Positions 1 through 64,000 of a stretch of DNA of 64,000 nt are shown in pieces. The notes under the pieces are model-generated. The model was not told the DNA's origin, searched no databases, and was given only the letters and a program-made list of their open reading frames with translations. Each line of letters opens with the position of its first letter. The stretch's first letter is position 1. Made by a program: the position numbers and the translations under genes. This DNA is from Halorussus vallis. Its GTDB lineage: Archaea > Halobacteriota > Halobacteria > Halobacteriales > Haladaptataceae. The stretch is from assembly GCF_024138165.1 (NCBI RefSeq), contig NZ_CP100000.1, positions 1,860,001-1,924,000 of the forward strand. The letters are read 5' to 3'.

Positions 1-2
1 TC

Positions 3-1184
3 CGGTCGTGGTTCGACCACTTCCTGACCGACGCCGAAACCGGCGCCCTCGACGTCCCGAAAGTACGGGCCTGGACCGAACTCGACGGCGGCGGGACCGC
101 CGACGGGCGCTGGCGAGGGTTCGACCGCTGGCCGACGCTCGGCGAACCCGAGGACGACGCGCCGACGGGCGTGTCGTCCTCGGGTCAGTCGTCGGCAGGT
201 GCATCGTCGACAGGTCCGTCGTCGGCCGAAGACGCCGTCTCGCTCGCGCTCGCGCCGGGAGGGCTCTCGGCCCCGGACGCCTACGACGGCGAGTCGGTCG
301 CCGCGACCTGTCGGTGCGACCCGACCGTCGGACTGGCCAGCACCGACCCCTACGGCGTCGCCATCGCGCCGCTCGCCACGAACGACGACGACGCCCGCGC
401 CTTGACGTTCGACTCGGAACCGCTCGACCGACCGGTCGAACTGACGGGGACCGGCGCGGCGTCGCTCCGCGTCGAACCGACCACCGAAGACCCGACCGTC
501 GCGGTCCGGGTCGTCGACGTCGAACCTGGCGGTCGAGGAACCGTCGTGACGAAGGGAGCGATACGGGGCGTCTACCGCGACGGGTTCGCCGACCCGGAGC
601 CGGCGACCCCCGGCGAAGAGCACCGGTTCGACGTTCCGCTCGAACCGAAGTCGCACGTCTTCGAGGCGGGCCACCGGATTCGGGTCGCCGTCGAGTCGGC
701 GCGTTTCCCCGACCTCCTCCAGTCGGCCGACGCCGGCCCGTTCACGCTCCTGTCGAGCCCCGACGAGCCATCGACCGTCACGTTCCCCGGCGGTCGCCTG
801 GAACGGGTCGCCTTCGACGATACGGTCCCGATGGCGCCGCCGGACGACGCCCTCTCGCCCGACCCCGAGCGCGTCTCGGGGACGACCGCCTGGGAGACGA
901 CCCGGGAACACGTCTCCGGCGAGGCCAGGGTTGCGAAGACCCACCGGCAGACGGTCGACCTCCCGCACGGAACGCTGCGCCGGGAGTCGGTCTGCGAGGC
1001 GTCGGTGACGGCCGACGACCCCTCGTCGGCGTCGGCCGAGAACGAACTCCGCCTGACGGTCGAGAACGACCGCGGGACGTTCGAAGTGGCGGCCTCGAAC
1101 TACGTCTCCCGGTCGCTGTGCAGGGTCGACACCTCAGTCCGTCACGACGGCGAACTCGTCTACGAGGGGTCGTGGGTCAGATGA
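3..1184 (+). CDS. CocE/NonD-family hydrolase, C-terminal part (5' end outside window)
   Basis: The open frame runs in from the window edge and ends at a TGA. The visible ~393 residues are the C-terminal part of a serine hydrolase of the CocE/NonD, X-Pro dipeptidyl-peptidase type: a linker beginning SWFDHFLTD, then a jelly-roll beta-sandwich with the typical stretch SEPLDRPVELTGTGAASLRV, and near the end an EAGHRIRVAVESARFPDL segment, the conserved core of that C-terminal domain. The alpha/beta-hydrolase half with the catalytic Ser-Asp-His lies upstream and cannot be checked. A Ser/Gly/Ala-rich insert sits around 171-235. Members hydrolyse acyl, ester or dipeptide substrates; the substrate here is unknown. 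Confidence 0.85.
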   Translation, partial: RSWFDHFLTDAETGALDVPKVRAWTELDGGGTADGRWRGFDRWPTLGEPEDDAPTGVSSSGQSSAGASSTGPSSAEDAVSLALAPGGLSAPDAYDGESVAATCRCDPTVGLASTDPYGVAIAPLATNDDDARALTFDSEPLDRPVELTGTGAASLRVEPTTEDPTVAVRVVDVEPGGRGTVVTKGAIRGVYRDGFADPEPATPGEEHRFDVPLEPKSHVFEAGHRIRVAVESARFPDLLQSADAGPFTLLSSPDEPSTVTFPGGRLERVAFDDTVPMAPPDDALSPDPERVSGTTAWETTREHVSGEARVAKTHRQTVDLPHGTLRRESVCEASVTADDPSSASAENELRLTVENDRGTFEVAASNYVSRSLCRVDTSVRHDGELVYEGSWVR

Positions 1185-1341
1185 GCGAGCACGCCGACGC
1201 AGACGCGGAAGACGAACGTCACGATTCGCGGAGAGTTCAGGATTCAAAGACAGCTTACGATTCGCGGTAGTTCACGACGAAACCCATGCAAACCACATCA
1301 GCGAGTCCGAACGACGCGTACCGAACGAGGAGCGACCGCCG

Positions 1342-2397
1342 ATGAAGGTCGGAACGGCGGAGACGAGTCCGGGCGAGTCCGACGCCGGCTACCTGTCGGT
1401 CACCGACCTTCCGACGGGCGGGGCCGATCGACTCCCGGTCGTCGTCGTCGACGGCGAGGAGTCCGGTCCGACGGTCTGGGTGACGGGCGCGGTACACGGC
1501 GACGAGACGACGGGGATGGCGGCGGCCCAGGACTTCGCGGCCCACGTTCGCGGCGACCTGCGCCGGGGCACGGTCGTCTGCGTCCCGGTTGCGAACCCGG
1601 CCGGCCTCCGGACGAACGCTCGCACCTCCTACTACCACGACGACGACCCGAACCGCCACTTCGAGAGCGTCGACCCGGAGTCGGCGCGCCCGCCGCGCGT
1701 CCAGCAGGTCGTCGACGAACGGCTCTACGAGCGCATCGCCGACACCGCCGACGCGCTCGTGGACCTCCACACGTCCTGGGTCGCGACCTACCCCTACACG
1801 ATTCAGCCCCGGGTTCCGTACGGCGAGAACCGCGACGAGTCGGCGGCGAGCGACCTCAGCGACCGCATCACCGCGCTCGTCGAGGCGTTCGGGCTCCCCG
1901 TCGTCCGACAGTTCGGTCGCGAGGAGATTCGCCGCCGGTCGCTACAGGGCACCCTGACCGGCGCGGCGGTCGGTCGGGACGGCATCCCGGCGTTCACGCC
2001 CGAACTCGGCGGCCGGTACGTTGTCGAGGAGGACGCCCGTCGGGCCGCGGTCGCCGGCCTCCACAACGTGTGTCACTCGCTCGGGATGGTGGCGGAACCG
2101 ATGCAGACCGAGGCGTCGTTCTCGCTCCCGGCCGACGGGCCGCTCAAGCGACTCGTCCACCCGCACGCCGACGCCGCCGGAATCGTTCGCTACCGGGTGT
2201 CCGAGGGCGACCGAATCTCGGCCGGCCAGGCGGTCGCGGACATCGTCTCTCCGCATGGGACGATCGAGGCCACCGTCGAGAGCCGCCACGACGGGTTCGT
2301 GCTCAGTCGGATGGAGGGCGCCGCCGTGTACGAGAACGACCCGCTCCTGGACCTCGCTGTCCCCGACGACGAGCCGCTTGTCGTCCCCGAGGACTGA
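1342..2397 (+). CDS. Succinylglutamate desuccinylase/aspartoacylase family zinc deacylase
   Basis: This is a 351-residue protein of the M14-like AstE/AspA family, which removes acyl groups from N-acyl amino acids using one zinc ion. The zinc motif HGDETTGM is visible near residue 53, followed by the family segment VCVPVANPAGLRTNAR, a DLHTS motif near residue 142 that supplies the second His, and the catalytic-type acid in FTPELGGRY. The C-terminal ~90 residues (VRYRVSEGDRISAGQAVADI) form a biotinyl-like barrel common in this family. The ATG follows a GAGGAGC-type purine stretch. The substrate cannot be told from sequence; haloarchaeal members are not proven arginine-catabolic enzymes. Confidence 0.85.
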   Translation: MKVGTAETSPGESDAGYLSVTDLPTGGADRLPVVVVDGEESGPTVWVTGAVHGDETTGMAAAQDFAAHVRGDLRRGTVVCVPVANPAGLRTNARTSYYHDDDPNRHFESVDPESARPPRVQQVVDERLYERIADTADALVDLHTSWVATYPYTIQPRVPYGENRDESAASDLSDRITALVEAFGLPVVRQFGREEIRRRSLQGTLTGAAVGRDGIPAFTPELGGRYVVEEDARRAAVAGLHNVCHSLGMVAEPMQTEASFSLPADGPLKRLVHPHADAAGIVRYRVSEGDRISAGQAVADIVSPHGTIEATVESRHDGFVLSRMEGAAVYENDPLLDLAVPDDEPLVVPED

Positions 2398-2447
2398 GTG
2401 GAGAAGCTGGTTCGGTAGGTACTGGTCGGGCGTAGTTCCGCGAGAAA

Positions 2448-2519
2448 AGCCTAGGCCGGGATTTGAACCCGGGCTCTCGTCCTTACCAAGGACGCGCTTT
2501 ACCGCTAAGCTACCCAGGC
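2448..2519 (-). tRNA. tRNA-Thr (anticodon GGU)
   Basis: On the minus strand a full cloverleaf can be folded. The acceptor stem GCCTGGG pairs with CCTAGGC (one G-U). The D arm contains AGCGGTAA. The anticodon stem CGTCC/GGACG encloses the loop TTGGTAA, giving anticodon GGU. The T arm is CCGGG-TTCAAAT-CCCGG. CCA is not encoded. No intron is visible. Confidence 0.95.
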
Positions 2520-2614
2520 GCGCATCTTTTGCTATGCCCGGTATCCTCTTTAGGGCTTTCGATTCCCGGCCGCCGGTGTGCGATTCTGGGGCACGGCGCG
2601 GCGGAAATTTCCCG

Positions 2615-3268
2615 TCAGGGGTCGGTCGCCGACGGCCGCGGTCCGCGGCCGAGCGAGGTCCGCGGCGAGAAATCGGTCATCGCCTCGGTGACGGCCTCCG
2701 AAACCTCCTCGGGCGGGTCGGGGTCGTCGTCGGCCGCGAGGTCGGCGGCGTAGGACAGCAGGACCTCCGGCGGTTCGCGGTCGACCGCGGTCGCGCCCGC
2801 CACGATCGCGAGTTCGAACACGTCGGCTTCGAGCGCGCGAGCGGGCGCGTCGCGGCCCGCCTGCGCGTCGGTCCGGTCCCGGCCGAACGATTTGACGGTT
2901 TCGACGGCCTTGTCGGCCGCTTCGGTCCGAGCCAGCAGGTAGAAGCCGCGGGCGACCATCGCGTCGGCCGCCAGGATGCCGAGATTCGCGTCGTCGTAGG
3001 GGGGTTCGCGGTCCCACGGCGCGTCGACGGCGAGCGACCGGGTGAGTCGCAGTCCCTCGTAGATAAGCTGTACTCCCGCGGCGCGGTTCGCCACGCCGTC
3101 GCTCCGTGTCCCCTCGCCGTCGGCGACGCGCGCGGACGACAGCGTCAAGACGCCGGGTAACATCGACGATTCGTCCAACAACGCGTGTATTCGGTCGCGC
3201 AGCGGTTTCGGCGTGACGTCCCGCACCGCCTCTCGTCCCGCTTCGCGTGCCCGGACGGCCGCTTCCAT
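2615..3268 (-). CDS. Conserved haloarchaeal protein (DUF7114-like, distant polyprenyl-synthetase resemblance)
   Basis: The 217-residue acidic, helical protein matches from memory a family confined to Halobacteria (I believe DUF7114). Typical segments are SSMLPGVLTLLSAR-like near residue 34 and AAGVQLIYEGLRLTRSLA near residue 64. The all-helical layout recalls a polyprenyl synthetase fold, but the two DDxxD metal motifs are absent, so catalytic prenyl transfer is unlikely. It is transcribed toward tRNA-Thr and is divergent from the enoyl-CoA hydratase gene, with which it shares a promoter region of about 60 bp. The function is unknown. Confidence 0.7.
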   Translation of the reverse strand: MEAAVRAREAGREAVRDVTPKPLRDRIHALLDESSMLPGVLTLSSARVADGEGTRSDGVANRAAGVQLIYEGLRLTRSLAVDAPWDREPPYDDANLGILAADAMVARGFYLLARTEAADKAVETVKSFGRDRTDAQAGRDAPARALEADVFELAIVAGATAVDREPPEVLLSYAADLAADDDPDPPEEVSEAVTEAMTDFSPRTSLGRGPRPSATDP

Positions 3269-3328
3269 CGAGCGAACCTTACGACGGAACTGCCAAAGAC
3301 CTTTGGAAACCGCCTCCGAGGTGCCAGC

Positions 3329-4072
3329 ATGATACGAGTCGACGACTGCGGCGCCGACGGCGGCGGAGCGGGCGACGGTAGCGACGGCGGTGAGGACTTG
3401 CGCATCGTCACGCTCGCACGACCCGACCGACGCAACGCGCTCACGGTCGAGGGACTCGACGCGCTCGAACGTGCGATTACCGAAACCGACGCGTCGGTCG
3501 TCTACCTGCGCGGGGAGGGGCCGGCCTTCTGCGCCGGCGCGGATTTAGACGTGGTCTCGGGCCTCGACCGCGAGGCGGCCGAGGCGTTCGCCGAGCAGGG
3601 CCAGCGCGTCGCGAACAGCATCGAGAGCGCCGACAGCGTCGTGGTCGCGGGCGTCGACGGCGCGGCACGCGGCGGCGGGGTCGAACTCGCGCTGGCCTGC
3701 GACCTTCGGGTCGCCACGCCCGAGGCGACCTTCGCGGAACCGGGCGTGAAACTCGGCCTGTTCGGCGCGTGGGGCGGGACCGTCCGCCTGCCGCGGGTGC
3801 TCGGCGAGGGCGAGGCGCTGGACTTAGCGCTCTCCGGACGCACCGTCGACGCCGAGGAGGCGCTCCGGATGGGACTCGTCTCGCGCGTGACCGACGACCC
3901 GCGGGCGGTGGCCGACGAACTCGCCGAGAACGACCCGGAGACGCTCCGGGTCGTGAAGAGCAGGATGCGCGACCGAAGTGGTGCGAGCGAGCAGGAAGCG
4001 AGGGAGGCCGAGGCGTTCGGGAGACTGGTGGAACGCCACGCGAACGCGATTGCGGAGGAGCGCGGGGAGTAG
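3329..4072 (+). CDS. Enoyl-CoA hydratase/isomerase family protein
   Basis: The 247-residue protein has the crotonase fold: LARPDRRNALTVEGLDALE at the N terminus, the first oxyanion loop FCAGADLD, and the second oxyanion segment GAARGGGVELALACDLRVA followed by FAEPGVKLGLFGAWGGT. The acidic residue expected for hydration (FAEPGVKLG) is present, which fits hydratase activity in beta-oxidation or a related CoA pathway. I chose the ATG at 3329 because homology begins there. An in-frame upstream extension would run through the divergent neighbour's promoter. Length is normal for the family. The substrate chain length is unknown. Confidence 0.88.
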   Translation: MIRVDDCGADGGGAGDGSDGGEDLRIVTLARPDRRNALTVEGLDALERAITETDASVVYLRGEGPAFCAGADLDVVSGLDREAAEAFAEQGQRVANSIESADSVVVAGVDGAARGGGVELALACDLRVATPEATFAEPGVKLGLFGAWGGTVRLPRVLGEGEALDLALSGRTVDAEEALRMGLVSRVTDDPRAVADELAENDPETLRVVKSRMRDRSGASEQEAREAEAFGRLVERHANAIAEERGE

Positions 4073-4128
4073 TTCGAGGAGGGAATCAGGGACCTTTCTC
4101 GTATCTTCACAGCCGGCATGGCGCGCGC

Positions 4129-4159
4129 TGGCGCGGCTCCGCGGTTTGGAGCCGCGCCA
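4129..4159. terminator. GC-rich hairpin after the enoyl-CoA hydratase gene
   Basis: A perfect inverted repeat of 11 bp (TGGCGCGGCTC pairing with GAGCCGCGCCA, 9-nt loop) lies 57 bp after the hydratase stop and just before the dispersed repeat. It could be a transcript-end structure or part of the repeat element. No oligo-T tract follows, so termination is not proven. Confidence 0.35.
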
Positions 4160-4170
4160 TCTCCGTGCGA

Positions 4171-4270
4171 GGGATGAGCGAACGAGCAAAGCGAGTGAGC
4201 GAATCGGCTGGGGAGGCGTGTGGCCGTCGCGGTGCGGTGGCGGTGCGGTTCTCAGTTGAATCGTGCAAGC
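4171..4270 (+). repeat. Dispersed intergenic repeat, single copy
   Basis: This stretch includes the core GGCTGGGGAGGCGTGTGG, within a 24-bp segment at 4201-4224, flanked by GAGCGAACGAGC/GCGAGTGAGCG and followed by a CGGTGCGGTGGCGGTGCGG run and TTGAATCGTG. The same 24-bp segment occurs exactly, in inverse orientation, at 55229-55252 and with two mismatches at 55548-55571. All copies lie between genes. No protein or TIR-transposase is associated. It fits a non-autonomous or simple dispersed haloarchaeal repeat family of unknown origin. Confidence 0.6.
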
Positions 4271-4360
4271 AGGCCGCTCTGAAGAGCTGGAATGCCAAAG
4301 TTCCAATCTTCACCTTCCAATTCGAAGGGCATCAAGTAGGCCGACGATAGAAGTCTCAGG

Positions 4361-5158
4361 CTATTCTAGCGGTTCCGGCGAGGGCGGCACGTGGCGCTTG
4401 TGCTCGCTCCGGGCGACCATCTCACGGACGCGCCGGAGCTGTTCCTCGGAAACCTCCGGAAGTTCCCGAAGCGTTGCCGACTCCGAGAGCGGCCCCTCGA
4501 CGTGGAGTGCGAGCACCGCGTCGAGCGCGTCGTAGGCGATGCCCATCTCGTCCTCGTCGGTCTGGCCGGCCCACAGCCCCGCGGTCGCGGGCTTGTCGAC
4601 CAGTTCGTCCGGGACGCCGACGTGTTTGGCGAGTTGGCGGACCTGCTGTTTGTAGAGGTTGCCGAGGGGGTGGCAGTCGACCGCGCCGTCGCCGTACTTG
4701 GTGAAGTAGCCCACCAGCGCCTCGCTCTTGTTGCCGGTGCCCAGCACCATCGAGCCCTCGTGGTTGGCGACGAGGTAGTTCATGACGCCCCGCGAACGCG
4801 CGCGGAGGTTGCCGACCGCCATCCGGTCGCCCTCCGCCGCTGGGTAGGCGTCGAGGAAGCGGTCCACGATGGGGTTGATCTCGAAGACGTCGAAGGACAT
4901 CTCCAGCTCCTGGGCGACCCACTCAGCGTCGCTCATGTTGTCCTCGCGGCTCACCGCGCCGGGCATCACGAGGCCGTGGAGGTTCTCCGCGCCCAGGGCT
5001 TCGACGGCGAGGTGGGCGGTGAGCGTGCTGTCGATGCCGCCCGAGAGGCCCAGGACCGCCCGGTCGGTGCCGGCCGACTCGGCGGTGTCCCGGATGAACC
5101 GGACGATGTGTTCCCGGTGAGCGTCGAGTTCGGATTCGGACAGTCGGAGGTCTATCAT
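4361..5158 (-). CDS. nadE: NAD(+) synthetase, ammonia-type
   Basis: This 265-residue enzyme makes NAD by amidating deamido-NAD with ATP and ammonia, the last step of NAD biosynthesis in the cytosol. The adenylating PP-loop LGLSGGIDST sits near residue 38. Further family marks are NLHGLVMPG, NLRARSRGVMNYLVAN, the ATP/NaAD-contact segment LGTGNKSEALVGYFTKYGDGA, and LADELVDKPATAGLW-like residues near 190. There is no glutaminase domain, so it uses free ammonia. On the minus strand a TTTTAGT box about 27 nt before the ATG is a plausible TATA element for a short-leader mRNA. Confidence 0.95.
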   Translation of the reverse strand: MIDLRLSESELDAHREHIVRFIRDTAESAGTDRAVLGLSGGIDSTLTAHLAVEALGAENLHGLVMPGAVSREDNMSDAEWVAQELEMSFDVFEINPIVDRFLDAYPAAEGDRMAVGNLRARSRGVMNYLVANHEGSMVLGTGNKSEALVGYFTKYGDGAVDCHPLGNLYKQQVRQLAKHVGVPDELVDKPATAGLWAGQTDEDEMGIAYDALDAVLALHVEGPLSESATLRELPEVSEEQLRRVREMVARSEHKRHVPPSPEPLE

Positions 5159-5295
5159 GGGTCGTCATTCGAGCGGCCGCGACTAAAAGAGGGGTGGCAG
5201 GCCGCGATTTCTGGACGAACGGTCGCCCTCTCGCGTTCGAAGGGATGGGCTGAAGCGCTACGTTCAAGTGTGGCCGAATAGAAACGCAGGATAGA

Positions 5296-5366
5296 GCGCC
5301 GGTGGTCTAGTGGTAGGACATGAGCTTCCCAAGCTCATAGCCCGGGTTCGACTCCCGGTCGGCGCA
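5296..5366 (+). tRNA. tRNA-Gly (anticodon CCC), integration target
   Basis: The cloverleaf is complete. The acceptor stem GCGCCGG pairs with TCGGCGC (one G-U). The D arm contains AGTGGTAGGA. The anticodon stem TGAGC/GCTCA encloses the loop TTCCCAA (anticodon CCC). The T arm is CCGGG-TTCGACT-CCCGG, with discriminator A. Its 3' 42 nt are repeated exactly at 36468-36509, showing that the neighbouring element recombined here and brought its own copy of the 3' part, leaving a working gene. Confidence 0.96.
5325..5366 (+). repeat. attL core (42-bp direct repeat)
   Basis: Identical to 36468-36509. The identity starts at the first base after TGAG in the anticodon arm (C of CTTCCCAAG) and ends at the tRNA discriminator base. 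The flanking bases differ on both sides (G versus C before, G versus T after). The start within the anticodon stem-loop is the usual crossover place for archaeal and phage tyrosine integrases. Confidence 0.93.
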
Positions 5367-5387
5367 GTTCTCAAGGCTTCTCCTGCT

Positions 5388-5412
5388 GGTTTTCCGGGTT
5401 CTCAGGAAAACC
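5388..5412. repeat. Inverted repeat just inside attL
   Basis: GGTTTTCC and GGAAAACC form a perfect 8-bp inverted repeat with a 9-bp spacer, 22 bp inside the left end, between tRNA-Gly and the integrase. It could be an integrase arm or excisionase site, or a tRNA transcript end. The rest of the 185-bp gap before the integrase shows no gene. Confidence 0.4.
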
Positions 5413-5551
5413 CACATGACCCGAATCGAAGCTTACAATCCGGGTGGTCAGAATCGGCCCCGACGCCGTCCCGTGGTTTTAAAACGTTTCAGGCTTACTA
5501 GAGCTAGAGACAGCCCGACCACGTTTTTCGTGACCCGGGAGGTGAAAGCTC

Positions 5552-6676
5552 ATGGTGCATAGTCGTGACCAAATCGAAGACATCGTTGTCATCCCTGAAT
5601 CTACGGAACACTACTTAAACCAGAGACAGCTGGAGGACTATCGTGATCATCGTGTCCAGCTCATCAAGTGGCTGTGCCATCTGGGTAAAGATCCGGAGAA
5701 AGCCGAGGGGTACGCCTATGATACAGCCCGGCAACGCGCATACAAGACCGACCGGTTCCTTCGCTGGCTCTGGGACCATGAAGACGGGTACACATTACAC
5801 GCAACAACCGACCACGCAGACACCTACACCAAAGAACTGGTGTACGAAGATCACTCGGAGACCTACAAAGCAGGCATCCAGAAGGCCATCAAAACCCTGT
5901 TCAAATACCTGAACCACGAGAAGGGTCGGGGGATCGACTGGGAACCAGAAATCAAGTTCACCAACGGCGGCTCACAGACACACCAAGTCAGAGACTTCCT
6001 CACCGAGGATGAACGACGGAAGATCAAACAAGCCGTCCTCAAACACGGCTCGATACCCCACTACAACAGCGTCGAACCACGAGAACGCGACCAATGGAAG
6101 GCCTACCTCGCACAACGCTTCGAGAAACCCAAAGACAAGGTAACCAAAGACGACTGGAAGAAAGCGAACGGCTGGAAGTACACCTCAATAGTCTACGCCT
6201 CGATGGACGCCGGGTTCCGACCGAAGGAAGTCGGCCGCGCAAAGACGAGTTGGCTCGACCTCGAAAACAACCTCTTCCGAATCCCGAAAGAGGAGTCAAC
6301 CAAGAACCACGAGAACTGGCACGTCGCAATGAGCGACCGAACCGCCAACATACTACGGAAATGGCTGTCCGAACGCGAAAACTACAGCAAATACCGCGAT
6401 ACGGACGCACTCTGGTTAACCCGGTACAGCAACCCCTACGGCTCAGAAGCACTCAACCGACTACTCCAGAAACTCTGCGAAAAAGCAGGAATCCCAACGA
6501 AAAACAGGGACATCTCCTGGTACAGCATTCGGCACAGCGTCGGAACACAGATGAGCCGGGACCAAGGACCCGCCGCAGTCCAACAACAACTCCGGCAACG
6601 CTCCAAGGAGATGGCGGTCCGATACGACCAAGCACCAGTCGAAGACCGACAAGAAACCGTAAACAAATGGGATTAG
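5552..6676 (+). CDS. int: Tyrosine recombinase / integrase of the element
   Basis: This 374-residue site-specific recombinase probably integrates and excises the element at tRNA-Gly. Residues ~15-125 form the helical core-binding (SAM-like) domain. The catalytic domain shows the first Arg in DAGFRPKEVGRAK (~residue 224), the H-x-x-R box in SIRHSVGTQM (~323) and the nucleophilic Tyr in MAVRYDQ (~352). A strong Shine-Dalgarno sequence (GGGAGGTG, 8 nt before the ATG) fixes the start. Its position 186 bp from attL and pointing inward is typical of integrases. The gene is more AT-rich than the host genes, with many AAA/AAC codons. Confidence 0.93.
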   Translation: MVHSRDQIEDIVVIPESTEHYLNQRQLEDYRDHRVQLIKWLCHLGKDPEKAEGYAYDTARQRAYKTDRFLRWLWDHEDGYTLHATTDHADTYTKELVYEDHSETYKAGIQKAIKTLFKYLNHEKGRGIDWEPEIKFTNGGSQTHQVRDFLTEDERRKIKQAVLKHGSIPHYNSVEPRERDQWKAYLAQRFEKPKDKVTKDDWKKANGWKYTSIVYASMDAGFRPKEVGRAKTSWLDLENNLFRIPKEESTKNHENWHVAMSDRTANILRKWLSERENYSKYRDTDALWLTRYSNPYGSEALNRLLQKLCEKAGIPTKNRDISWYSIRHSVGTQMSRDQGPAAVQQQLRQRSKEMAVRYDQAPVEDRQETVNKWD

Positions 6677-6786
6677 AAACCGAGGTCGCCCACCGACTCT
6701 ACCGGGTCATAAGTCGTAGACAGCATATAGTCGCTGGCGATTCAAAGCTGATTCAGACCTGCGTTCGTACCCAATCGGCGACGGTT

Positions 6787-8868
6787 CTAACCGGATTCAA
6801 AATTCTCGCCGTCCGGCGTGAGTGAAACGGGTTTCACGTCGAAGACGCGTTTCTGCCCGCCCGTGACGCGCTCCACCGTCACCGGGTCGCTCACCTGAAT
6901 CAGTCCGAAGCGTTCGAGCTTGTCAAAGCTGTAGTTAACTTTGTGGGTCGGGAGGCCAGTTGCCGACGTAATCTTGTGTGTATCGTCCTTATCTTCCCTG
7001 ATACAGGTTAGAATAGTTCGGTCGATGTTTCGTAGCGCATCATCCGTCATCTCGGGCCCATCAGAATCCACTAATTCGGAATCGGCCTCATCGTAGAGGG
7101 AGGCCCCATCTTCGGAAATTTCCAAGATCCGGTACTCAGCATCCGCCACTCGATCAATCTCGGTAAAGGACTCTCCGCCGTCGCCGGTATAGTAGCTGAA
7201 CCGTCCCTGCTCGTCTTCGAACTGGGTACCGTGTCGGTTGACGGGATCAGCGACAATCTGCTGTAGCTTCCTCGCATTTCCTTCTTCGACAACGAAGATG
7301 CATTCTCGGCCGTGGTCGACCGCTCGCTGCAGATTCCGGAGGACTTTCGCCGGTTTGGAGAGGGTGGCACGTTCTGCTTCCAGATGCGCAATCTCACTAG
7401 CAGAAAGGTGGACATGACCATCCGGTTTGTCATCACCCGTACCTTGGTTCAGAAGATTGACCTTAAAACCGCGTTCTTCTAGCTGTTCTTTGGCCGTAGT
7501 GAGGAGTTCCTTGTGTTTTTTGCCCCCGGCGTTCGCTCCATCCCCTAGATCTACTTCTAATATGGGTTGACCCGTTGAAGTTTCATTCTGTTTGAGGAGC
7601 TTTTCTTTCCGTTCCTCGACGGTGCTCGGGTCGACGCTCCACGGCGGGTACGTATCGACCACCTTTGCGGGTGGCAGTGTTTTCTCTGCCGGAAGTTGAA
7701 CAGCTGGCCGGTACTTCCCTAGATTGCTGAGATCGTCCTTCGAGAGCCCATTCATGATCGTCGTAAACGTGTTCAAGTCCTCGGACGCGCCAGGTGTGAA
7801 GACAACCTTTGTCAACGTGTTGTTCAACAGTGCTCGCTGCATCGCAGTGTCGAGATCATCAAGGTACTGTGTTGCCGCGGTGATTGAGACGTTGAACTCC
7901 CGGCACTGTGAGAGCATTCGCCGGATATGGTCTGCTTCACTAACGAACTCCTGGATTTCGTCGATCAGGATGTGGTAGGGTGGACGGTCCTCAGCGGGTA
8001 GTGAGCTTCTTGCTGCGGTGGCGCTCCAGAGCTGTGTCAGGACGACGCTGCCGATGATGCTGGCGGCCCAGTTACCGATCTGGCCGTCTTGGGCATCGAC
8101 CAAGATGATCTGTTGGTCGGCGAGTGCGTCCCGGAACGAGATATCGCTGTCTCGTTGCGTGATGATGTTTCTAACCGTCTCGTTCTCAACGAGATCGGAG
8201 AGCCGCCGCTTTAATGGTTCTCGTTGTCTCCGACTTAGCTGCTTCAAATCTTCGAGTTGTTCGCGTGTGACCGTGTCGGACGTCCTATCGATGAGATCTG
8301 AGAGTTCCCTAGTGTCGATAACACACTGGTAGAGATCCATCAAGGTGTTGTGCTCGCCGTGATGGATGTTCAAGGCGACGTGCGCCGAGAGAAGGCTTCG
8401 CAGGTTCCGGGGCCACCGCTCACCCCATTCGTCGGTCAACCGCCGGAACATGCCCATGACACTGCTGACGATAATCTTCTGCTGGTGGTTCCGCTCAGCC
8501 TGGGTCATCTCATCCGTGACCTCAGGCTTCAACAGGTTGATTCCGGGAACACGGTCTTCATTCGGGTTGATGTAGACGATGTCGTCAAGCCGATCCTCCG
8601 GGAGTTTGCCAAGCAGCTTGTCAATCACTCTGCCCTTAGGGTTGAGAAATGTAAACCCGGTTTTATACACATCCTGTAACGCAATCCACAGCAGGAGGTT
8701 TGTCTTACCTTGGCCGGTCGGACCTGTCACCGCGGTGTGCAGCATCCGATCGGTGTCGTCAACGCCGACGTGTTCTTCAACGCTGTATCGCGACATCTTA
8801 CTACCCACGTAAGTCGTGTTCTGCTTCACGGCACGCCGGACCACTTCCGGTCTTGGTTCAGCGGTCAT
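6787..8868 (-). CDS. VirD4/TraG-like coupling ATPase (last gene of the transfer operon)
   Basis: The 693-residue protein has a FtsK/HerA-type motor domain: Walker A GPTGQGKT at residues 49-56, Walker B HILIDEIQEFV near 300, and TAATQYLDDLD after it, the region of the sensor motif. After residue ~450 come an acidic linker and a C-terminal winged-helix-like region (DDTHKITSATGLPTHKVNYSF). It should drive DNA to the transfer channel. There are no N-terminal membrane helices: that role may lie with the overlapping upstream gene, whose stop overlaps this ATG (ATGA). The convergent integrase lies 110 bp away. A plain HerA helicase is the alternative, but the context favours coupling protein. Confidence 0.85.
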   Translation of the reverse strand: MTAEPRPEVVRRAVKQNTTYVGSKMSRYSVEEHVGVDDTDRMLHTAVTGPTGQGKTNLLLWIALQDVYKTGFTFLNPKGRVIDKLLGKLPEDRLDDIVYINPNEDRVPGINLLKPEVTDEMTQAERNHQQKIIVSSVMGMFRRLTDEWGERWPRNLRSLLSAHVALNIHHGEHNTLMDLYQCVIDTRELSDLIDRTSDTVTREQLEDLKQLSRRQREPLKRRLSDLVENETVRNIITQRDSDISFRDALADQQIILVDAQDGQIGNWAASIIGSVVLTQLWSATAARSSLPAEDRPPYHILIDEIQEFVSEADHIRRMLSQCREFNVSITAATQYLDDLDTAMQRALLNNTLTKVVFTPGASEDLNTFTTIMNGLSKDDLSNLGKYRPAVQLPAEKTLPPAKVVDTYPPWSVDPSTVEERKEKLLKQNETSTGQPILEVDLGDGANAGGKKHKELLTTAKEQLEERGFKVNLLNQGTGDDKPDGHVHLSASEIAHLEAERATLSKPAKVLRNLQRAVDHGRECIFVVEEGNARKLQQIVADPVNRHGTQFEDEQGRFSYYTGDGGESFTEIDRVADAEYRILEISEDGASLYDEADSELVDSDGPEMTDDALRNIDRTILTCIREDKDDTHKITSATGLPTHKVNYSFDKLERFGLIQVSDPVTVERVTGGQKRVFDVKPVSLTPDGENFESG

Positions 8869-9836
8869 AGCTGCGCATACTGGATGTTCTCTTGATCGTT
8901 GATATCCGGTATCGAGACCAGCCCCGCTAACTCCTCAATCGAGGCCTGGAATCGAAGACTGTACCCGCCGAATGTCCGACTGCCAAGCGCTCGATAGAAC
9001 TCAAGGAACCGCTTTTGTCGCAATCCCCGGATAGTGACCGTGTCGATATATTGGTTGCTCTCCAAGCTTTCATAGACGTTAAACGAGCCAGCAATCTCCT
9101 TGACCCGACTCGCAGTAAACTCTCCAGCACCGATCACAGCGAACCGTATCGACACCCAGAACCGTCGCTGATCCATCTTCCGTTCGACAAGGTCAGCCTG
9201 CTTCCGCTCCCGCGGTGTCGCCGACCGGCTTCCCCACAGTTTCTCTTGCTCCTTCCGGAGGAAATCCATAGTCTTGTGACTTCGGCGTTTCCGCAGCCAC
9301 TCCCGGACTGGTTCTCCCGCAACGGGCTTAAACAAGATTTGGACAACAAATCGAGTGTCTCGCATCGAGTCACTGTGAAGCGTCGAGATCAGTCCGTTAA
9401 TCGGTGGCGTGGCTTCGAACTCCGTCCGGAGCGGGAACCTGTCCTTTCGTCCTGTCGTTAGTATCCCGCCGCCGATTGAGTCGCCCGGTACCACAGGCAA
9501 CCTAGTGACACCCTCAGTAAATCCGATACCCGGAACCTCGTTCGAGAGGTGCGCCCGCACCTTTCTACCAAGTCGTTTAGTCGGGACACAGAACTGCAAC
9601 CATAACCGGTCACGTCTAGGACGCTGAATCTCGTATACGACAATCGGAGATGTGTTTTTCACTAGAAGACGTGTCTGTATCTCAAGCATTCCACGGACAA
9701 ACCCTTCGACCGTTGTAGGAATATCACCGGTCGCTGGTGGTTGTACCTCAACCGTGTAGAATTGTTTCGATGGAGCTGCTAAGTCCGCTGCTTGATCCTC
9801 ATCCACTTCTGTATACGCTGCAGTAAGCAGTGTCAT
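8865..9836 (-). CDS. Transfer-operon protein resembling the N-terminal half of Gram-positive VirD4-type ATPases
   Basis: These 323 residues contain no Walker motifs. The pattern is a ferredoxin-like duplicated domain: an N-terminal FYTVEVQPP strand with pre-strands up to ~110, an RKDRFPLRTE segment, a charged spacer with KEQEKLWGSRSATPRERKQ, then RFWVSIRFAVIGAGEFTASRVKEIAGSF near 225, which looks like the module placed before the motor in large actinobacterial and firmicute conjugation ATPases. It overlaps VirB4-like and VirD4-like genes by 4 nt at each end (ATGA), so the three are translationally coupled. I infer that it forms one functional unit with the VirD4-like ATPase. The sequence family is not certain. 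Confidence 0.7.
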   Translation of the reverse strand: MTLLTAAYTEVDEDQAADLAAPSKQFYTVEVQPPATGDIPTTVEGFVRGMLEIQTRLLVKNTSPIVVYEIQRPRRDRLWLQFCVPTKRLGRKVRAHLSNEVPGIGFTEGVTRLPVVPGDSIGGGILTTGRKDRFPLRTEFEATPPINGLISTLHSDSMRDTRFVVQILFKPVAGEPVREWLRKRRSHKTMDFLRKEQEKLWGSRSATPRERKQADLVERKMDQRRFWVSIRFAVIGAGEFTASRVKEIAGSFNVYESLESNQYIDTVTIRGLRQKRFLEFYRALGSRTFGGYSLRFQASIEELAGLVSIPDINDQENIQYAQL

Positions 9837-11686
9837 TCTACCGCCTCCAATTGTTCGTGCTGTTTCGGCTCGCTGTCGAAAATCCGGTGTTCCAGTGCGG
9901 TCGACCCAATTTGGAGCTTGGTGTGGACGGCGTTTGAGACGTGCAGATATGCCTCACTGTAGCTGGCCTCTTCCCCGCTTCGCAACCCCTGGATATCCAA
10001 TTCCTCTTGTCGAGACAAGATAGGGGAGTCCGGTGCATCCTCGTGACGGAAGAAGAGTTTGCCGGGAACATGATTGAGGATATTACTTCCCTCGGCGGAA
10101 TCGGCGAAATGAGACCAACTCTGGGTCACTAAATGGACAGCGACATTGATGTCTCGGGCTTCAAGCACGAACTGATTCAGGACGTGACGTCCCGCATCGT
10201 CCTTGAGAAGAAGCCGGGCTTCATCGATTAACACGATGGTTCGCTGCTGGTTTTGCGAGGTCGCAGAGTAGATTTGACGGACAAGATCGACCAACGCCGC
10301 CACGTTCTCAAACTCTCCCCGTTCCTCGACTTCGAAGCCCACGACCTGCTTATCGAACGAGTACTCTTTCCCGTGGACAACGAACCGGTGGTCACCGCCG
10401 AGTGCTTCGACCGTCTGACGGTACTCCTTCTTCGGATCAACCACGATAATCTGGATATCGGGATAGACCAGTATTGACCGCAGTAGCTCCAGATGAGCCA
10501 AATAACTCTTCCCTGACCCGAGGGTGCCCATTACGGCCATCGAGTGGGAATCCCAGCCAAACCGGTTAACCAGTATAGGAGTCCTATCTGCCGCGTCAAC
10601 CCCATACAGCACGCCGGTCGTACCGCTGAACGGCTGGGTGCCAAATGGCAGTCCCGTTGCTGCCGATACTGAAGGCATCAACAGCGTCTCGTTAAGCCGA
10701 TCATCGTAGAATGGGGAGTCTGTATAGTAGGCGTGGTCGTTCCGGAATCCAGGCTCCTGAAACCTAAGTTGAAGTGCGCCAAGTTGGGTTGTCACCCGGT
10801 CGAAGGTTGCGTCCGTCTCCTCGGAGGTTGGGCCGTGTGCTGTGACGTAGGCACCGTACTTGAGCGGGTTACAGTCCTGTCGCGCCAGCAGATCAAGGAA
10901 CCATTCAGCGTCGTCGAGCGCTCGTTCAAGCTCGTTGACTCCTTTATGACCTTGAGCAAGAAAGGCGGCGATCTCGGCATCCAACGTCTCGGAGTGACGC
11001 CGGAGCTTCCGAACCGCTTTATCCACGTTCACCGGTTGAACCACCTGTAGAACATCAACGAGGCCGTCAACCCGAAGGAGGTAACGCGGCCAGCCGAACT
11101 CGATCTCCGAGGGGTACTCGTCGATGTACACTAACTTCCGGTACTCATCGAAGTCGTGGTTTGCGGTCGCACAGTAGTGTTCTGACGGCTCCGGAGCAGG
11201 GTTGATTACCTGGCTTGCGAACTGGTGGAGAGCATCTCCTGTGATCTGCGAGACCTCAAACTCGCTTCCAGCGAACGCCGATTTTACCTCCTGAAGTCGG
11301 CGGTACAGCTCTTTTCCTGTATTTTCGTACTTCCCACCAACTACTCGAATAACGACGAAGTGGTCCGTTCGGACGAAGCCGTCCACAGCAATCCGTTGAC
11401 AATACTCTGTGTACTCAGATCGGAGCTCGGAATGGCCGGGGTTGCTCTTGACCATGTCGACGTAGTCGTCTAGGTCTGCCGGTGTCTGCCGCGAATAGAT
11501 GTAGAGGGGATACGAGATGGTGTCCAGAACCGTTTGGAAGACCTGATGGAGCACTTCGTGGTCCCGATCGGTTTTCAGGTCAAGATTCACCGGCGACACC
11601 TCCAGAACGGCCATGACAGCACGATGGTCAACGATGAGGTATGGCCGCCGGACCTCAATTTCCGGGGTGTCGATAGACCGGGTCAT
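9833..11686 (-). CDS. virB4: VirB4/TraE-like conjugation ATPase
   Basis: The 617-residue protein is the energising ATPase of a type IV secretion system. The N-terminal ~350 residues are the variable region that docks to the membrane complex. The motor domain has Walker A MGTLGSGKSYLAH near residue 390, Walker B TIVLIDEARLLL near 490, and the downstream LVTQSWSHF and GKLFFRHED stretches typical of VirB4. Its ATG shares one base with the stop (TAATG) of the VirB3-like gene, the classical virB3-virB4 neighbour pair. It carries no membrane helices. Confidence 0.9.
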   Translation of the reverse strand: MTRSIDTPEIEVRRPYLIVDHRAVMAVLEVSPVNLDLKTDRDHEVLHQVFQTVLDTISYPLYIYSRQTPADLDDYVDMVKSNPGHSELRSEYTEYCQRIAVDGFVRTDHFVVIRVVGGKYENTGKELYRRLQEVKSAFAGSEFEVSQITGDALHQFASQVINPAPEPSEHYCATANHDFDEYRKLVYIDEYPSEIEFGWPRYLLRVDGLVDVLQVVQPVNVDKAVRKLRRHSETLDAEIAAFLAQGHKGVNELERALDDAEWFLDLLARQDCNPLKYGAYVTAHGPTSEETDATFDRVTTQLGALQLRFQEPGFRNDHAYYTDSPFYDDRLNETLLMPSVSAATGLPFGTQPFSGTTGVLYGVDAADRTPILVNRFGWDSHSMAVMGTLGSGKSYLAHLELLRSILVYPDIQIIVVDPKKEYRQTVEALGGDHRFVVHGKEYSFDKQVVGFEVEERGEFENVAALVDLVRQIYSATSQNQQRTIVLIDEARLLLKDDAGRHVLNQFVLEARDINVAVHLVTQSWSHFADSAEGSNILNHVPGKLFFRHEDAPDSPILSRQEELDIQGLRSGEEASYSEAYLHVSNAVHTKLQIGSTALEHRIFDSEPKQHEQLEAVE

Positions 11687-11949
11687 TATTTTTCACCCCC
11701 GAAAACGATCCATCGGATCCGATGGTACAGGTAGACCTCAAACGGTTGCCCATAAGGATACACCGCTGCCCATACCAACCCAAGAATCACGCCGACGAAA
11801 CCGGCTCCAAGCATCGTCAAGCTTGATTGGCCTGTCGATAGCCAAGATAGCAGTGTAACCGGGAGTCCGAATCGGAGCAGATCTTTCCACGTGAACCAAC
11901 CGAAGTACCTAGGCGACCGGTCAAACCCGCTGGGCATTCGTTTCCGCAT
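11686..11949 (-). CDS. VirB3/PrgI-like small membrane protein
   Basis: This 87-residue protein has a basic N terminus (MRKRMPSGFDRSPRYFGW), one amphipathic entry segment (TWKDLLRFG) and a hairpin of two membrane helices (LPVTLLSWLSTG and LGAGFVGVILGLVWAAVYP), then FEVYLYHRIRWI. This layout and its place directly before VirB4 match VirB3/PrgI, which anchors VirB4 to the membrane. Sequence similarity alone is too weak to prove it, so the call rests on topology and order. Confidence 0.7.
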   Translation of the reverse strand: MRKRMPSGFDRSPRYFGWFTWKDLLRFGLPVTLLSWLSTGQSSLTMLGAGFVGVILGLVWAAVYPYGQPFEVYLYHRIRWIVFGGEK

Positions 11950-11952
11950 CGG

Positions 11953-12927
11953 TCACCACCTCCCTCCTCGATCACGGTCGCGCCGCCGCCGGTCACGCCG
12001 TTGTCGACGCAACTCCCCGTCACTGGGACCACCGGAACCACCCGAACCACCGGGCGGCCACCTCCGTCTCCATGTCCCCCGAATGCTGCCTGCGAGATCT
12101 CGACCGCCGATAAGTCCCTGTGAAACCGCAAGCAACTGATACGGAATATACAACATGAGAGCAAATGAGGCGACTCCCAGAATCCAGTTCGATACCGGTT
12201 GGAGCCCCAGTGTTCCGGATCCTTCCAACAGTGCGAGGCTAAAACGGAGGACAAGAGCGTCAGCAGGGCCAGTAGCAAGCAAGGCAAACCAGACCGAAAT
12301 GAATGACCGGGCGTACGCCCGCGTGGCTGGCAGAGCCCAAGCTATTGCCACTAACGGTGAAACCGCCGCTATAAAAAGCAGATATACATTTCTAAATACA
12401 AATAGTATTGCTAATGTAGCTAACGCAAACGCGTTTATCACCCATACGAGTACAAGGCCAGTGGTTAACCCTGCCAACTGTTCGACCACGATAGGATCCC
12501 GTGGTCGGAATGCCTCTACAAGTGCGTCAGCAATCCCCACTGGAATTTCCAAGACGGGCAAGGCGATCGCCGCAAAACCCATACCGATGACGAGCCGTGG
12601 CAAGATTTCACGGGCATTCCCGAACGAGACACCTAAATCGGTGGTGATCTCGGATATCCCAGCGATTACAACAATCAACACTGCGCCAGGTAGAGCCACC
12701 ATCAATGTCAGTTGGTGAATCGTCGTGACTGGAGGATTGGGATGGATCGTCGCTGTATGCAACATGACGTCAACTAAGACATCGATCATCGCTTCAGCTA
12801 GCGCCCGAAACGGAGAGAACAACAGGTTGAGAACGCCCCTATCGGAACTAGTCCCGGTTTGGGTTAAGAAAGCATCCGGGAGGAACACGAGGAAACCGAG
12901 ACTGGCGACGGATAGTTTCCGAGACAC
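11953..12927 (-). CDS. VirB6/TrbL-like polytopic membrane protein
   Basis: The 324-residue protein has about seven hydrophobic segments between residues 10 and 275, among them LPGAVLIVVIAGI, LVWVINAFALATLAILFVF and LLFIAAVSPLVAIAWAL. It ends in a strongly basic Gly/Arg tail (residues ~285-324) that should be cytoplasmic. The central segment RSFISVWFALLATGPADALVLRF resembles the conserved core of VirB6/TrbL proteins, which form the inner-membrane channel. It lies 3 nt from the genes on both sides in the operon. Confidence 0.72.
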   Translation of the reverse strand: MSRKLSVASLGFLVFLPDAFLTQTGTSSDRGVLNLLFSPFRALAEAMIDVLVDVMLHTATIHPNPPVTTIHQLTLMVALPGAVLIVVIAGISEITTDLGVSFGNAREILPRLVIGMGFAAIALPVLEIPVGIADALVEAFRPRDPIVVEQLAGLTTGLVLVWVINAFALATLAILFVFRNVYLLFIAAVSPLVAIAWALPATRAYARSFISVWFALLATGPADALVLRFSLALLEGSGTLGLQPVSNWILGVASFALMLYIPYQLLAVSQGLIGGRDLAGSIRGTWRRRWPPGGSGGSGGPSDGELRRQRRDRRRRDRDRGGRW

Positions 12928-12930
12928 CGG

Positions 12931-13293
12931 TTAGACACCTCCTGTACAGACATTGACTGGAATAAGCAGGAAAGCGATAATGAACGGCCCAGTCCAGACT
13001 AATCCAATACCCGTCAACACTCGTTGCACCCGCTGAATTGCTATCCGCTTCGCATCCTCCGACCCCCAGATCATCATCACGCCCGCATACACGAGGGCGG
13101 CCGCAGCAAGCAGCCCGCCGACGCTGAATATCAGCACCACTACTTGGTGGATTAGCAGGTAAATCGGTTCTAACGTTGATTGCCCGTCACAACCGACAAT
13201 TCCGTGGATCGCAGCGGCTGGTTGGACGAAATTTACTATCAATACTGCTGCCATGGATAGCGTCGTCACTACCCGTACTATCTGTCGTTTCAT
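12931..13293 (-). CDS. VirB2/TrbC-like pilin precursor, first gene of the transfer operon
   Basis: This is a 120-residue protein if translation starts at the ATG at 13293. A signal peptide is clear: basic MKRQIVRVV, hydrophobic core, and an AAA site before IHGIVGCDG. The mature part has two membrane helices (VVVLIFSVGGLLAAAALVYAGVM and VLTGIGLVWTGPFIIAFLLIPV) joined by a short charged loop EDAKRIAIQRVQR, the hallmark of VirB2/TrbC pilins. A longer frame extends to 13383, but its residues are arginine-rich and lie upstream of the signal peptide. The gene is divergent from the unknown gene at 13449. Confidence 0.75.
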   Translation of the reverse strand: MKRQIVRVVTTLSMAAVLIVNFVQPAAAIHGIVGCDGQSTLEPIYLLIHQVVVLIFSVGGLLAAAALVYAGVMMIWGSEDAKRIAIQRVQRVLTGIGLVWTGPFIIAFLLIPVNVCTGGV

Positions 13294-13448
13294 TTTTAGC
13301 CGTAACTCCCCCGTAATCTTGGTTTCAGCCCTTCTAAGGCGGACAGGGCATTTTGGTCTTCTTCGACCAACTCCGCAGAACAACTAAATGGCCGCCGCCG
13401 AAAATAGTTTTTCAACAACCTTTCCTTGAAGAACAGGGTGAACGAATC

Positions 13449-14417
13449 ATGGAGAAAAACAGGGTAGACCTCTATACTTGCGATTCAAAGATTAAATCGG
13501 AGAAAAATGATCCAGAGGGACTAGGAGTGAGTCTTCCCTTTAATGCGGAGGAGGTACTTAAATGCCAAGAAGGAGACGACATGTTTGTTGTTCTTAATGA
13601 AGAGGAGGCAGTCGGAGAACAGATTTCTCACATACAGGTAACTAAGCTACCAGAAGGTGTCTCATCTGATCATCCCCAATCCTATGAGTTGAGAGTGATG
13701 GACGGCGATCACTTCATTAGATTTCCCAAGGAGTGGCCGAAGCCAGACAATGATAAACTTGGATTTGATGTTGAAAGTGGATCAGAACTGGTAGTCGAGG
13801 TCTCCAAGGAGTCTACCGCGATCAGGGTTTACAGAAAAGAGGATTACGTATTCAGAAATCAGAAACTAGTCAAGAATAATCGCTCACCCTTCTTCAGATT
13901 CATTCCCGCATTACTTGGCTTAGAAGGGAACGAAATACCTGATCTTTCTGGTCGATACGATGGTGATCTGTTCCAGTTTGTCTTATTTGACGCTCATCAC
14001 CCTGTTTTCAGAAGACAGTCCGAAAAACAGTTCCAGGAGAACGATATTCCGTCATCAGACCTGTTTTTCCAGGTCAAGGAGAATGGTCAACTTCCCCGGC
14101 AGAACGCAGATTTAGAGGTGTGGTGGGATCCTAGCGGTGGAGACGAAACTGGATTCGATCCGTCGATTAAGCTCTACGATGCGGAAAACTGTACAGAAAC
14201 ATCGGTGATTCTCCCAAAACAAGGATACTTCCTTGTGAAATCTACTACTCAACACGGCACCCTTGAGACGTGGCTTGCACGTTCATCATCGGAACGGTTT
14301 CAGCAGAGCAAAGGCTGGGAACGAAGAGTTGGCGAAAGCTGGTACGGCTTCTTCCCTGAGAACTCGGACGGCGAAAACGGCTTCAGACTCTACGTACCTG
14401 CTAAAACTATGGATTGA
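13449..14417 (+). CDS. Hypothetical protein of the element
   Basis: I do not recognise these 322 residues. The protein is soluble, mixed alpha/beta by look, without a signal peptide or membrane helix. It has paired segments such as YELRVMDGDHFIRFPKEW and a predicted barrel-like first half (GSELVVEVSKESTAIRVYRK) that loosely recalls AbrB/OB folds, but no firm motif. The ATG was chosen because upstream in-frame sequence overlaps the divergent pilin promoter. The gene is one of the most AT-rich in the window. It starts a rightward set of small cargo genes. Confidence 0.6.
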   Translation: MEKNRVDLYTCDSKIKSEKNDPEGLGVSLPFNAEEVLKCQEGDDMFVVLNEEEAVGEQISHIQVTKLPEGVSSDHPQSYELRVMDGDHFIRFPKEWPKPDNDKLGFDVESGSELVVEVSKESTAIRVYRKEDYVFRNQKLVKNNRSPFFRFIPALLGLEGNEIPDLSGRYDGDLFQFVLFDAHHPVFRRQSEKQFQENDIPSSDLFFQVKENGQLPRQNADLEVWWDPSGGDETGFDPSIKLYDAENCTETSVILPKQGYFLVKSTTQHGTLETWLARSSSERFQQSKGWERRVGESWYGFFPENSDGENGFRLYVPAKTMD

Positions 14418-14522
14418 AGTGGAAGCAATACGTTCTCCGTTATTCTGTCTCCATCTGAAGCTTGGTGTTCGCTAACCTGTTTGAGTGCTGTTCTCTATTA
14501 GTTGAGATACCGGTGAATTGCG

Positions 14523-14834
14523 ATGGTAGTAGATTATGATGAGGAGCCGCTGGCGGTCTGGGAAGCACTTCTGTTGCCAAACTGTCGGTGGGAAGCCTAC
14601 GAGAAAACAGAGGAAAACCTGTACTATGGCCGTGTAAGAAGCCCGAATACCTTTGGTCGATGGGAATACGTCCATTTCAGCACTGAACAACTCAAAACCG
14701 TCGGCGGATACAGGGTAGATACGTCGCCCGGTGACGACAAACTGTTTCCGGACGGCGGCTACGAACTAACCTACGTAATTGAAACCGAATTTGAAGCTTT
14801 CCAACAGTCGGGTGATGGCATATTCGGGAGATAG
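14523..14834 (+). CDS. Small hypothetical protein
   Basis: The 103-residue protein is acidic and aromatic-rich (LPNCRWEAYEKTEENLYYG, then WEYVHFSTEQ), predicted mostly beta, with no motif I can name. GGTGAATT lies 4 nt before the ATG and can serve as a ribosome site. It is followed after 26 bp by another small gene of similar style (aromatic, Phe-Arg-rich), so the two may form an operon. Confidence 0.5.
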   Translation: MVVDYDEEPLAVWEALLLPNCRWEAYEKTEENLYYGRVRSPNTFGRWEYVHFSTEQLKTVGGYRVDTSPGDDKLFPDGGYELTYVIETEFEAFQQSGDGIFGR

Positions 14835-14860
14835 CGGACCTACTGAACTACTCAAACAGA

Positions 14861-15145
14861 GTGGAAGTAGACGGCGACTATGAACCACTTCTCGACCAAC
14901 GAAGAGACTCAGTGTACTGCTGGTTCAACCCGGAGAGTGGAGACACACTCTACCGGACGGACGGTGCTGAAACAGACCTGTTTTTCCGGTCGGTCGGTGA
15001 AGCAGAACGATTCCTGAAGCAAGAAGCTGTCCAAGACACGGAAAATGACTACACCAAGATGTGTCTGTACGAGATCCAGGTTCAGCGGGTCGAATACGCG
15101 ATGACTGCCTTGATGGATCAGTCCGGGATCGACGACTTCCAGTAA
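14861..15145 (+). CDS. Small hypothetical protein
   Basis: These 94 residues begin at a GTG; no in-frame ATG precedes homolog-like sequence. The body has a beta-rich first half (SVYCWFNPESGDTLYRT) and a helical second half (SVGEAERFLKQEAVQD, CLYEIQVQRVEYAMTALMDQ). The function is unknown. It has element-type composition. Confidence 0.45.
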   Translation: MEVDGDYEPLLDQRRDSVYCWFNPESGDTLYRTDGAETDLFFRSVGEAERFLKQEAVQDTENDYTKMCLYEIQVQRVEYAMTALMDQSGIDDFQ

Positions 15146-15243
15146 GGAATGAACCGGAGAGTCTCAAGTGTAGCCAGGTCTTCACGTATTCACTTAGCTC
15201 TCCCGTTCGAGGAGTTCCAAAAGGGTGGTAGCCACAGGTGTCG

Positions 15244-15390
15244 ATGAATGAACTGGCGGAAGCCGAAGCACTTCTCGCAGAAGTATCGTCATGGTCAGAG
15301 GACGAAGTGCAGTCGCTTCCAGGGTTCTACCGGGAGGCCGCTGAACAGTACCGTGAACTACTGAACCAAGGCGACGCAGAACCCAGATAA
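15244..15390 (+). CDS. Very small hypothetical protein (48 aa)
   Basis: This is a short helical acidic ORF, beginning MNELAEAEALLAEVSSW and ending NQGDAEPR. It lies in the same direction as its neighbours, with a 26-bp gap to the next start. Codon choice looks coding, with GAA/GAC-rich and balanced third positions. There is no known domain. It is supported only by position and composition. Confidence 0.4.
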   Translation: MNELAEAEALLAEVSSWSEDEVQSLPGFYREAAEQYRELLNQGDAEPR

Positions 15391-15416
15391 GCCTCCAAAC
15401 ATCCATTAATCTGGAT

Positions 15417-15881
15417 GTGGGGGAACAGGGTATGCGGTATCCTGAGTATGAGGACCTTCTAGCTGAATCACGTCCTGAGACCAGTCGTGGCTCTATCGAC
15501 CCGGATTTCGTGTTTGGTGAACCGGATTTGGAAGCACTTTTGATGGAATCAGAGAGACAAGAACAGAACCGGATAGAAACTGAGCTCGACCAGGTTGAGA
15601 CCTTGCTTCAGCACCGAACTGAGATCCACGAACAAACCATAGATCAGCTTGAAATCGGTCTTCAAGACGAACAAACCCGGCTAAATCGGTTGCAACGCCC
15701 GTCTATTCCGATGGATCGTATCCTCAGCCAGAAACGCCGGGTAAGAGAGCTTGAGCAACAACTGCATGAACAGCGCCAGCTCCACTGGAGTGACCGTGAA
15801 CAACTAGAACGAGAGCGACGTCGCCTTCACCGAGAGCTTGCCGAGCTTGAGGATACTGATCTCTCAGTCTTCTTCCGATGA
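15417..15881 (+). CDS. Coiled-coil hypothetical protein
   Basis: Up to 154 residues from a GTG, or 149 from the ATG at 15432, which I favour because of a GGGGGAACAGGG purine run before it. From residue ~55 to the end it is one long, highly charged helix with heptad spacing (IETELDQVETLL, RVRELEQQLHEQR, EQLERERRRLHRELAELED), a clear coiled coil. The N-terminal ~50 residues are acidic and probably flexible. The 3' end overlaps the convergent Orc1/Cdc6 gene by 18 bp. The function is unknown. Confidence 0.6.
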   Translation: MGEQGMRYPEYEDLLAESRPETSRGSIDPDFVFGEPDLEALLMESERQEQNRIETELDQVETLLQHRTEIHEQTIDQLEIGLQDEQTRLNRLQRPSIPMDRILSQKRRVRELEQQLHEQRQLHWSDREQLERERRRLHRELAELEDTDLSVFFR

Positions 15882-16934
15882 TGTGTCTTTAGATGGTGGG
15901 TCGCCGCTCCAGTCAACAAGCCGGATTTCCCGTGTTTTGCCTTTGTTACCGCCGTAGTGGTAGGTGGCCTCGATCAGTCCGAGGAATTCAAGATGGACTA
16001 GGAAGTCGCTGATACGTCGCTCACTTAACGGTGTGACATCGGCATCGATACATCGTCTCCGATAGGCTTCATATACGGTTCCTGAGACCACCGGGTCCCA
16101 GTCTTGGCTGAGTAGATCGATGGTTTCGTAGAGCCGTCTATGGTGGGGTGTGAAGTCGTCCAGTAGCTCAGTAACGTACTTTGCATAGCCCGCGGATTGA
16201 ACCTCGTCTATGAGATCGCGTGTAACTGTATCATCGGTTGCTTCTGCGGCGGCTCGTAGCCAGCATAACCCAATTGCGATGTTCGAGGTGGTTGATGCAA
16301 TCCGGGAGAGCGCGGTTCGTTCCACTGACTCGGGTTGGAGTGCGCGGCGTGCACGGTCGCCGAGTATCTGCTGGACCTGACTGACGGTGTATGGGTTAAG
16401 GCTGAGAATCTGGGGCCGAAATGAGCTGTAGGTCCGATCATCTAACTCCGGCTGTAGACTCCGGTGGTTGGCTGAAACCGTTATGACTGCGGTGTTCTCC
16501 AACCGGGTCAAGAAGTAGAGCAGATCATCGCCATCATTCAAGAGAAGGAAGTCAACTTCGTCAAGAACGATCACAGTCTCCAAGGTCAGCGTCTGTTCAA
16601 TCCGGCGCTGGAGATCAGCGACATGGTGGCCGGTCCCGACGGATTCACCGGTCAACTGTTGGAGCAGTCGCTCTAAGGCTTTGTACTGGGTGTCGTGTGG
16701 TCGTCCGGAGACGTAGCAGGTGGTCACGGTTGATGGAAACGTCGTGAGAAATTGTTTGACCAAGTGGGTTTTCCCGGCTCCACGGGGTCCGTAGAGATGG
16801 AGGTGCTGGAGTCGTGTTTCGGTGTCAGCCGCGAATGCCTCTGACAGTGTTTCCTGTTCCGGTTCTCTATCAATGAGTTGGGCGGGAAGGTACGTACGGG
16901 ACAACGGACCAGCGGTATCGATAATATCGGTCAT
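15864..16934 (-). CDS. Orc1/Cdc6-family AAA+ ATPase (copy 1)
   Basis: This 356-residue initiator-type ATPase has Walker A GPRGAGKT at residues 49-56, Walker B TVIVLDEVDFLL near 118-129, sensor-1 TVSANHRSL and a lid with RIASTTSNIAIGLCWLRAAAE, the family GDxR-like region. The C-terminal ~100 residues form a winged helix (VYEAYRRRCIDADVTPLSERRISDFLVHLEFLGLI), the origin-binding domain. Archaeal Orc1/Cdc6 proteins bind origin repeats and load MCM; plasmid and virus copies serve the element. It is divergent from a second family member, with a 230-bp gap between. Confidence 0.88.
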   Translation of the reverse strand: MTDIIDTAGPLSRTYLPAQLIDREPEQETLSEAFAADTETRLQHLHLYGPRGAGKTHLVKQFLTTFPSTVTTCYVSGRPHDTQYKALERLLQQLTGESVGTGHHVADLQRRIEQTLTLETVIVLDEVDFLLLNDGDDLLYFLTRLENTAVITVSANHRSLQPELDDRTYSSFRPQILSLNPYTVSQVQQILGDRARRALQPESVERTALSRIASTTSNIAIGLCWLRAAAEATDDTVTRDLIDEVQSAGYAKYVTELLDDFTPHHRRLYETIDLLSQDWDPVVSGTVYEAYRRRCIDADVTPLSERRISDFLVHLEFLGLIEATYHYGGNKGKTREIRLVDWSGDPPSKDTSSEED

Positions 16935-17164
16935 AGGCTTATATTTGGAGGGCGGGACTCACACGGATTTTCGGACACTGGCCTTCAGTTGGGGAAAAGC
17001 ATGACCCGGAGGATTACTACATCTTAGAGTGGTGATTATCCCGAGAATACTATTAGCGGTGTATCCATTCGAAAACCAGTACACTCCTCCACATACGAAA
17101 CAGTATCCCGGATTCAGTTTTTGAATACTCACTGACAGACAACGGTGGTGAGCGTGAACTACGA
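16935..17164. other. Divergent gap between two orc1/cdc6 genes: candidate replication origin
   Basis: The AT-rich 230-bp segment separates two initiator genes, the classical place for archaeal origins. I see only weak repeats: TATCCCG at 17037 and 17105, and GAATACT at 17045 and 17133. I did not find a clear G-run ORB repeat as known for haloarchaeal chromosomal origins. Promoters for both genes must also lie here. Confidence 0.35.
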
Positions 17165-17971
17165 ATGTTCGACAACACCTCTACTAGCAGCGGCATCATC
17201 TATTCAGAACGCTACCTAAACGGTGAAGCCAGCCTCCAGCCCACAGGTCGTGATAAGGAAATCCATGCAATCCGTGATGGGGTCCGCCCACTGATTAAAC
17301 GCAATACCCCTGAAACCCTGCTTGTCTACGGGACGCCTGGAACCGGTAAAACCGTATGTGTCAACCATGTGTTCGGCGCACTTGACCGTGAAACGAGCGT
17401 GAAAACTATCCAGATCAACTGTTGGCAGTACTCTACTCGTCCTGCGTTACTCACCGAACTGCTGATTCAGCTCGGATATCCAGCACCGCGGAAAGGCAAA
17501 CCGGTCGACGAACTGCTCTCCAAACTCCGTGAATGGCTTCAGAAAAACCGGAGTGTCGCCGTATCGCTTGATGAGTTTGATCAGTTGCAGGACAAGACCG
17601 AGGTTGCGTACGACCTCTACATGCTGAGCCAGCAAACCGAGAATAAACTTGGACTAATCATGATATCCAATCTTCCACCAGATGAACTCTTGCTCGACTC
17701 ACGGAGCTGGAGCCGGCTCAACTGCCGAACAATCGAGTTTGAACCCTACACTGCTGGCCAACTCGAAGAAATCCTTCAGGACGTCGTGGAACAGGCGTTC
17801 AAATCCGGGACAGTCAACAGCGAAGTGATTGAAGCTATCGCAGAACAGGTCGCGGACAATACAGGGGATTGCCGACAAGCCTTCGAACAACTGCTTCAGG
17901 CCGGACGACGAGCGACGCAAAATGGTGCACGCAAAATCACAGAACAGGATCTTGCCAAAGTAGACGATTAA
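17165..17971 (+). CDS. Orc1/Cdc6-like AAA+ ATPase (copy 2, short)
   Basis: The 268 residues carry Walker A VYGTPGTGKT near 54-63, Walker B VAVSLDEFDQL near 130-140 and sensor-1 LIMISNLPPDEL, then an arginine-containing lid (ADNTGDCRQAFEQLLQAGRRA) with the GD-R motif of Orc1/Cdc6. The C-terminal winged helix is missing, since the family is usually 350-420 residues. It may therefore lack its own DNA-binding domain and act with copy 1 or as an ATPase switch. It starts the rightward gene set that continues with the DUF932 protein. Confidence 0.82.
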   Translation: MFDNTSTSSGIIYSERYLNGEASLQPTGRDKEIHAIRDGVRPLIKRNTPETLLVYGTPGTGKTVCVNHVFGALDRETSVKTIQINCWQYSTRPALLTELLIQLGYPAPRKGKPVDELLSKLREWLQKNRSVAVSLDEFDQLQDKTEVAYDLYMLSQQTENKLGLIMISNLPPDELLLDSRSWSRLNCRTIEFEPYTAGQLEEILQDVVEQAFKSGTVNSEVIEAIAEQVADNTGDCRQAFEQLLQAGRRATQNGARKITEQDLAKVDD

Positions 17972-18064
17972 AACCCTATCTCCTGTTCTTTTTGAATTCA
18001 TACGAAACAGGGTATCCCCCCGGCTACTACTCTCTTCACCCCTACTTCCTCTGGTAGAAAGGCG

Positions 18065-19063
18065 ATGCACAGAATGCGAGAACAGACCTATACTTTCGAC
18101 GACTTAGACCAACTATACGAAACCGCAGACCAACTACCACAGGTTGAACGCCACGACGTCTACGCCCGAAACGAGGAGCTCGATGAATGGAAAAAGGTGC
18201 CGTGGAGAGACAGCCTCTGGACCGATACTGGCGAACTCTCCGGTGAAGTATCTGCGTTTGAAGACTTCTACAACGTGATTCAGTACGGTGAGATACTGGA
18301 TACGGTCGGCCGCCGGTTAGAGCATCACCATGTTGAGCCGGAGGGACGTGTCTCGCTTTCACCGAACAGCCATAAGATGACGGCGAAGATCGGGCTAGGC
18401 GACGTTGTTGAGCCGCGGGAAGGTGATGAGGTTGCGTTACAGCTTCACGCGCGGAGCGGTCACTCAGGCTACCATGGTTTGAAGTACAGTATCGGCGCTG
18501 AACGCCTGATTTGTAGCAACGGGATGACCGGGTTCATCTCAGAACAAAGCTATGAGCAGACCCACAGTGAGCGGTTCAAACCGCAGTTAGCCTACCATGC
18601 CGTTGACTCAATGATTGAAGGTGCGGACACCGTGGAGAACCGGTTGAAAGAAGCCCAAGAAGAACGGTTGTTGAACCAAGATGAGGCGTTACTGGTGCTT
18701 CACGACTTAGGCATAGACCGATACTTTGAGAATCCGACCGCAGACCTAGTAAACGCACTGTATGAGGAGGTCGAAGACTTAGAGAAACCGTCACTCTACG
18801 AAACCTTTAACGCCGCAACCTACGCCTTGACACACCTCTCTACTGATGTACCGGAATACGTGTTGGACGACGGCTTAGAACAGGCATCACAGCTTCTAGA
18901 CCAAGGAAACAATGTCCCTGATGCAAAAGAACTCGGAAGAGGCGTGGTGGAAAACCGAGTCCAACACTTGGTTGACGCAGATAATCCGGACGAAGAAGAG
19001 TACTGGGAGGGCGAAACCGAGAGTCTTCGAGAATTGATGAAAAAACACGAGATACAAGCCTGA
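18065..19063 (+). CDS. DUF932-like plasmid/phage protein
   Basis: The 332-residue soluble protein shows the DUF932 signature: an N-terminal substrate-like region, a beta-rich middle ending in RLICSNGMTGF (~residue 155, the family C-x-N-G-x motif), then a helical C-terminal half. The family occurs on plasmids and viruses of bacteria and archaea, with no settled function. It follows the short Orc1/Cdc6 gene in the same direction with a 93-bp gap. The start ATG has an AAAGGCG ribosome-site-like stretch. Confidence 0.7.
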   Translation: MHRMREQTYTFDDLDQLYETADQLPQVERHDVYARNEELDEWKKVPWRDSLWTDTGELSGEVSAFEDFYNVIQYGEILDTVGRRLEHHHVEPEGRVSLSPNSHKMTAKIGLGDVVEPREGDEVALQLHARSGHSGYHGLKYSIGAERLICSNGMTGFISEQSYEQTHSERFKPQLAYHAVDSMIEGADTVENRLKEAQEERLLNQDEALLVLHDLGIDRYFENPTADLVNALYEEVEDLEKPSLYETFNAATYALTHLSTDVPEYVLDDGLEQASQLLDQGNNVPDAKELGRGVVENRVQHLVDADNPDEEEYWEGETESLRELMKKHEIQA

Positions 19064-19074
19064 ATAAAGGAAAA

Positions 19075-19341
19075 ATGGAATCTTCAATCAGCCGGGTTAA
19101 ACATGAGGATGATTCTGAGCTCGTCAACAAAGCATTCCAATGCAATACCCAAATATGACTCTCGAGGAAGAACCCGCTCCCTTCTTTGCCAAGGAACAAG
19201 AAGACAGGGTACGAAACTTACTACCAGAACCAGCCAAACATCCAAGACTGCCAGCCATTAAACACCCGTTCCGGCTTCAAACAAACAGTCAACGAGATAC
19301 AGAACGATGCCCACGAACTCTGGAACAAGCTACAAGAGTAA
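19075..19341 (+). pseudogene. Small ORF interrupted by one in-frame TGA
   Basis: One frame reads 27 codons from an ATG (MESSISRVKHEDDSELVN...), meets TGA at 19156-19158, and continues without further stops for 60 codons to TAA (C-terminal QTVNEIQNDAHELWNKLQE). Both parts read like coding sequence, while the overlapping frame (19140-19403) gives an implausible arginine-rich product. A recent nonsense mutation is the simplest reading; a sequencing error or two separate short peptides are alternatives. No family is recognised. Confidence 0.4.
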
Positions 19342-19371
19342 TACCCTCTGAAAGTAGACAAGGAAATATCG

Positions 19372-19908
19372 ATGCATGTTGTGAGTACGATGGGGAGCGG
19401 TGATCTCGGTCGAGAGCTTGATCTAGACTCTGTGATACAGGCCCTGGGAGAAAGCTACAGTATCGATGTGAACCGACAAAGCGATTCGATGGTGACACTC
19501 CGACTAATGCCAGAAGGACCCGCTCTCACTCTCTACCGTACCGGAACATATCAGATTCGTGGAACTGACAGCAGAGACAGCTTGTTTCAAGCCAATCAAG
19601 GACTACTCGATGCGTTAAAATCCATTGGCGTCAACTTTAGCGATCCTTCTTTTGAGCAGAAGAACGCAGTCTACTTAGAAGACCTGGAAACATCTGTCCA
19701 GTTGGAGGCTCTCTCCATACATCTCGGCCTAGAGAACATGGAGTACGAGCCAGAACAGTTCCCGGGTGTAATCTACCGACCACCAGATCTGGAAGTGGTA
19801 AACCTCATCTTCGCAACAGGGAAAACCATTATCAGCGGAACCATACACGATGAAATCGCTGAGAAGTCGGCAGAGCATCTCCGAAAACAGATTGCAGAAC
19901 TCCATTGA
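19372..19908 (+). CDS. TATA-binding-protein-like protein, divergent
   Basis: The C-terminal ~60 of 178 residues match the second repeat of TBP closely: YEPEQFPGVIYRPPDLEVV, then LIFATGKTIISGTIHDEIAEKS. The first repeat (residues ~45-95, with ALTLYRTGTYQIRGTD) is recognisable but worn, and the N-terminal strand that normally holds TATA-contact residues differs strongly. Total length is close to normal archaeal TBP (~180-186). It may be an element-specific promoter factor or a TBP-fold DNA-binding protein turned to another use. It stands directly before the type I restriction operon, 66 bp from hsdM, so it may control that operon. Confidence 0.82.
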   Translation: MHVVSTMGSGDLGRELDLDSVIQALGESYSIDVNRQSDSMVTLRLMPEGPALTLYRTGTYQIRGTDSRDSLFQANQGLLDALKSIGVNFSDPSFEQKNAVYLEDLETSVQLEALSIHLGLENMEYEPEQFPGVIYRPPDLEVVNLIFATGKTIISGTIHDEIAEKSAEHLRKQIAELH

Positions 19909-19974
19909 CGAAACGTAGTGTTCTTTTCACCGGGTAGCGTAACCCTTAACAGAGTTTCCTTAGCATTACTGGGT

Positions 19975-21555
19975 ATGGCTATTGCGGGAGATTCTAACGG
20001 CGAGCTTGAAAAGAAACTCTGGGAAACCGCTGAAAAACTACGAGGACCTGTTGACCCCTCCGAATACAAGGACTTCGCTCTCGGACTGCTGTTCCTCAAG
20101 AGCATGTCCGACTCCTTCGAAGATCGACGAAAAGAGCTCGGAGAGAAAACCCGTGACCCCGACTCCCGATACTACACTGAAGATGAGAAGGAACGCGAAT
20201 ACATACTAACTGACAAAGACGAGTACAAGCGAGAAAACGTCTTCTACCTTCCTGAAGAAACTCGCTGGCAGTACTTCGTCAACAATGCAACCGACCCCCA
20301 GATCGGGAAAAAGATTGACGACGCAATGCGTGCAATCGAAGACGAAAACCCTCGCCTCAAAGGAATTCTCCCCAAGGGTTACTCCCGATCTTCACTCTCC
20401 AGCAACTCCTCCGACGCCTTAGAGGGATTGATCAACCTCTTCGCAGATATCGATATGGAGGGGGAGAACGGCGAACAAGATGAGGACATCTTCGGCCGTA
20501 TCTACGAATACTTCATCAAGCAATTCGCAATGGAAGGCGGCCAGAAAGGCGGTGAGTTCTACACGCCGAAAAGCGTAGTTGAACTCATGGTCGAAATCTT
20601 AGAGCCCTACGAAGGCCGGATCTTCGACCCCTTCAGTGGCTCAGGTGGAATGTTCGTCCAGAGCCAGAAATTCATAGAAAGTCACGGCGGAGACACCGAC
20701 AAAATCTCCATCTACGGCCAAGAAGTGAAGGAAAACACTCTCCAAATCTCCAAGATGAACCTCTATCTCAGGGGTATAGACGGAAACATCAAACAGGGAG
20801 ATAGCATCCTCAACGACCAACATAAAGGTTTAGAAGCAGACTACATCATCACGAACCCGCCGTTCAATATGAGTGAGTGGGGTAAGGACTCGATAGCAGA
20901 TGATGACCCCCGGTTCAAATACGGGATGCCCCCATCCAACAACGCCAACTACGCATTCATCCAACACATGATACACCATCTCAACGACACAGGGATGGCA
21001 GCAACAGTCATGGCAAACGGCGCAATGTCTTCTCAGAATTCAGAGGGAGACATTAGAAAAGAGATTATAGAAGACGATCTTCTCGATGCAGTGATTGCAC
21101 TTCCGAATGAACTCTTCTACACTACCAGTATCCCTGCCTGCATCTTCATTCTCAGTAAAGGGAAAAAAGAGGATAAATATCGGGATAGAAGTGGTGAAAC
21201 GCTTTTTGTTGACGCAAGAGATCTTTATGAGAGTGTTGACCGCACCCAAAACCGGCTTGATAGTGAGCACATTCAAAAAATCGCGAACACGGTCAGAGCT
21301 TACAGAGGCGAAGACCAAGTTGAGGAGTACGAAGATGAGAAAGGATTTTGTAAAGTCTCCAAAATTGATAATATATCAGATAACCGTTATACCGTCACAC
21401 CAAGTAGATATGTTGGTGTAAAAACTAGTGAGGATGACGAACAGCCTTTCGAAAAGAAAATGGAAAGACTTTCAGCTGAACTTCGGGAAAACTTCCAAAA
21501 GTCGAATGAGCTTCAAGAGAAAATTGAAAAAAGTCTTCAGGAGGTAGGATTTTGA
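19975..21555 (+). CDS. hsdM: Type I restriction-modification DNA methyltransferase subunit
   Basis: The 526-residue adenine-N6 methyltransferase of a type I system has an N-terminal helical HsdM domain (residues ~10-150), the SAM-binding motif IFDPFSGSGGMF near 216 and the catalytic motif YIITNPPFN near 296. It modifies host or element DNA and, with HsdS and HsdR, forms the restriction complex. I chose the ATG at 19975, where the LEKKLWETAEKLRGPVDPSEYK homology begins. Its TGA overlaps the TTG start of hsdS. Confidence 0.95.
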   Translation: MAIAGDSNGELEKKLWETAEKLRGPVDPSEYKDFALGLLFLKSMSDSFEDRRKELGEKTRDPDSRYYTEDEKEREYILTDKDEYKRENVFYLPEETRWQYFVNNATDPQIGKKIDDAMRAIEDENPRLKGILPKGYSRSSLSSNSSDALEGLINLFADIDMEGENGEQDEDIFGRIYEYFIKQFAMEGGQKGGEFYTPKSVVELMVEILEPYEGRIFDPFSGSGGMFVQSQKFIESHGGDTDKISIYGQEVKENTLQISKMNLYLRGIDGNIKQGDSILNDQHKGLEADYIITNPPFNMSEWGKDSIADDDPRFKYGMPPSNNANYAFIQHMIHHLNDTGMAATVMANGAMSSQNSEGDIRKEIIEDDLLDAVIALPNELFYTTSIPACIFILSKGKKEDKYRDRSGETLFVDARDLYESVDRTQNRLDSEHIQKIANTVRAYRGEDQVEEYEDEKGFCKVSKIDNISDNRYTVTPSRYVGVKTSEDDEQPFEKKMERLSAELRENFQKSNELQEKIEKSLQEVGF

Positions 21556-22829
21556 CCTCAGAACAACGCACCCTCTCCGATCTTGAAGAGGATAAAGATA
21601 GCCGCAGCAAGCCCTATATTCTGCGGCGACAAGGGGTTGAAAAACCAAATAACTGGAAAACCGTCCTCTTAGGCGACCTCTTGGAATTAGAGTATGGTTC
21701 ATCTCTACCGAAAAAAGAAAGGGAAGACGGCCCCTATCCGGTCTTCGGTTCCAATGGCCGCTCAGGGTGGCACTCGGATTACCACATCGAAGCACCGGGC
21801 ATCATTGTCGGGAGGAAGGGCGTGAATTTAGGAATCGAATGGAGTGATGAAGATTTCAACGTTATTGACACTGCCTACTATATAAACCGCGATTCTCTTC
21901 AGACAGCATCTATTAATCTTAGATTCTTGTACTACAATCTGCTTGACTTTGACCTAGACCGTCTTAAAAGCGGGTCGGCAGTTCCTGGCCTAAATAGAAA
22001 TGACTTCTACGAGGAGACAATCGCAGTACCGCCTCTAAACGAACAAAGAAAGATCGCAGCTATACTTGAGAATATAGATCGTAGAATCGAAACCAATAAT
22101 GAGATTACTGAACTTCTAGAAGAGATGTCTCAAACCCTATTCAAAAGGCGATTCGTAAGTTTCGACGAATATGAGGGTGAGATGGAATACGACGAAGACC
22201 TCGAGAACAAGATACCGTCTAAGTGGGAGAAGAAATCTTTGGAGGATATTGCGGACTTTTTGAACGGCAAAGCTTGGCAACAGTTTGAATCAGAAGAGGA
22301 TGAGAACAACCTTCCGGTGATAAAGATTAAGGAACTGAGAAATGGTGTAACCGAAGATAGTGACCGAGTTAATGAATCTATATGTCCTAACGAATATATT
22401 ATCGAAGACGGTAGGGTTATTTTCTCCTGGTCGGCTAGTCTCGTTTTAGACCTGTGGACGGAGGACAAGGCATTCCTTAATCAGCACTTGTTTAAAGTAA
22501 CATCTGAAGACTATCCTCGTTGGTTCTTTTACGAGTGGATTAACTATCATATCCAGAGATTTCGAGAGATAGCCGAGGCTAAAAAGACTACAATGGGACA
22601 CATTAAAAGAAGCGACCTTAAAGAAGCAAAAGTCATAGTACCGCCAAGAAACGAATTAGAGAGTACTTCCAAAGAGATAGAGCCAATCTTTAAGACCATC
22701 ATTAATAGACGGGTTGAAAACAGAAACCTAGAGAACCTACGAGAAACTCTACTTCCGAAGCTGATGTCTGGTGAGGTCAGGGTAAATGACATAAATATCG
22801 AGGATTTAGAAGTTAATAACGAGGTTTAA
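21552..22829 (+). CDS. hsdS: Type I restriction system specificity subunit
   Basis: The 425-residue DNA-recognition subunit has two target-recognition domains. The first begins around NWKTVLLGDLLELEYGSSLPK, and the second around KWEKKSLEDIADFLNGKAW. Each is followed by a conserved helix (PPLNEQRKIAAILENIDRRIETN and PPRNELESTSKEIEPIFKTI). The two half-sites should give an asymmetric split target, which cannot be deduced here. Translation most likely starts at TTG overlapping the hsdM stop. AT-rich codons and drift from its neighbours fit the usual rapid exchange of hsdS. Confidence 0.92.
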   Translation: MTSEQRTLSDLEEDKDSRSKPYILRRQGVEKPNNWKTVLLGDLLELEYGSSLPKKEREDGPYPVFGSNGRSGWHSDYHIEAPGIIVGRKGVNLGIEWSDEDFNVIDTAYYINRDSLQTASINLRFLYYNLLDFDLDRLKSGSAVPGLNRNDFYEETIAVPPLNEQRKIAAILENIDRRIETNNEITELLEEMSQTLFKRRFVSFDEYEGEMEYDEDLENKIPSKWEKKSLEDIADFLNGKAWQQFESEEDENNLPVIKIKELRNGVTEDSDRVNESICPNEYIIEDGRVIFSWSASLVLDLWTEDKAFLNQHLFKVTSEDYPRWFFYEWINYHIQRFREIAEAKKTTMGHIKRSDLKEAKVIVPPRNELESTSKEIEPIFKTIINRRVENRNLENLRETLLPKLMSGEVRVNDINIEDLEVNNEV

Positions 22830-22835
22830 CATCGC

Positions 22836-25826
22836 GTGTCTATGAATGAGATGACGTTGGCGGAGAAGCCAGCATTACAGGTTTTTCAGGATATTGGCTA
22901 CGAATATAAACCAGGTTCTGAGCTTGGACCTCACAGCGATGACCCGGAACGTGAGTCGCTTTCGGATGTAGTACTCCGTGACCGTCTTGAACAAAAACTC
23001 AGCGAGTTCAATCCATCTCTGCCTGATGAGGCTATTGAGGACGCGATCTCCCAGCTGCTCGGTTTTAACTCCCCGAAGCTTCTAAAGAACAACAAGGACT
23101 TTCACGAGAAGCTGGTGAACGGTATTCAGGTTGAGTACGAGGTTGACGGTGAAACTCGGGGAGACTTCGTCAACGTATTCAACTTTGAGGAACCGAAGAG
23201 AAATGACTTTCTGGTTGCTAACCAAGTTACTATCCAGATTGGTGAAGGACCTCAGAGGAAACCGGATGTCCTCGTCTTTGTGAACGGCTTGCCTATCGGC
23301 GTTCTGGAAATGAAGGATCCAACGAACCCGAATGCATCGATGGGTAACGCGTATAAACAGGTCACCGATAGGTACGTAAATGATATTCCAGACCTGTTCC
23401 ACTACAACGAGCTTATCGGCATTATGGATATGAACAATGCCAAGCTCGGCTGCCTCAGCGCGGGCTGGGAGTGGTTTTCGCCTTGGCGGTACATAGATGA
23501 AGAAAAGGATGCTACGAACGAGCTACCTCCGTCAGAGGTCTTGATTCGAGGAGCATTCGACAAGGAAAGACTTCTCGATCTGATTCAGAACTTCGTTGTG
23601 TACGCTGATGAGGATGGCAAGCTTGGAAAGAAGCTGGCTGCCTACCATCAGTTCTATGCGGTGAACAATGCTGTAGAAAGCAGCAAAAAGGTTGTTCCGA
23701 ACCCTGATGAAGATCGTATTGGGCTGGTCTGGCATACACAAGGCTCCGGAAAGTCGCTGTCGATGGTTTTCTATGCGAAGAAGATTCGGCAGCAGAGCGA
23801 GATGGAGAACCCGACCTTAGTATTCCTAACTGACCGGAACGACCTCGATGACCAGCTTCACAAGGAGTTCAAGAAGCACGGTTTGAAAGCTGAGTGGGCG
23901 GACAGCGACAACCGGGTGGAACTCAGGGATAGACTGGATAGAGAGGCAGGAGGCATTATCTTCGCGACGATTCAGAAGTTCCAGACTACGGATGACGAGG
24001 TCCAGTATCCTGAGGTGAACGACAGGGAGAATATTATCGTGGTTGCGGATGAGGCCCACCGCACACAGTACAAAAGTTTAGCAACCAATGTACGTGATGG
24101 GCTTCCTAATGCGTCACACCTCGGGTTTACTGCTACACCGATAGAGAAGGAAGACCGGTCAACTACCAATACGTTCGGCGGTTACATTAGCCAATATACT
24201 ATCAAGGAGTCGGAGAAGGACGGGTCCACGGTCCCGATTTACTATGAAAGCCGGTTGACCAAGCTCCAGATTAACGATCCCGAGATCGAGGACCGGTTTA
24301 ACGAACTGATGGAGTCTAAGTCGGATGACCTGAAGCAGGAGATGAAGAGGAAGTGGACACAGCTCCGCCGGGTTATCGAAAACAGCGAGGAACGGACGGA
24401 GATGATTGCGGAGGACCTGGTTGAACACTTCAACAACCGGGAAATAGAAGGAAAAGGAATGGTGGTTGCGATCAGCCGCCAAGCCGCAGTCAACCTATGC
24501 CGGAAGATCAGAGAGATTCCAGAGGCACCGGAAACACGTGTTGTGATCTCTGGTGCTGAAGACTTTATCGACGATCCGATACCGAACGAGAAGCTAAAGC
24601 GTCGGTTTAAGGACGAGGACGACCCGTTCAAGATAGCGGTGGTCTGTGACAAGTGGTTGACCGGGTTCGATGCTCCGCATCTCCACACTCTATACATAGA
24701 TAAGCCGATGAAGAACCATAACCTGCTTCAGGCAATCGGCAGGGTCAATCGTGTGTACAAAGACAAGCCCGGCGGCCTGATCGTTGACTACATCGGTATC
24801 AGCAACCGGTTGAAGAAAGCCCTTGACAAATATACCTCTGAGGTCCGGAACGATGCGATGCTGGACATCGAAGAAGCTATCAAAGTGATGAAGCAGAAGC
24901 ATCAGGAGGTCGCCGACTACTTCGCTGAAGTCGATTATGATGACTGGCCGCACCTTGGAGAGCTAGAGCGGAAGCAGATGCTCTACAAGGCACAAAATGA
25001 AGTTCTGATTACAGAGGAACGAGAGGAGCAGTTCAGAGAGTCGATGAAGGAGCTGAAGAAGGCTCACGCACTAGTCACACCGAATTCTGCAGCAAGCGAT
25101 ATCCGAGCAGATGTCGCGTTCTTTGAGGCTGTGCTCGGAGCAATAAACAGTATCGAGAACTCCGGTAATCCGGATGAGATGGGGGATCTTGATTCCGCGA
25201 TGAAGGAGTTAGTCGCGGAAGGTGTCGGTATTGAAGACCTAGTAGAGGTAACCGGCTTCGACAAGTGGGAGGAGGAGAAACCGGTTCTCAGCGATGATTT
25301 CCTCGAGGATGTAGAAGAGGTGGAGTTCGAGAATCTTCAGGTCAAGATGCTTCGTCAACTACTGGAGAACGAGATCAGCACACGGAAGAAAGGCAACCTA
25401 GCGAAGTACGAGTCCTTCGAGGAAGAACTCCAAGATACCATAGAAGACTACAACGAAGGGTTTCTCTCTACCCAACAGGTAATCGACGAGCTGAGGAACT
25501 ATGCTGAGCAGATTCAGGAAAGCGATGATCGACAGGATGAACTCGGATTAGGTGATAAAGAGTTTGCCTTCTTCTATGCAATCTCCTCGAACACTGACTC
25601 GGAAATCGATGAGGAGACTTTGAAAACTATCGCCCGAGAACTCAAGCAGAACCTGAAGGACAGCGTCGAACTTGACTGGACGAACCGGGAGAAGATCCGT
25701 GCCGAGATTAAGACAGAAGTAAAGGCTGTACTTCGAAACAATGGTCTTAGCCTGTACAAGCACGAGAACTTAGTGGACCCAATTGTTGCACAGGCGGAAG
25801 CGTTCTACGGCGGGGCAGCAGCATAA
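22836..25826 (+). CDS. hsdR: Type I restriction endonuclease subunit
   Basis: The 996-residue motor-nuclease has an N-terminal PD-(D/E)XK nuclease with RKPDVLVFVNG near 141 and GVLEMKDP near 155-162. Two RecA-like helicase domains follow: Walker A TQGSGKSLSM near 300, VVADEAHRTQY near 405, LGFTATPIEKED near 428, and motif VI region AIGRVNRVYK near 630. A helical C-terminal part binds the HsdM/HsdS core. The start is GTG at 22836 or ATG at 22842. The gene is 6 bp after hsdS, so hsdMSR is one complete, apparently intact operon. Confidence 0.95.
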   Translation: MSMNEMTLAEKPALQVFQDIGYEYKPGSELGPHSDDPERESLSDVVLRDRLEQKLSEFNPSLPDEAIEDAISQLLGFNSPKLLKNNKDFHEKLVNGIQVEYEVDGETRGDFVNVFNFEEPKRNDFLVANQVTIQIGEGPQRKPDVLVFVNGLPIGVLEMKDPTNPNASMGNAYKQVTDRYVNDIPDLFHYNELIGIMDMNNAKLGCLSAGWEWFSPWRYIDEEKDATNELPPSEVLIRGAFDKERLLDLIQNFVVYADEDGKLGKKLAAYHQFYAVNNAVESSKKVVPNPDEDRIGLVWHTQGSGKSLSMVFYAKKIRQQSEMENPTLVFLTDRNDLDDQLHKEFKKHGLKAEWADSDNRVELRDRLDREAGGIIFATIQKFQTTDDEVQYPEVNDRENIIVVADEAHRTQYKSLATNVRDGLPNASHLGFTATPIEKEDRSTTNTFGGYISQYTIKESEKDGSTVPIYYESRLTKLQINDPEIEDRFNELMESKSDDLKQEMKRKWTQLRRVIENSEERTEMIAEDLVEHFNNREIEGKGMVVAISRQAAVNLCRKIREIPEAPETRVVISGAEDFIDDPIPNEKLKRRFKDEDDPFKIAVVCDKWLTGFDAPHLHTLYIDKPMKNHNLLQAIGRVNRVYKDKPGGLIVDYIGISNRLKKALDKYTSEVRNDAMLDIEEAIKVMKQKHQEVADYFAEVDYDDWPHLGELERKQMLYKAQNEVLITEEREEQFRESMKELKKAHALVTPNSAASDIRADVAFFEAVLGAINSIENSGNPDEMGDLDSAMKELVAEGVGIEDLVEVTGFDKWEEEKPVLSDDFLEDVEEVEFENLQVKMLRQLLENEISTRKKGNLAKYESFEEELQDTIEDYNEGFLSTQQVIDELRNYAEQIQESDDRQDELGLGDKEFAFFYAISSNTDSEIDEETLKTIARELKQNLKDSVELDWTNREKIRAEIKTEVKAVLRNNGLSLYKHENLVDPIVAQAEAFYGGAAA

Positions 25827-25890
25827 AGGTCTCAACTGAAGTCCGGTCTCTCCAAGTGCTATTGAGTTCAAAACCCGCTATATTGGTTTT

Positions 25891-27876
25891 GTGAACCGCA
25901 GGAAACTTTTCGATTTTGCCAAGCAGCATGGTGTTCTTGAAGAGAACGAGGTACGAAAGCTGGTTTTAGCTGCTGAGTTTTCCCAGAACGAGTATCTTCA
26001 AGAGGCCGCCTCGAAAGCTATACTGAGTAGGTCAGTCCAACAATTTCAGCACCCTTTCAATTCTCAGTCTAGTGCTGGAGATATTGAATTGGGTCGAACT
26101 TCTGCCGATCAGATTTTCCAATTTTCACAAACTGACTTGACCAAGCATCTATTGGCGGTCGGACAATCAGGTGCAGGAAAAACAAGTTTATTCTACAACC
26201 TTCTGTCGCAACTGGACGTACCGTTCTGGAGTTTCGACTTGAAGCAGGACTACCGCCACCTTGCCTCAATAGAAGAAGAGAGCCTGTTGGTGTTGCCGTG
26301 GACCGAGCTCAAGCTTAACCCGTTGGTTCCGCCACCCGGGGTTAAGCCCCGGCGGTGGGCGCAGGTATTCAGCGAGATCTTCGGTCATGCGACCTCGTTG
26401 CTCTCTGGATCGAAGAACCACTTGCTGAAATCGATTATCGAGCTCTACCGGTTGTACGGACTTTTCGAGGAGAACTCTCCTCCGTATCCGAGTTTGCATG
26501 AGCTGGAGCAGTTCTTGGTCTCTGATTCTATCAACTACATGCGGAAGACCTCGAACTACCGGGACACGATTTTAAACCGTGTGGAGGCGATGAATCTTGG
26601 AGCCGGCACCATCTTCGACTGTAGCCAAGGCTTTGATCTCGAAGACTTGCTTTCCCGAAATGTGGTTTTCGAGTTTGACGGTTTAAGCCGTGATACACAG
26701 AACTTCTTGATGGAAACTTTGTTGGCCTGGGTCTATGAGTACCGGTTGGCTCAGACACACCGTTCAAGCGGTCTCAACCATGTGTTTGCGCTTGATGAAG
26801 GGAAGCAGGTTTTCAGTGTCTACAAGGAGCGGCAGGACGCCGCAGGTATCCCGGCTGTCGACGAGCTGACGGCCAAGATGAGAGAGTTCGGAGAAGGACT
26901 AATCGTGGCAGACCAAGAAGCGTCAAAGCTGACCGACTCGATCAAGGCCAACACGTACACGAAGGTCCTGCTCTCAACCGGCGACCAGAAGCAGTTTAGA
27001 GCAGTTGCAGATTCGATGAACCTCACTGAACGCCAAGCAGATGTAGCTCAAGACCTCGACGTTGGTGAAGCAGTAATCCAGACAGGAAACAGTAACCCAG
27101 CCCAGATTATTCTTGAAAGGTTCGAACTCGACAAGGAGGTCACTGATACCGAACTCCAAAGGAACCAAGCCAAGCTCTGGACCGAGCTATCATCGACACC
27201 TCGACAGCGACCAACAGACTTCCAAGAACTAACTGGCTCTCAAGCCCGTACGGATGAGATCATCGACGATCCCAACCAATCCGTATCTCTCTCAGCTGAA
27301 GCCGAGCAACTACTCGAAGACGCTGTCGAGTACCCGTTCGTACCGTTGACCCAGAGGTACGACCAGCTTGCCAGCCGTCGAATAGGCCACAACGCGAAAA
27401 CCGAGCTGATTGACAAAGGTGTTGTCAAGGAAGAGTTGGTTCAAACCGGGTCAGGCTCCCGGAAACTTCTCGAGCTTACCGAACGCGGAAACACGTATGT
27501 CGAAGACCAACTCGAATGCGACCCTTCTCACAAAGGACGTGGCGGAATCGTCCACAGGTACTGGCAATACCAGGTAAAGAAAGCGTTTGGGGACGCGGAC
27601 TGGACAGCAAAACGTGAACTGTTTGGTGCCGACGTCTACGCATCCAACGGTAAGACCGAGGTCGCAATCGAGATCGCGATGGAAAACACCAGCCGTGAAC
27701 AGGAACACGTTGAGAAGCATTTAGAGAAAGGATTTGACGCGGTCTGGGTATTCTGCCGAAATCCTCGGGTCCGCGAAGGACTGGAAACTCGAATCGATGA
27801 AGCAGGCCTGGACACCGAACACGTCGTGCTTCGTGAGGTCAAGGACCTCGAACAGAACCGGGGCCAGATATTCTGA
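25891..27876 (+). CDS. HerA/VirD4-type ATPase with winged helix and probable nuclease tail
   Basis: The 661-residue protein starts at GTG. Its ATPase domain has Walker A AVGQSGAGKTSLF near 89-100, FDLKQDYRHL just after, and Walker B HVFALDEGKQVF near 300, followed by GLIVADQEASKL. The region 450-530 looks like winged helices (PLTQRYDQLASRRIGHNAKTELIDKGVV). The last ~120 residues contain ADVYASNGKTEVAIEIAMEN and AVWVFCRN, a layout fitting a PD-(D/E)XK-like nuclease or an effector recogniser. It lies 64 bp after hsdR in the same direction, so it may be an accessory of the restriction operon rather than a transfer gene. Confidence 0.72.
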   Translation: MNRRKLFDFAKQHGVLEENEVRKLVLAAEFSQNEYLQEAASKAILSRSVQQFQHPFNSQSSAGDIELGRTSADQIFQFSQTDLTKHLLAVGQSGAGKTSLFYNLLSQLDVPFWSFDLKQDYRHLASIEEESLLVLPWTELKLNPLVPPPGVKPRRWAQVFSEIFGHATSLLSGSKNHLLKSIIELYRLYGLFEENSPPYPSLHELEQFLVSDSINYMRKTSNYRDTILNRVEAMNLGAGTIFDCSQGFDLEDLLSRNVVFEFDGLSRDTQNFLMETLLAWVYEYRLAQTHRSSGLNHVFALDEGKQVFSVYKERQDAAGIPAVDELTAKMREFGEGLIVADQEASKLTDSIKANTYTKVLLSTGDQKQFRAVADSMNLTERQADVAQDLDVGEAVIQTGNSNPAQIILERFELDKEVTDTELQRNQAKLWTELSSTPRQRPTDFQELTGSQARTDEIIDDPNQSVSLSAEAEQLLEDAVEYPFVPLTQRYDQLASRRIGHNAKTELIDKGVVKEELVQTGSGSRKLLELTERGNTYVEDQLECDPSHKGRGGIVHRYWQYQVKKAFGDADWTAKRELFGADVYASNGKTEVAIEIAMENTSREQEHVEKHLEKGFDAVWVFCRNPRVREGLETRIDEAGLDTEHVVLREVKDLEQNRGQIF

Positions 27877-28291
27877 ACCCTGTATACAACCGCAACAAGG
27901 ACTCACCTCTTCCCAGTCCAGTATCAACAGGTTTGCAACTGAAGCCAGGTCAAAAGCCTGGTATAGACGCCTTGAGCTCTCCTGAGTAATGATAGAAATA
28001 GGAATGCCGGTGAATTACGGTTCTTCCATCTATTCCCAGTGTTCTGCATCCAAAGCCGAGGGATGTTACGGATATTCCGGAAATCGGAACATAGTAGCTG
28101 GTAACTCGCTTGCCAATCCATCAGACAAGATAGATGTATCTGAAACATGGTCGACTCAATTAGTGGCTTAGTTCAGTTGCTGAGTCAAGGTTAGCTACGT
28201 GGGAAGTATCCGAAGTAGACTCCGAGGGCTGCGCGAGTTACCAGTCCTTCACACCGCAGTTATCGTGGAAACAGCCGGGAAAATCCTGTTG
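27877..28291. other. Gene-free stretch between the HerA-like and DUF262-HNH genes
   Basis: About 415 bp between two converging genes. A small hairpin (CCAGG at 27945, CCTGG at 27957) lies 69 bp after the HerA-like gene and could end transcripts. One 60-codon frame at 27989 has no coding look. I see nothing else. Confidence 0.5.
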
Positions 28292-29686
28292 TTAGATTTT
28301 GGTGTTGCCTTTGACTCGGTTGTGGTGCTGGCAGAGCAGCTGGGCGTTTTCGATATCCGTGTTGCCTCCTTTTGAATGTGGGATTACGTGGTCGGCTTCG
28401 TAGTCCTCCCATGAGACTTCTGCTTCTTTCTCTGGTTTGTCCTCGTTCAGGCATTCTTGGCAGAGACCGTTGTCCTGTCGGTATATCTTGATTCGCTCGG
28501 CCTCGTTGAAGCTTCGGCGATCATCTACAGCAGTCAGCTCGACTTCTTCGTCTTGGATGTATTCGAAGAATGCCTGGCGGATGATCCGGTCTCGGACTTC
28601 GATTTCACCGCCGCTCTGTTGACGGTTGTCGGAGAACATGATGATATCTTGATCGTCGTCATCTCGGTCTTTCCAGCGTTCGTGGAATTGGACTACGAAG
28701 TCATGGATGGCTTGCTTGGTGTCTTCGTCGAGGACGTAGTATTTGTTGAGGTGACGAATTAGCAGCCATACTGAGATGGTAAAGTACTCTGTTTTGAATT
28801 CCTGCATTCCGGAGCCGTCGCTCACCATCGGATCGTCTTTGAAGATGTCGTAGAAGATGTTCATGGTCTGGATGACATTCTCTGCCTCTGTTTTGTCGTC
28901 GAAGGACCAGTCGGAGATTCCGTCTTCCTCCAAGTGTTCATCAATAAAGTCTTTCACCTCGGTTTCCTTGATGTCGGTAGGCCTACCGTTTTCTTCGAGT
29001 ATCAAGAACCGTGTGAGAAGAGCCAGGTGCTGCATCCGGCTGTTGTCCCGTTCAAGAACCTCGAAGAACGAATGCTTGTCTGGGTTACTGCTGATAGGCT
29101 TATAGGCATCGTAGTTGAACCGTTGGTCGTCCGCGTATTTCACGACGAAGTTCCGTGCTGTACTGGAGAGCCGGGAATGGGCGACCTCCATGTAGTTGAG
29201 TGTTTCACCCTGTTGAAGCCGCCAGAAAATCTCGGTTGCGATCCGGAGGTGTTCCGGGTTACGTGGATCATCGATATCTTGGACTATGTCGGCGTCATAG
29301 ACCAGTTTGTCGACAAACCGTCGGAGATCAGAGGAGAGTTCCGAGTAGGTTGAGCCGGGAAGATCTTCGTGTACGTCCTCTAGTGTATCCGGCAGCTTGA
29401 GCTCGTTATCGATGAATTTCTGGGCGGTGGTAATTCTTTGTTGTCCGTCGATGACTTCGTAGACTGTGCTGTCATCATCGAGTCGGACTTCTCGGAGAAC
29501 GATTCTCGGAATGTAGTATCGTCGGAATATACTGTCAAGCAGGTCCTTCTGCTTTTGAGGTGACCAGACGTTCTTTCTCTGGTATGGCGGTCGGGCTACG
29601 AACTCTTCCGAGTAGTCGCTGAACTCCTTTATCCGGAATTCTTTAGAAATAAGATTGTATTTGGTCTTCGGATCGAAGCTTGGCAT
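28292..29686 (-). CDS. DUF262-HNH endonuclease, probable defence nuclease
   Basis: The 464-residue protein has the N-terminal DUF262 (ParB/Srx-like) domain with RPPYQRKNVWSPQKQKDL near 33 and the nucleotide-binding signature YEVIDGQQRIT near 75, a long helical middle, and a C-terminal HNH nuclease: zinc-like Cys pair CQEC near 410, YEADHVIPHSKGGN and the closing LCQHHNRVKGN. DUF262-nuclease proteins include GmrSD-type enzymes that attack modified phage DNA, and related members occur in other defence systems. This one stands alone and is transcribed toward hsdR's neighbour. A defence role is inferred from family and context. Confidence 0.85.
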   Translation of the reverse strand: MPSFDPKTKYNLISKEFRIKEFSDYSEEFVARPPYQRKNVWSPQKQKDLLDSIFRRYYIPRIVLREVRLDDDSTVYEVIDGQQRITTAQKFIDNELKLPDTLEDVHEDLPGSTYSELSSDLRRFVDKLVYDADIVQDIDDPRNPEHLRIATEIFWRLQQGETLNYMEVAHSRLSSTARNFVVKYADDQRFNYDAYKPISSNPDKHSFFEVLERDNSRMQHLALLTRFLILEENGRPTDIKETEVKDFIDEHLEEDGISDWSFDDKTEAENVIQTMNIFYDIFKDDPMVSDGSGMQEFKTEYFTISVWLLIRHLNKYYVLDEDTKQAIHDFVVQFHERWKDRDDDDQDIIMFSDNRQQSGGEIEVRDRIIRQAFFEYIQDEEVELTAVDDRRSFNEAERIKIYRQDNGLCQECLNEDKPEKEAEVSWEDYEADHVIPHSKGGNTDIENAQLLCQHHNRVKGNTKI

Positions 29687-29751
29687 AGGTAAGCTGTCTT
29701 GCTACACTAATAAATAACTGGTGAGCGTGATACGCCTCAAGGAACACGGTA

Positions 29752-29952
29752 TTAGCTGTTGAGTGCTCGCCGAACGTGTTTTCTCTTCACGGTTTGGTAG
29801 CCGTCTTCCTGGGCAACCGCAATGGCCTCCTCAGCGATGTCGCCAGCAAATCTCTCGAGAGTCTTTGCCAGTTTATCAGCCGCTGATTTAGATACCCGTT
29901 TACTGGTTTGGTCGTGGATTAGATGATGCAGTGACCGTGTTGAGAACTCCAT
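29752..29952 (-). CDS. Archaeal histone, single histone fold
   Basis: The 66-residue protein aligns along its whole length with archaeal histones: an N-terminal FSTRSLHHLIHDQ helix, then RVSKSAADKLAKTLERFAGDI with the conserved Arg-Val-Ser, then EAIAVAQEDGYQTVKRKHVRRAL with the TVKxxHV loop and the final helix. Haloarchaeal chromosomal histones are normally two folds fused in one chain; this is a single fold. It should dimerise and wrap or compact DNA. The ATG is about 25 nt from the palindromic TATA box, so its mRNA is likely leaderless. Confidence 0.9.
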   Translation of the reverse strand: MEFSTRSLHHLIHDQTSKRVSKSAADKLAKTLERFAGDIAEEAIAVAQEDGYQTVKRKHVRRALNS

Positions 29953-29976
29953 AACATTGGTTTTGAGGATAGAAGG

Positions 29977-29986
29977 TATTTAAATA
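29977..29986. promoter_or_regulatory. Palindromic TATA box shared by two divergent transcripts
   Basis: TATTTAAATA reads the same on both strands. Leftward it lies 25 nt from the histone ATG, as for a leaderless gene. Rightward a start about 25 nt away would fall at roughly 30010-30015, just before the closing helix of the structured RNA. Spacing is the evidence; no start site has been mapped. Confidence 0.6.
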
Positions 29987-30018
29987 TTGAACACTATACT
30001 TCGCTTGGAAACTCAAAC

Positions 30019-30223
30019 GAAGGAAGGAGAGGGATCGTGGAACACTAAACGGACTGGAGCAAGCCCCATCCGAACCACCCCAGGAGGGTGCCTCGTCCTC
30101 CAACCGCACTGAGGCCTGAAACGGCCAAGAGAAACACCGAGTACCCGGACAGTTAACGGAAGGTTCAAAGCTCTTTCAGAACACCTAATCCATTTGAAAC
30201 CGGGTGTCACCTCTCCTTCCTTC
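30019..30223 (+). ncRNA. Candidate structured RNA or 5' leader of the second recombinase
   Basis: A perfect 14-bp helix (GAAGGAAGGAGAGG at 30019-30032 with CCTCTCCTTCCTTC at 30210-30223) closes about 177 nt. Inside I can pair GTGG with CCAC around CGGA-TGG with CCATCCG, GGAGG with CCTCC, GGCC with GGCC over a TGAAAC loop, and ACACC with GGTGT. A TATA box lies at the right distance upstream. No good coding frame exists on either strand. The recombinase ATG follows 24 nt later with its own GAGGTGA site, so this may be a regulatory leader or a separate RNA. I do not recognise a known class. Confidence 0.55.
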
Positions 30224-30246
30224 AAACCTTAGAGGTGAACTAGATT

Positions 30247-31491
30247 ATGTCTACTAAAAAATACGTTAACGTACCCAAACAGCTTCAAAACCTGGAAGAC
30301 ACGGAACTCTCAAGGGAGAACGTCGACGCTATACACCGGTTTATCGATGAATGCGCCGCAGAAGGCCTAAGCGAAGTACGTCAAAGCCGTTTGATCACCG
30401 CGTTGAAATCACTGGTGCTCAACTTCTCACCCCAAGACTTCCAACTAGAGAATGCAACAGAACAGGAACTTAAGAAGGTGATCGCCTCGTTGAACCGGAG
30501 TGACTACGCCGACTCCACGAAGCATACGATGCGAGCCACAGTAAAGAAGTTCTACAAAATCGAGAACGGTGGAAACGAACACCCGGAGAAAGTAGACTTC
30601 TTCAAGGCCTCAACCAGCAAGACCTCCACGGTTTCCCGGGACGACCTATTCACCAAAAAAGAATTGAAACAGTTGTTCCAGGGCTTCATCAACAGTCGTG
30701 ACCGCGCCTTCACAATGGTTCTATACGAGACCGCGGCAAGACCCGGAGAACTTCTTACCCGTAACATCGGTGACTTTACCAGTAACGAGAAAGGCGACTT
30801 CATCTTCCTCGAAGGAATCAAAGGAACTCCAGACAGGACTAACCAACTCGTAAGAAGCGGTAGACCCTTGCGTGAATGGATTAGTCAGCATCCGCTTGGC
30901 GGTGAACTAGGGAATATAGACGACCCCGGTGTTCCGTTATGGGTGAAGACACAGCAGCAACAATGCAAAAAATGCGGGAAAATGCCCCGGAAACATTCTG
31001 ACTCCCAGTGTGTCTACCAACCTGATAAACAGGACCGTTGGAAGTACGCCAGTTTCCTCAGGCGTTTCCAGGATGCGTGTGAACGCGCCAGTATTCCGGA
31101 GAACAAACGTCGACCATACAATTTACGGCATACTCGTTTGACCGAGGTGGCGACCTTCATGGGCTACGAACAGTTGAACAAGTTCGCCGGCTGGAAACCC
31201 GGTTCAGATCGTGCGAAGGTCTACGTCCATTTGAACAACGACGACGTCAACAAAGCCATCAGAGACGAATACGGACTCGACGTCGAGGAAGACCAAGACT
31301 CCATGACTCCATGCTCGTTTTGCGGAACCGAGAACCAGGACGTGCATACAGAGTGCCGGAACTGCGGACGACCACTCAACCTCGAACAAGAAACCCAGAA
31401 AGAGGAAAAACAGGAAGTTCTCGAACGGTTGGCCGAACTCGAAGAAGAAGGCGTCCTGGAGAAACTGAGACAGCTTGACCAACTAGATTGA
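30247..31491 (+). CDS. Second tyrosine recombinase with zinc-ribbon tail
   Basis: The 414-residue protein has an N-terminal core-binding domain (residues ~20-125) and a XerC/D-like catalytic domain: first Arg in YETAARPGELL near 163, the H-x-x-R box in YNLRHTRLTEV near 294, then FAGWKPGSDRAKVYVHL with the probable nucleophile Tyr near 325. Unusual are a Cys-rich insert CKKCGKMPRKHSDSQC near 240 and a C-terminal zinc ribbon CSFCGTENQDVHTECRNCGRP near 355, followed by a coiled coil. It is not near an att site, so it may resolve dimers, invert DNA or belong to an older nested insertion. Confidence 0.9.
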   Translation: MSTKKYVNVPKQLQNLEDTELSRENVDAIHRFIDECAAEGLSEVRQSRLITALKSLVLNFSPQDFQLENATEQELKKVIASLNRSDYADSTKHTMRATVKKFYKIENGGNEHPEKVDFFKASTSKTSTVSRDDLFTKKELKQLFQGFINSRDRAFTMVLYETAARPGELLTRNIGDFTSNEKGDFIFLEGIKGTPDRTNQLVRSGRPLREWISQHPLGGELGNIDDPGVPLWVKTQQQQCKKCGKMPRKHSDSQCVYQPDKQDRWKYASFLRRFQDACERASIPENKRRPYNLRHTRLTEVATFMGYEQLNKFAGWKPGSDRAKVYVHLNNDDVNKAIRDEYGLDVEEDQDSMTPCSFCGTENQDVHTECRNCGRPLNLEQETQKEEKQEVLERLAELEEEGVLEKLRQLDQLD

Positions 31492-31596
31492 CTTCTTCTG
31501 GCTATCCAAAATACAGTAGGTACCTGAAGAAAGGGAATTCGCGACTCCTCATGTCTATAGAGAAAATTTATTAATCTCAGAGAAGGTTGTGAAACC

Positions 31597-33627
31597 ATGG
31601 ACGAAGCCGATCTGATTGCAGAGTTATTTGAGGAATTCACCACGGTATACGATGCTGATAATGTGCAATCAGATTATAGGCTTAGTACGGATTCCCGGCC
31701 AGATATTGCTGTTTTCGATGAAGACGACAATCCGTTATTGATTGCGGAAGCGAAGACCCATTCCAATAAAAAGAGCCAGTGGAAAGCATTTGACCGATTA
31801 AGGCATTACCAGTCTCAAGCCAATCCTCCTTTTCTGGGCTTCTTAACCGGCGATATCAACTATATCTACAAGGAGTATAATGTAGATGGTTTCAAACTTC
31901 AGATAAGCTCTGGAACCCCGCCGCAAAGTCCTGCCGATTTAGAAGACCGGCGAGGGTTCAAGACTAATACTGAACTCCGTTTCTGTTACGAACAATCAAA
32001 CCGTCTGTGTAAAGAAGAATTGGGGGAAGAGATCTCTATAGCAGATTTCCTTCGAGAAACTCAGCGTATAGCAATCGCTGAAGAACACCAGCAGGAGATA
32101 ACGGCATGGGAACAACGTTTCATTCAACAGATTGACGAGATAGATCAGAACATCCGGGAGAAGTATCCGTTTTACAACTCCGCTTCTGAGAACAGCTTAG
32201 ATCAATCTCGGATCATTCAAGGAGTTCTCAACGGATATAGCATACGCCAAACGGACGACACAGTAATATCAGAGTTTGTCGCTCAGATTCCGTCTCTCCT
32301 TAAGGACCAATCCTCACATGGGACGCCTATCCCTTCTGCTAAATATATCTCGGAACAGTTGGATATTAGCTCAGATGATCGGATACTTGACCCCGCTATG
32401 GGCTGGGGAAATATACTGCGAGAAATTGCCCAGGCAAATCCTGAAGCTGACAGCCAAGGGATCGAACTCAACCAGAAAATCGCTCAAACTGCGAGCTCGC
32501 TCAACACCTTAACAAAGTCCGATATCTCGATCAAGGTTGCAGATGGTATAAAGACTGCCTGGAGAGATGACTCGTTCCACTCCGAATTTGACCACGTTGT
32601 ACTTGATCCGCCGATCGGACTGAAGCTCTCAGAAGAGGAACTTATCGAAGAACTAAGCAACTGGGAAAACGCCAATATTGAAGATGTCTTCCTCGACTCC
32701 TCTCTAAACTATCTCAAAGAAGATGGTTTACTCACCGCGATAGTCCCTCTTGGCATACTATCGCGTAATCATTCAGCAAGACTCCGAGACAAACTCAAGA
32801 AAGAGTACTGTATTGAGTCAATCATTGAGGTTGAGAATGGTTCGTTCTATGACTCAGTTCGTTCAGATCTAGCGGTCATCCAGATCAGGAACCGAGAGCC
32901 AGAGGTTTCGGATACAACCGAGTTCTTAGTATTAGATCGGCTAAAAGATTCAAACATAGAGAACTTTGAGCCAGATATCCAACAGCGGTTGGAGCTCCCG
33001 GTATCTGAGATTCCGGATAAGGTATTAATCCCAAGCAAGGTTATTTCCCAGCAAGAGGTTCACAGCAGGCTAAACGAGATATACTCTGATTTTGTATCTC
33101 TCAATTCAATCAGTTCAGGATTCCGTCGAGGGGTCAGATTGTCATCAGAGCAGGTAACTCCTGAAGGGGACATCCAGTATCTGAAAATTTCGGATGTTAC
33201 CGGTGAATCTGAATCACGCCGATTTATCGATGAAAACGAAATCGAAGATGCCGCTACTGCAGGTCCAACAGACCTGTTGATTAGTGCAGCAGGAACCATA
33301 GATATCGCATATGTCCCAGAAAGAGAGGTTGTCCCTCACTCAAACTGGGTTGTTGTCCGCTTTGAATCCGAGTCCTTGGCTCGGGCCTTCCAAGGGTTCT
33401 TCAACACTCCTGTGGGTGGCGATCTGCTGAACTCACTTGCAACAGGCACAACCATCCCTCATCTCTCAATATCTGTTCTAAACGATATCCAGGTCCCTGA
33501 TTTCCGGAACCACAACTCAGTAGACGAGGTTGTCTCTGAATTAGCCAAAATTGAACAGCTAAACCAAGGCCGTGTAAACCACAACATCGCGGTTCGGATT
33601 GAGGAACTCCTTCGGGAGGGGATGTAA
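31597..33627 (+). CDS. Fused nuclease-methyltransferase-specificity protein (type IIG-like, no helicase)
   Basis: One 676-residue chain holds three parts. Residues 1-100 look like a PD-(D/E)XK nuclease (RPDIAVFDEDDNPLLIAEAK, residues 34-53). Residues ~200-480 are a gamma-class N6-adenine methyltransferase with motif I ILDPAMGWGN near 263 and catalytic VVLDPPIG near 334. Residues ~480-676 resemble one HsdS-type recognition domain (YLKISDVTGES, LISAAGTIDIAYVP, GTTIPHLSISVLNDIQVP). This R-M-S order matches type IIG enzymes. The catalytic motif reads DPPI rather than DPPY/NPPF, so activity needs checking. It heads a rightward cluster with 1 bp to the next gene. Confidence 0.82.
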   Translation: MDEADLIAELFEEFTTVYDADNVQSDYRLSTDSRPDIAVFDEDDNPLLIAEAKTHSNKKSQWKAFDRLRHYQSQANPPFLGFLTGDINYIYKEYNVDGFKLQISSGTPPQSPADLEDRRGFKTNTELRFCYEQSNRLCKEELGEEISIADFLRETQRIAIAEEHQQEITAWEQRFIQQIDEIDQNIREKYPFYNSASENSLDQSRIIQGVLNGYSIRQTDDTVISEFVAQIPSLLKDQSSHGTPIPSAKYISEQLDISSDDRILDPAMGWGNILREIAQANPEADSQGIELNQKIAQTASSLNTLTKSDISIKVADGIKTAWRDDSFHSEFDHVVLDPPIGLKLSEEELIEELSNWENANIEDVFLDSSLNYLKEDGLLTAIVPLGILSRNHSARLRDKLKKEYCIESIIEVENGSFYDSVRSDLAVIQIRNREPEVSDTTEFLVLDRLKDSNIENFEPDIQQRLELPVSEIPDKVLIPSKVISQQEVHSRLNEIYSDFVSLNSISSGFRRGVRLSSEQVTPEGDIQYLKISDVTGESESRRFIDENEIEDAATAGPTDLLISAAGTIDIAYVPEREVVPHSNWVVVRFESESLARAFQGFFNTPVGGDLLNSLATGTTIPHLSISVLNDIQVPDFRNHNSVDEVVSELAKIEQLNQGRVNHNIAVRIEELLREGM

Positions 33628-33628
33628 G

Positions 33629-34420
33629 ATGGGGGCCGCAGATCTTGGAGAAACGTTCTATTCGAACAAACTCCAGATTCAAACTGATAGGTGTAAATCA
33701 ATTATAAGAGAGGTCAGGGAAACTGTTCTGAAACAAGGGATTACAGGAGACAAGCTAGATTTAGTCGGTGATATAGAGCGCGAAATCGAGACAATGGAAG
33801 ACAATACTCAGGAACTGTTTGACAACCCGGATCGGATTAACGATATCAACCGGCATCTCCGTCGAATTCTCCTCGATATCGCTAAGGACTTCGACTATGA
33901 GCAGAAGCTTTTCAATGAGAACAACAACCTGCAAGACGATATCTCGACCCTATTCCATTGGTTTGAGCTGATTGTGAAGCCGAATCTGGGCTCAGACTAT
34001 CATGAAGTAACCCATGACTACGCGATACATGAATGTCGTAGCAAACGAAACGATGTGGAGCACGGACCATCAGGAGATAGGATTCGTCCAGATTTAATCA
34101 GCATCGGGATTCTATCTTGGTATGCCCTACATGAAATATTGATGAACTGGGAGAGAGCGCAGCGTCAGGCAATGCACGGACACCTGACCCGGATCGACCA
34201 AGATACTGAAAATGAATACGGCTTCATCTGCAAACTGAACCACCACGATGGCGCAGGATCCCCCCGTTCCATCACTCAATACGAAGAAGGGGAAGAAGGT
34301 AACAAAATCTCATTTGAACCGGACGACGTGACTTCTATTCCTACAGTCGGTGACATTGTAACCTTCTCTCAAACAGATCGAGATGGTACGCCAATAGCAA
34401 CAGATATCTCCATTTTATAG
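33629..34420 (+). CDS. HEPN-motif protein with cold-shock-like C-terminal domain
   Basis: The 263-residue protein starts at the ATG 1 nt after the stop of the nuclease-methyltransferase, with GGGAGGGG as ribosome site. Residues 1-110 are helical and charged. Near residue 147 stands CRSKRNDVEHG, the R-N-x3-H active-site motif of HEPN RNases, followed by the expected helix (ISIGILSWYALHEILMNW). After ~195 a five-strand OB-fold pattern follows: EYGFICKLN, ISFEPDDV, VGDIVTFSQTDRDGTPIATDI, like cold-shock domains that bind RNA or single-stranded DNA. I infer an RNA-targeting effector. The HEPN call rests on motif and helix pattern only. Confidence 0.65.
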   Translation: MGAADLGETFYSNKLQIQTDRCKSIIREVRETVLKQGITGDKLDLVGDIEREIETMEDNTQELFDNPDRINDINRHLRRILLDIAKDFDYEQKLFNENNNLQDDISTLFHWFELIVKPNLGSDYHEVTHDYAIHECRSKRNDVEHGPSGDRIRPDLISIGILSWYALHEILMNWERAQRQAMHGHLTRIDQDTENEYGFICKLNHHDGAGSPRSITQYEEGEEGNKISFEPDDVTSIPTVGDIVTFSQTDRDGTPIATDISIL

Positions 34421-34462
34421 AGAGTAACCTATATTCAAATGTACTGAGAAATAACCGGTTGT

Positions 34463-34537
34463 ATGACAAGAGAACTGCACCATATCTCCGAAGAGACCCA
34501 TAACCCAATAGGAACTCTGTGGGGGCGGATCCGATGA
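34463..34537 (+). CDS. Possible 24-residue leader peptide
   Basis: An ATG opens MTRELHHISEETHNPIGTLW and ends in TGA overlapping the ATG of the GHKL-peptidase gene (ATGA), which would couple their translation. It fills the only larger gap of the cluster. With so short a frame chance is a real possibility. Confidence 0.3.
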   Translation: MTRELHHISEETHNPIGTLWGRIR

Positions 34538-35985
34538 GCGGTGAGTGGCCGAAAGAGTTCGACCTCAACATGGAGGAAGAGTTGCTGGAGGCCTGGGAGG
34601 CCAGCGACGGAATACGGGAGCTAATCGCTAACGCCTTGGACGAGAGCGCGTTGTCAAACACAGAGGAACCGGAGATCTTCGAGGACAAACAGGGCCGGTG
34701 GCATATCCGTGACTACGGACGTGGGCTTACCCACCAAGACTTGACACAGGGAGAGGACGAAGAGAAGCTGAACAATCCCGACAAGGTGATCGGAAAGTTC
34801 GGCGTCGGACTCAAAGACGCATTAGCAGTTCTCTACCGTCAGGACGTCGATGTCACCGTTCACTCCCCGTACATTTCGTTTAGTGTCGAACAGGCTTCGA
34901 AGGCCGGGTTCGACGATGTGGAAACGCTTCACGCAGTGATACGGAAGACCGAGCATCCGGATCTTGACGGAACCGAAGTAATCCTTGACGGCTGCACCAA
35001 ACAGGATATCGAGGAAGCGAAGCAGAACTTCCTGACCTATACTGACGCAAAACTACTGGAGAAGACACGGTTCGGAGAGATCTACGAGCCAGCAACCGAT
35101 GAAGCCCAGATCTACGTAACCGGTTTGAAGGTGGCTACGGAGCAAGACTTCCTGTTCAGCTACAACATCACAAATACTATGAAGAAGATCCGGGACGCGT
35201 TGAACCGTGAACGCTCGAACGTCGGAAGAACAGCCTACACCTCCCGTGTCAAAAGGATTCTCCAAGACTGTGAGTCGGGCGACGTTGCGGAACGATTGGT
35301 GGACGACCTCGAAAAAGTCCAGGAAGGAACCAACCATGATGAGCTCTCATGGAAACCGGTCCAGGTCCACGCAGCAAAGGTACTGAACGCACGTGACGAG
35401 GCCATGTTCGTTACCGCAGAAGAACAGGGCCAGCTCAAAGACCTGGTAGACCGGGCACGAGGCGACGGCAAACGGATTGTAACAGTTCCCGACAGTACTA
35501 GAAGGGAGCTTCACTCTACTTCAGATATTGAAGGAGGAGAAATACGAGATGTCGATGTCTTCCAGGACGAATGGCAGGACAGCTTCGAGTTCGAATGGGT
35601 AGACGAAACCGATCTCACAGAGCAAGAAGCACAGGTCTGGGAGCTCAAGGACAAAGTGCTCTCACTCGTCCAGTTAGAGGACAAGATCGACGAGGTCCGG
35701 ATCTCTGAAACCATGCGAAGCCTTGACTCCGGATGGAAGGCACAAGGACTTTGGGAGCCTCAGGAGCGGCGCATCGTAGTCAAGCGGAATGTCTTAGACA
35801 GTAAACCAGGTTTTGTAGGACTGCTGCTTCATGAGGCAGCACATGCCAAGAGAGGAGCTTCTGACCAGACACGGGAGTTCGAGGGGGACCTCACTGATCT
35901 TCTCGGAATCACAGCAACCGCCGCCATCGAAGCACAACCCGCTTCCGACGAGGAGGATATGAGTCCTGTCTCAGATCTGGATTGA
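34534..35985 (+). CDS. GHKL (MORC/Hsp90-type) ATPase fused to an HExxH metallopeptidase-like domain
   Basis: The 483-residue protein starts at the ATG preceded by GGGGGCGG (a GTG 15 nt upstream is the alternative). The ATPase fold shows the N box IRELIANALDES near 27, the G1 box IRDYGRGL near 58 and the G2 box IGKFGVGLKDAL near 87, all with key residues intact. A middle domain follows to ~385. Near 430 stands LLLHEAAHAKRG, a zincin HExxH motif with a later EFEGD acid as third ligand candidate. GHKL ATPases beside methylases are known from the paraMORC group, but this peptidase fusion beside HEPN and type IIG genes is unfamiliar to me. Confidence 0.78.
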   Translation: MSGEWPKEFDLNMEEELLEAWEASDGIRELIANALDESALSNTEEPEIFEDKQGRWHIRDYGRGLTHQDLTQGEDEEKLNNPDKVIGKFGVGLKDALAVLYRQDVDVTVHSPYISFSVEQASKAGFDDVETLHAVIRKTEHPDLDGTEVILDGCTKQDIEEAKQNFLTYTDAKLLEKTRFGEIYEPATDEAQIYVTGLKVATEQDFLFSYNITNTMKKIRDALNRERSNVGRTAYTSRVKRILQDCESGDVAERLVDDLEKVQEGTNHDELSWKPVQVHAAKVLNARDEAMFVTAEEQGQLKDLVDRARGDGKRIVTVPDSTRRELHSTSDIEGGEIRDVDVFQDEWQDSFEFEWVDETDLTEQEAQVWELKDKVLSLVQLEDKIDEVRISETMRSLDSGWKAQGLWEPQERRIVVKRNVLDSKPGFVGLLLHEAAHAKRGASDQTREFEGDLTDLLGITATAAIEAQPASDEEDMSPVSDLD

Positions 35986-36029
35986 AACAGGTTCTTAGGG
36001 ACGAGATCCCCAATCATTTCCGACCCCCG

Positions 36030-36052
36030 TGGATAAGTTGGGAGCTTATCCA
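36030..36052 (+). terminator. Hairpin after the GHKL-peptidase gene
   Basis: TGGATAAG and CTTATCCA form a perfect 8-bp stem with a 7-nt loop, 45 bp after the stop codon of the last gene of the cluster. No T run follows directly, so its role as a terminator is only likely by position. Confidence 0.45.
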
Positions 36053-36467
36053 ACCGGTATTTCATAGTAGAAACTCAGAGCGTAATTTCCTTTGGATGCT
36101 GGTGTCATCCGTCACAGTACCTGTTCTCCCCAATTTACTCAAATCTATTATTTCTCTGGATGAGCAGTGTACACCAAGACTGTGCGTCCCGATGATAGGA
36201 AATTCTGGTTTTTGTTGAATAACCGTGGTTCTAATCCTGATTTTCTCACTGTAACTGAACTCGGGCTAAGCGAATAAGCTGGGAGTTCACGGTGTGGGTC
36301 TTTATAAAATAGCAGATAGTACTACGAGCCGAGGAGCTCGGAACCGCCAGCGAACGAGAATGCCAGACGGAGACGCGTTGGGGTGAAGGTTGCGTGTGAA
36401 ATTATGCTGGATGGATGAGGGTTTGCGGGGTGTGTGACAGGAAATTTCGCACGTTTGACATGGTTGC
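36053..36467. other. Gene-free right end of the element
   Basis: About 415 AT-rich bases lead to attR without a convincing gene. A partial echo of the hairpin region occurs (AAGTTGGGAG at 36035 and AAGCTGGGAG at 36278), and GAGCCGAGGAGCTCGG lies at 36326-36341. Such sites near attR could bind the integrase or an excisionase, but this is only position-based. Confidence 0.4.
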
Positions 36468-36509
36468 CTTCCCAAGCTCATAGCCCGGGTTCGACTCCCG
36501 GTCGGCGCA
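36468..36509 (+). repeat. attR core (42-bp direct repeat, tRNA-Gly 3' fragment)
   Basis: Exact copy of the last 42 nt of tRNA-Gly(CCC). It carries the anticodon loop, variable loop, T arm and acceptor 3' strand but no D arm or 5' acceptor strand, so it is not a tRNA gene. It is the original chromosomal tRNA end displaced by the insertion. Confidence 0.93.
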
Positions 36510-36561
36510 TCTCTCCGTATCTCCCGTTCGTAATTTCACCCACCGAGAGCGCGGCGTCAAT

Positions 36562-37287
36562 TCACGAGAGGCGGTGCAGGACGTCCGTCTCGTTCATCGC
36601 AGAGTGAAGATCGGACACGTCCTCGAAGGTGAAGAAGTCGACGCGGTCGCGAATCGGTTCGAAGCCGGTCTGGTCGATGCGTTTTTCGAACTGACCCTTT
36701 CGGGTTTCGTCGGCGACGATGACGAAGTTGGCGTGGTAGTCCTGAAGGTCCAAGAACTTGTGCAGCGAGTTCTGGAAGTCGGTGGAGAACTCAACCTCGA
36801 AGAGGCTGTCGGGCATCCGCCGGTCGTTGAACCACAGAACGTCGACCGTGCGGGCGCGCCGCAGTAACTCCGGATAGCCGAACTCGGGAAAGTTCCCCAG
36901 ACTCCGCACGTCGTCCAACCTCCGGTCCAGAAACGCCCTGTTCTTGTCCTGGGAGGGCACCCACGTCTCGACGCGCCGCGCGTTTCCGGCCTCCGCCAGC
37001 AGGCCCTGGAAGTACCAGTGGTCGTACTGCTCTCGCTCCTTCGCCGGGACGGATTCGGTGTAGACGTGTTCGGGCAACTCGTCCCGGCAGTCGCTCAATG
37101 CCCAGAGGCCGGGGCGAATCTTGAAGAACCGGTCGCGGTTCTGTACGATTCGACGGATGCTGGCGTTCGGCGTCTTGGTCCCCCACTCGCTTCCGTCGAC
37201 GCGCGGGGCGCGCTGATACAGGTGTTTCAGCGTCGCGTACCCCCCGTTCTCCCGCATCACCCGTTCGACGGCCTCGTACTGATACAT
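36562..37287 (-). CDS. HARE-type HTH plus restriction-endonuclease-like protein
   Basis: The N-terminal ~75 of 241 residues (MYQYEAVERVMRENGGYATLKHLYQ through FFKIRPGLWAL) look like a HARE-HTH winged helix, a module found on restriction enzymes and chromatin proteins. The C-terminal part has TVDVLWFNDRRMPDSLFEVEFS near 150-172, compatible with a PD-(D/E)XK-like core (D then ExE rather than ExK), and then YHANFVIVADETRKG. The protein may bind DNA and process or sense it. It begins just outside attR with host-like GC content, so I place it on the chromosome. Activity is uncertain because the usual lysine is not evident. Confidence 0.6.
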   Translation of the reverse strand: MYQYEAVERVMRENGGYATLKHLYQRAPRVDGSEWGTKTPNASIRRIVQNRDRFFKIRPGLWALSDCRDELPEHVYTESVPAKEREQYDHWYFQGLLAEAGNARRVETWVPSQDKNRAFLDRRLDDVRSLGNFPEFGYPELLRRARTVDVLWFNDRRMPDSLFEVEFSTDFQNSLHKFLDLQDYHANFVIVADETRKGQFEKRIDQTGFEPIRDRVDFFTFEDVSDLHSAMNETDVLHRLS

Positions 37288-37475
37288 GGTCGCGACTCCT
37301 ACCGACGACGGATAAACGTTTGCGAGCCGAGATGTGGCGCGGAGTTCGAAGCCGGACGGAGAACGTCACCTCCGAAACCTGGTAGTTCGGTCCACGCGAC
37401 GATTCGGCCGACGGACGAGCGCAGACTCCTCGCCTCGGCGAACACGATTATGGTCGCTCCGACCGACCCACGACC

Positions 37476-38483
37476 ATGCAGAAGGAGGAGGGTGCACGGG
37501 ACGACCTGCCGGAGGAAGACGTTCCGCGCGACCGGTTCGAGACGAGGCTTCCGGCGCGGACCGCGTTCGGCCGCTGGTTCTTCTTCGAGGCGAACCGCGG
37601 CGTGATCACGGCCATCGTCCTGCTCGGCGTCCTCGTCTCGTTTCTCGGGGCCGGGTCGACGGGCCTGGTCACCTTCCGGAACGAGGACAGCGTCGTCCTC
37701 CTGTTGAGCGTGCTCATCGGCGGCAACTTCACGCTCATCACCATCAACCAACTCGTCCTCTCCCGGGAGTTCGGCAAACCCCACGTACTCCGCGAGCGCA
37801 ACGAGGGAATCGCGGAGTTCCGTCGGGACGTCCAGCGACTGGCCGGCGTGAGGAACAACCCGATAGACCCCTTCGAGTTCGTGCGGACGATTCTGGCGGC
37901 GATAGACGAGCGAGCGCGGGTCATCGAGAGCGTCGGAGTCGAAGCGACCGACCCGAGGTTGCGCGAAGACGCCCGGGAGTACGCCGAGGCGGTGACCGAA
38001 GACGTGGCGATGGTCGACACCGTCCTCGCCGAGGAGAAGTTCGGGACCTTCCGCCCGCTGGTCACGATGCTCTACTACCGCACCGCGTGGCAGCTACACG
38101 GCGCGAAGCGAATCCAGTACGAACACGGCGGCGCGCTCCCCGACCGCGCCGCCGCGGCGGTCGACGACCTCGGAGACCTCCTCCAGACGTACAACGTCGC
38201 CCGGGAGTACCTCCAGACGGTGTACCTCCAGGACCAACTAGCGAAGCTCTCGCGGTTCCTGCTCTACGTGGGCGTTCCGACGCTGCTCGCCATAGGCCTG
38301 GTCATGCTCGTCTACACACGGGGCGGCGGAGTCACCGTCCCGCCCGACGCCCTGCCGATGGTGATCAGCGTGACCGCGACGCTGGCGTTCGCACCGCTGA
38401 CCATCGTGCTCGCGTACGTGATCAGGGTCCCGACCATCGTGAGTCGGATGCCGATGCTCAACCCGTTCATCACGGACGGGTGA
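37476..38483 (+). CDS. Haloarchaeal membrane protein, unknown function
   Basis: The 335-residue protein has two N-terminal membrane helices (ITAIVLLGVLVSFLGAG and SVVLLLSVLIGGNFTLITINQL), a ~170-residue helical cytosolic-type domain, and two C-terminal helices (LLYVGVPTLLAIGLVMLVYT and LPMVISVTATLAFAPLTIVLAYVI). The layout of two plus two helices around a soluble domain is common in haloarchaeal proteins of unknown role. No signal peptide or catalytic motif is seen. It is divergent from the HARE-type gene. Confidence 0.65.
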   Translation: MQKEEGARDDLPEEDVPRDRFETRLPARTAFGRWFFFEANRGVITAIVLLGVLVSFLGAGSTGLVTFRNEDSVVLLLSVLIGGNFTLITINQLVLSREFGKPHVLRERNEGIAEFRRDVQRLAGVRNNPIDPFEFVRTILAAIDERARVIESVGVEATDPRLREDAREYAEAVTEDVAMVDTVLAEEKFGTFRPLVTMLYYRTAWQLHGAKRIQYEHGGALPDRAAAAVDDLGDLLQTYNVAREYLQTVYLQDQLAKLSRFLLYVGVPTLLAIGLVMLVYTRGGGVTVPPDALPMVISVTATLAFAPLTIVLAYVIRVPTIVSRMPMLNPFITDG

Positions 38484-38490
38484 GCGCCCG

Positions 38491-39192
38491 TCACCGAATC
38501 TCGGCGCGTTCGAGTAGTTCGGCCGTCTCCGCCTCGCCGAACTTCATGGGCCGGCGCCACCACGGTCCCTTGCCCGAGTCGCTCGACAGTTCCGTGACGA
38601 CCGCGTTAGCTGTCGACCCGCGCTCGGGCGAACTCAGCGGCACCGCCGTCTCGTACAGTCCCGACTCGGCCTCGTCGCCGACCAGCAACACCGCGGCGTC
38701 GAACTCCTCGCGCTTGACGTGGGCGTTACTGGCGAACGCTTCGCGCTCGTCCGCGGGCAGGTCGGCGTACGCCTCGCCGGAGACGGGGTCGCGGGCGAGG
38801 CGGAACTGCCCCACGATGTAGGCGCCCCAGTCGGGGGCGATCCACTCCTCCTCGGGGTCGCCGCGGGTCGTGAGCGTCGCGTAGAAGAGCGCGTAGTCAC
38901 CCGCCTCTAGTTCTAGCAGGGGCCGGGCCTTCACGCCGTAGGGGTCGCCGTAGGTGTAGCCGTCGCACTGGGGGTACTCGGCGAACTCGGGGTCGAGGTG
39001 GACCGGCGTCTCGGCCGCGCCCGCGGGGAGTTCGGTCTCTAGACCGAGGTCGGCGTACGTCGGCACCGCGACGCCGGTCGGCGCGTCCTCGGGAATCGGA
39101 ACGAACTCGAAGCTTCCGTCCGGGTAGATGGGGCCTCGAACGCCGGGGGCGTTGGTGTTGGCCCCGACGTTGATGGCGACTGCGCGCGGCAT
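38491..39192 (-). CDS. Nmad3-like putative nucleotide-modification protein
   Basis: The 233 residues begin MPRAVAINVGANTNAPGVRGP and continue DGSFEFVPIPEDAPT, the opening I associate with the Nmad3 family, predicted from phage and mobile genes to take part in DNA base modification or its readout. Further conserved-looking parts are PVHLDPEFAEYPQCDGYTYGDP and GDYALFYATL. No catalytic residues are established for the family, and the assignment is from memory. It converges on the membrane protein gene with 7 bp between stops. Confidence 0.5.
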   Translation of the reverse strand: MPRAVAINVGANTNAPGVRGPIYPDGSFEFVPIPEDAPTGVAVPTYADLGLETELPAGAAETPVHLDPEFAEYPQCDGYTYGDPYGVKARPLLELEAGDYALFYATLTTRGDPEEEWIAPDWGAYIVGQFRLARDPVSGEAYADLPADEREAFASNAHVKREEFDAAVLLVGDEAESGLYETAVPLSSPERGSTANAVVTELSSDSGKGPWWRRPMKFGEAETAELLERAEIR

Positions 39193-39279
39193 ACCGACAC
39201 CTCCGGGGCGGAGCGAGAAATGACTTTCACACCGGCGCGGGCGGCGGAGTCCGGTCGGCGGAACCGGAAGCGTCGGGAC

Positions 39280-39549
39280 TCACCGCGCGGTTATCGGCCT
39301 GACGCAGCTTCGGCAGTACGTGTACCCCGTCTCGTTCTCCTCGCCGCAGTTCGGACAGACCAGCGTCCCCGGGTCGTCGGTCCGGCGCTCGTCGAACTCC
39401 GTGACCTCTTCGAGCGCGACCCGGTCGGCGTTCGGCGGCGTCGAGCGGAACAGCGGCGCGTCGTCGTCGCTCCGCAGGTACCGGTAGAGGAGCAACTGGA
39501 CGAGCGAGAACAGCAGCACGTACAGGACGATCCAACCCCAGACGCCCAT
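39280..39549 (-). CDS. Small membrane-anchored zinc-ribbon protein
   Basis: The 89-residue protein has one N-terminal membrane helix (WGWIVLYVLLFSLVQLLLY), a linker, and a C-terminal zinc ribbon with CPNCGEENETGYTYCRSC, four cysteines in two pairs. I believe this corresponds to the haloarchaeal DUF7577 ribbon. It is probably a membrane adaptor; its partner is unknown. Confidence 0.65.
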   Translation of the reverse strand: MGVWGWIVLYVLLFSLVQLLLYRYLRSDDDAPLFRSTPPNADRVALEEVTEFDERRTDDPGTLVCPNCGEENETGYTYCRSCVRPITAR

Positions 39550-39632
39550 ATCGTGCCATACGTTCTCATGGTACTTTGGTCTTCTGACGGCGGACCGTCA
39601 GGGCTTAACCCCGTCGGCCGACACTCCACCGC

Positions 39633-40901
39633 ATGAAGCGACGGAGGCGGATGCGGTATCTGGCATGGGTGGCGTTGCTGCTCGGGGTGGCGTTCGGCGC
39701 GCAAGGACTGGCGGCCGACCGCGGGCTCTCGGCGTCCTCGGCCGCGGGCGGTCCGTACGAGGGCCACACCCTCATCGGCGTGCAGAGCTACGGCACCGAC
39801 GGGCGGGCGGTGGTAGTGAACGATGACGGCGATGTCGTCTGGGAGTACGCGCCCGAGGACTCGCGGGTGTTCGACGTCGAGGAGTTGGCGAACGGCAACC
39901 GCCTCGTCGCGGTGACGACGAAGCTTCCGCCGGCCGAGTGCCCCGCCGAACACTTGGACCAGCGGTCCGACCACTGCATCGAGGCGAAGGTCCAGGAACT
40001 CGACCCCGAGACGAAGCAAGTCGTCTGGGAGTACTCGTGGTTCGACGAGAAGATTACCCACCACGAGGTTCACGACGTCGACCGACTCGACGGCGGGAAG
40101 ACCGCGGTCGTGGACATGGGCAACGACCGGGCGTTCGTCGTGAACCGCTCGGGCGACATCACCTGGGAGTGGCACGCCGAGCGACATCTCGGCGCGGGGA
40201 CCGCGTTCCGCGAGCGGTACGGCGGCCCCACGAACCCCGGCGGCGAGGCCGACTGGACGCACGTCAACGACATCGACGAACTGGCCAACGGGAACTTCCA
40301 GCTCTCGATCCGGAACTTCGACGCGGTGATCGAGGTCGACCGCGAGACGAAGCGAATCGTGAACGTCACCGGCGCGCCCGGCGACCACGGCGTGCTCCAC
40401 CGCCAACACAACCCCTACATGCTCCGGAACGGGACGCTACTGGTCGCCGACAGCGAGAACGACCGCGTGGTCGAACTCGACCCCCAGACGGAGGAGGTCG
40501 TCTGGCAGTACGGCGGTCGGGGCCTGCTCCACTGGCCGCGGGACGCCGACCGCCTGCCGAACGGCAACACGCTCATCGTCGACACCTTCAACAACCGAAT
40601 CGTGGAGATAAACGGACGCGGCGAGGTCGTCTGGGAGTACGAGGGCGTGATGATGCCCTACACCGCCGACCGCCTCTCGGTTCCGGAGGAGGACCACGAA
40701 ACCGTCCCCGGGTCCCAACTCCAGAGTCGCTACGTCGGCACGGGGGGCGTCGAGAGCCTCCTCAAACAGGCCGAGGCCTACGCCGCGTTCGTCTTCCCGG
40801 CGTGGGTGAAGTTGCCCGAACTGCTGACGCTGGCCGCGGCGGTCCTCTCGGTCCTGGGACTGTTCGCGGACGGCGCGCTCGGCCTCGTGCGCAGGCGATG
40901 A
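39633..40901 (+). CDS. Arylsulfotransferase-like beta-propeller, exported and membrane-anchored
   Basis: The 422-residue protein has an N-terminal signal (basic MKRRRRMRYL, hydrophobic core, AQG-LAA cleavage region), then repeated propeller blades of the form VVVNDDGDVVWEY, ELDPETKQVVWEYSW, ELDPQTEEVVWQYGG and VEINGRGEVVWEYEG. HHEVHDVDRL and DWTHVNDID supply conserved His residues of ASST-type proteins. A C-terminal helix (LLTLAAAVLSVLGLFADGALGLV) with RRR would anchor it on the outside of the membrane. True sulfotransferase activity in archaea is unproven; a binding propeller is equally possible. Confidence 0.72.
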   Translation: MKRRRRMRYLAWVALLLGVAFGAQGLAADRGLSASSAAGGPYEGHTLIGVQSYGTDGRAVVVNDDGDVVWEYAPEDSRVFDVEELANGNRLVAVTTKLPPAECPAEHLDQRSDHCIEAKVQELDPETKQVVWEYSWFDEKITHHEVHDVDRLDGGKTAVVDMGNDRAFVVNRSGDITWEWHAERHLGAGTAFRERYGGPTNPGGEADWTHVNDIDELANGNFQLSIRNFDAVIEVDRETKRIVNVTGAPGDHGVLHRQHNPYMLRNGTLLVADSENDRVVELDPQTEEVVWQYGGRGLLHWPRDADRLPNGNTLIVDTFNNRIVEINGRGEVVWEYEGVMMPYTADRLSVPEEDHETVPGSQLQSRYVGTGGVESLLKQAEAYAAFVFPAWVKLPELLTLAAAVLSVLGLFADGALGLVRRR

Positions 40902-40968
40902 GCGAATCGCGAGAGAACACTCGGCGGAATCCGCGAGAGAACACTCGACCGGGTCCACGTGAGAACGC

Positions 40969-42057
40969 TCAGGCCGGCCGAATCCGCAGGATGCGGTCGT
41001 CCTGGGGCGCGGGGGTCCCCCGTCCGTCGCGGTTGCTCGTCGTGAGATAGAGGTCGCCGCCCGGGCCGGCGAAGGCGGTCCGGAGACGGCCGTACTTCCC
41101 GTCCAGCAGGCGCTGCTGTTCGACCACGTTCCCCCGGTCGTCGATTCGCACCCGGCGGAGGTGCTGGCCCGCCAGCGTCCCGAAGAAGAAGTCTCCCCGC
41201 CAGTCGCCGATAGGGCCGTCGTAGAACGTCGCACCGCCGGGCGCGACGGTCGGCGTGTAGGACGTCAGGGGGTCGGTGAACCGCTTGCGGTCGCTCGCTC
41301 CGGTCACCTTCGGCCAGCCGTAGTTCTCGCCCGCCCGGAGGACGTTGATTTCGTCGGCCTCGTCGGGCCCGTGTTCGGTGGCGTACAGGGTTCCGTTGCG
41401 CCACGCTAACCCCTGCGGGTTCCGGTGGCCGTAGGTGTACACCGCAGTCCCGAAGGGGTTGTCCGGATGCGGCTTCCCGTCGGGCGTGAGTCGCAACACC
41501 TTCCCGGCCAGCGAGTCGCGGTCCTGGGCCTGGCTCCCGTGGCCGGCGTCGCCGGTCGTGACGTAGAGCGCGCCGTCGGGACCGAACGCGATGCGGCCGC
41601 CGTCGTGGTTGTACGCGCCGGGGATGCCATCGAACACCACCGACTCGCGGGCGAAGTCCTCCGAGACGCGGTGTCGGACCACCCGGTTTCTGAGGCCGTC
41701 GGCCGACTCGTAGGTCTGGTAGGTGTACGCGAGGTCCGACTTTTCGGGGTGGAACGCCAGGCCCAGCAAGCCGCCCTCGCCCCGGTGGGCGACGACGTCG
41801 GTGAGGTCGGCCAGCAACTCCTTGCGGTAGTTCTCCCGCGTGACGCGCTGTATCCGGCCGGGACGCTCGGTGACGTAGAGGTCGCCGTCGGGGCCGAACG
41901 CGACGCCCCACGGAATCTCCAGTTCCATCGTCACCGTCTGGATGCGGAACTGGGTGGCCTCGGTCGTGGTGGTGGCCGATTGACTCCGCGCGGGCTTCAG
42001 ACAGCCAGCGGCACCGGCGAGGGCGGCCAGGGACCCCAGATACGCGCGTCGCTTCAT
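40969..42057 (-). CDS. Glucose/sorbosone dehydrogenase-like (PQQ-dependent sugar dehydrogenase family) lipoprotein
   Basis: From the ATG at 42057 the 362-residue protein starts MKRRAYLGSLAALAGAAGC, a twin-arginine-style signal with a lipobox Cys. The mature chain is a six-bladed propeller with family segments IPWGVAFGPDGDLYVTERPGRI, GLLGLAFHP, HDGGRIAFGPDGALYVTTGD, YGHRNPQGLAW and EHGPDEADEINVLRAGENYGWP. These supply the catalytic His and Ca/PQQ site residues of the family. It likely oxidises sugars on the cell surface, if PQQ is available. A longer frame to 42171 lacks a signal. Confidence 0.82.
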   Translation of the reverse strand: MKRRAYLGSLAALAGAAGCLKPARSQSATTTTEATQFRIQTVTMELEIPWGVAFGPDGDLYVTERPGRIQRVTRENYRKELLADLTDVVAHRGEGGLLGLAFHPEKSDLAYTYQTYESADGLRNRVVRHRVSEDFARESVVFDGIPGAYNHDGGRIAFGPDGALYVTTGDAGHGSQAQDRDSLAGKVLRLTPDGKPHPDNPFGTAVYTYGHRNPQGLAWRNGTLYATEHGPDEADEINVLRAGENYGWPKVTGASDRKRFTDPLTSYTPTVAPGGATFYDGPIGDWRGDFFFGTLAGQHLRRVRIDDRGNVVEQQRLLDGKYGRLRTAFAGPGGDLYLTTSNRDGRGTPAPQDDRILRIRPA

Positions 42058-42176
42058 GCCCGAACAAGAGGGCGCGGCCAGAAAAAAGTAGCGCGGTTCG
42101 GGCCGCGAGTGGTCGGGCGACGGTCGGAGAATCGCAATCGGTCGTACGGATGCGGACGACCGGTTATGCAAATGGG

Positions 42177-42209
42177 GACGACCGGCGACGGTGCCCGTCG
42201 CCGGTCGTC
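42177..42209. terminator. Strong 15-bp GC hairpin
   Basis: A perfect inverted repeat: GACGACCGGCGACGG pairs with CCGTCGCCGGTCGTC over a 3-nt loop TGC. It lies about 100 bp after the stop of the small winged-helix gene and 120 bp before the sugar dehydrogenase start on the same strand. GGACGACCGG also occurs at 42154. It may end the upstream transcript or act in the leader of the dehydrogenase mRNA. Confidence 0.45.
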
Positions 42210-42308
42210 GTTACCTGCGCGAAAAGGGGAATATGAACGGAAACGGAAGGGACCATCCGGGGACCACCGGACGGCGTGGTACGCGTTCTGGACGCTACGC
42301 GGGCGACG

Positions 42309-42560
42309 TTACGCGGAACAGACCCGCCAGGTCGTCGCGCTCGTGTACGACCACTTCTCGATCTCCAGGTCGACGGCGGAGTCCTTGAGCTTGACCATCA
42401 GGGCGCCGATCTCCTTGGCGGAGAGACCGACTTCGTCGGCGATGAACTTGCTCTTGAAGTACATCTCGCCGTCGGCGGCTTCACGCGCGAGGAACGCCTT
42501 GAGCCGCTGTTCCTTCGACTGCGGTTCGGGGGCTTCGGAGGGCTTCGTGGTTGCGCTCAT
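42309..42560 (-). CDS. Small winged-helix protein (DUF7123-like)
   Basis: The 83-residue protein begins with a flexible MSATTKPSEAPEPQSKEQRL head, then a compact winged helix: LKAFLAREAADGEMYFKSKFIADEVGLSAKEIGALMVKL, then WSYTSATTWRV as the wing. I believe this is the haloarchaeal DUF7123 family. It probably binds DNA as a regulator; the target is unknown. It stands alone between two gene-free stretches. Confidence 0.7.
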   Translation of the reverse strand: MSATTKPSEAPEPQSKEQRLKAFLAREAADGEMYFKSKFIADEVGLSAKEIGALMVKLKDSAVDLEIEKWSYTSATTWRVCSA

Positions 42561-42897
42561 GCCTCACTCCCCGCTTTGACCGGAGGGGTGTTATAAAGGG
42601 CAGATGATTAGTGTCGTTTTCCGAGCGTTCACCTCAATCGGAAAACACGTGGGCGGAAAATGAGGTGAAAGCCACTTTTTACGACGTTTTCTTCGCGCCT
42701 TAGATAGTTCAAAAGTCCCTCTGGGACTTCGTTTCACTTCCTTCGAGACTGTCGTCCATCGTCTTGCGGATGGATGACAATCGACACGGTCGTGCGGCGC
42801 TCCGGCGGAATTCGAACCGGAAATCGCGGGCAGTTCGAGACGGCGCGCGCGGTCGCCGGGTCGGTCGAAACCACCTGCGCCACCGACCGGGAGCGAC

Positions 42898-43692
42898 CTA
42901 CGACCGCTCGTGGACCCAGAACTGCTCGTCGGTCGTGACCTCCTTCTTGAAGATCGGCACCTCGTCCTTCAGCCGATTGATGCCGTCCTCGACCGTCCGG
43001 AACGCCTCCTCGCGGTGGCCCGCCAGCACGACCACGAACACGATGTCCTCGCCGTACTCGATGACGCCCGTCCGATGGTGCATCACCACCTCGAAGACGC
43101 CCTCGCGCTCCTCGAGTTCGGCGGCGATGGCGGCCATTCGCTCCTCGGCGACCCCCTCGTACTTCTCGAACTCCAAGAACTCGGTCGATTCGTCCTCGGG
43201 GTCCTCCTTCGCGCGTACCCGGCCGGTGAAGGTGGCGATGGCGCCCGAGTACGGCGCGGCCTCCGAGTCCTTCGCGCGGGCGACCAGCGACTCTAGCGTC
43301 TCGTAGGGTTCGATAGCCTCGAGTTTCGCGAGGACCTCCTCGGGGTCGACGTCGCTCGCTTCCACGGCTTTCACGAGCGTCTCGCCCCGGCACTCGGCGC
43401 CGTCGAGGGTCACAGTCGGCACGTCGGCATCCGGGAATCCGACCAGCAACGCGTAGTCGTGGTCGGGTGCGAGGTCTTCGAGCACGCTCGTCAGCGTCCG
43501 GCCGTCGCCGGAGGCCGACCACTCGTTTTCGGAGAGCCGGTACTTCGCGCTCGCGGGTGTTTCGCCCGCGCCGACGTCAGTTTCGCGGCGCTCGACCTCC
43601 GCGACGCGAGCGGTTTCGCCGAGTCGGGAAGCCAGCCTGTCGGCGACCGCCCGAGACGCCGAGTCGGGGCCGACGACGCCCAGCACGTACAT
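42898..43692 (-). CDS. moaE: Molybdopterin synthase large subunit MoaE with MobB-like N-terminal domain
   Basis: From the ATG at 43692 the protein has 264 residues. The first ~110 (MYVLGVVGPDSASRAVADRLAS, then HDYALLVGFPDADVP) resemble the MobB P-loop fold, but the loop GVVGPDSAS lacks the usual GKT, so nucleotide binding is doubtful. After a linker, residues ~130-264 are MoaE: GAIATFTGRVR, LEFEKYEGVAEERMAAIAAELEE, VVMHHRTGVIEYGEDIVFVVVLAGHR, DEVPIFKKEVT with the active-site lysines, and a final W. It would transfer sulfur, with MoaD, in molybdenum-cofactor synthesis. The fusion is known in haloarchaea. Confidence 0.88.
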   Translation of the reverse strand: MYVLGVVGPDSASRAVADRLASRLGETARVAEVERRETDVGAGETPASAKYRLSENEWSASGDGRTLTSVLEDLAPDHDYALLVGFPDADVPTVTLDGAECRGETLVKAVEASDVDPEEVLAKLEAIEPYETLESLVARAKDSEAAPYSGAIATFTGRVRAKEDPEDESTEFLEFEKYEGVAEERMAAIAAELEEREGVFEVVMHHRTGVIEYGEDIVFVVVLAGHREEAFRTVEDGINRLKDEVPIFKKEVTTDEQFWVHERS

Positions 43693-43760
43693 AGCCGAAC
43701 CATGGGCCGGGGCGCGCAAGTAGGCTTCGGTGACCCGAGCGCGCCCGGCAGTTGGCAACC

Positions 43761-43766
43761 CTTAAG
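43761..43766 (+). promoter_or_regulatory. TATA-like box of pyrH-lysS
   Basis: CTTAAG ends 27 nt before the pyrH ATG, the spacing expected for a haloarchaeal leaderless or short-leader promoter. It sits in an otherwise GC-rich gap of about 100 bp between divergent moaE and pyrH. Confidence 0.5.
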
Positions 43767-43793
43767 GCCGCGTCCGGGCTACTCGGCGACAGA

Positions 43794-44519
43794 ATGAAAG
43801 TAGTCGTCTCCATCGGCGGGAGCGTGCTCGCGCCCGACCTCGGGTCCGAGCGGGTGCAGGCGCACGCGAACGTCATCGAGGACCTCGCCGCCGAAGGGTG
43901 CACCGTCGGAACCGTCGTCGGCGGGGGCGGTGTCGCCCGCGAGTACATCGGCGCGGCCCGCGACCTCGGCGCGAACGAGATCGAACTCGACGACATCGGC
44001 ATCGACGTGACGCGGCTGAACGCCCGGCTTCTCATCGCCGCGCTCTCCGAGCAGGCCGCGCCCAGTCCGCCCAAGGACTACGAGGCGGCCGGCCGCGCGA
44101 TGCACCGCGGCGACATCACCGTGATGGGCGGGGTGACCCCCGGCCAGACCACCGACGCCGTCAGCGCCGCCCTCGCGGAGTACGTCAACGCCGACTTGCT
44201 CGTGTACGCGACCAGCGTCAACGGCGTGTTCAGCGACGACCCCAACGAGAACGCCGACGCTCAGAAATTCGACGAACTCGACGCCGGCGAACTGGTCGAC
44301 GTCATCGCCGGCATCGAGATGACCGCCGGCAGTTCCGCGCCGGTCGACCTGCTGGCGGCCAAACTCATCGAGCGATCGGGCGTCCGAACCATCGTCCTCG
44401 ACGGCACCGAACCCGAGCGGGTCGCCGACGCGGTCCGATTCGGCGAGCACGACGGCACCGACATCATCCCCGAGGGCACCGACGACCAGATGACCTACTG
44501 GGTGAGCGACGAGCGATGA
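43794..44519 (+). CDS. pyrH: UMP kinase, archaeal type
   Basis: The 241-residue enzyme phosphorylates UMP to UDP in pyrimidine nucleotide synthesis. It has the amino-acid-kinase fold with MKVVVSIGGSVLAPD at the N terminus, the GTVVGGGGVAREYI loop near 40, LLIAALSEQAAPSPPKDYEAA, TVMGGVTPGQTTDAVSAALAEYVNADLLVYATSVNGVFSDDPN with the nucleotide-binding region, and ELVDVIAGIEMTAGSSAPVDLLAAKLIERSG. The ATG at 43794 matches the family start. The stop overlaps the lysS start by 4 nt (ATGA), so the pair is translationally coupled. Confidence 0.95.
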   Translation: MKVVVSIGGSVLAPDLGSERVQAHANVIEDLAAEGCTVGTVVGGGGVAREYIGAARDLGANEIELDDIGIDVTRLNARLLIAALSEQAAPSPPKDYEAAGRAMHRGDITVMGGVTPGQTTDAVSAALAEYVNADLLVYATSVNGVFSDDPNENADAQKFDELDAGELVDVIAGIEMTAGSSAPVDLLAAKLIERSGVRTIVLDGTEPERVADAVRFGEHDGTDIIPEGTDDQMTYWVSDER

Positions 44520-46333
44520 GCGACGACGCGGAAGACCGGGCGATGCACCCCGACGACGACCCCTACGTGCTCCAGGGACCCCAGCCCCACGCCTTCTGGG
44601 CCGAATCGGTCGCCGAGAAGGTGCTTGACCGCGTGCGCGAGGACCCCGACCGCGACCCCGACGACCCCATCGTCATCAAGGGCGGCATCTCGCCCTCCGG
44701 GGTCCCGCACCTCGGCAACATGAACGAGATCGTCCGGGGCTACTTCGTGGCCGAAGCTCTGCGCGACCGGGGCCACGAGGTCCGACAGGTGTTCACCGCC
44801 GACGACCGCGACCCCCTGCGGGGCCTCCCGCGAAAGCTCGCCGACCTCGACGGCGAGGTCGTGGACCTCGGGGACGTGAACGCCGGCGCGCTCGGGCGGA
44901 ACCTCGGCAAGCCCTACACCGCGATTCCGGACCCCTTCGGATGCTGTGACTCCTACGGCGACCACTTCGCGAACCTCATCCAGCGGAGCGCCGAACTGCT
45001 CGGCATCCCGGTCGAGATGGTCTCGAACACCGACCTCTACGAGTCGGGCGAGTTCGAGGACGCGACCCACTACCTGCTGGAGAACCGCGAGACGGCCCGC
45101 GAGGTGCTCGCCCACTACCAGGACAAGGTCGACGAGGACTACGTCCCGTTCAACCCCGTCTGCGAGGAGTGCGGCAAGATAACCGAGACGGTGACGGCCG
45201 TGAACCTCGGCGAATCTCCCGAAGAAACCACCGTCGAGTACGTCTGCACCGACATGGAGGCCGGCGACCAGACCATCGACGGCTGCGGCCACGAGGGCAC
45301 CGCCTCGCTTCGAGAGGGCAAACTCCCGTGGCGCTTCGAGTGGCCCGCCCAGTGGCAGGTGCTCGGCGTCGACCACGAGCCGTTCGGCAAGGACCACGCC
45401 GAGGGCTCGTGGCCCAGCGGGTCGGACGTGGCCCGGAACGTGCTCGGAATCGATCCGCCGGTCCCGATGGCCTACGAGTGGTTCACCCTCGACGGCGAGC
45501 CATTCTCCTCGTCGTCAGGTCACGTCGTGATGGTTCAGGACGTTCTGGAGACGATAGAGCCGGAGGTGTTGCGGTACTTCTTCACCAAGAACCCCAGCAA
45601 GGCCCGGGACTTCAACGTCGAGCACCTCGACTTCCTCGTCGACGACTTCGACGAACTGGAGGCGACGTTCTACGACGAGCGCGAGGCCGAGGAGAAGGAA
45701 GTCGAGATAGCCGACGCGTCGTACCCGCCGGTGATTCGCCCCTCCGTGGCCGCCCGATTCGACGCCGACGGCGAGCCAATTTCGGACCGCGAGCGCGACA
45801 GCGTCCCCGTCACCGACCCCGACCGCCGCGCCCGACTCGGCGACGTCATCACCGACACCTTCCGCGAGCGAGTGCGACTACCCTACACCTTCGCAGCCGT
45901 GCTCGGGATGACCGACGACCCCGAGCTTCGAGAGGAAATCGCCCGCCGGGAGGGCCACGTCGCCGACGACGCGCCGGAGTGGGCCGTCGAGATGGCGCTG
46001 GGCCGAGTCAAGCGCGCCCGCGAGTGGGCCCGCCGGACCGAAAACGAGTTCGACTACGACCTGAAGCGGACCGAGATGCCCGCCGTGGACCTCGACGCCG
46101 AAACCGAGGCCGCGCTCGACGAACTCGCCGACTTCGTCGAAACCCACGACGACCCCGACGAGATACAGGGCGAGATATACGAAACCGCGAAGCGTCACGA
46201 CATCGACATCGGCGAGTTCTTCTCGGTCGGTTACCGGCTCTTTTTCGACGACGAGCAGGGACCGAAACTCGGCCCGTTCCTCGCGAAACTCGACCGCGAG
46301 TTCGTGCTAACCCGGCTCCGACGGCGGGGTTAG
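44516..46333 (+). CDS. lysS: Lysyl-tRNA synthetase, class I
   Basis: The 605-residue class I LysRS, the archaeal form, charges tRNA-Lys. HIGH-like PSGVPHLGN stands near 60, zinc-type cysteine pairs occur in CEECGK and VCTDM...CGHEG around 220-265, and the KMSKS-equivalent FSSSSGHV lies near 345. The C-terminal helical anticodon-binding region contains HYQDKV-type and PYTFAAVLGMTDDPELREEI segments. It is longer than many class I enzymes because of acidic inserts, usual for halophiles. It begins inside the pyrH stop. Confidence 0.95.
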   Translation: MSDDAEDRAMHPDDDPYVLQGPQPHAFWAESVAEKVLDRVREDPDRDPDDPIVIKGGISPSGVPHLGNMNEIVRGYFVAEALRDRGHEVRQVFTADDRDPLRGLPRKLADLDGEVVDLGDVNAGALGRNLGKPYTAIPDPFGCCDSYGDHFANLIQRSAELLGIPVEMVSNTDLYESGEFEDATHYLLENRETAREVLAHYQDKVDEDYVPFNPVCEECGKITETVTAVNLGESPEETTVEYVCTDMEAGDQTIDGCGHEGTASLREGKLPWRFEWPAQWQVLGVDHEPFGKDHAEGSWPSGSDVARNVLGIDPPVPMAYEWFTLDGEPFSSSSGHVVMVQDVLETIEPEVLRYFFTKNPSKARDFNVEHLDFLVDDFDELEATFYDEREAEEKEVEIADASYPPVIRPSVAARFDADGEPISDRERDSVPVTDPDRRARLGDVITDTFRERVRLPYTFAAVLGMTDDPELREEIARREGHVADDAPEWAVEMALGRVKRAREWARRTENEFDYDLKRTEMPAVDLDAETEAALDELADFVETHDDPDEIQGEIYETAKRHDIDIGEFFSVGYRLFFDDEQGPKLGPFLAKLDREFVLTRLRRRG

Positions 46334-46442
46334 GCTGTTCCTACGGAGTCGTAACGACTGCATAACAAAGTGACTCGTCGCCGTTAATTTACGTTGAAGT
46401 CGGCCGACGCGGTACAGTCGGTCCGATAGATAGGAGATACTT

Positions 46443-46844
46443 ATGTCCCTGATCGAACTCAACTTGGAGAAACCGGCGCTCAAGCGCGTCGAGGCAGCGG
46501 AACCGAAACAGATCGAATCGTCGCAGGGCTCGTCGGGCACGTCGAGCAGTCACCAGTCGACCGACAAGCAATCGAGCGGTCAGCAGCAGTCCCAGTCCGA
46601 GAGTTCGCAGTCGCAGTCGAGCGACCAGCAGTCCCAGTCGGGAAGCTCTCAGTCCGGCGGCAAGAGCCGCATCCGAAAGTACGGCCGCCGGTTCGCCGTC
46701 CTCGGTGGCACCGCCGCGGGCGTCGCCGCCGCCCGAAAGATCCGCCAGCGCCAGAAGAAGAAGGGCTCTGAGCAGCAGAACCTCGAAGAGGACTGGCAGA
46801 CCGCAGACTCCCCGTCCGGGTCGCAGTCCTCCTCGTCCAAGTAG
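46443..46844 (+). CDS. Ser/Gln-rich low-complexity haloarchaeal protein
   Basis: The 133-residue protein has a short conserved head (MSLIELNLEKPALKRVEA), a ~50-residue Ser/Gln run built from repeated SQS/QQS units, then a basic patch (GKSRIRKYGRRFAVLGGTAAGVAAARKIRQRQKKK) with a short Gly/Ala hydrophobic part that could touch the membrane, and an acidic-Ser tail. No known domain. The DNA repeats (cagtcg/cagcag) make it prone to length change. It has its own small gap on each side. Confidence 0.6.
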   Translation: MSLIELNLEKPALKRVEAAEPKQIESSQGSSGTSSSHQSTDKQSSGQQQSQSESSQSQSSDQQSQSGSSQSGGKSRIRKYGRRFAVLGGTAAGVAAARKIRQRQKKKGSEQQNLEEDWQTADSPSGSQSSSSK

Positions 46845-46896
46845 CGTCGACGGCGTTCCCAAACGCATTTGACCGCCGCGTCCTTTTTTCCGTGCG

Positions 46897-48687
46897 ATGA
46901 ACGACACCCTCGTGTGGGTACTCGTCGGGATCGCGCTGTACTGGCTCGGAGCGCTGTATCTCGACTCACAGGGGCTGCTTCCGGCGTACGTCGGAACCCA
47001 GGGGCCGATTCTGACGATTCACACCAAGCGCGGCAAGCAGCTGTTGAACTTGCTCGCGCGCCCGAAGCGCTTCTGGCGGGCGTGGGGGAACTTCGGCCTC
47101 GGCATCGCGCTCGTCGTGATGGTCGGGACGTTCCTCCTGCTCGTGGTTCAGGCGGTTTCGGTCATCCAGAATCCCCCCGCGCCGTCGGTCGCCACCCAGC
47201 CGCGTAACGTCCTAGTCATCCCCGGCGTCAACCAGTTCCTCCCGCTGTCGGTCGCGCCCGAAATCATGTTCGGCCTGCTCGTCGGCCTCGTCGTCCACGA
47301 AGGTGGTCACGCCATCATGTGCAGGGTCGAGGACATCGAGATCGAGTCGATGGGCATCGCGGCGCTCGCCATCCTCCCGGTCGGCGCGTTCGTCGAACCG
47401 GACGAAGAGAGCAGGCGGGAGGCCGACCGCGGGAGCCAGAGCCGGATGTTCGCCGCGGGCGTGACGAACAACTTCGCGATTGTGCTGGTTTCGTTCTTGC
47501 TACTCTTCGGTCCCGTCGTCGGTTCCATCGCGGTCGCGCCCGGCGCGGCCGTCGGGGGCGTCATGCCGGGGTCGGCCGCCGACGGAAAGCTCCAGGCCGG
47601 CGACCGCATCGTCGCGGTGAACGGGCAGGCGGTCGAGAGCAACGAGGACCTCGGTCGGACGCTCTCGACCGTCGAGGGCCGGACGGTTTCGGTCGAACTG
47701 GCGGGCGGCGGAACCGCGAGCATTCGGCGCTCGTTGCTGATCGCCGGCATCTACACGAACTCGCCGTTCGCCGGCACGCTCGACAAGGGCGACACCATCG
47801 CCGCCGTCAACGGGACGAACGTCCACACCGAAGAGGGCTTCTACGACGCCGTCGCCGACCGGAAGGTGGCGACGCTCCGGACCGAGAACGGAACGACCGC
47901 GACCGGACCCGTCGGCGCGCTCGTGACCGTCCAGTCGAGCGGCCCGAGCGCGAAGGCGGGCCTGCCGACCTCGGGGACGGTGGTCGTGACCGAGATAGAC
48001 GGCGAGCGCATCACCAACTCGTCGGACCTGAGCGCCACGCTCGACCGACGTCGGCCGGAACAGACGGTCACCGTCGAGGCCTACGTCAACGGCACGCCCC
48101 GGACCTACGACGTGACGCTCGGCCAGAACGCCAACGGCGAGGCCATCATGGGCGTCTACGTCATGCAGGGGACCAGCGGCATCACCCTCAGCAGTTTCGG
48201 CGTCCAACTCTACCCGGCCGCGCAGTACCTCTCGCTGTTGGGCGGGCAGTTTGGTAACTTCGCTGGCGGGAGCCTCGGCCCCGTGGCCTCGTTCCTCTCG
48301 GGCATGCTCGGCGTCCTGTTGTTGCCGTTTGCCAGCGTCTCGCTCCAGACCACGTACAACTTCGCCGGCTTCGTGGCGTGGAACGGCGGCTTCTACACCG
48401 CCGCGGGCGGGCCGCTGTCGTTCCTCGGCGACTGGGGGCTGTTCCTGTTCGCCAACGTTCTGTTCTGGACCGGGTGGGTCAACCTCAACCTCGGGTTCTT
48501 CAATTGCATCCCGGCGTTCCCGCTCGACGGCGGCCACATCCTCCGGATGAGCACGGAGGCCATCGTCTCGCGGCTCCCGACGAACCAGGGCCGCGAACTC
48601 ACGACGATGGTCACGACGACCATCGGCCTCGTGATGCTGGTGAGCCTGTTGCTGATGGTGTTCGGGCCGCAGTTGTTGTCCGGGTGA
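46897..48687 (+). CDS. Site-2-protease family membrane metalloprotease with PDZ domains
   Basis: The 596-residue M50 protease has an N-terminal helix (LVWVLVGIALYWLGALYL), further membrane segments, and the zinc motif GLVVHEGGHAIMCR near 131-144. PDZ-like regions follow (GVMPGSAADGKLQAGDRIVAVNGQAV, and later NSPFAGTLDKGDTIAAVNG and GLPTSGTVVVTEIDGERI). The distal zinc ligand sits in NCIPAFPLDGGHI near 543, with membrane helices around it. Such enzymes cut membrane-bound regulators inside the bilayer. Its substrate is unknown. Two or three tandem PDZ-like units are more than in simple members. Confidence 0.88.
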   Translation: MNDTLVWVLVGIALYWLGALYLDSQGLLPAYVGTQGPILTIHTKRGKQLLNLLARPKRFWRAWGNFGLGIALVVMVGTFLLLVVQAVSVIQNPPAPSVATQPRNVLVIPGVNQFLPLSVAPEIMFGLLVGLVVHEGGHAIMCRVEDIEIESMGIAALAILPVGAFVEPDEESRREADRGSQSRMFAAGVTNNFAIVLVSFLLLFGPVVGSIAVAPGAAVGGVMPGSAADGKLQAGDRIVAVNGQAVESNEDLGRTLSTVEGRTVSVELAGGGTASIRRSLLIAGIYTNSPFAGTLDKGDTIAAVNGTNVHTEEGFYDAVADRKVATLRTENGTTATGPVGALVTVQSSGPSAKAGLPTSGTVVVTEIDGERITNSSDLSATLDRRRPEQTVTVEAYVNGTPRTYDVTLGQNANGEAIMGVYVMQGTSGITLSSFGVQLYPAAQYLSLLGGQFGNFAGGSLGPVASFLSGMLGVLLLPFASVSLQTTYNFAGFVAWNGGFYTAAGGPLSFLGDWGLFLFANVLFWTGWVNLNLGFFNCIPAFPLDGGHILRMSTEAIVSRLPTNQGRELTTMVTTTIGLVMLVSLLLMVFGPQLLSG

Positions 48688-48806
48688 GCGGGTTCGGGGA
48701 CCCGGCCTTCGTCGGAAAACGTTTATATACTCGTTGAAATGTCGTTGATTGAGATAGTCGCACGCACAGCACCAACTTTTTGACTCCCTGAACTCTATCG
48801 AGGGCA

Positions 48807-51194
48807 ATGAGCCAAGGGACCGACCCCGAGGAGCGGTCCGACGCGTCGCGGGTACAGAGCGGAATCGAGGGACTACGCTGGAGTCCCGCGCTCCGCGGAC
48901 CGGTCGAACCTCCCCAACACCACGACCACGACGACGAGGTGGCGAACGACCATCTCGCGTCCATCTACACCGACCGGCGCGAGCAGTTCGCGGCGGCCGT
49001 GCCGTTCATCGAACAGGGACTCGAACGCGGCGAGCGATGCCTCTACGTCGCAGACGAGAACTCCGAAGAGGCGGTGCTGGCGGCGATGCGAAACCGCGGC
49101 GTCGACGTGGACGCCGCCATCGATTCCGGACAGCTCTCCATCCATACGAAGGCGGACACGTACCTCAGAACCGGTGACTTCGACAGGGGCGCGATGGTCG
49201 AGTTCTGGGAGGATACCCTCCGGCGAGCGAAGGACGAAGAGGGGTACGCGGGCGTCAGGGCGGCGGCGGAGATGACGTGGGCGCTGGACGGCGACGCGAG
49301 CCTCGACGAACTGACCGAGTACGAGGCGATACTCAACACCGTCTACTCCGGCGAGGACTACGCCGTCCTCTGTCAGTACAACCGCGAGCGGTTTCCCCCG
49401 GAAGTCGTCCGCGACGTCGTCCGGACCCACCCGCACCTCATCGCCGACAGCACGGTGTACCACAACGTCTACTACACGCCGCCGGAGGAGTACTTCGGTC
49501 CCGACGACGCGGCCCGGGAGGTCGACCGGATGATGGGGACGCTCCGGGAGCGGACCGAAGTGAAGACGGAGTTGAAGGAGCGCCAGCGGTACCTGCGCAA
49601 GCAGAACGAAATCACGGCCAGTCCGGACCGCACGTTCGAGGAGAAGCTTCAGGCGCTGTTCGAACTCGGCTGCGAGCGCTTCGACCTCGAACTCGGCGCG
49701 ATGGCCACGGTCGACCCGGAAACCGACCGCTTCGAAATCGAGTACACCAGCGGCGACCACGAGCACTTCGAGCCGGGATTCGAACTCCCGCTGTCGGAAA
49801 CCTACTGCACCGCCGCCACCGAGGCGAAGGGGCCGGCGAGCGTCTCCGACCCGCGGGCGGACGGGTACGACGACGTCACCGTCAACCGAAAGTTCGGGCT
49901 GAAAGCGTACCTCGGCACCTACGTCGAGGTCGACGGCGACTTCGACCGGACGTTCTTCTTCGTCTCCTCGCAGTCCCGTAGCGAACCGTTCTCCGACGAG
50001 GAGCGGTCGTTCAACCGACTGTTGGGCCAGTGGGTGAAGTACGAACTCGAACGCCGTCAGCGCGAGCGCCACCAGCGGGCCCTGTACGAGATCACGGCCG
50101 ACGCCGACCGGACGTTCGAGGAGAAACTCCAGGCGCTGTTCGAACTCGGCTGCGAGCGCTTCGACCTCGAACTCGGCGGACTGGCCCGAATCGACCCGGA
50201 GTCCGACCACTTCGAGGTCGAGACCATCAGCGGCGACCACGAGCACCTGGTGCCGGGCGCACAGGTCGCGCTCTCGGAGACGTACTGTCGCGTCTTCGTC
50301 GACGAAACCGACGTGAAGGGCATCACCGACCCGCTCGACAGCGGCTTCCAGGGGACGCTGGCGTACGAGGAGTTCGGCGTGAAAGCATACCTCGGGACCC
50401 GCCTCGAACTCGACGATGGCCCCGACCGGACGCTCTTTTTCGTCTCGACGGAGCCGCGCGAACGAGGGTTCTCGGAGGCCGAGCGGACGTTCCACCACCT
50501 GATGGGCCAGTGGGTGCAGTACGAACTCGAACGCTCAAACCGAGAGGAGCAACTCGAATCCAAGAACGAGCGCCTCGAATCGTTCGCGAGCATGCTCGCC
50601 CACGAACTGCGCAACCCCGTCACCATTGGCCAGATTTACGGCCAGCAGTTGCCGGACGAGGCCGACTCAACGGCCGTCGAGCACGTCACGGATGCGTTCG
50701 ACCGCATCGAGAACATCATCGACGTGATGCTGGTGCTGACCCGCGACCGCGAGGCGATCGACGAGTGTTCGTCGGTCCGACTCGCCGACGCCGCTCGAGA
50801 GGCCTGGGACGACGTGGATACCCCCGACGCGACCCTCGACGTCGGGGTCGGGTGCGCGATACCGACCGACGAAACCTACGTCCGCCACCTGTTCCGGAAT
50901 CTGTTCGAAAACTCCGTCGAACACGGCGGGTCGGACGTCACCGTCACGGTCGGCGACCTGCCGGACGGCTTCTACGTCGAGGACGACGGGGTCGGCATCC
51001 CCGAGTCAGACCGCGAGGACGTGTTCGAAGCGGGCTACACGACCGCCTCGAACGGCGGTGGGACCGGACTCGGACTGGCGTTCGTCCGCGAACTCGCCGA
51101 CACCTACGGCTGGAGTTGCGGCGTGACCGAAAGCGAAGCGGGCGGCGTGCGCTTCGAGTTCCGGAACGTGGACGCCGACACCTCCGACGCGTAG
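48807..51194 (+). CDS. Sensor histidine kinase: MEDS, two GAF domains, HisKA, HATPase
   Basis: The 795-residue soluble sensor begins with a MEDS domain (residues ~45-230: DHLASIYTDRREQFAAAVPFIEQGLERGERCLYVAD), found in archaeal one-carbon or redox sensing. Two tandem GAF domains follow, each opening RTFEEKLQALFELGCERFDLELG (~270 and ~430) and closing LLGQWVKYELERR / LMGQWVQYELERS. The phospho-acceptor stands in MLAHELRNPVT near 593, the ATP site in LFRNLFENSVEHGG, VEDDGVGIP and GGGTGLGLAFV. No membrane helix. A response-regulator partner is not seen nearby. A TTTATATAC box at 48721 may be its promoter, leaving a ~55-nt leader. Confidence 0.9.
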   Translation: MSQGTDPEERSDASRVQSGIEGLRWSPALRGPVEPPQHHDHDDEVANDHLASIYTDRREQFAAAVPFIEQGLERGERCLYVADENSEEAVLAAMRNRGVDVDAAIDSGQLSIHTKADTYLRTGDFDRGAMVEFWEDTLRRAKDEEGYAGVRAAAEMTWALDGDASLDELTEYEAILNTVYSGEDYAVLCQYNRERFPPEVVRDVVRTHPHLIADSTVYHNVYYTPPEEYFGPDDAAREVDRMMGTLRERTEVKTELKERQRYLRKQNEITASPDRTFEEKLQALFELGCERFDLELGAMATVDPETDRFEIEYTSGDHEHFEPGFELPLSETYCTAATEAKGPASVSDPRADGYDDVTVNRKFGLKAYLGTYVEVDGDFDRTFFFVSSQSRSEPFSDEERSFNRLLGQWVKYELERRQRERHQRALYEITADADRTFEEKLQALFELGCERFDLELGGLARIDPESDHFEVETISGDHEHLVPGAQVALSETYCRVFVDETDVKGITDPLDSGFQGTLAYEEFGVKAYLGTRLELDDGPDRTLFFVSTEPRERGFSEAERTFHHLMGQWVQYELERSNREEQLESKNERLESFASMLAHELRNPVTIGQIYGQQLPDEADSTAVEHVTDAFDRIENIIDVMLVLTRDREAIDECSSVRLADAAREAWDDVDTPDATLDVGVGCAIPTDETYVRHLFRNLFENSVEHGGSDVTVTVGDLPDGFYVEDDGVGIPESDREDVFEAGYTTASNGGGTGLGLAFVRELADTYGWSCGVTESEAGGVRFEFRNVDADTSDA

Positions 51195-51231
51195 TCGCTC
51201 CCCCCTGCTCCTCGCGGGCGAACCGAACGGC

Positions 51232-51753
51232 TCACTCCTCGCCGTCGAGTCCCATCCGCTCGTAGAACTCCTCCGGCGTGTCCGGAACGCGCTCGAAGTC
51301 GCCGAAGTCGCGCTCGTAGTGGCGAATTAGCTGTTCGACGATCCAGGCGCTGAACTCCTCGTCGAAGCGCCACTCGTCGTCGCGGTCCTCGACCTCGAAG
51401 CGGTCGTCGGTGGCGAACGCCGCGAAGACGTGGTAGAAACCCAGGATGACGTCGGCGAAGTCGCGGGCCTTCCCGCCGCTCTCGCGGCGCTTCTCGGCGA
51501 GTTCCTCGCGGCCCGCGTCGGTGAGTTCGAAGTACTTGCGGTCGGGTTCGTCCGCGCGCTCGATGCGCTCGGCCCAGCCCTTCTCCTCGAACTTGTAGAG
51601 AATCGGGTAGACCGACCCGTAGGAGGGCTCCCAGTGCCCGCCGCTTATCTCGCGTATCTCCTTGAGTATCTCGTACCCGTATCGCGGCTTCTCGTCGAGC
51701 AGTTCGAGCACGAGGTACGAGATGAGCCCTTTCGGCGGGCCGCTCTTCCGCAT
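51232..51753 (-). CDS. PadR-family transcriptional regulator
   Basis: The 173-residue protein starts MRKSGPPKGLISYLVLELLDEKPRYGYEILKEI, with the winged helix typical of PadR, then GGHWEPSYGSVYPILYKFEEKGW as the recognition part and YFELTDAGREEL as wing. The C-terminal half (DVILGFYHVFAAFATDDRFEV) is the helical dimer domain. ATTTAAATA lies only 9 nt before the ATG, too near for a usual TATA box, so it may be an operator. It is divergent from pitA, a natural target candidate. Confidence 0.85.
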   Translation of the reverse strand: MRKSGPPKGLISYLVLELLDEKPRYGYEILKEIREISGGHWEPSYGSVYPILYKFEEKGWAERIERADEPDRKYFELTDAGREELAEKRRESGGKARDFADVILGFYHVFAAFATDDRFEVEDRDDEWRFDEEFSAWIVEQLIRHYERDFGDFERVPDTPEEFYERMGLDGEE

Positions 51754-51892
51754 TGGTGGGGTATTTAAATCGCGGTTTTGAAAGACTTTCGGTCGGGGGG
51801 ACGCCCGCCGCGAACGACCGGGTCGGTCCGGAGGCTGGAACCCGCGAGTGCGACTCAAAAACTCCTTAGGCCGTCGGTACCGAGGACGAACC

Positions 51893-53425
51893 ATGACGAG
51901 AAAGCCACCGGCGACGAACGAAGGCTGGTACGCGCTACACGACTTCCGGACCGTGGACTGGGACGCGTGGCGCGACGCCCCCGAGCGAGTTCGGGAGCGC
52001 GCGCTCGGAGAGGGGACGGGATTCCTCCGGGCGCACGAGGACGTGACCGACGCCGAGGACGGCTCCTCGGCAGTCTTCACCGTCTTGGGCCACAAGGCCG
52101 ACCTGCTCGTCCTGCACTTCCGGCCGGAGGTCTCGCAACTCGACACGGCCGAGCGGGCCTTCGAGGACACCGCGTTCGCGGAGTTCACCGAGCGCACCGG
52201 CTCGTACGTCTCGGTGACGGAGGTCGGCGGCTACAACTCCGAGGAGATGACCAAGGAACCCTCGGAGATAGAGGACACCGGGCTGGCCCGGTACGCCGAG
52301 AGCAAGCTCTACCCCCAGATCCCGGACGCCGAGTTCGTCTGCTTCTACCCGATGAACAAGCGCCGCCAGCCGGACCAGAACTGGTACGACCTGCCGTTCG
52401 ACGAGCGCGCCGACATGCTCGACACCCACGGCGAGATCGGCAAGACCTACGCCGGCAAGGTCAAGCAGATAATCACCGGCTCCATCGGGATGGACGACTT
52501 CGAGTGGGGCGTCGACCTGTTCGGCGACGACCCGACCGATATCAAGGAACTGCTGTACGAACTCCGGTTCGACGAGAGCAGTTCGAAGTACGCCGAGTTC
52601 GGCACGTTCTACTTCGGCCGGCGGTTCCCGCCCGAGGACCTTCCGGCGTTCATGGCCGGCGAGACGGTGCCCGCCGAGGCGGGCGGAGCGGGCGGCCACC
52701 CCCACGGCGAGTCCGAGAGTCACCACGCCCACGGCGAGGGCGAGGGGAGCCACCACGGCTCCGGCGGCCATCACGGCGACTCGGGTGGTCACCACGGAGA
52801 GTCGGGACACGGCGCGGACGACGACTCCGACTCGGGGAGCATCCGCGGCGAACTCGAAGACCTCGACATCTACGCCGGTCAGCCCCACGGTGAGGACGTG
52901 TACGCGATGGTGCTGTACTCCGAAGCCGACCCCGAGGAACTGTTCGAGGAGGTTTCGGGCCTGCGGAAGAACTTCGACCACTACGACACCCACGTCAAGA
53001 CCGCCGTCTACCAGAGTGAAACCGACCCCGAAGACGGCCGGGCGGCCGTCGTGAGCATCTGGGAGACCCAGAGCGCCGCCGACACCGCCGGCGGCTTCCT
53101 CGCGGACCTCCCCGGAATCGTCGCCAGAGCGGGCGAAGAGAGCGGCTTCGGCACGATGGGGATGTTCTACACCACCAAGCCCGAACACCGCGAGGACTTC
53201 GTCGAGAAGTTCGAAACCGTCGGCGGCGTGCTCGCCGACACCGAGGGCCACGTCGATACCGACCTGCTGGTCAACCGCGAGGAGGAGAACGACATGTTCA
53301 TCGCCAGCCAGTGGGAGTCGAAGGAGGACGCGATGGGCTTCTTCCGGAGCGACGCCTTCAGCGACACCGTCTCGTGGGGCCGGGACGTGCTGGCCGACCG
53401 GCCGCGCCACGTCTTCTTGGCCTGA
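51893..53425 (+). CDS. pitA: PitA-type heme protein: chlorite-dismutase-like domain, His-rich linker, ABM domain
   Basis: The 510-residue protein has an N-terminal Cld/HemQ-like domain (residues ~10-265) with FVCFYPMNKRRQPDQNWYDLP, MLDTHGEIGKTYAGKVKQIITGS holding the expected proximal His, and FGTFYFGRRFPPEDLPAF. A His/Gly/Ser-rich linker (~270-320, many HHG and GHH units) follows, then a C-terminal Dabb/ABM-like double domain (~330-510). The fusion is known in haloarchaea as PitA. The Cld part likely acts as coproheme decarboxylase in heme synthesis; the linker may bind metal. It is divergent from a PadR gene. Confidence 0.85.
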   Translation: MTRKPPATNEGWYALHDFRTVDWDAWRDAPERVRERALGEGTGFLRAHEDVTDAEDGSSAVFTVLGHKADLLVLHFRPEVSQLDTAERAFEDTAFAEFTERTGSYVSVTEVGGYNSEEMTKEPSEIEDTGLARYAESKLYPQIPDAEFVCFYPMNKRRQPDQNWYDLPFDERADMLDTHGEIGKTYAGKVKQIITGSIGMDDFEWGVDLFGDDPTDIKELLYELRFDESSSKYAEFGTFYFGRRFPPEDLPAFMAGETVPAEAGGAGGHPHGESESHHAHGEGEGSHHGSGGHHGDSGGHHGESGHGADDDSDSGSIRGELEDLDIYAGQPHGEDVYAMVLYSEADPEELFEEVSGLRKNFDHYDTHVKTAVYQSETDPEDGRAAVVSIWETQSAADTAGGFLADLPGIVARAGEESGFGTMGMFYTTKPEHREDFVEKFETVGGVLADTEGHVDTDLLVNREEENDMFIASQWESKEDAMGFFRSDAFSDTVSWGRDVLADRPRHVFLA

Positions 53426-53478
53426 GCGTCCTCACTCGCGAAGCCGAATCGACTCTTCTACGCGGATTTCCACTGCTC

Positions 53479-54003
53479 CTACGAGGCGCGCTCGAAGCGG
53501 TCGGCGACCGCTTCGAGCGCGCGCCAGCCCAGGCCGGCCGCGAGCGCGAGCACCGCCGCGGCCAGCAGGCCGAGCCAGAGCCACACGACCGCGCTCACCG
53601 ACGCGTCCGGCGACACCCCCGGCGCGGCCAGCACCGGCAGGGCGAACAGCGGCGCGAGGACGCTCCCGACCGCGGCCGCGGCCGACGCGACGAACAGGCC
53701 CCGCTGTCGGCGGGAGAACCGGACGCCGACGTTATCGCCGGGCGGGATGGCGAGTCCGAGCGCGGTGGTCGTGAGTCCGACCAGCGCGACGACGTAGAGG
53801 AACAGCAACGCCAGCCCCTCGACGAAGCCGTCGCTGCCGGGCGGCGACGGCGGAAGCGTTGCATACCGGACGACGGCGGAGCCGAGGAGCGCGACGCCGA
53901 CGCCGGCGACCGGGAGTTGGAGGACGCCGAGACGGGAACGGAGTGTCACGAGCGGAGATTCGACAGCGATGAGATAAGTTTTGTGCGACCGCTCGGGTGC
54001 CAA
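53479..54003 (-). CDS. Haloarchaeal membrane protein, four helices
   Basis: The 174-residue protein (start uncertain; a GTG at residue 19 is possible) has four hydrophobic segments: LQLPVAGVGVALLGSAVV, GLALLFLYVVALVGLTTTALGLAI, LFVASAAAAVGSVLAPLFALPVLAA and AVVWLWLGLLAAAVLALAAGL. It has short loops and no catalytic motif. The family is unknown beyond Halobacteria. It is convergent with pitA. Confidence 0.55.
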   Translation of the reverse strand: MAPERSHKTYLIAVESPLVTLRSRLGVLQLPVAGVGVALLGSAVVRYATLPPSPPGSDGFVEGLALLFLYVVALVGLTTTALGLAIPPGDNVGVRFSRRQRGLFVASAAAAVGSVLAPLFALPVLAAPGVSPDASVSAVVWLWLGLLAAAVLALAAGLGWRALEAVADRFERAS

Positions 54004-54147
54004 CGGCGGTGATTTTCGGCGTTCGACGCGTTCGCCTTCGTCTATCGTCGCGTCCGGTTTCGGCTATCGACGCGTACCGCCGCAACCAAAACCCCCATCA
54101 AGACAGAACGAGAAGGATTCGATAACGAGGCGACGGAGGCCCCCTGT

Positions 54148-55062
54148 ATGACCAAACGACACGTAACTCTCCCGGACGAGATGGAGGCCGGACTCGAAGC
54201 GTTCCTCGGCGAGGTCGACGAGCGCCTGTCGAACGCGGGCCCGGACGAACCCGAGCGGACGTGCGAAGTGGTCGAGGAGGTGCTGGTCGACCTCCACGGC
54301 GACCGCGACGCCTACGACCGCTGGCAGGCCGGCGAGTCGGTTTCGCCCGCCGAGCGCGTGCGCCTCCAGAGCTACGACCCCTGCAACGCCACGCTGGAGA
54401 GCGAGTACTACGCCGAGAAGAACGAGGAGAAGTTCCGGCGCTCGAAGCACCTCCAGTGGCTCTGGCGGCAGTTCGACGCCACGCCGATGGCCGACAACGT
54501 CGAGTTCGCCCTGCGCTTCCGCCGGATGCTCGCCGACCACCTCTTCGCCGACTGCGGGGACAACTGCCGGTTCTTCAAGGGCATCTCGTTTACCTACGGC
54601 CACAACATCGAGGTCGGGGACAACACGGTCATCCACGACGACGTCCATCTGGACGACCGCGGAAAACTCACCATCGGCGACCGGGTGTCCATCTCCGACG
54701 ACGCCCACGTCTACAGCCACGACCACGACGTAATCGACCAGACCGCCATCGAGAACTACCACACCGTCATCGAGGACGACGTGCGCCTGACCTACGACAC
54801 GATGGTCCGGGCGGGCGTGAAACTCGGTGAGAACTCGGTGGTCGGCGCGAAGTCGGTCGTCCAGAACGACGTGCCCGCCCACCACATCGCCGTCGGGTCG
54901 CCCGCCAAGAGCGTCAAGATAAAGCCCGGGTGGGAGGACGTCGCCGAACCGCTGGACGCGGAGGTCGAAACCGACAAGGAGGCCCGGAAGATCGAGTACG
55001 AACTCCCGGACGACCTGGACGTCTTCGACGAGTTCGGACGCGATTTGCGTCCGCCGGAGTAG
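54148..55062 (+). CDS. Left-handed beta-helix acyltransferase
   Basis: The 304-residue protein has an N-terminal helical part (~1-110), then hexapeptide-repeat turns from residue ~145: KGISFTYGHNIEVGDNTVIHDDVHLDDRGKLTIGDRVSISDDAHVYSHDHDV with the catalytic-type His, then GVKLGENSVVGAKSVVQNDVPAHHIAVGSPAKSVKIK, the classical end of maltose/galactoside O-acetyltransferase-type enzymes. It should transfer an acyl group from CoA to a small hydroxyl or amino acceptor. The acceptor is unknown. No neighbouring sugar genes give a hint. Confidence 0.85.
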   Translation: MTKRHVTLPDEMEAGLEAFLGEVDERLSNAGPDEPERTCEVVEEVLVDLHGDRDAYDRWQAGESVSPAERVRLQSYDPCNATLESEYYAEKNEEKFRRSKHLQWLWRQFDATPMADNVEFALRFRRMLADHLFADCGDNCRFFKGISFTYGHNIEVGDNTVIHDDVHLDDRGKLTIGDRVSISDDAHVYSHDHDVIDQTAIENYHTVIEDDVRLTYDTMVRAGVKLGENSVVGAKSVVQNDVPAHHIAVGSPAKSVKIKPGWEDVAEPLDAEVETDKEARKIEYELPDDLDVFDEFGRDLRPPE

Positions 55063-55228
55063 GACGTCCGTCCGTTCTGATTCTCGACTGAGTTCGACGA
55101 TTAACAGCCGCAAGTGCCGGTACGGACGAGAGTGGGTCTGCGGGCGATTCGGTAACTTAGTGATTGAAGACTAATTCGGTGATTGGGTGATCGAAGTGTC
55201 CCGCTTGCACGATACAAATGAAACTGCA

Positions 55229-55571
55229 GCCACACGCCTCCCCAGCCGATTCCCTCGTTCGCTGGCGCTCACTCAGTCATCCACCGGAGGACAAACCGCG
55301 TCCTCCGAGCCTGCACTCGCTCCGCTCGCGCAGACCTCGCGCGAATTGTCGGCTCACGAGGCGCCGGGAGAGCTTCGCTCTCCCGAGCCTGCGCTCACTG
55401 CGTTCGCGCAGAAGCCGACAGCGCGCGCCGTGACCAAAGGACGACGTTTCGAATCTTCCCTTCTGCCGTGGCGCGTGTAGGCCCGTCGGACCGACGGTCC
55501 GACGGTGCCTCGCGCGAGGGACGACTGAGCGACTGCAAGGAGCGAAGGAGTCGGCTGGGGAGGGGTGTGGC
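55229..55571. repeat. Hairpin-rich composite repeat bounded by inverted 24-bp ends
   Basis: The left end (55229-55252) is the exact inverse of 4201-4224; the right end (55548-55571) matches the same segment at 22 of 24 bases in direct orientation. So the unit has imperfect terminal inverted repeats, like a miniature element. Inside lie strong hairpins: GGGAGAG-CTTCG-CTCTCCC near 55367 and CGTCGGACC-GAC-GGTCCGACG near 55484. No coding frame and no clear target-site duplication were seen. Confidence 0.6.
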
Positions 55572-55611
55572 CTGCGGTGGCGGTGCACTACTCATTTGAG
55601 TCGTGTGAGTG

Positions 55612-55761
55612 GCGGTCTGCGGTGCGGTTGCAGTCGAATTTCGGTCGTGGTCGAAGGAGTAACGGTCTGCGGTACGGTTGCAGGTCAAATCCGGTCGTAG
55701 TCGAAGAAGTAGCGGTCTGCGGTGCGGTTGCAGTCGAAGTTCGGTTTTGGCCGAAGTGCTA
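55612..55761 (+). repeat. Three 50-bp tandem repeats
   Basis: Units start at 55612, 55662 and 55712, an exact 50-bp period. All share CGGTCTGCGGT-CGGTTGCAG, a TC-AA-T-CGGT middle and a TCGAAG(G/A)AGTA-like end; units 1 and 2 are the closest and unit 3 is worn at its right. The stretch just before (55571-55611) looks like a degenerate fourth unit. The role is unknown; it directly follows the composite repeat. Confidence 0.8.
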
Positions 55762-55906
55762 TCGAAGCGTAACGACTCGCGACTACGTTCCAATTTTCCA
55801 TCACGTCGAAACGACTCGGTCGACCGTGAACAACGCCCGAAGAAAAACCACCACAGGCTGGCCGCCTTCGACACGTTTGTAACCGCGAACCGATACCGTT
55901 CGAGAC

Positions 55907-56863
55907 GTGTCACTCCTCTCGGCGCTGACGACGGCCATCCTCCCCGTCCTCACCGTCGCGGCGGTCGGCTACGCCCTCGGCCGAGCCCGCGAGATCGAGG
56001 TCGAAGCGCTGGGGACCGTCACCATCTACGTGCTGACGCCCGCGCTGGTGTTCCACAGCCTCGCCACCTCGTCGCTGTCCGGGGCGGTGGCGGCGAAACT
56101 GCTCGTCGGCGTCGGCCTCTTCACCGTCGCGATGGCCGGGGTGGCGGAGGGCGTCGGCCGCCTGCTCGGCGAGGACGAACCGGTGCTGGGCGCGCTGGTG
56201 CTCTCCTCTGCGTTCCCCAACGCGGGCAACTACGGCATCCCGCTGTCGGCGTTCGCGTTCCCCGTGGTGGGGCGCTCGACAGCCGTGCTGTTCATCGCGG
56301 GCCAGTCGGTGCTGATGTACACCGTCGGGGTCTACCTCGCGTCCCGCGGCGAGGACACCGACTTCCGCGCCTCGGTCGCGGAGGTGTTCCGCCTGCCGCT
56401 TGTGTACGCCGTCCTGGCCGCCGGCCTCGCCCGCTGGTTCGGCGTCGTCCCGGCGACCGACACCGCCGCGATGGAGACGCTGAAACTGGTCGGCGACTCC
56501 GCCATCCCCGTGATGCTGCTCGTGCTCGGCATCCAGTTGGCCAACACTCGCCAGGGCGCGGGGCTGTCGCGGGTCGGCGTCTCGAACGGACTCAAACTGG
56601 TCGTCGCGCCGCTGGTCGGGGTCGCCGTGGCAGTCGTCCTCGGCCTCGCCGCCAACAACTCGGCGGTCGCGCGGGTGTTCGTCCTCGAATGCGGGATGCC
56701 CGCCGCGGTCACCCCGCTCATCCTCGCCATCGAGTACGACGACCCGGTCGACGGCCTCTCCGGGCCCGAGTACATCAGCACCGCCATCTTCGCCAGCACC
56801 CTCGCCAGCGTCGTCACGCTGACCGGCCTCATCGCCGTGCTGAAGTCGGGCGCGCTGGTCTGA
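55907..56863 (+). CDS. AEC-family (auxin efflux carrier-like) transporter
   Basis: The 318-residue protein begins at GTG and has about ten membrane helices in two five-helix halves. Conserved marks are LPVLTVAAVGYALGRA at the start, VTIYVLTPALVFHSLATSSL with the family Pro in helix 2, SAFPNAGNYGIPLSAFAF near 105 (the N-x-G-N-Y-G-x-P motif), and ECGMPAAVTPLILAIEYD in the second half. AEC transporters move small carboxylates or related organic anions across the membrane. The substrate is unknown. It is preceded by the long repeat region. Confidence 0.87.
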   Translation: MSLLSALTTAILPVLTVAAVGYALGRAREIEVEALGTVTIYVLTPALVFHSLATSSLSGAVAAKLLVGVGLFTVAMAGVAEGVGRLLGEDEPVLGALVLSSAFPNAGNYGIPLSAFAFPVVGRSTAVLFIAGQSVLMYTVGVYLASRGEDTDFRASVAEVFRLPLVYAVLAAGLARWFGVVPATDTAAMETLKLVGDSAIPVMLLVLGIQLANTRQGAGLSRVGVSNGLKLVVAPLVGVAVAVVLGLAANNSAVARVFVLECGMPAAVTPLILAIEYDDPVDGLSGPEYISTAIFASTLASVVTLTGLIAVLKSGALV

Positions 56864-56993
56864 GCGGTCCGAGCGGACGCGGGCGGGCCGACGCCGCGCC
56901 GCGGCGTCGGCCCGCCGCCGAAACCACCGAGGACGGAAGCGCGAGTGAGAGCGCACCGCCACGCTCAGGTGGCCCGCCGCCGTGCGCCGAACC

Positions 56994-57368
56994 ATGAGCG
57001 AAGAGACCGTGCGGGCCTACTACGACGCCATCGACGCGAAGGACTTCGAGACGTTCGCCGACTGCTTCGCGCCCGACGTGGTCCACGAGCGCCCCGACCG
57101 CACCATCGAGGGTCGCGAGACGCTGGTCGGATTTATGCGCGACGACCGGCCGCAGAAGGACACGTCCCACGAGGTCCGGCGCGTGTTCGCGGGCGCAGGC
57201 AGCAGCGGAGCAGGCGGGACCGACGGCGACGAAATCGACGGCGACGGCGGTGCCGTCGCCGTCGAGGGACGACTGCTCGACTCCGGGGGCGAACCGCTGT
57301 TCTCGTTCGCCGACGTCTTCGACCTCGAAGACGGTCGAATCGTCCGGATTCGAACCTACACGCACTAA
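56994..57368 (+). CDS. SnoaL/NTF2-like protein
   Basis: The 124-residue protein begins MSEETVRAYYDAIDAKDFETFADCFAPDVVHERPDRTIEGRE, the standard start of the SnoaL-like NTF2 fold, and ends FSFADVFDLEDGRIVRIRTYTH with the last two strands. A Gly/Ser/Asp-rich loop (GAGSSGAGGTDGDEIDGDGG) is inserted between the middle strands. Such small cone-shaped proteins are isomerases, cyclases or binding proteins; no catalytic set is clear here. It converges on the flavoprotein gene with 10 bp between. Confidence 0.75.
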   Translation: MSEETVRAYYDAIDAKDFETFADCFAPDVVHERPDRTIEGRETLVGFMRDDRPQKDTSHEVRRVFAGAGSSGAGGTDGDEIDGDGGAVAVEGRLLDSGGEPLFSFADVFDLEDGRIVRIRTYTH

Positions 57369-57378
57369 GCGACCGCTC

Positions 57379-58860
57379 TCACTCCAGTTCCCCGGCGAGC
57401 ACCTTCGCGGCGGTGAGCACCGAGTCCCACACCGGACCGAACGGCGGCGTGTACGAGAGGTCGAGGTTCTGGACCGCTTCGACGGTCATCCCTGCGTGGA
57501 GGGCGGTCGCGACGGTGTCGATGCGCTTGGCGACGCCCTCCTCGCCGACCATGCTCGCGCCGAGCAGGCGACCCGTCTCGCGGTCGCCGACCATCTCGAC
57601 GGTGATGGGCTTGCCGCCGGGGTAGTAGTCGGCGCGCGACTCCTCGGTGATTACCTTCGAGACGGGGTCGTAGCCGGCCTCCGCCGCAACCTCGGGGTCG
57701 AGGACGCCCGTCCGGGCGACTTCGAGGTCGAACACCTTCACCGCCGCCGTGCCGACGACGTCGCCGACCTCGGTGGGGTCGTCCGCGACGGTCCGGCCGA
57801 CGGCGCGCCCGGCGCGGTTCGCGGTGAGCGCCAGCGGCACCCAGTCGGCCGCGTCGGTGACCGCGTTGTGGGCCTCCGCGCAGTCGCCCGCCGCGAAGAC
57901 GTCCTCGGCGCTCGTCCGGCCGTATTCATCGGTTACGATGGCGCCGGTTTCGCCCGTCTCGATGTCCGCCGATTCGGCGAGTTCGGCGTTCGGTTCGACC
58001 CCCGTCGCGAGCAACACCAGTTCGGCGTCGTGGGACTCGCCCGCCGCACGGAGGCCCGCGACGCGACCCGCCTCGTCGGTCGCGATCTCGTCGACCACCG
58101 CGTCGAGGTGGAGGTCGACGCCCTGCTCGCGGAGATGGTCCTCGACCACCTCCGCCACGGCCTCGCCGAACGGCGCGAGGACGTGGGGCAGCATCTCGAA
58201 GACGGTCACGTCCAGGCCGCGGGCGTCGAACGCCTCGGCCATCTCCAGGCCGACGTAGCCGCCGCCGATGATGGCGACCGACTCGGGGCGCTCGTCTCGG
58301 AGGTACTCGCCCGCCTCGGTGCCGTAGCCGTCGTCGGCGGCGGTTTCCCGGGCCGCGGCACTGCCGCGGCCCGGAGATGCGTCTCCCTCGACAGGACCGT
58401 CTCCCCCGACCGGACCGCCGCCCGCGACGTAGTTGCGGACGGCGCGGGCGGTGTCCATGTCGTGGAACGTGAACGCGCCGTCGGCGTCGACGCCGTCGAT
58501 GGGCGGGACGACCGCCCGCGCGCCGGTCGCGACGAGGAGGTCGTCGTACGCCTGTTCGTAGGTTCCCTCGTCGGTGCTGACGGTCACCGTCCGCGCCGCG
58601 GTGTCGATGGAGACGACTTCGCTCCGGGTCCGGAGGTCGATGTCGCGCTCTTCGCGGAACTCCTCGGGCGTGACGGCGACGAGGTCCGCCAGTTCCGCGA
58701 CGTCGCCCTTGACGTAGTAGGGCAGGCCGCACGCGCCGTAGGACACCCACTCGCCCTTCTCGAAGACGACCACCTCGCGGTCGGGGTCGTCTCGCTTGGC
58801 CTTGCTCGCCGCGCTCATCCCGGCCGCGTCGCCGCCGACGACGACGAACGTCTCTCCCAT
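57379..58860 (-). CDS. CoA-disulfide-reductase/NADH-oxidase-like flavoprotein
   Basis: The 493-residue FAD/NAD(P) oxidoreductase opens FVVVGGDAAGMSAASKAKRDD, the FAD GxGxxG motif in variant form. The single redox cysteine stands in VSYGACGLPYYV near 43, as in CoA-disulfide reductase and Nox. The NAD site is VAIIGGGYVGLEMAEAF near 197, the second FAD motif is AEDVFAAGDCAEAHN near 310, and the C-terminal dimer domain contains SKVITEESRADYYPGG. An insert of about 25 residues (GGGPVGGDGPVEGDASPGRG and on) before the NAD domain is unusual. Activity may be CoA-disulfide or polysulfide reduction. Confidence 0.87.
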   Translation of the reverse strand: MGETFVVVGGDAAGMSAASKAKRDDPDREVVVFEKGEWVSYGACGLPYYVKGDVAELADLVAVTPEEFREERDIDLRTRSEVVSIDTAARTVTVSTDEGTYEQAYDDLLVATGARAVVPPIDGVDADGAFTFHDMDTARAVRNYVAGGGPVGGDGPVEGDASPGRGSAAARETAADDGYGTEAGEYLRDERPESVAIIGGGYVGLEMAEAFDARGLDVTVFEMLPHVLAPFGEAVAEVVEDHLREQGVDLHLDAVVDEIATDEAGRVAGLRAAGESHDAELVLLATGVEPNAELAESADIETGETGAIVTDEYGRTSAEDVFAAGDCAEAHNAVTDAADWVPLALTANRAGRAVGRTVADDPTEVGDVVGTAAVKVFDLEVARTGVLDPEVAAEAGYDPVSKVITEESRADYYPGGKPITVEMVGDRETGRLLGASMVGEEGVAKRIDTVATALHAGMTVEAVQNLDLSYTPPFGPVWDSVLTAAKVLAGELE

Positions 58861-59027
58861 GTGCGGGCTACGGGGTCAGCACGTAAAACGGGGTTGTGCG
58901 ATTCTCGCGAGACGGAGACGGAGACGGACCGGAAAACATACGCTACCGCACTGACACCTTACCGCCGGTTACCGATGCCCTCCGGACGACCCGACGACCG
59001 CCCTGCGCTTCGCCCGACCGAACGACC

Positions 59028-59918
59028 ATGAGACGCCGCCGAATCGTCGCGGCGCTGGCCTGCGGTGTCGGCGCGCTGGCCGGTTGCTCGACCACGCCTC
59101 GCTCCGTCCGAGAGACGACGCCGGAGCCGACGCCGTCGCCGAACGTGACGACGATCACAGAGACAAAGTCGCTCCCTACCCCGAGTGGCGTATCCGGCCG
59201 CACGGCCGCCCGGTCGTTCGTCGAAACCCACGAACGGCGGTACGTGTACAACGAACTCGTCGGCGGGTTCGCCGGTTCGCACCCCGCCATAGACATCGCC
59301 GTCGAACCGGCCCGAGTCGCCGTCGCCCACGCCACCGAACGCGGCTACTACTTGCTGTCGACATGCCGCGGGTCGGCACGGTACTACGACCCGGACGGCT
59401 CGCCGAGCACTGCGACTCGGAACGCGTCGAGCGTCGCCCACTTCGTCGGCCCGAACGTCCACCGGCGGATTCCGTTCAACGCCTATCGGTGTCGAGAACC
59501 GGTCGTGGCGGCGTCCGGCACGGACGGAACCGACGCGCCCGCGGCGCGGTTTCAGCTCTACGACTTCGACTCGCCGCCCGACTACGACCAGCCGGAGAAG
59601 GGTGGCCGCACGGTCGACGTGACCGTCGCCGACGGCGACGGAGCGACGGTACTGAGCCGGGAGTACCGGACCTCGTTGCCGCTCACCATCCAGCCGCACG
59701 TCACCGCGACGCCGGGCACGTACACGATTTCGGCGTCGCTCACGGACGGCGGGAGCGTCGAACGCGAGTGGTCGCTGTCCGAGTCGGTCGACCCGTCGTG
59801 GTGGGCGCTCGCCGTTCTCGTCACGAACGGGGGGAGCCTGACCGTCCGGACGCTGTACCCGAACGACGCGGTCGGGTTGCCTTCGAGTACGCTGTGCGAG
59901 CGCTCGGACGGTCGGTAG
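59028..59918 (+). CDS. Haloarchaeal surface lipoprotein, unknown function
   Basis: From the ATG at 59028 the 296-residue protein starts MRRRRIVAALACGVGALAGCS, a signal with lipobox (LAGC). A Thr/Pro linker follows, then a beta-rich extracellular region with GRTAARSFVETHERRYVYNELVG and a second domain (PLTIQPHVTATPGTYTISASLTDG) that looks like an Ig-like or CARDB-type sandwich. No catalytic motif. It is probably anchored outside the cell. Confidence 0.65.
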   Translation: MRRRRIVAALACGVGALAGCSTTPRSVRETTPEPTPSPNVTTITETKSLPTPSGVSGRTAARSFVETHERRYVYNELVGGFAGSHPAIDIAVEPARVAVAHATERGYYLLSTCRGSARYYDPDGSPSTATRNASSVAHFVGPNVHRRIPFNAYRCREPVVAASGTDGTDAPAARFQLYDFDSPPDYDQPEKGGRTVDVTVADGDGATVLSREYRTSLPLTIQPHVTATPGTYTISASLTDGGSVEREWSLSESVDPSWWALAVLVTNGGSLTVRTLYPNDAVGLPSSTLCERSDGR

Positions 59919-60008
59919 GAGCGAAGCGGATTTAGCGGACGACCGTCGGTCTCCGGAACCGCCGAATCCGTCCGCTTCGGCCCGAACGCACCGGTCGCCG
60001 GCCATCAG

Positions 60009-60016
60009 TTATAAAT
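60009..60016 (+). promoter_or_regulatory. TATA box of the small membrane protein gene
   Basis: TTATAAAT ends 24 nt before the ATG at 60041, the spacing of haloarchaeal leaderless promoters. The spacing supports this ATG over the one at 60029. Confidence 0.6.
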
Positions 60017-60040
60017 TCCTGATATGACATGTGTTCCGTC

Positions 60041-60556
60041 ATGCAGTCGAGTGGGCTCGGGGTCCTGAAGCTCACGCTGTTCTTCCTCGTCGTGCTGTTC
60101 GTCGTGTTCGTCGGCGGTGTGCTCGTCGCGGCGGTTTCGCTCCCGATTCTGTTGGCCTTCCCGACGGTTCGGCGGCAGTTCGTCGCGTTCACCGAGGACG
60201 TGGGTGGGACTCGGGTCGAATCGACGCTCGACTGGCGGTTCGTCGGCGTCTACGTGTTGTTCGTCGAAATCTACGGGCTGGCGCTGATCGTCGTGGCCGC
60301 CACGCTCGCGGAGTGGGTCGAAAGATACGGCCGGTTCGTGTCCACGGGAACGGTCGACCCGCTCCTCGCACTCGTCGTTGTCGCGCTCGTCGGACTCGGA
60401 GTCGCAGTGGCGGCCCGCCGAGTCGCGTCGAGAGAGCAACTGCGAGTCGTCGGCGAATGGACCGCCTTTCTTTGTCTACTCGCTGGACTCGCCCTCGTCG
60501 TCGCGGTCGTGGTTCCGTGGCTCCTCTTCGACCTGATCGGTGCGCTTCTCTGGTGA
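60041..60556 (+). CDS. Small four-helix membrane protein
   Basis: The 171-residue protein has four membrane helices: LKLTLFFLVVLFVVFVGGVLVAAVSLPILLAF (which may be one long or two short), FVGVYVLFVEIYGLALIVVAATLA, LLALVVVALVGLGVAVAA and TAFLCLLAGLALVVAVVVPWLLFDLIG. The soluble loops are short. The function is unknown. It converges on serS with 13 bp between the stops. Confidence 0.6.
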   Translation: MQSSGLGVLKLTLFFLVVLFVVFVGGVLVAAVSLPILLAFPTVRRQFVAFTEDVGGTRVESTLDWRFVGVYVLFVEIYGLALIVVAATLAEWVERYGRFVSTGTVDPLLALVVVALVGLGVAVAARRVASREQLRVVGEWTAFLCLLAGLALVVAVVVPWLLFDLIGALLW

Positions 60557-60569
60557 GAGAGGGCCGAAG

Positions 60570-61928
60570 CTACTCCTTCTCGCCCGACCCGAGCGCGCTC
60601 TCGCCGACCTTCTCGTGGCCCTCGATGCGCTCTTTGCCGCCCATGTAGGGCCGCAGCGCCTCGGGAACCGTGACGGTGCCGTCGTCGTTCTGGTAGTACT
60701 CCAGAACGGCGACCATCACGCGGGGCAGCGCCAGTCCCGAGGCGTTGAGCGTGTGGAGGTACTCGGCCGACTCGTGGCGCTCGGGGCGGTAGCGCAGGCC
60801 CGCGCGCCGGGCCTGGAAGTCCTCGAAGTTCGAGGCGGTCGAGACTTCGAGCCAGCGGCCGCCCTCCTCGGGACCGTCGTCCATGTCGTCGCCGGGCGCC
60901 CACACTTCGAGGTCGATCTGCTTGGCGGCCTTGAACCCGAGGTCGCCCGTGCAGAGTTCGAGGACGCGGTAGGGGAGTTCGAGTCGCCGAAGGACCTCCT
61001 CGGCTTCGTCGAGCAGCGCGTCGAGGCGGTCGTAGCTCGTCTCGGGTTCGACGAAGTTGACCATCTCGACCTTGTTGAACTGGTGGACCCGGACGATGCC
61101 CCGGGTTTCGGTGCCGTGCTCGCCCGCCTCGCGCCGGAAGTTCGGCGTGTAGGCCTGGTGCTTCAGCGGGAGGTCCTCCTTCAGGAGGATGTCGTCGGCG
61201 TACATGTTGGTCACCGGCACCTCCGCGGTGGGACAGAGCCAGAGGTCCTCGTCTTCGATCTTGTAGGCGTCCTCGGCGAACTTCGGCAGTTGGCCCGTCC
61301 CGGTCATCGACTCGCTGTCGATGGGGATGGGCGGGAATATCTCCTGGTAGCCCTGCTCGCGGTGGACGTCCATCATGAACTGCATCAGGGCGTGTTCGAG
61401 CCGACAGCCCTCGCCCTTGAGGAAGTAGTAGCCGCTCCCGGTGGTCTTGGCCGCTCGGCGCTCGTCGATGATGTCGAGTTCCTCGCCGAGTTCGTAGTGG
61501 GGCGTCACCGCCGCGGGCAGTTCTCGGAGGTCGTCGAAGCCCTCCCGGCGGAGTTCGACGTTGTCGTCCTCGTCGTCGCCCTCGGGGACGCTCTCGTGGG
61601 GGACCTGGGGCACTTCGAGGAGGATAGCTTCGAGTTTCGACTCCAGTTCGGCCGCGCGCTCCTCGACCTCCTCTATCTCGTCCTTGAGCGCGCCCGAGCG
61701 CTCGATGGCCTCCTGGGCCTCCTCGTCCTTCCCGGCCTGTTTGAGTTCGCCGATCTGCTGGCTTACCTCGTTTCGCTCGTGGCGCAGGTCGTCGCCCCGC
61801 GCCTTGAGTTGCCGCCACTCGTCGTCCATCTCCAGGATTCCGTCGAGGTCCACGTCGTCGGTTCCGCGCTTCCTGAGTCCCTCGCGGACCGCCTCCGGAT
61901 GGTCTCGAATGTAGTTCCGGTCGAGCAT
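60570..61928 (-). CDS. serS: Seryl-tRNA synthetase
   Basis: The 452-residue class II enzyme charges tRNA-Ser. The N-terminal ~110 residues form the long antiparallel coiled-coil arm (ARGDDLRHERNEVSQQIGELKQAG to EVEERAAELESKLEAILL) that grips the tRNA. Class II motif 2 lies in TPNFRREAGEHGTETRGIVRVHQFNKVE near 265 and motif 3 in NASGLALPRVMVAVLEYYQ near 400. TAEVPVTNMY precedes motif 2. The ATG at 61928 fits the family; the longer frame is arginine-rich noise. Confidence 0.96.
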   Translation of the reverse strand: MLDRNYIRDHPEAVREGLRKRGTDDVDLDGILEMDDEWRQLKARGDDLRHERNEVSQQIGELKQAGKDEEAQEAIERSGALKDEIEEVEERAAELESKLEAILLEVPQVPHESVPEGDDEDDNVELRREGFDDLRELPAAVTPHYELGEELDIIDERRAAKTTGSGYYFLKGEGCRLEHALMQFMMDVHREQGYQEIFPPIPIDSESMTGTGQLPKFAEDAYKIEDEDLWLCPTAEVPVTNMYADDILLKEDLPLKHQAYTPNFRREAGEHGTETRGIVRVHQFNKVEMVNFVEPETSYDRLDALLDEAEEVLRRLELPYRVLELCTGDLGFKAAKQIDLEVWAPGDDMDDGPEEGGRWLEVSTASNFEDFQARRAGLRYRPERHESAEYLHTLNASGLALPRVMVAVLEYYQNDDGTVTVPEALRPYMGGKERIEGHEKVGESALGSGEKE

Positions 61929-62074
61929 TCCTACTCTCCACATCCCGCTCCCGGCAAAAAATCGTATCGTTCGTGGGACAGCCACTGGCAAGGCGTGTCG
62001 GGCGGGCGAATCGGCCGGCGGCGACCGAGCGACGCGGCTCCCGCGGCCCGCCGCGTCGACCCGGCGAAAGCGGC

Positions 62075-62971
62075 TCAGCCGACGAATCCGTCGTACCGCA
62101 GCGTCACCCAGTACGACTGACCTCGGTAGTCGACGATCCACCTCCCCGAGTACTCGTCCTCCTTGTACGCCTTGTGTCGCCGGAATCGCTCGACCACCGA
62201 GCGAAACGCCTCGTCGTCGTCGCTCTCGGCGTAGTAGGTGTCGTTCGTCGCGCTCTTCACGACCTTCCGTTCGGCGTCGGTGAGTCCCGTCAGTTCGAAC
62301 AGATAGGTCTGCTTCAGTCGGTCGCCGAACGCCGCCGCGCTTTCGGCGACCTCGGTGGCGGTGTACCGATAGCGCTCGATGGTCACGTTCCGGGTTCGGG
62401 CGGCGTCGACGAGGTATCGCTCGCCCTCGTAGACGACGGCGTCGTACTCCGAGTCGGACGCGAGCACGGACGCCTCGAACTCCGCGGGCGTGTGGGTCAC
62501 GCCGACGCCGAAGTCGTACCCCTCGGTCCGGCGGTCGGAGCGCGGCGGTAACAGGTCGTCGAGCGCGCGCCGGTCGGGGGCCGGCAGGCGCTCGTACTCG
62601 ACCGCGCGCCCGCTCGCAGTCGACTCGGTCGCGTTGTAGTCGATCTCGTAGCTCACGTGGACGGCCTGCCGGGTTCCCGTGACCTCCGAAGACAGTTCGT
62701 AGAAGCGGCCGTCGTACCGGTATATCTGCTCGACGTCGACGGATGGCCTTCTCCCCTCGCCGGTCGCCGACCCGTTCTCGATGGCGCTCCGCACGATGGC
62801 GTCGGCCGCCCTCGGTTTCGCGGCCTCGGACGGAGCGACGGAATGGCTCGCGTAGCGGGCGAGTTCCGTCTCGTTCACGGGTCGCATCTCCAGCGACCCG
62901 ACGGACGAACAGCCGGCGAGGAGCGCGAGCGCGAGGAGGAGGCCGCTGGCGAGGACCAATCGTCGGTTCAT
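62075..62971 (-). CDS. Haloarchaeal lipoprotein, unknown function
   Basis: From the ATG at 62971 the 298-residue protein starts MNRRLVLASGLLLALALLAGCSS, a clean lipobox signal. The mature part repeats a pattern of acidic helices and strands: RPVNETELARYASHSV, IYRYDGRFYELSSEV, EYDAVVYEGERYLVDAART and RWIVDYRGQSYWVTLRYDG. The repeated RYDG/YEGERY-type hairpins suggest tandem small beta domains. No enzyme motif. It is divergent from the metallo-beta-lactamase-fold gene. Confidence 0.65.
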   Translation of the reverse strand: MNRRLVLASGLLLALALLAGCSSVGSLEMRPVNETELARYASHSVAPSEAAKPRAADAIVRSAIENGSATGEGRRPSVDVEQIYRYDGRFYELSSEVTGTRQAVHVSYEIDYNATESTASGRAVEYERLPAPDRRALDDLLPPRSDRRTEGYDFGVGVTHTPAEFEASVLASDSEYDAVVYEGERYLVDAARTRNVTIERYRYTATEVAESAAAFGDRLKQTYLFELTGLTDAERKVVKSATNDTYYAESDDDEAFRSVVERFRRHKAYKEDEYSGRWIVDYRGQSYWVTLRYDGFVG

Positions 62972-63093
62972 ACCCGCCGGATGCGCCGTCGTGGCAAGTG
63001 TTTTATGGAACCTGCGACGGAGAACCGACGAAACCGACGAGGTAGATTTCCCCGAACGAACCACTTTTCTCCCGGCCCGACCACCCACGGGAT

Positions 63094-64000
63094 ATGCACG
63101 CAGGCGACTTGGCCGAGGTCACGCAGGGCGACTGCTCGGACCTCTACTACCTCGACACCGGGATGTACGACACCGACGAGTACGGCGCGGTCTACATCTA
63201 CGACGCCGAGCGCCCGGCCGTGGTCGAAACCGGCATCGGCACCCACGTCGACTACATCTTCGACGCGCTTGACGAACTCGACATCGCGCGGGAGGACGTG
63301 GAGGTCATCGCGCCCACGCACGTCCACCTCGACCACGCCGGCGGCGCGGGCTTCCTCGCGGAGGCCTGCCCGAACGCCGACGTCTACGTCCACGAAATCG
63401 GCGCGCCCCACCTGGTCGACCCCTCCCGGCTGGTCGAGGGGACCAAGGCGGCGGTCGGCGACCAGTGGGAGTACTACGTCGAACCCGAACCCGTCCCCGA
63501 GGACCGCATCGTCGAACTCACCGACGGCGACAGCATCGACCTCGGCGACCACAACCTCGACGTTCACTACGCGCCGGGCCACGCGCCCCACCAGGTCGTC
63601 TTCCACGACACCGACGACGACGCGCTGGTCGCCGGGGACGCCGCGGGCATCTGGGTCCCCTCCGAGGAGATGATCCGCCAGACCTCGCCGCCGTCGAACT
63701 TCGACCTCGAACGGTGCATCGAGGACGCCGAGATGATTCGCGACCTGGACCCCGAGGTGTTGCTGTACACCCACTTCGGTCCGCGCGAGAACGAACCGGG
63801 CGCGATGGACGAGTACGTCACGGTGCTGTCGGGGTGGGTCGAGCGCGTCGAGGCCAAGCGCGAGGAACTGGGCGACGACGAGGCGGTCGTCTCGTTCTTC
63901 GCCGACGAGACCCAGATGATAGACACGTGGGGCGAACGGAAGGCGGCCGAGGAGGAGAAACTCAACACTCGCGGCGTGCTGGCGTATCTCGACTACCGCG
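63094..64000 (+). CDS. Metallo-beta-lactamase-fold hydrolase (3' end outside window)
   Basis: The frame stays open to the window edge, giving 302 residues. The fold marks are present: VIAPTHVHLDHAGGAGFLAEACPNADVYVHE near 70-100 with the H-x-H-x-D-H dinuclear zinc motif (HVHLDH), HYAPGHAPHQVVFHDTDDDALVAGDAAGIW with the third His and bridging Asp near 165-190, and YTHFGPR near 228 with the last His. Spacing fits glyoxalase-II-like or general MBL hydrolases. The substrate is unknown. The C-terminal part is helical and acidic. Confidence 0.88.
   Translation, partial: MHAGDLAEVTQGDCSDLYYLDTGMYDTDEYGAVYIYDAERPAVVETGIGTHVDYIFDALDELDIAREDVEVIAPTHVHLDHAGGAGFLAEACPNADVYVHEIGAPHLVDPSRLVEGTKAAVGDQWEYYVEPEPVPEDRIVELTDGDSIDLGDHNLDVHYAPGHAPHQVVFHDTDDDALVAGDAAGIWVPSEEMIRQTSPPSNFDLERCIEDAEMIRDLDPEVLLYTHFGPRENEPGAMDEYVTVLSGWVERVEAKREELGDDEAVVSFFADETQMIDTWGERKAAEEEKLNTRGVLAYLDYR

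What the first reader, a model, noticed from the sequence alone, without database searches (positions are those of the whole stretch)
30019..30223. Unrecognised 205-nt structured RNA closed by a perfect 14-bp helix
The two 14-nt arms are exact complements 177 nt apart; several internal hairpins pair well (GGAGG/CCTCC, GGCC/GGCC, ACACC/GGTGT, a bulged CGGA-TGG/CCATCCG). A TATA box is correctly spaced upstream. It ends 24 nt before a tyrosine recombinase start. It may be a riboswitch-like leader controlling recombination or an independent RNA of the element.
Basis: seen in the sequence. Interest (0 to 1): 0.75.

Follow-up and report, generated by a model that had tools for sequence, protein, structure and literature searches.

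The report
Conserved RNA partnering an archaeal recombinase
A previously undescribed folded RNA sits at the start of the message for a second, non-integrating recombinase in a family of DNA elements that move between salt-loving archaea; it is conserved by shape in about 25 relatives and may help the element transfer, as one small RNA does for a Salmonella genomic island.

Summary
The 14-bp perfect inverted repeat (30019-30032 / 30210-30223) is the only one of its kind in the window. It closes a real RNA domain. All 25 distinct intact homologues of the downstream tyrosine recombinase (REC) that I examined carry a counterpart, behind a TATA box at a fixed distance. Sequence diverges but pairing is kept: P1, P4, P5 and P6 covary against shuffles and a tree-aware null. 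Rfam has nothing like it. REC is not the element's integrase. The window holds a 31-kb integrated conjugative-type element in tRNA-Gly, with its own integrase and T4SS genes. Related elements lie in tRNA-Thr/Gly; 13-14-kb versions without T4SS keep the integrase and RNA-REC. No relaxase domain was found. The closest functional precedent is SGI1 of Salmonella: tyrosine-recombinase relaxase MpsA plus an essential sRNA (PMC9299015). My best reading is an RNA cofactor of a REC-based transfer module (inferred, about 0.4). SD masking and long guide matches found no support. The helix P4/P5 conflict (one strand, three covarying partners) is unexplained. No transcript data were available.

The parts
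29978..29986 (+). TATA box (ATTTAAATA) of the RNA-recombinase transcript
   Evidence: sequence; same spacing to the RNA (34-39 nt before CAAACGAA) in 26 of 26 sequences
30005..30223 (+). structured RNA; predicted transcript start about 30005-30010, 3' boundary taken at the end of P1
   Evidence: conserved in 25 of 25 distinct intact homologues examined; covariance model built without it still finds it, weakly (23 bits, E 6e-4); start predicted, not measured
30019..30032 (+). 5' arm of closing helix P1
   Evidence: (own pairing vs swapped partners z -6.7)
30210..30223 (+). 3' arm of closing helix P1
30060..30110 (+). region that in relatives holds the P4/P5 segments; restructured in this copy
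   Evidence: table; window lacks standard P4 and P5
30113..30135 (+). hairpin GGCC-TGAAAC-GGCC followed by conserved unpaired AAGAGAAAC
   Evidence: covarying hairpin in relatives, seen table and alignment; not tested separately
30232..30238 (+). Shine-Dalgarno-like GAGGTGA, outside the RNA domain
   Evidence: sequence; zone not masked above chance across relatives
30247..31491 (+). REC: tyrosine recombinase, 414 aa, with an inserted CxxC...H..C motif and a C-terminal zinc ribbon
   Evidence: PF00589 and PF13240; R165, R294, W316 and Y326 invariant in 18 homologues
5325..5366 (+). attL: 3' part of tRNA-Gly(CCC)
   Evidence: exact 42-bp repeat
36468..36509 (+). attR: exact copy of the tRNA-Gly 3' part; element is about 31.1 kb
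5552..6676 (+). canonical integrase of the element, beside attL
   Evidence: PF00589; same family beside tRNA genes in relatives
6787..13383 (-). T4SS-like genes: VirD4/TraG-like, VirB4-like, pilin
   Evidence: Pfam; conserved order in relatives
15417..17971 (.). coiled-coil protein and two Orc1/Cdc6-like proteins, conserved in the element family
25891..27876 (+). HerA/CedD-like ATPase, conserved upstream partner gene

Best explanation
Shown by comparison: a conserved RNA domain of about 150-290 nt, closed by helix P1, lies at the 5' end of the predicted transcript of the recombinase REC. It is inherited with REC as one unit (promoter + RNA + REC) in a family of haloarchaeal integrative elements that have a separate tRNA-targeting integrase. 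Inferred: RNA and REC together are the element's DNA-transfer (mobilisation) module. REC acts like the tyrosine-recombinase relaxases MpsA, MobK and TcpM on an origin of transfer nearby. The RNA, read from its own TATA promoter and possibly cut free of the mRNA, binds REC or the transfer complex, as the essential sgm-sRNA may do in Salmonella Genomic Island 1. The helices that share one strand suggest that the RNA changes shape during this work.
For: RNA reality: conserved beside 25 of 25 distinct intact REC genes examined. Covariation by partner-swap test, P1 z -6.7 and P5 z -5.5; among 1292 unselected block pairs the strongest signals are P5, P1 and P4. Column counts exceed 500 of 500 shuffles in covariation score. 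Tree-aware null: covariation of P4 and P5 reached in 0-3 of 1000 simulations, P6 in 1, pairing of P1 in 0-2. A model from 9 short RNAs finds held-out long ones down to E 1e-18. G-U outnumbers A-C 45 to 14 in the tested helices, favouring a + strand RNA. Tie to REC: RNA and REC distances correlate r 0.70, against 0.42 for REC and HerA; conserved DNA spans only about -270 to +1230 between most distant elements; RNA hits without intact REC look like relics. Transfer module: REC is not the integrase; no relaxase domain among the scanned element proteins; 13-14-kb elements without T4SS keep integrase and RNA-REC. Precedent.
Against: No transcript, no RNA-protein binding and no transfer were shown. 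No oriT was identified. The precedents are bacterial and no sequence relation to MpsA, MobK or TcpM was tested. The window's own RNA lacks standard P4 and P5, and its model score is low (23 bits). P2 is not significant under the tree-aware null. Helices were picked after looking at the alignments, so the tree-null counts are not corrected for selection. A minimal set of integrase plus REC could also reflect a resolution or maintenance function. Absence of a relaxase domain rests on Pfam for one element.
Confidence: 0.4

Rival explanations
1. A cis-acting leader: the RNA controls how much REC is made, through REC itself (autoregulation), a cell protein, or transcript stability, and has no role away from its own mRNA.
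For: It lies in the 5' leader on the REC strand, between a fixed TATA box and a Shine-Dalgarno-like GTGA, in all intact relatives. Mutually exclusive P4 and P5 pairings look switch-like.
Against: The Shine-Dalgarno zone is not masked above chance (unpaired 0.53 vs 0.48 with shuffled leaders) and has no conserved partner. P1 seals the RNA as a self-contained domain upstream of the ribosome site. No conserved T-run was seen in the RNA alignments.
Confidence: 0.33
2. The structure acts in DNA: single-stranded folding of an origin of transfer, a single-strand origin, or a recombination site next to REC.
For: Tyrosine-recombinase sites and oriTs carry inverted repeats near the enzyme gene; one RNA segment matches three others as direct or inverted copies.
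Against: TATA box at a fixed distance from the 5' end of the structure. G-U outnumbers A-C 45 to 14. Arms change fast while REC is nearly invariant, so they are unlikely to be sequence-specific binding sites.
Confidence: 0.12
3. A guide RNA: loops of the RNA pair with DNA and direct REC to a target or donor, as bridge RNAs do for IS110.
For: Size and position upstream of a recombinase gene resemble bridge RNAs; the internal sequence varies quickly.
Against: No consistent match between RNA and its own element beyond chance, in about 25 elements. The protein is a tyrosine recombinase, not a DEDD transposase. Integration is explained by the other integrase. Guides of 7-9 nt would escape this test.
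Confidence: 0.07
4. REC is a resolvase that keeps the excised element monomeric, and the RNA or its DNA is an accessory to that.
For: Weak similarity of REC to XerA/XerD; the large elements carry replication genes (Orc1/Cdc6-like).
Against: Small elements without Orc genes also keep RNA-REC; no repeated Xer-like site was found in the window element.
Confidence: 0.08

Closest known systems
SGI1 mobilisation module: MpsA/MpsB, oriT and sgm-sRNA (PMC9299015)
   Same: A second recombinase of the tyrosine family beside a self-encoded RNA, in an integrative element with its own integrase; kept by elements that lack a T4SS.
   Different: Bacterial; sgm-sRNA is the 3' part of a transcript, encoded between mpsA and oriT, while this RNA is the 5' leader of REC. 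No sequence or structure relation was tested. Transfer function is proven only for SGI1.
Tyrosine-recombinase relaxases MobK (PMC8152469) and TcpM
   Same: Tyrosine-recombinase fold with a catalytic tyrosine, found on transferable DNA without a classical relaxase.
   Different: No RNA partner came up in what I read; relaxase activity of REC is untested.
IS110 bridge RNA (own knowledge)
   Same: Structured RNA of about 150-300 nt upstream of a recombinase gene on the same strand.
   Different: Different enzyme class; no guide match found; element integration is done by another enzyme.
Archaeal XerA and pNOB8-type integrases (PMC8371274)
   Same: REC has weak profile matches to XerA and XerD.
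   Different: REC carries extra zinc motifs, is not the integrase, and comes with the RNA. The term search of that review showed no RNA partner.

Membership tests
Any Rfam 15 family | match to a covariance model | tested here: not met
   no match in the window RNA or in six relatives at E 1, permissive filters
SGI1-like mobilisation module | tyrosine-recombinase-family protein with catalytic residues | tested here: met
   PF00589; R165, R294, W316, Y326 invariant
SGI1-like mobilisation module | distinct from the element's integrase | tested here: met
   separate integrase beside a tRNA gene in window, G041, G292, G259, G237, G350, G253, G182, G372
SGI1-like mobilisation module | RNA encoded beside the recombinase gene | tested here: met
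   25 of 25 distinct intact homologues examined; expression not shown
SGI1-like mobilisation module | present on elements without their own T4SS | tested here: met
   G156 and G372 elements, delimited by tRNA-Thr repeats
SGI1-like mobilisation module | origin of transfer cut by the recombinase | not testable with these tools
   needs cleavage and mating assays
SGI1-like mobilisation module | RNA required for transfer | not testable with these tools
   needs mating assays
Riboswitch or leader controlling translation | strongly conserved aptamer core | tested here: not met
   internal sequence diverges, only helices and short motifs persist
Riboswitch or leader controlling translation | conserved pairing that hides the ribosome-binding site | tested here: not met
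IS110 bridge RNA | associated IS110-type DEDD transposase | tested here: not met
   protein is PF00589 tyrosine recombinase
IS110 bridge RNA | loops complementary to donor and target DNA | tested here: inconclusive
   no long match beyond chance; short guides not excluded

The most novel reading that the evidence does not exclude
An RNA-dependent tyrosine recombinase: the first archaeal case, and possibly the first enzyme of this class whose strand cleavage or transfer needs a dedicated structured RNA that changes between competing folds.
Probability: 0.25. Interest if true: 0.92.

Novelty: new variant of a known kind. Interest (0 to 1): 0.72.

Why it matters
How archaea move large elements between cells is poorly understood, and no relaxase was found in this element. 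A conserved recombinase with its own RNA gives a concrete candidate for the missing start of DNA transfer. It also suggests that the odd RNA need of SGI1 may not be unique. Independently, it is an RNA family absent from Rfam, with a measurable shape and a cultured host, Haloferax gibbonsii ATCC 33959, in which the questions could be tested.

Tried and rejected
Rfam at gathering and permissive thresholds: nothing. blastn of the RNA against plasmids and phages: nothing; REC as protein: no plasmid, only 25-27% relatives in three archaeal virus records; no IMG/VR contig. Guide idea: no consistent RNA-to-element match beyond chance. Integron-like cassette idea: no att-like repeats around the cargo. 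Coding region: only 12 of 26 RNAs have any frame open throughout, and the frame differs. SD masking: not supported. RNA with other recombinases: distant relatives (28-31%) lack it. AlphaFold of REC was poor (mean pLDDT 59), so no fold search was run. RNAalifold on all sequences at once found little because the MAFFT alignment mixes architectures; splitting by length fixed this.

Full report
Observation. The fold is more stable than shuffles (z -2.8). This alone would be moderate evidence; comparison decides.

Conservation. The genome is haloarchaeal; the genus is probably Halorussus, since two genomes labelled same genus match Halorussus halobius and H. amylolyticus contigs in length. REC homologues at 61-80% identity occur in 26 of 391 class-level genomes at E 1e-60, some partial. 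Each of the 25 distinct intact ones I examined is preceded by TATA box, about 25 nt, then CAAACGAA-GGAAGGAG..., and ends with ...CTCCTTC, a GTGA-type ribosome site and the start codon. The inside varies from about 150 to 290 nt.

Covariation. For each helix I compared pairing of each sequence's own arms with pairing after swapping arms among sequences: P1 z -6.7, P5 -5.5, P2 -4.2, P4 -3.7, P3 -2.9. An unselected scan of 1292 block pairs gave P5, P1 and P4 as top signals, with none beyond +3 in the opposite direction. On two MAFFT alignments (A2, 9 short RNAs; A3, 12 longer ones) covariation scores were 0.370 vs 0.180 and 0.339 vs 0.184 in shuffles, 0 of 500 reaching them. A null that evolves the columns independently along the REC tree was reached in 0-3 of 1000 runs by P4 and P5, in 1 by P6, and on pairing in 0-2 by P1; P2 was not significant. 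These helices were chosen after inspection, so the counts are not selection-corrected. G-U pairs outnumber A-C mismatches 45 to 14, which favours RNA of the + strand.

An oddity. One segment (seg2) covaries with three partners: seg1 (P4), seg3 (P5) and, in longer RNAs, seg4. P4 and P5 cannot exist together. A switch, pairing between molecules, or shared evolution of a repeated motif are all open. The window copy has lost the standard form of this part.

Held-out test. A covariance model from the 9 short RNAs found the held-out long ones (E 1e-18 to 2e-3) and the window weakly. In 293 genomes it found known REC loci, one RNA followed by a broken REC (L122), two RNAs without REC in sister genomes, and weaker hits that may be relics or chance. 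I found no intact RNA serving another gene.

Surroundings. The window holds a 31.1-kb low-GC element between a tRNA-Gly(CCC) 3' end and its exact copy. Beside the tRNA lies a canonical integrase; then VirD4-, VirB4- and pilin-like genes, two Orc1/Cdc6-like genes, a type I restriction system, a HerA/CedD-like ATPase, then RNA-REC and further defence-like genes. Relatives keep this core order. Their integrases sit beside tRNA-Thr(GGU) or tRNA-Gly, and att repeats give sizes of 31-50 kb. Elements in G156 and G372, 13-14 kb, have integrase, RNA-REC and defence-like genes (NACHT, QatC-like, LmuB-like) but no T4SS. Between most distant element pairs, DNA similarity near REC covers just promoter, RNA and REC. 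RNA and REC distances correlate (r 0.70; REC with HerA 0.42), and RNA length class follows REC clades, with the exception of G327.

Function. REC keeps catalytic residues but is not the integrase. The proteins scanned hold no known relaxase domain. This is the setting of SGI1, where MpsA, a tyrosine-recombinase-type protein, serves as relaxase and a self-encoded small RNA next to it is essential for transfer in an unknown way. MobK shows that such enzymes nick oriT with the recombinase tyrosine. I therefore prefer an RNA cofactor of a transfer module, at 0.4, ahead of a cis leader at 0.33. That the RNA exists as a conserved structure I hold at about 0.95; everything about its action is inference.

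Literature. Searches of the open-access library for haloarchaeal conjugative elements, structured RNAs near integrases, and RNA-guided tyrosine recombinases gave no description of this RNA. Subscription papers and preprints were not covered.

Noticed in passing
window 5325-36509: A family of haloarchaeal integrative conjugative-type elements in tRNA-Gly and tRNA-Thr genes, 31-50 kb, with defence cargo and small T4SS-free versions.
   Followed up: partly
window 19372-19908: A TATA-binding-protein paralogue directly before the type I restriction genes hsdM/S/R; the same pairing recurs in G259, G336, G384 and G350.
   Followed up: no
window 15417-17971: Two Orc1/Cdc6-like genes in opposite orientation next to a small coiled-coil gene, conserved across the elements.
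   Followed up: no
window 29752-29952: A small histone-fold gene divergent from the RNA; similar small genes in L037 and L047.
   Followed up: no
L054 4100-4500: In a Nanohaloarchaea MAG the 3' half of the RNA and REC abut a tRNA-like gene that seems interrupted; may be a real junction or an assembly fault.
   Followed up: no
L027, L030, L035, upstream of the recombinase start: More distant recombinases (about 30% identity) share a different upstream block with a short hairpin and a T-arm-like GGGTTCAAAACC stretch.
   Followed up: no
L123 and L124, about 10100-10270: RNA-like sequence with promoter but without REC in two related genomes; similar to each other, so either recent relics or still used.
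   Followed up: partly
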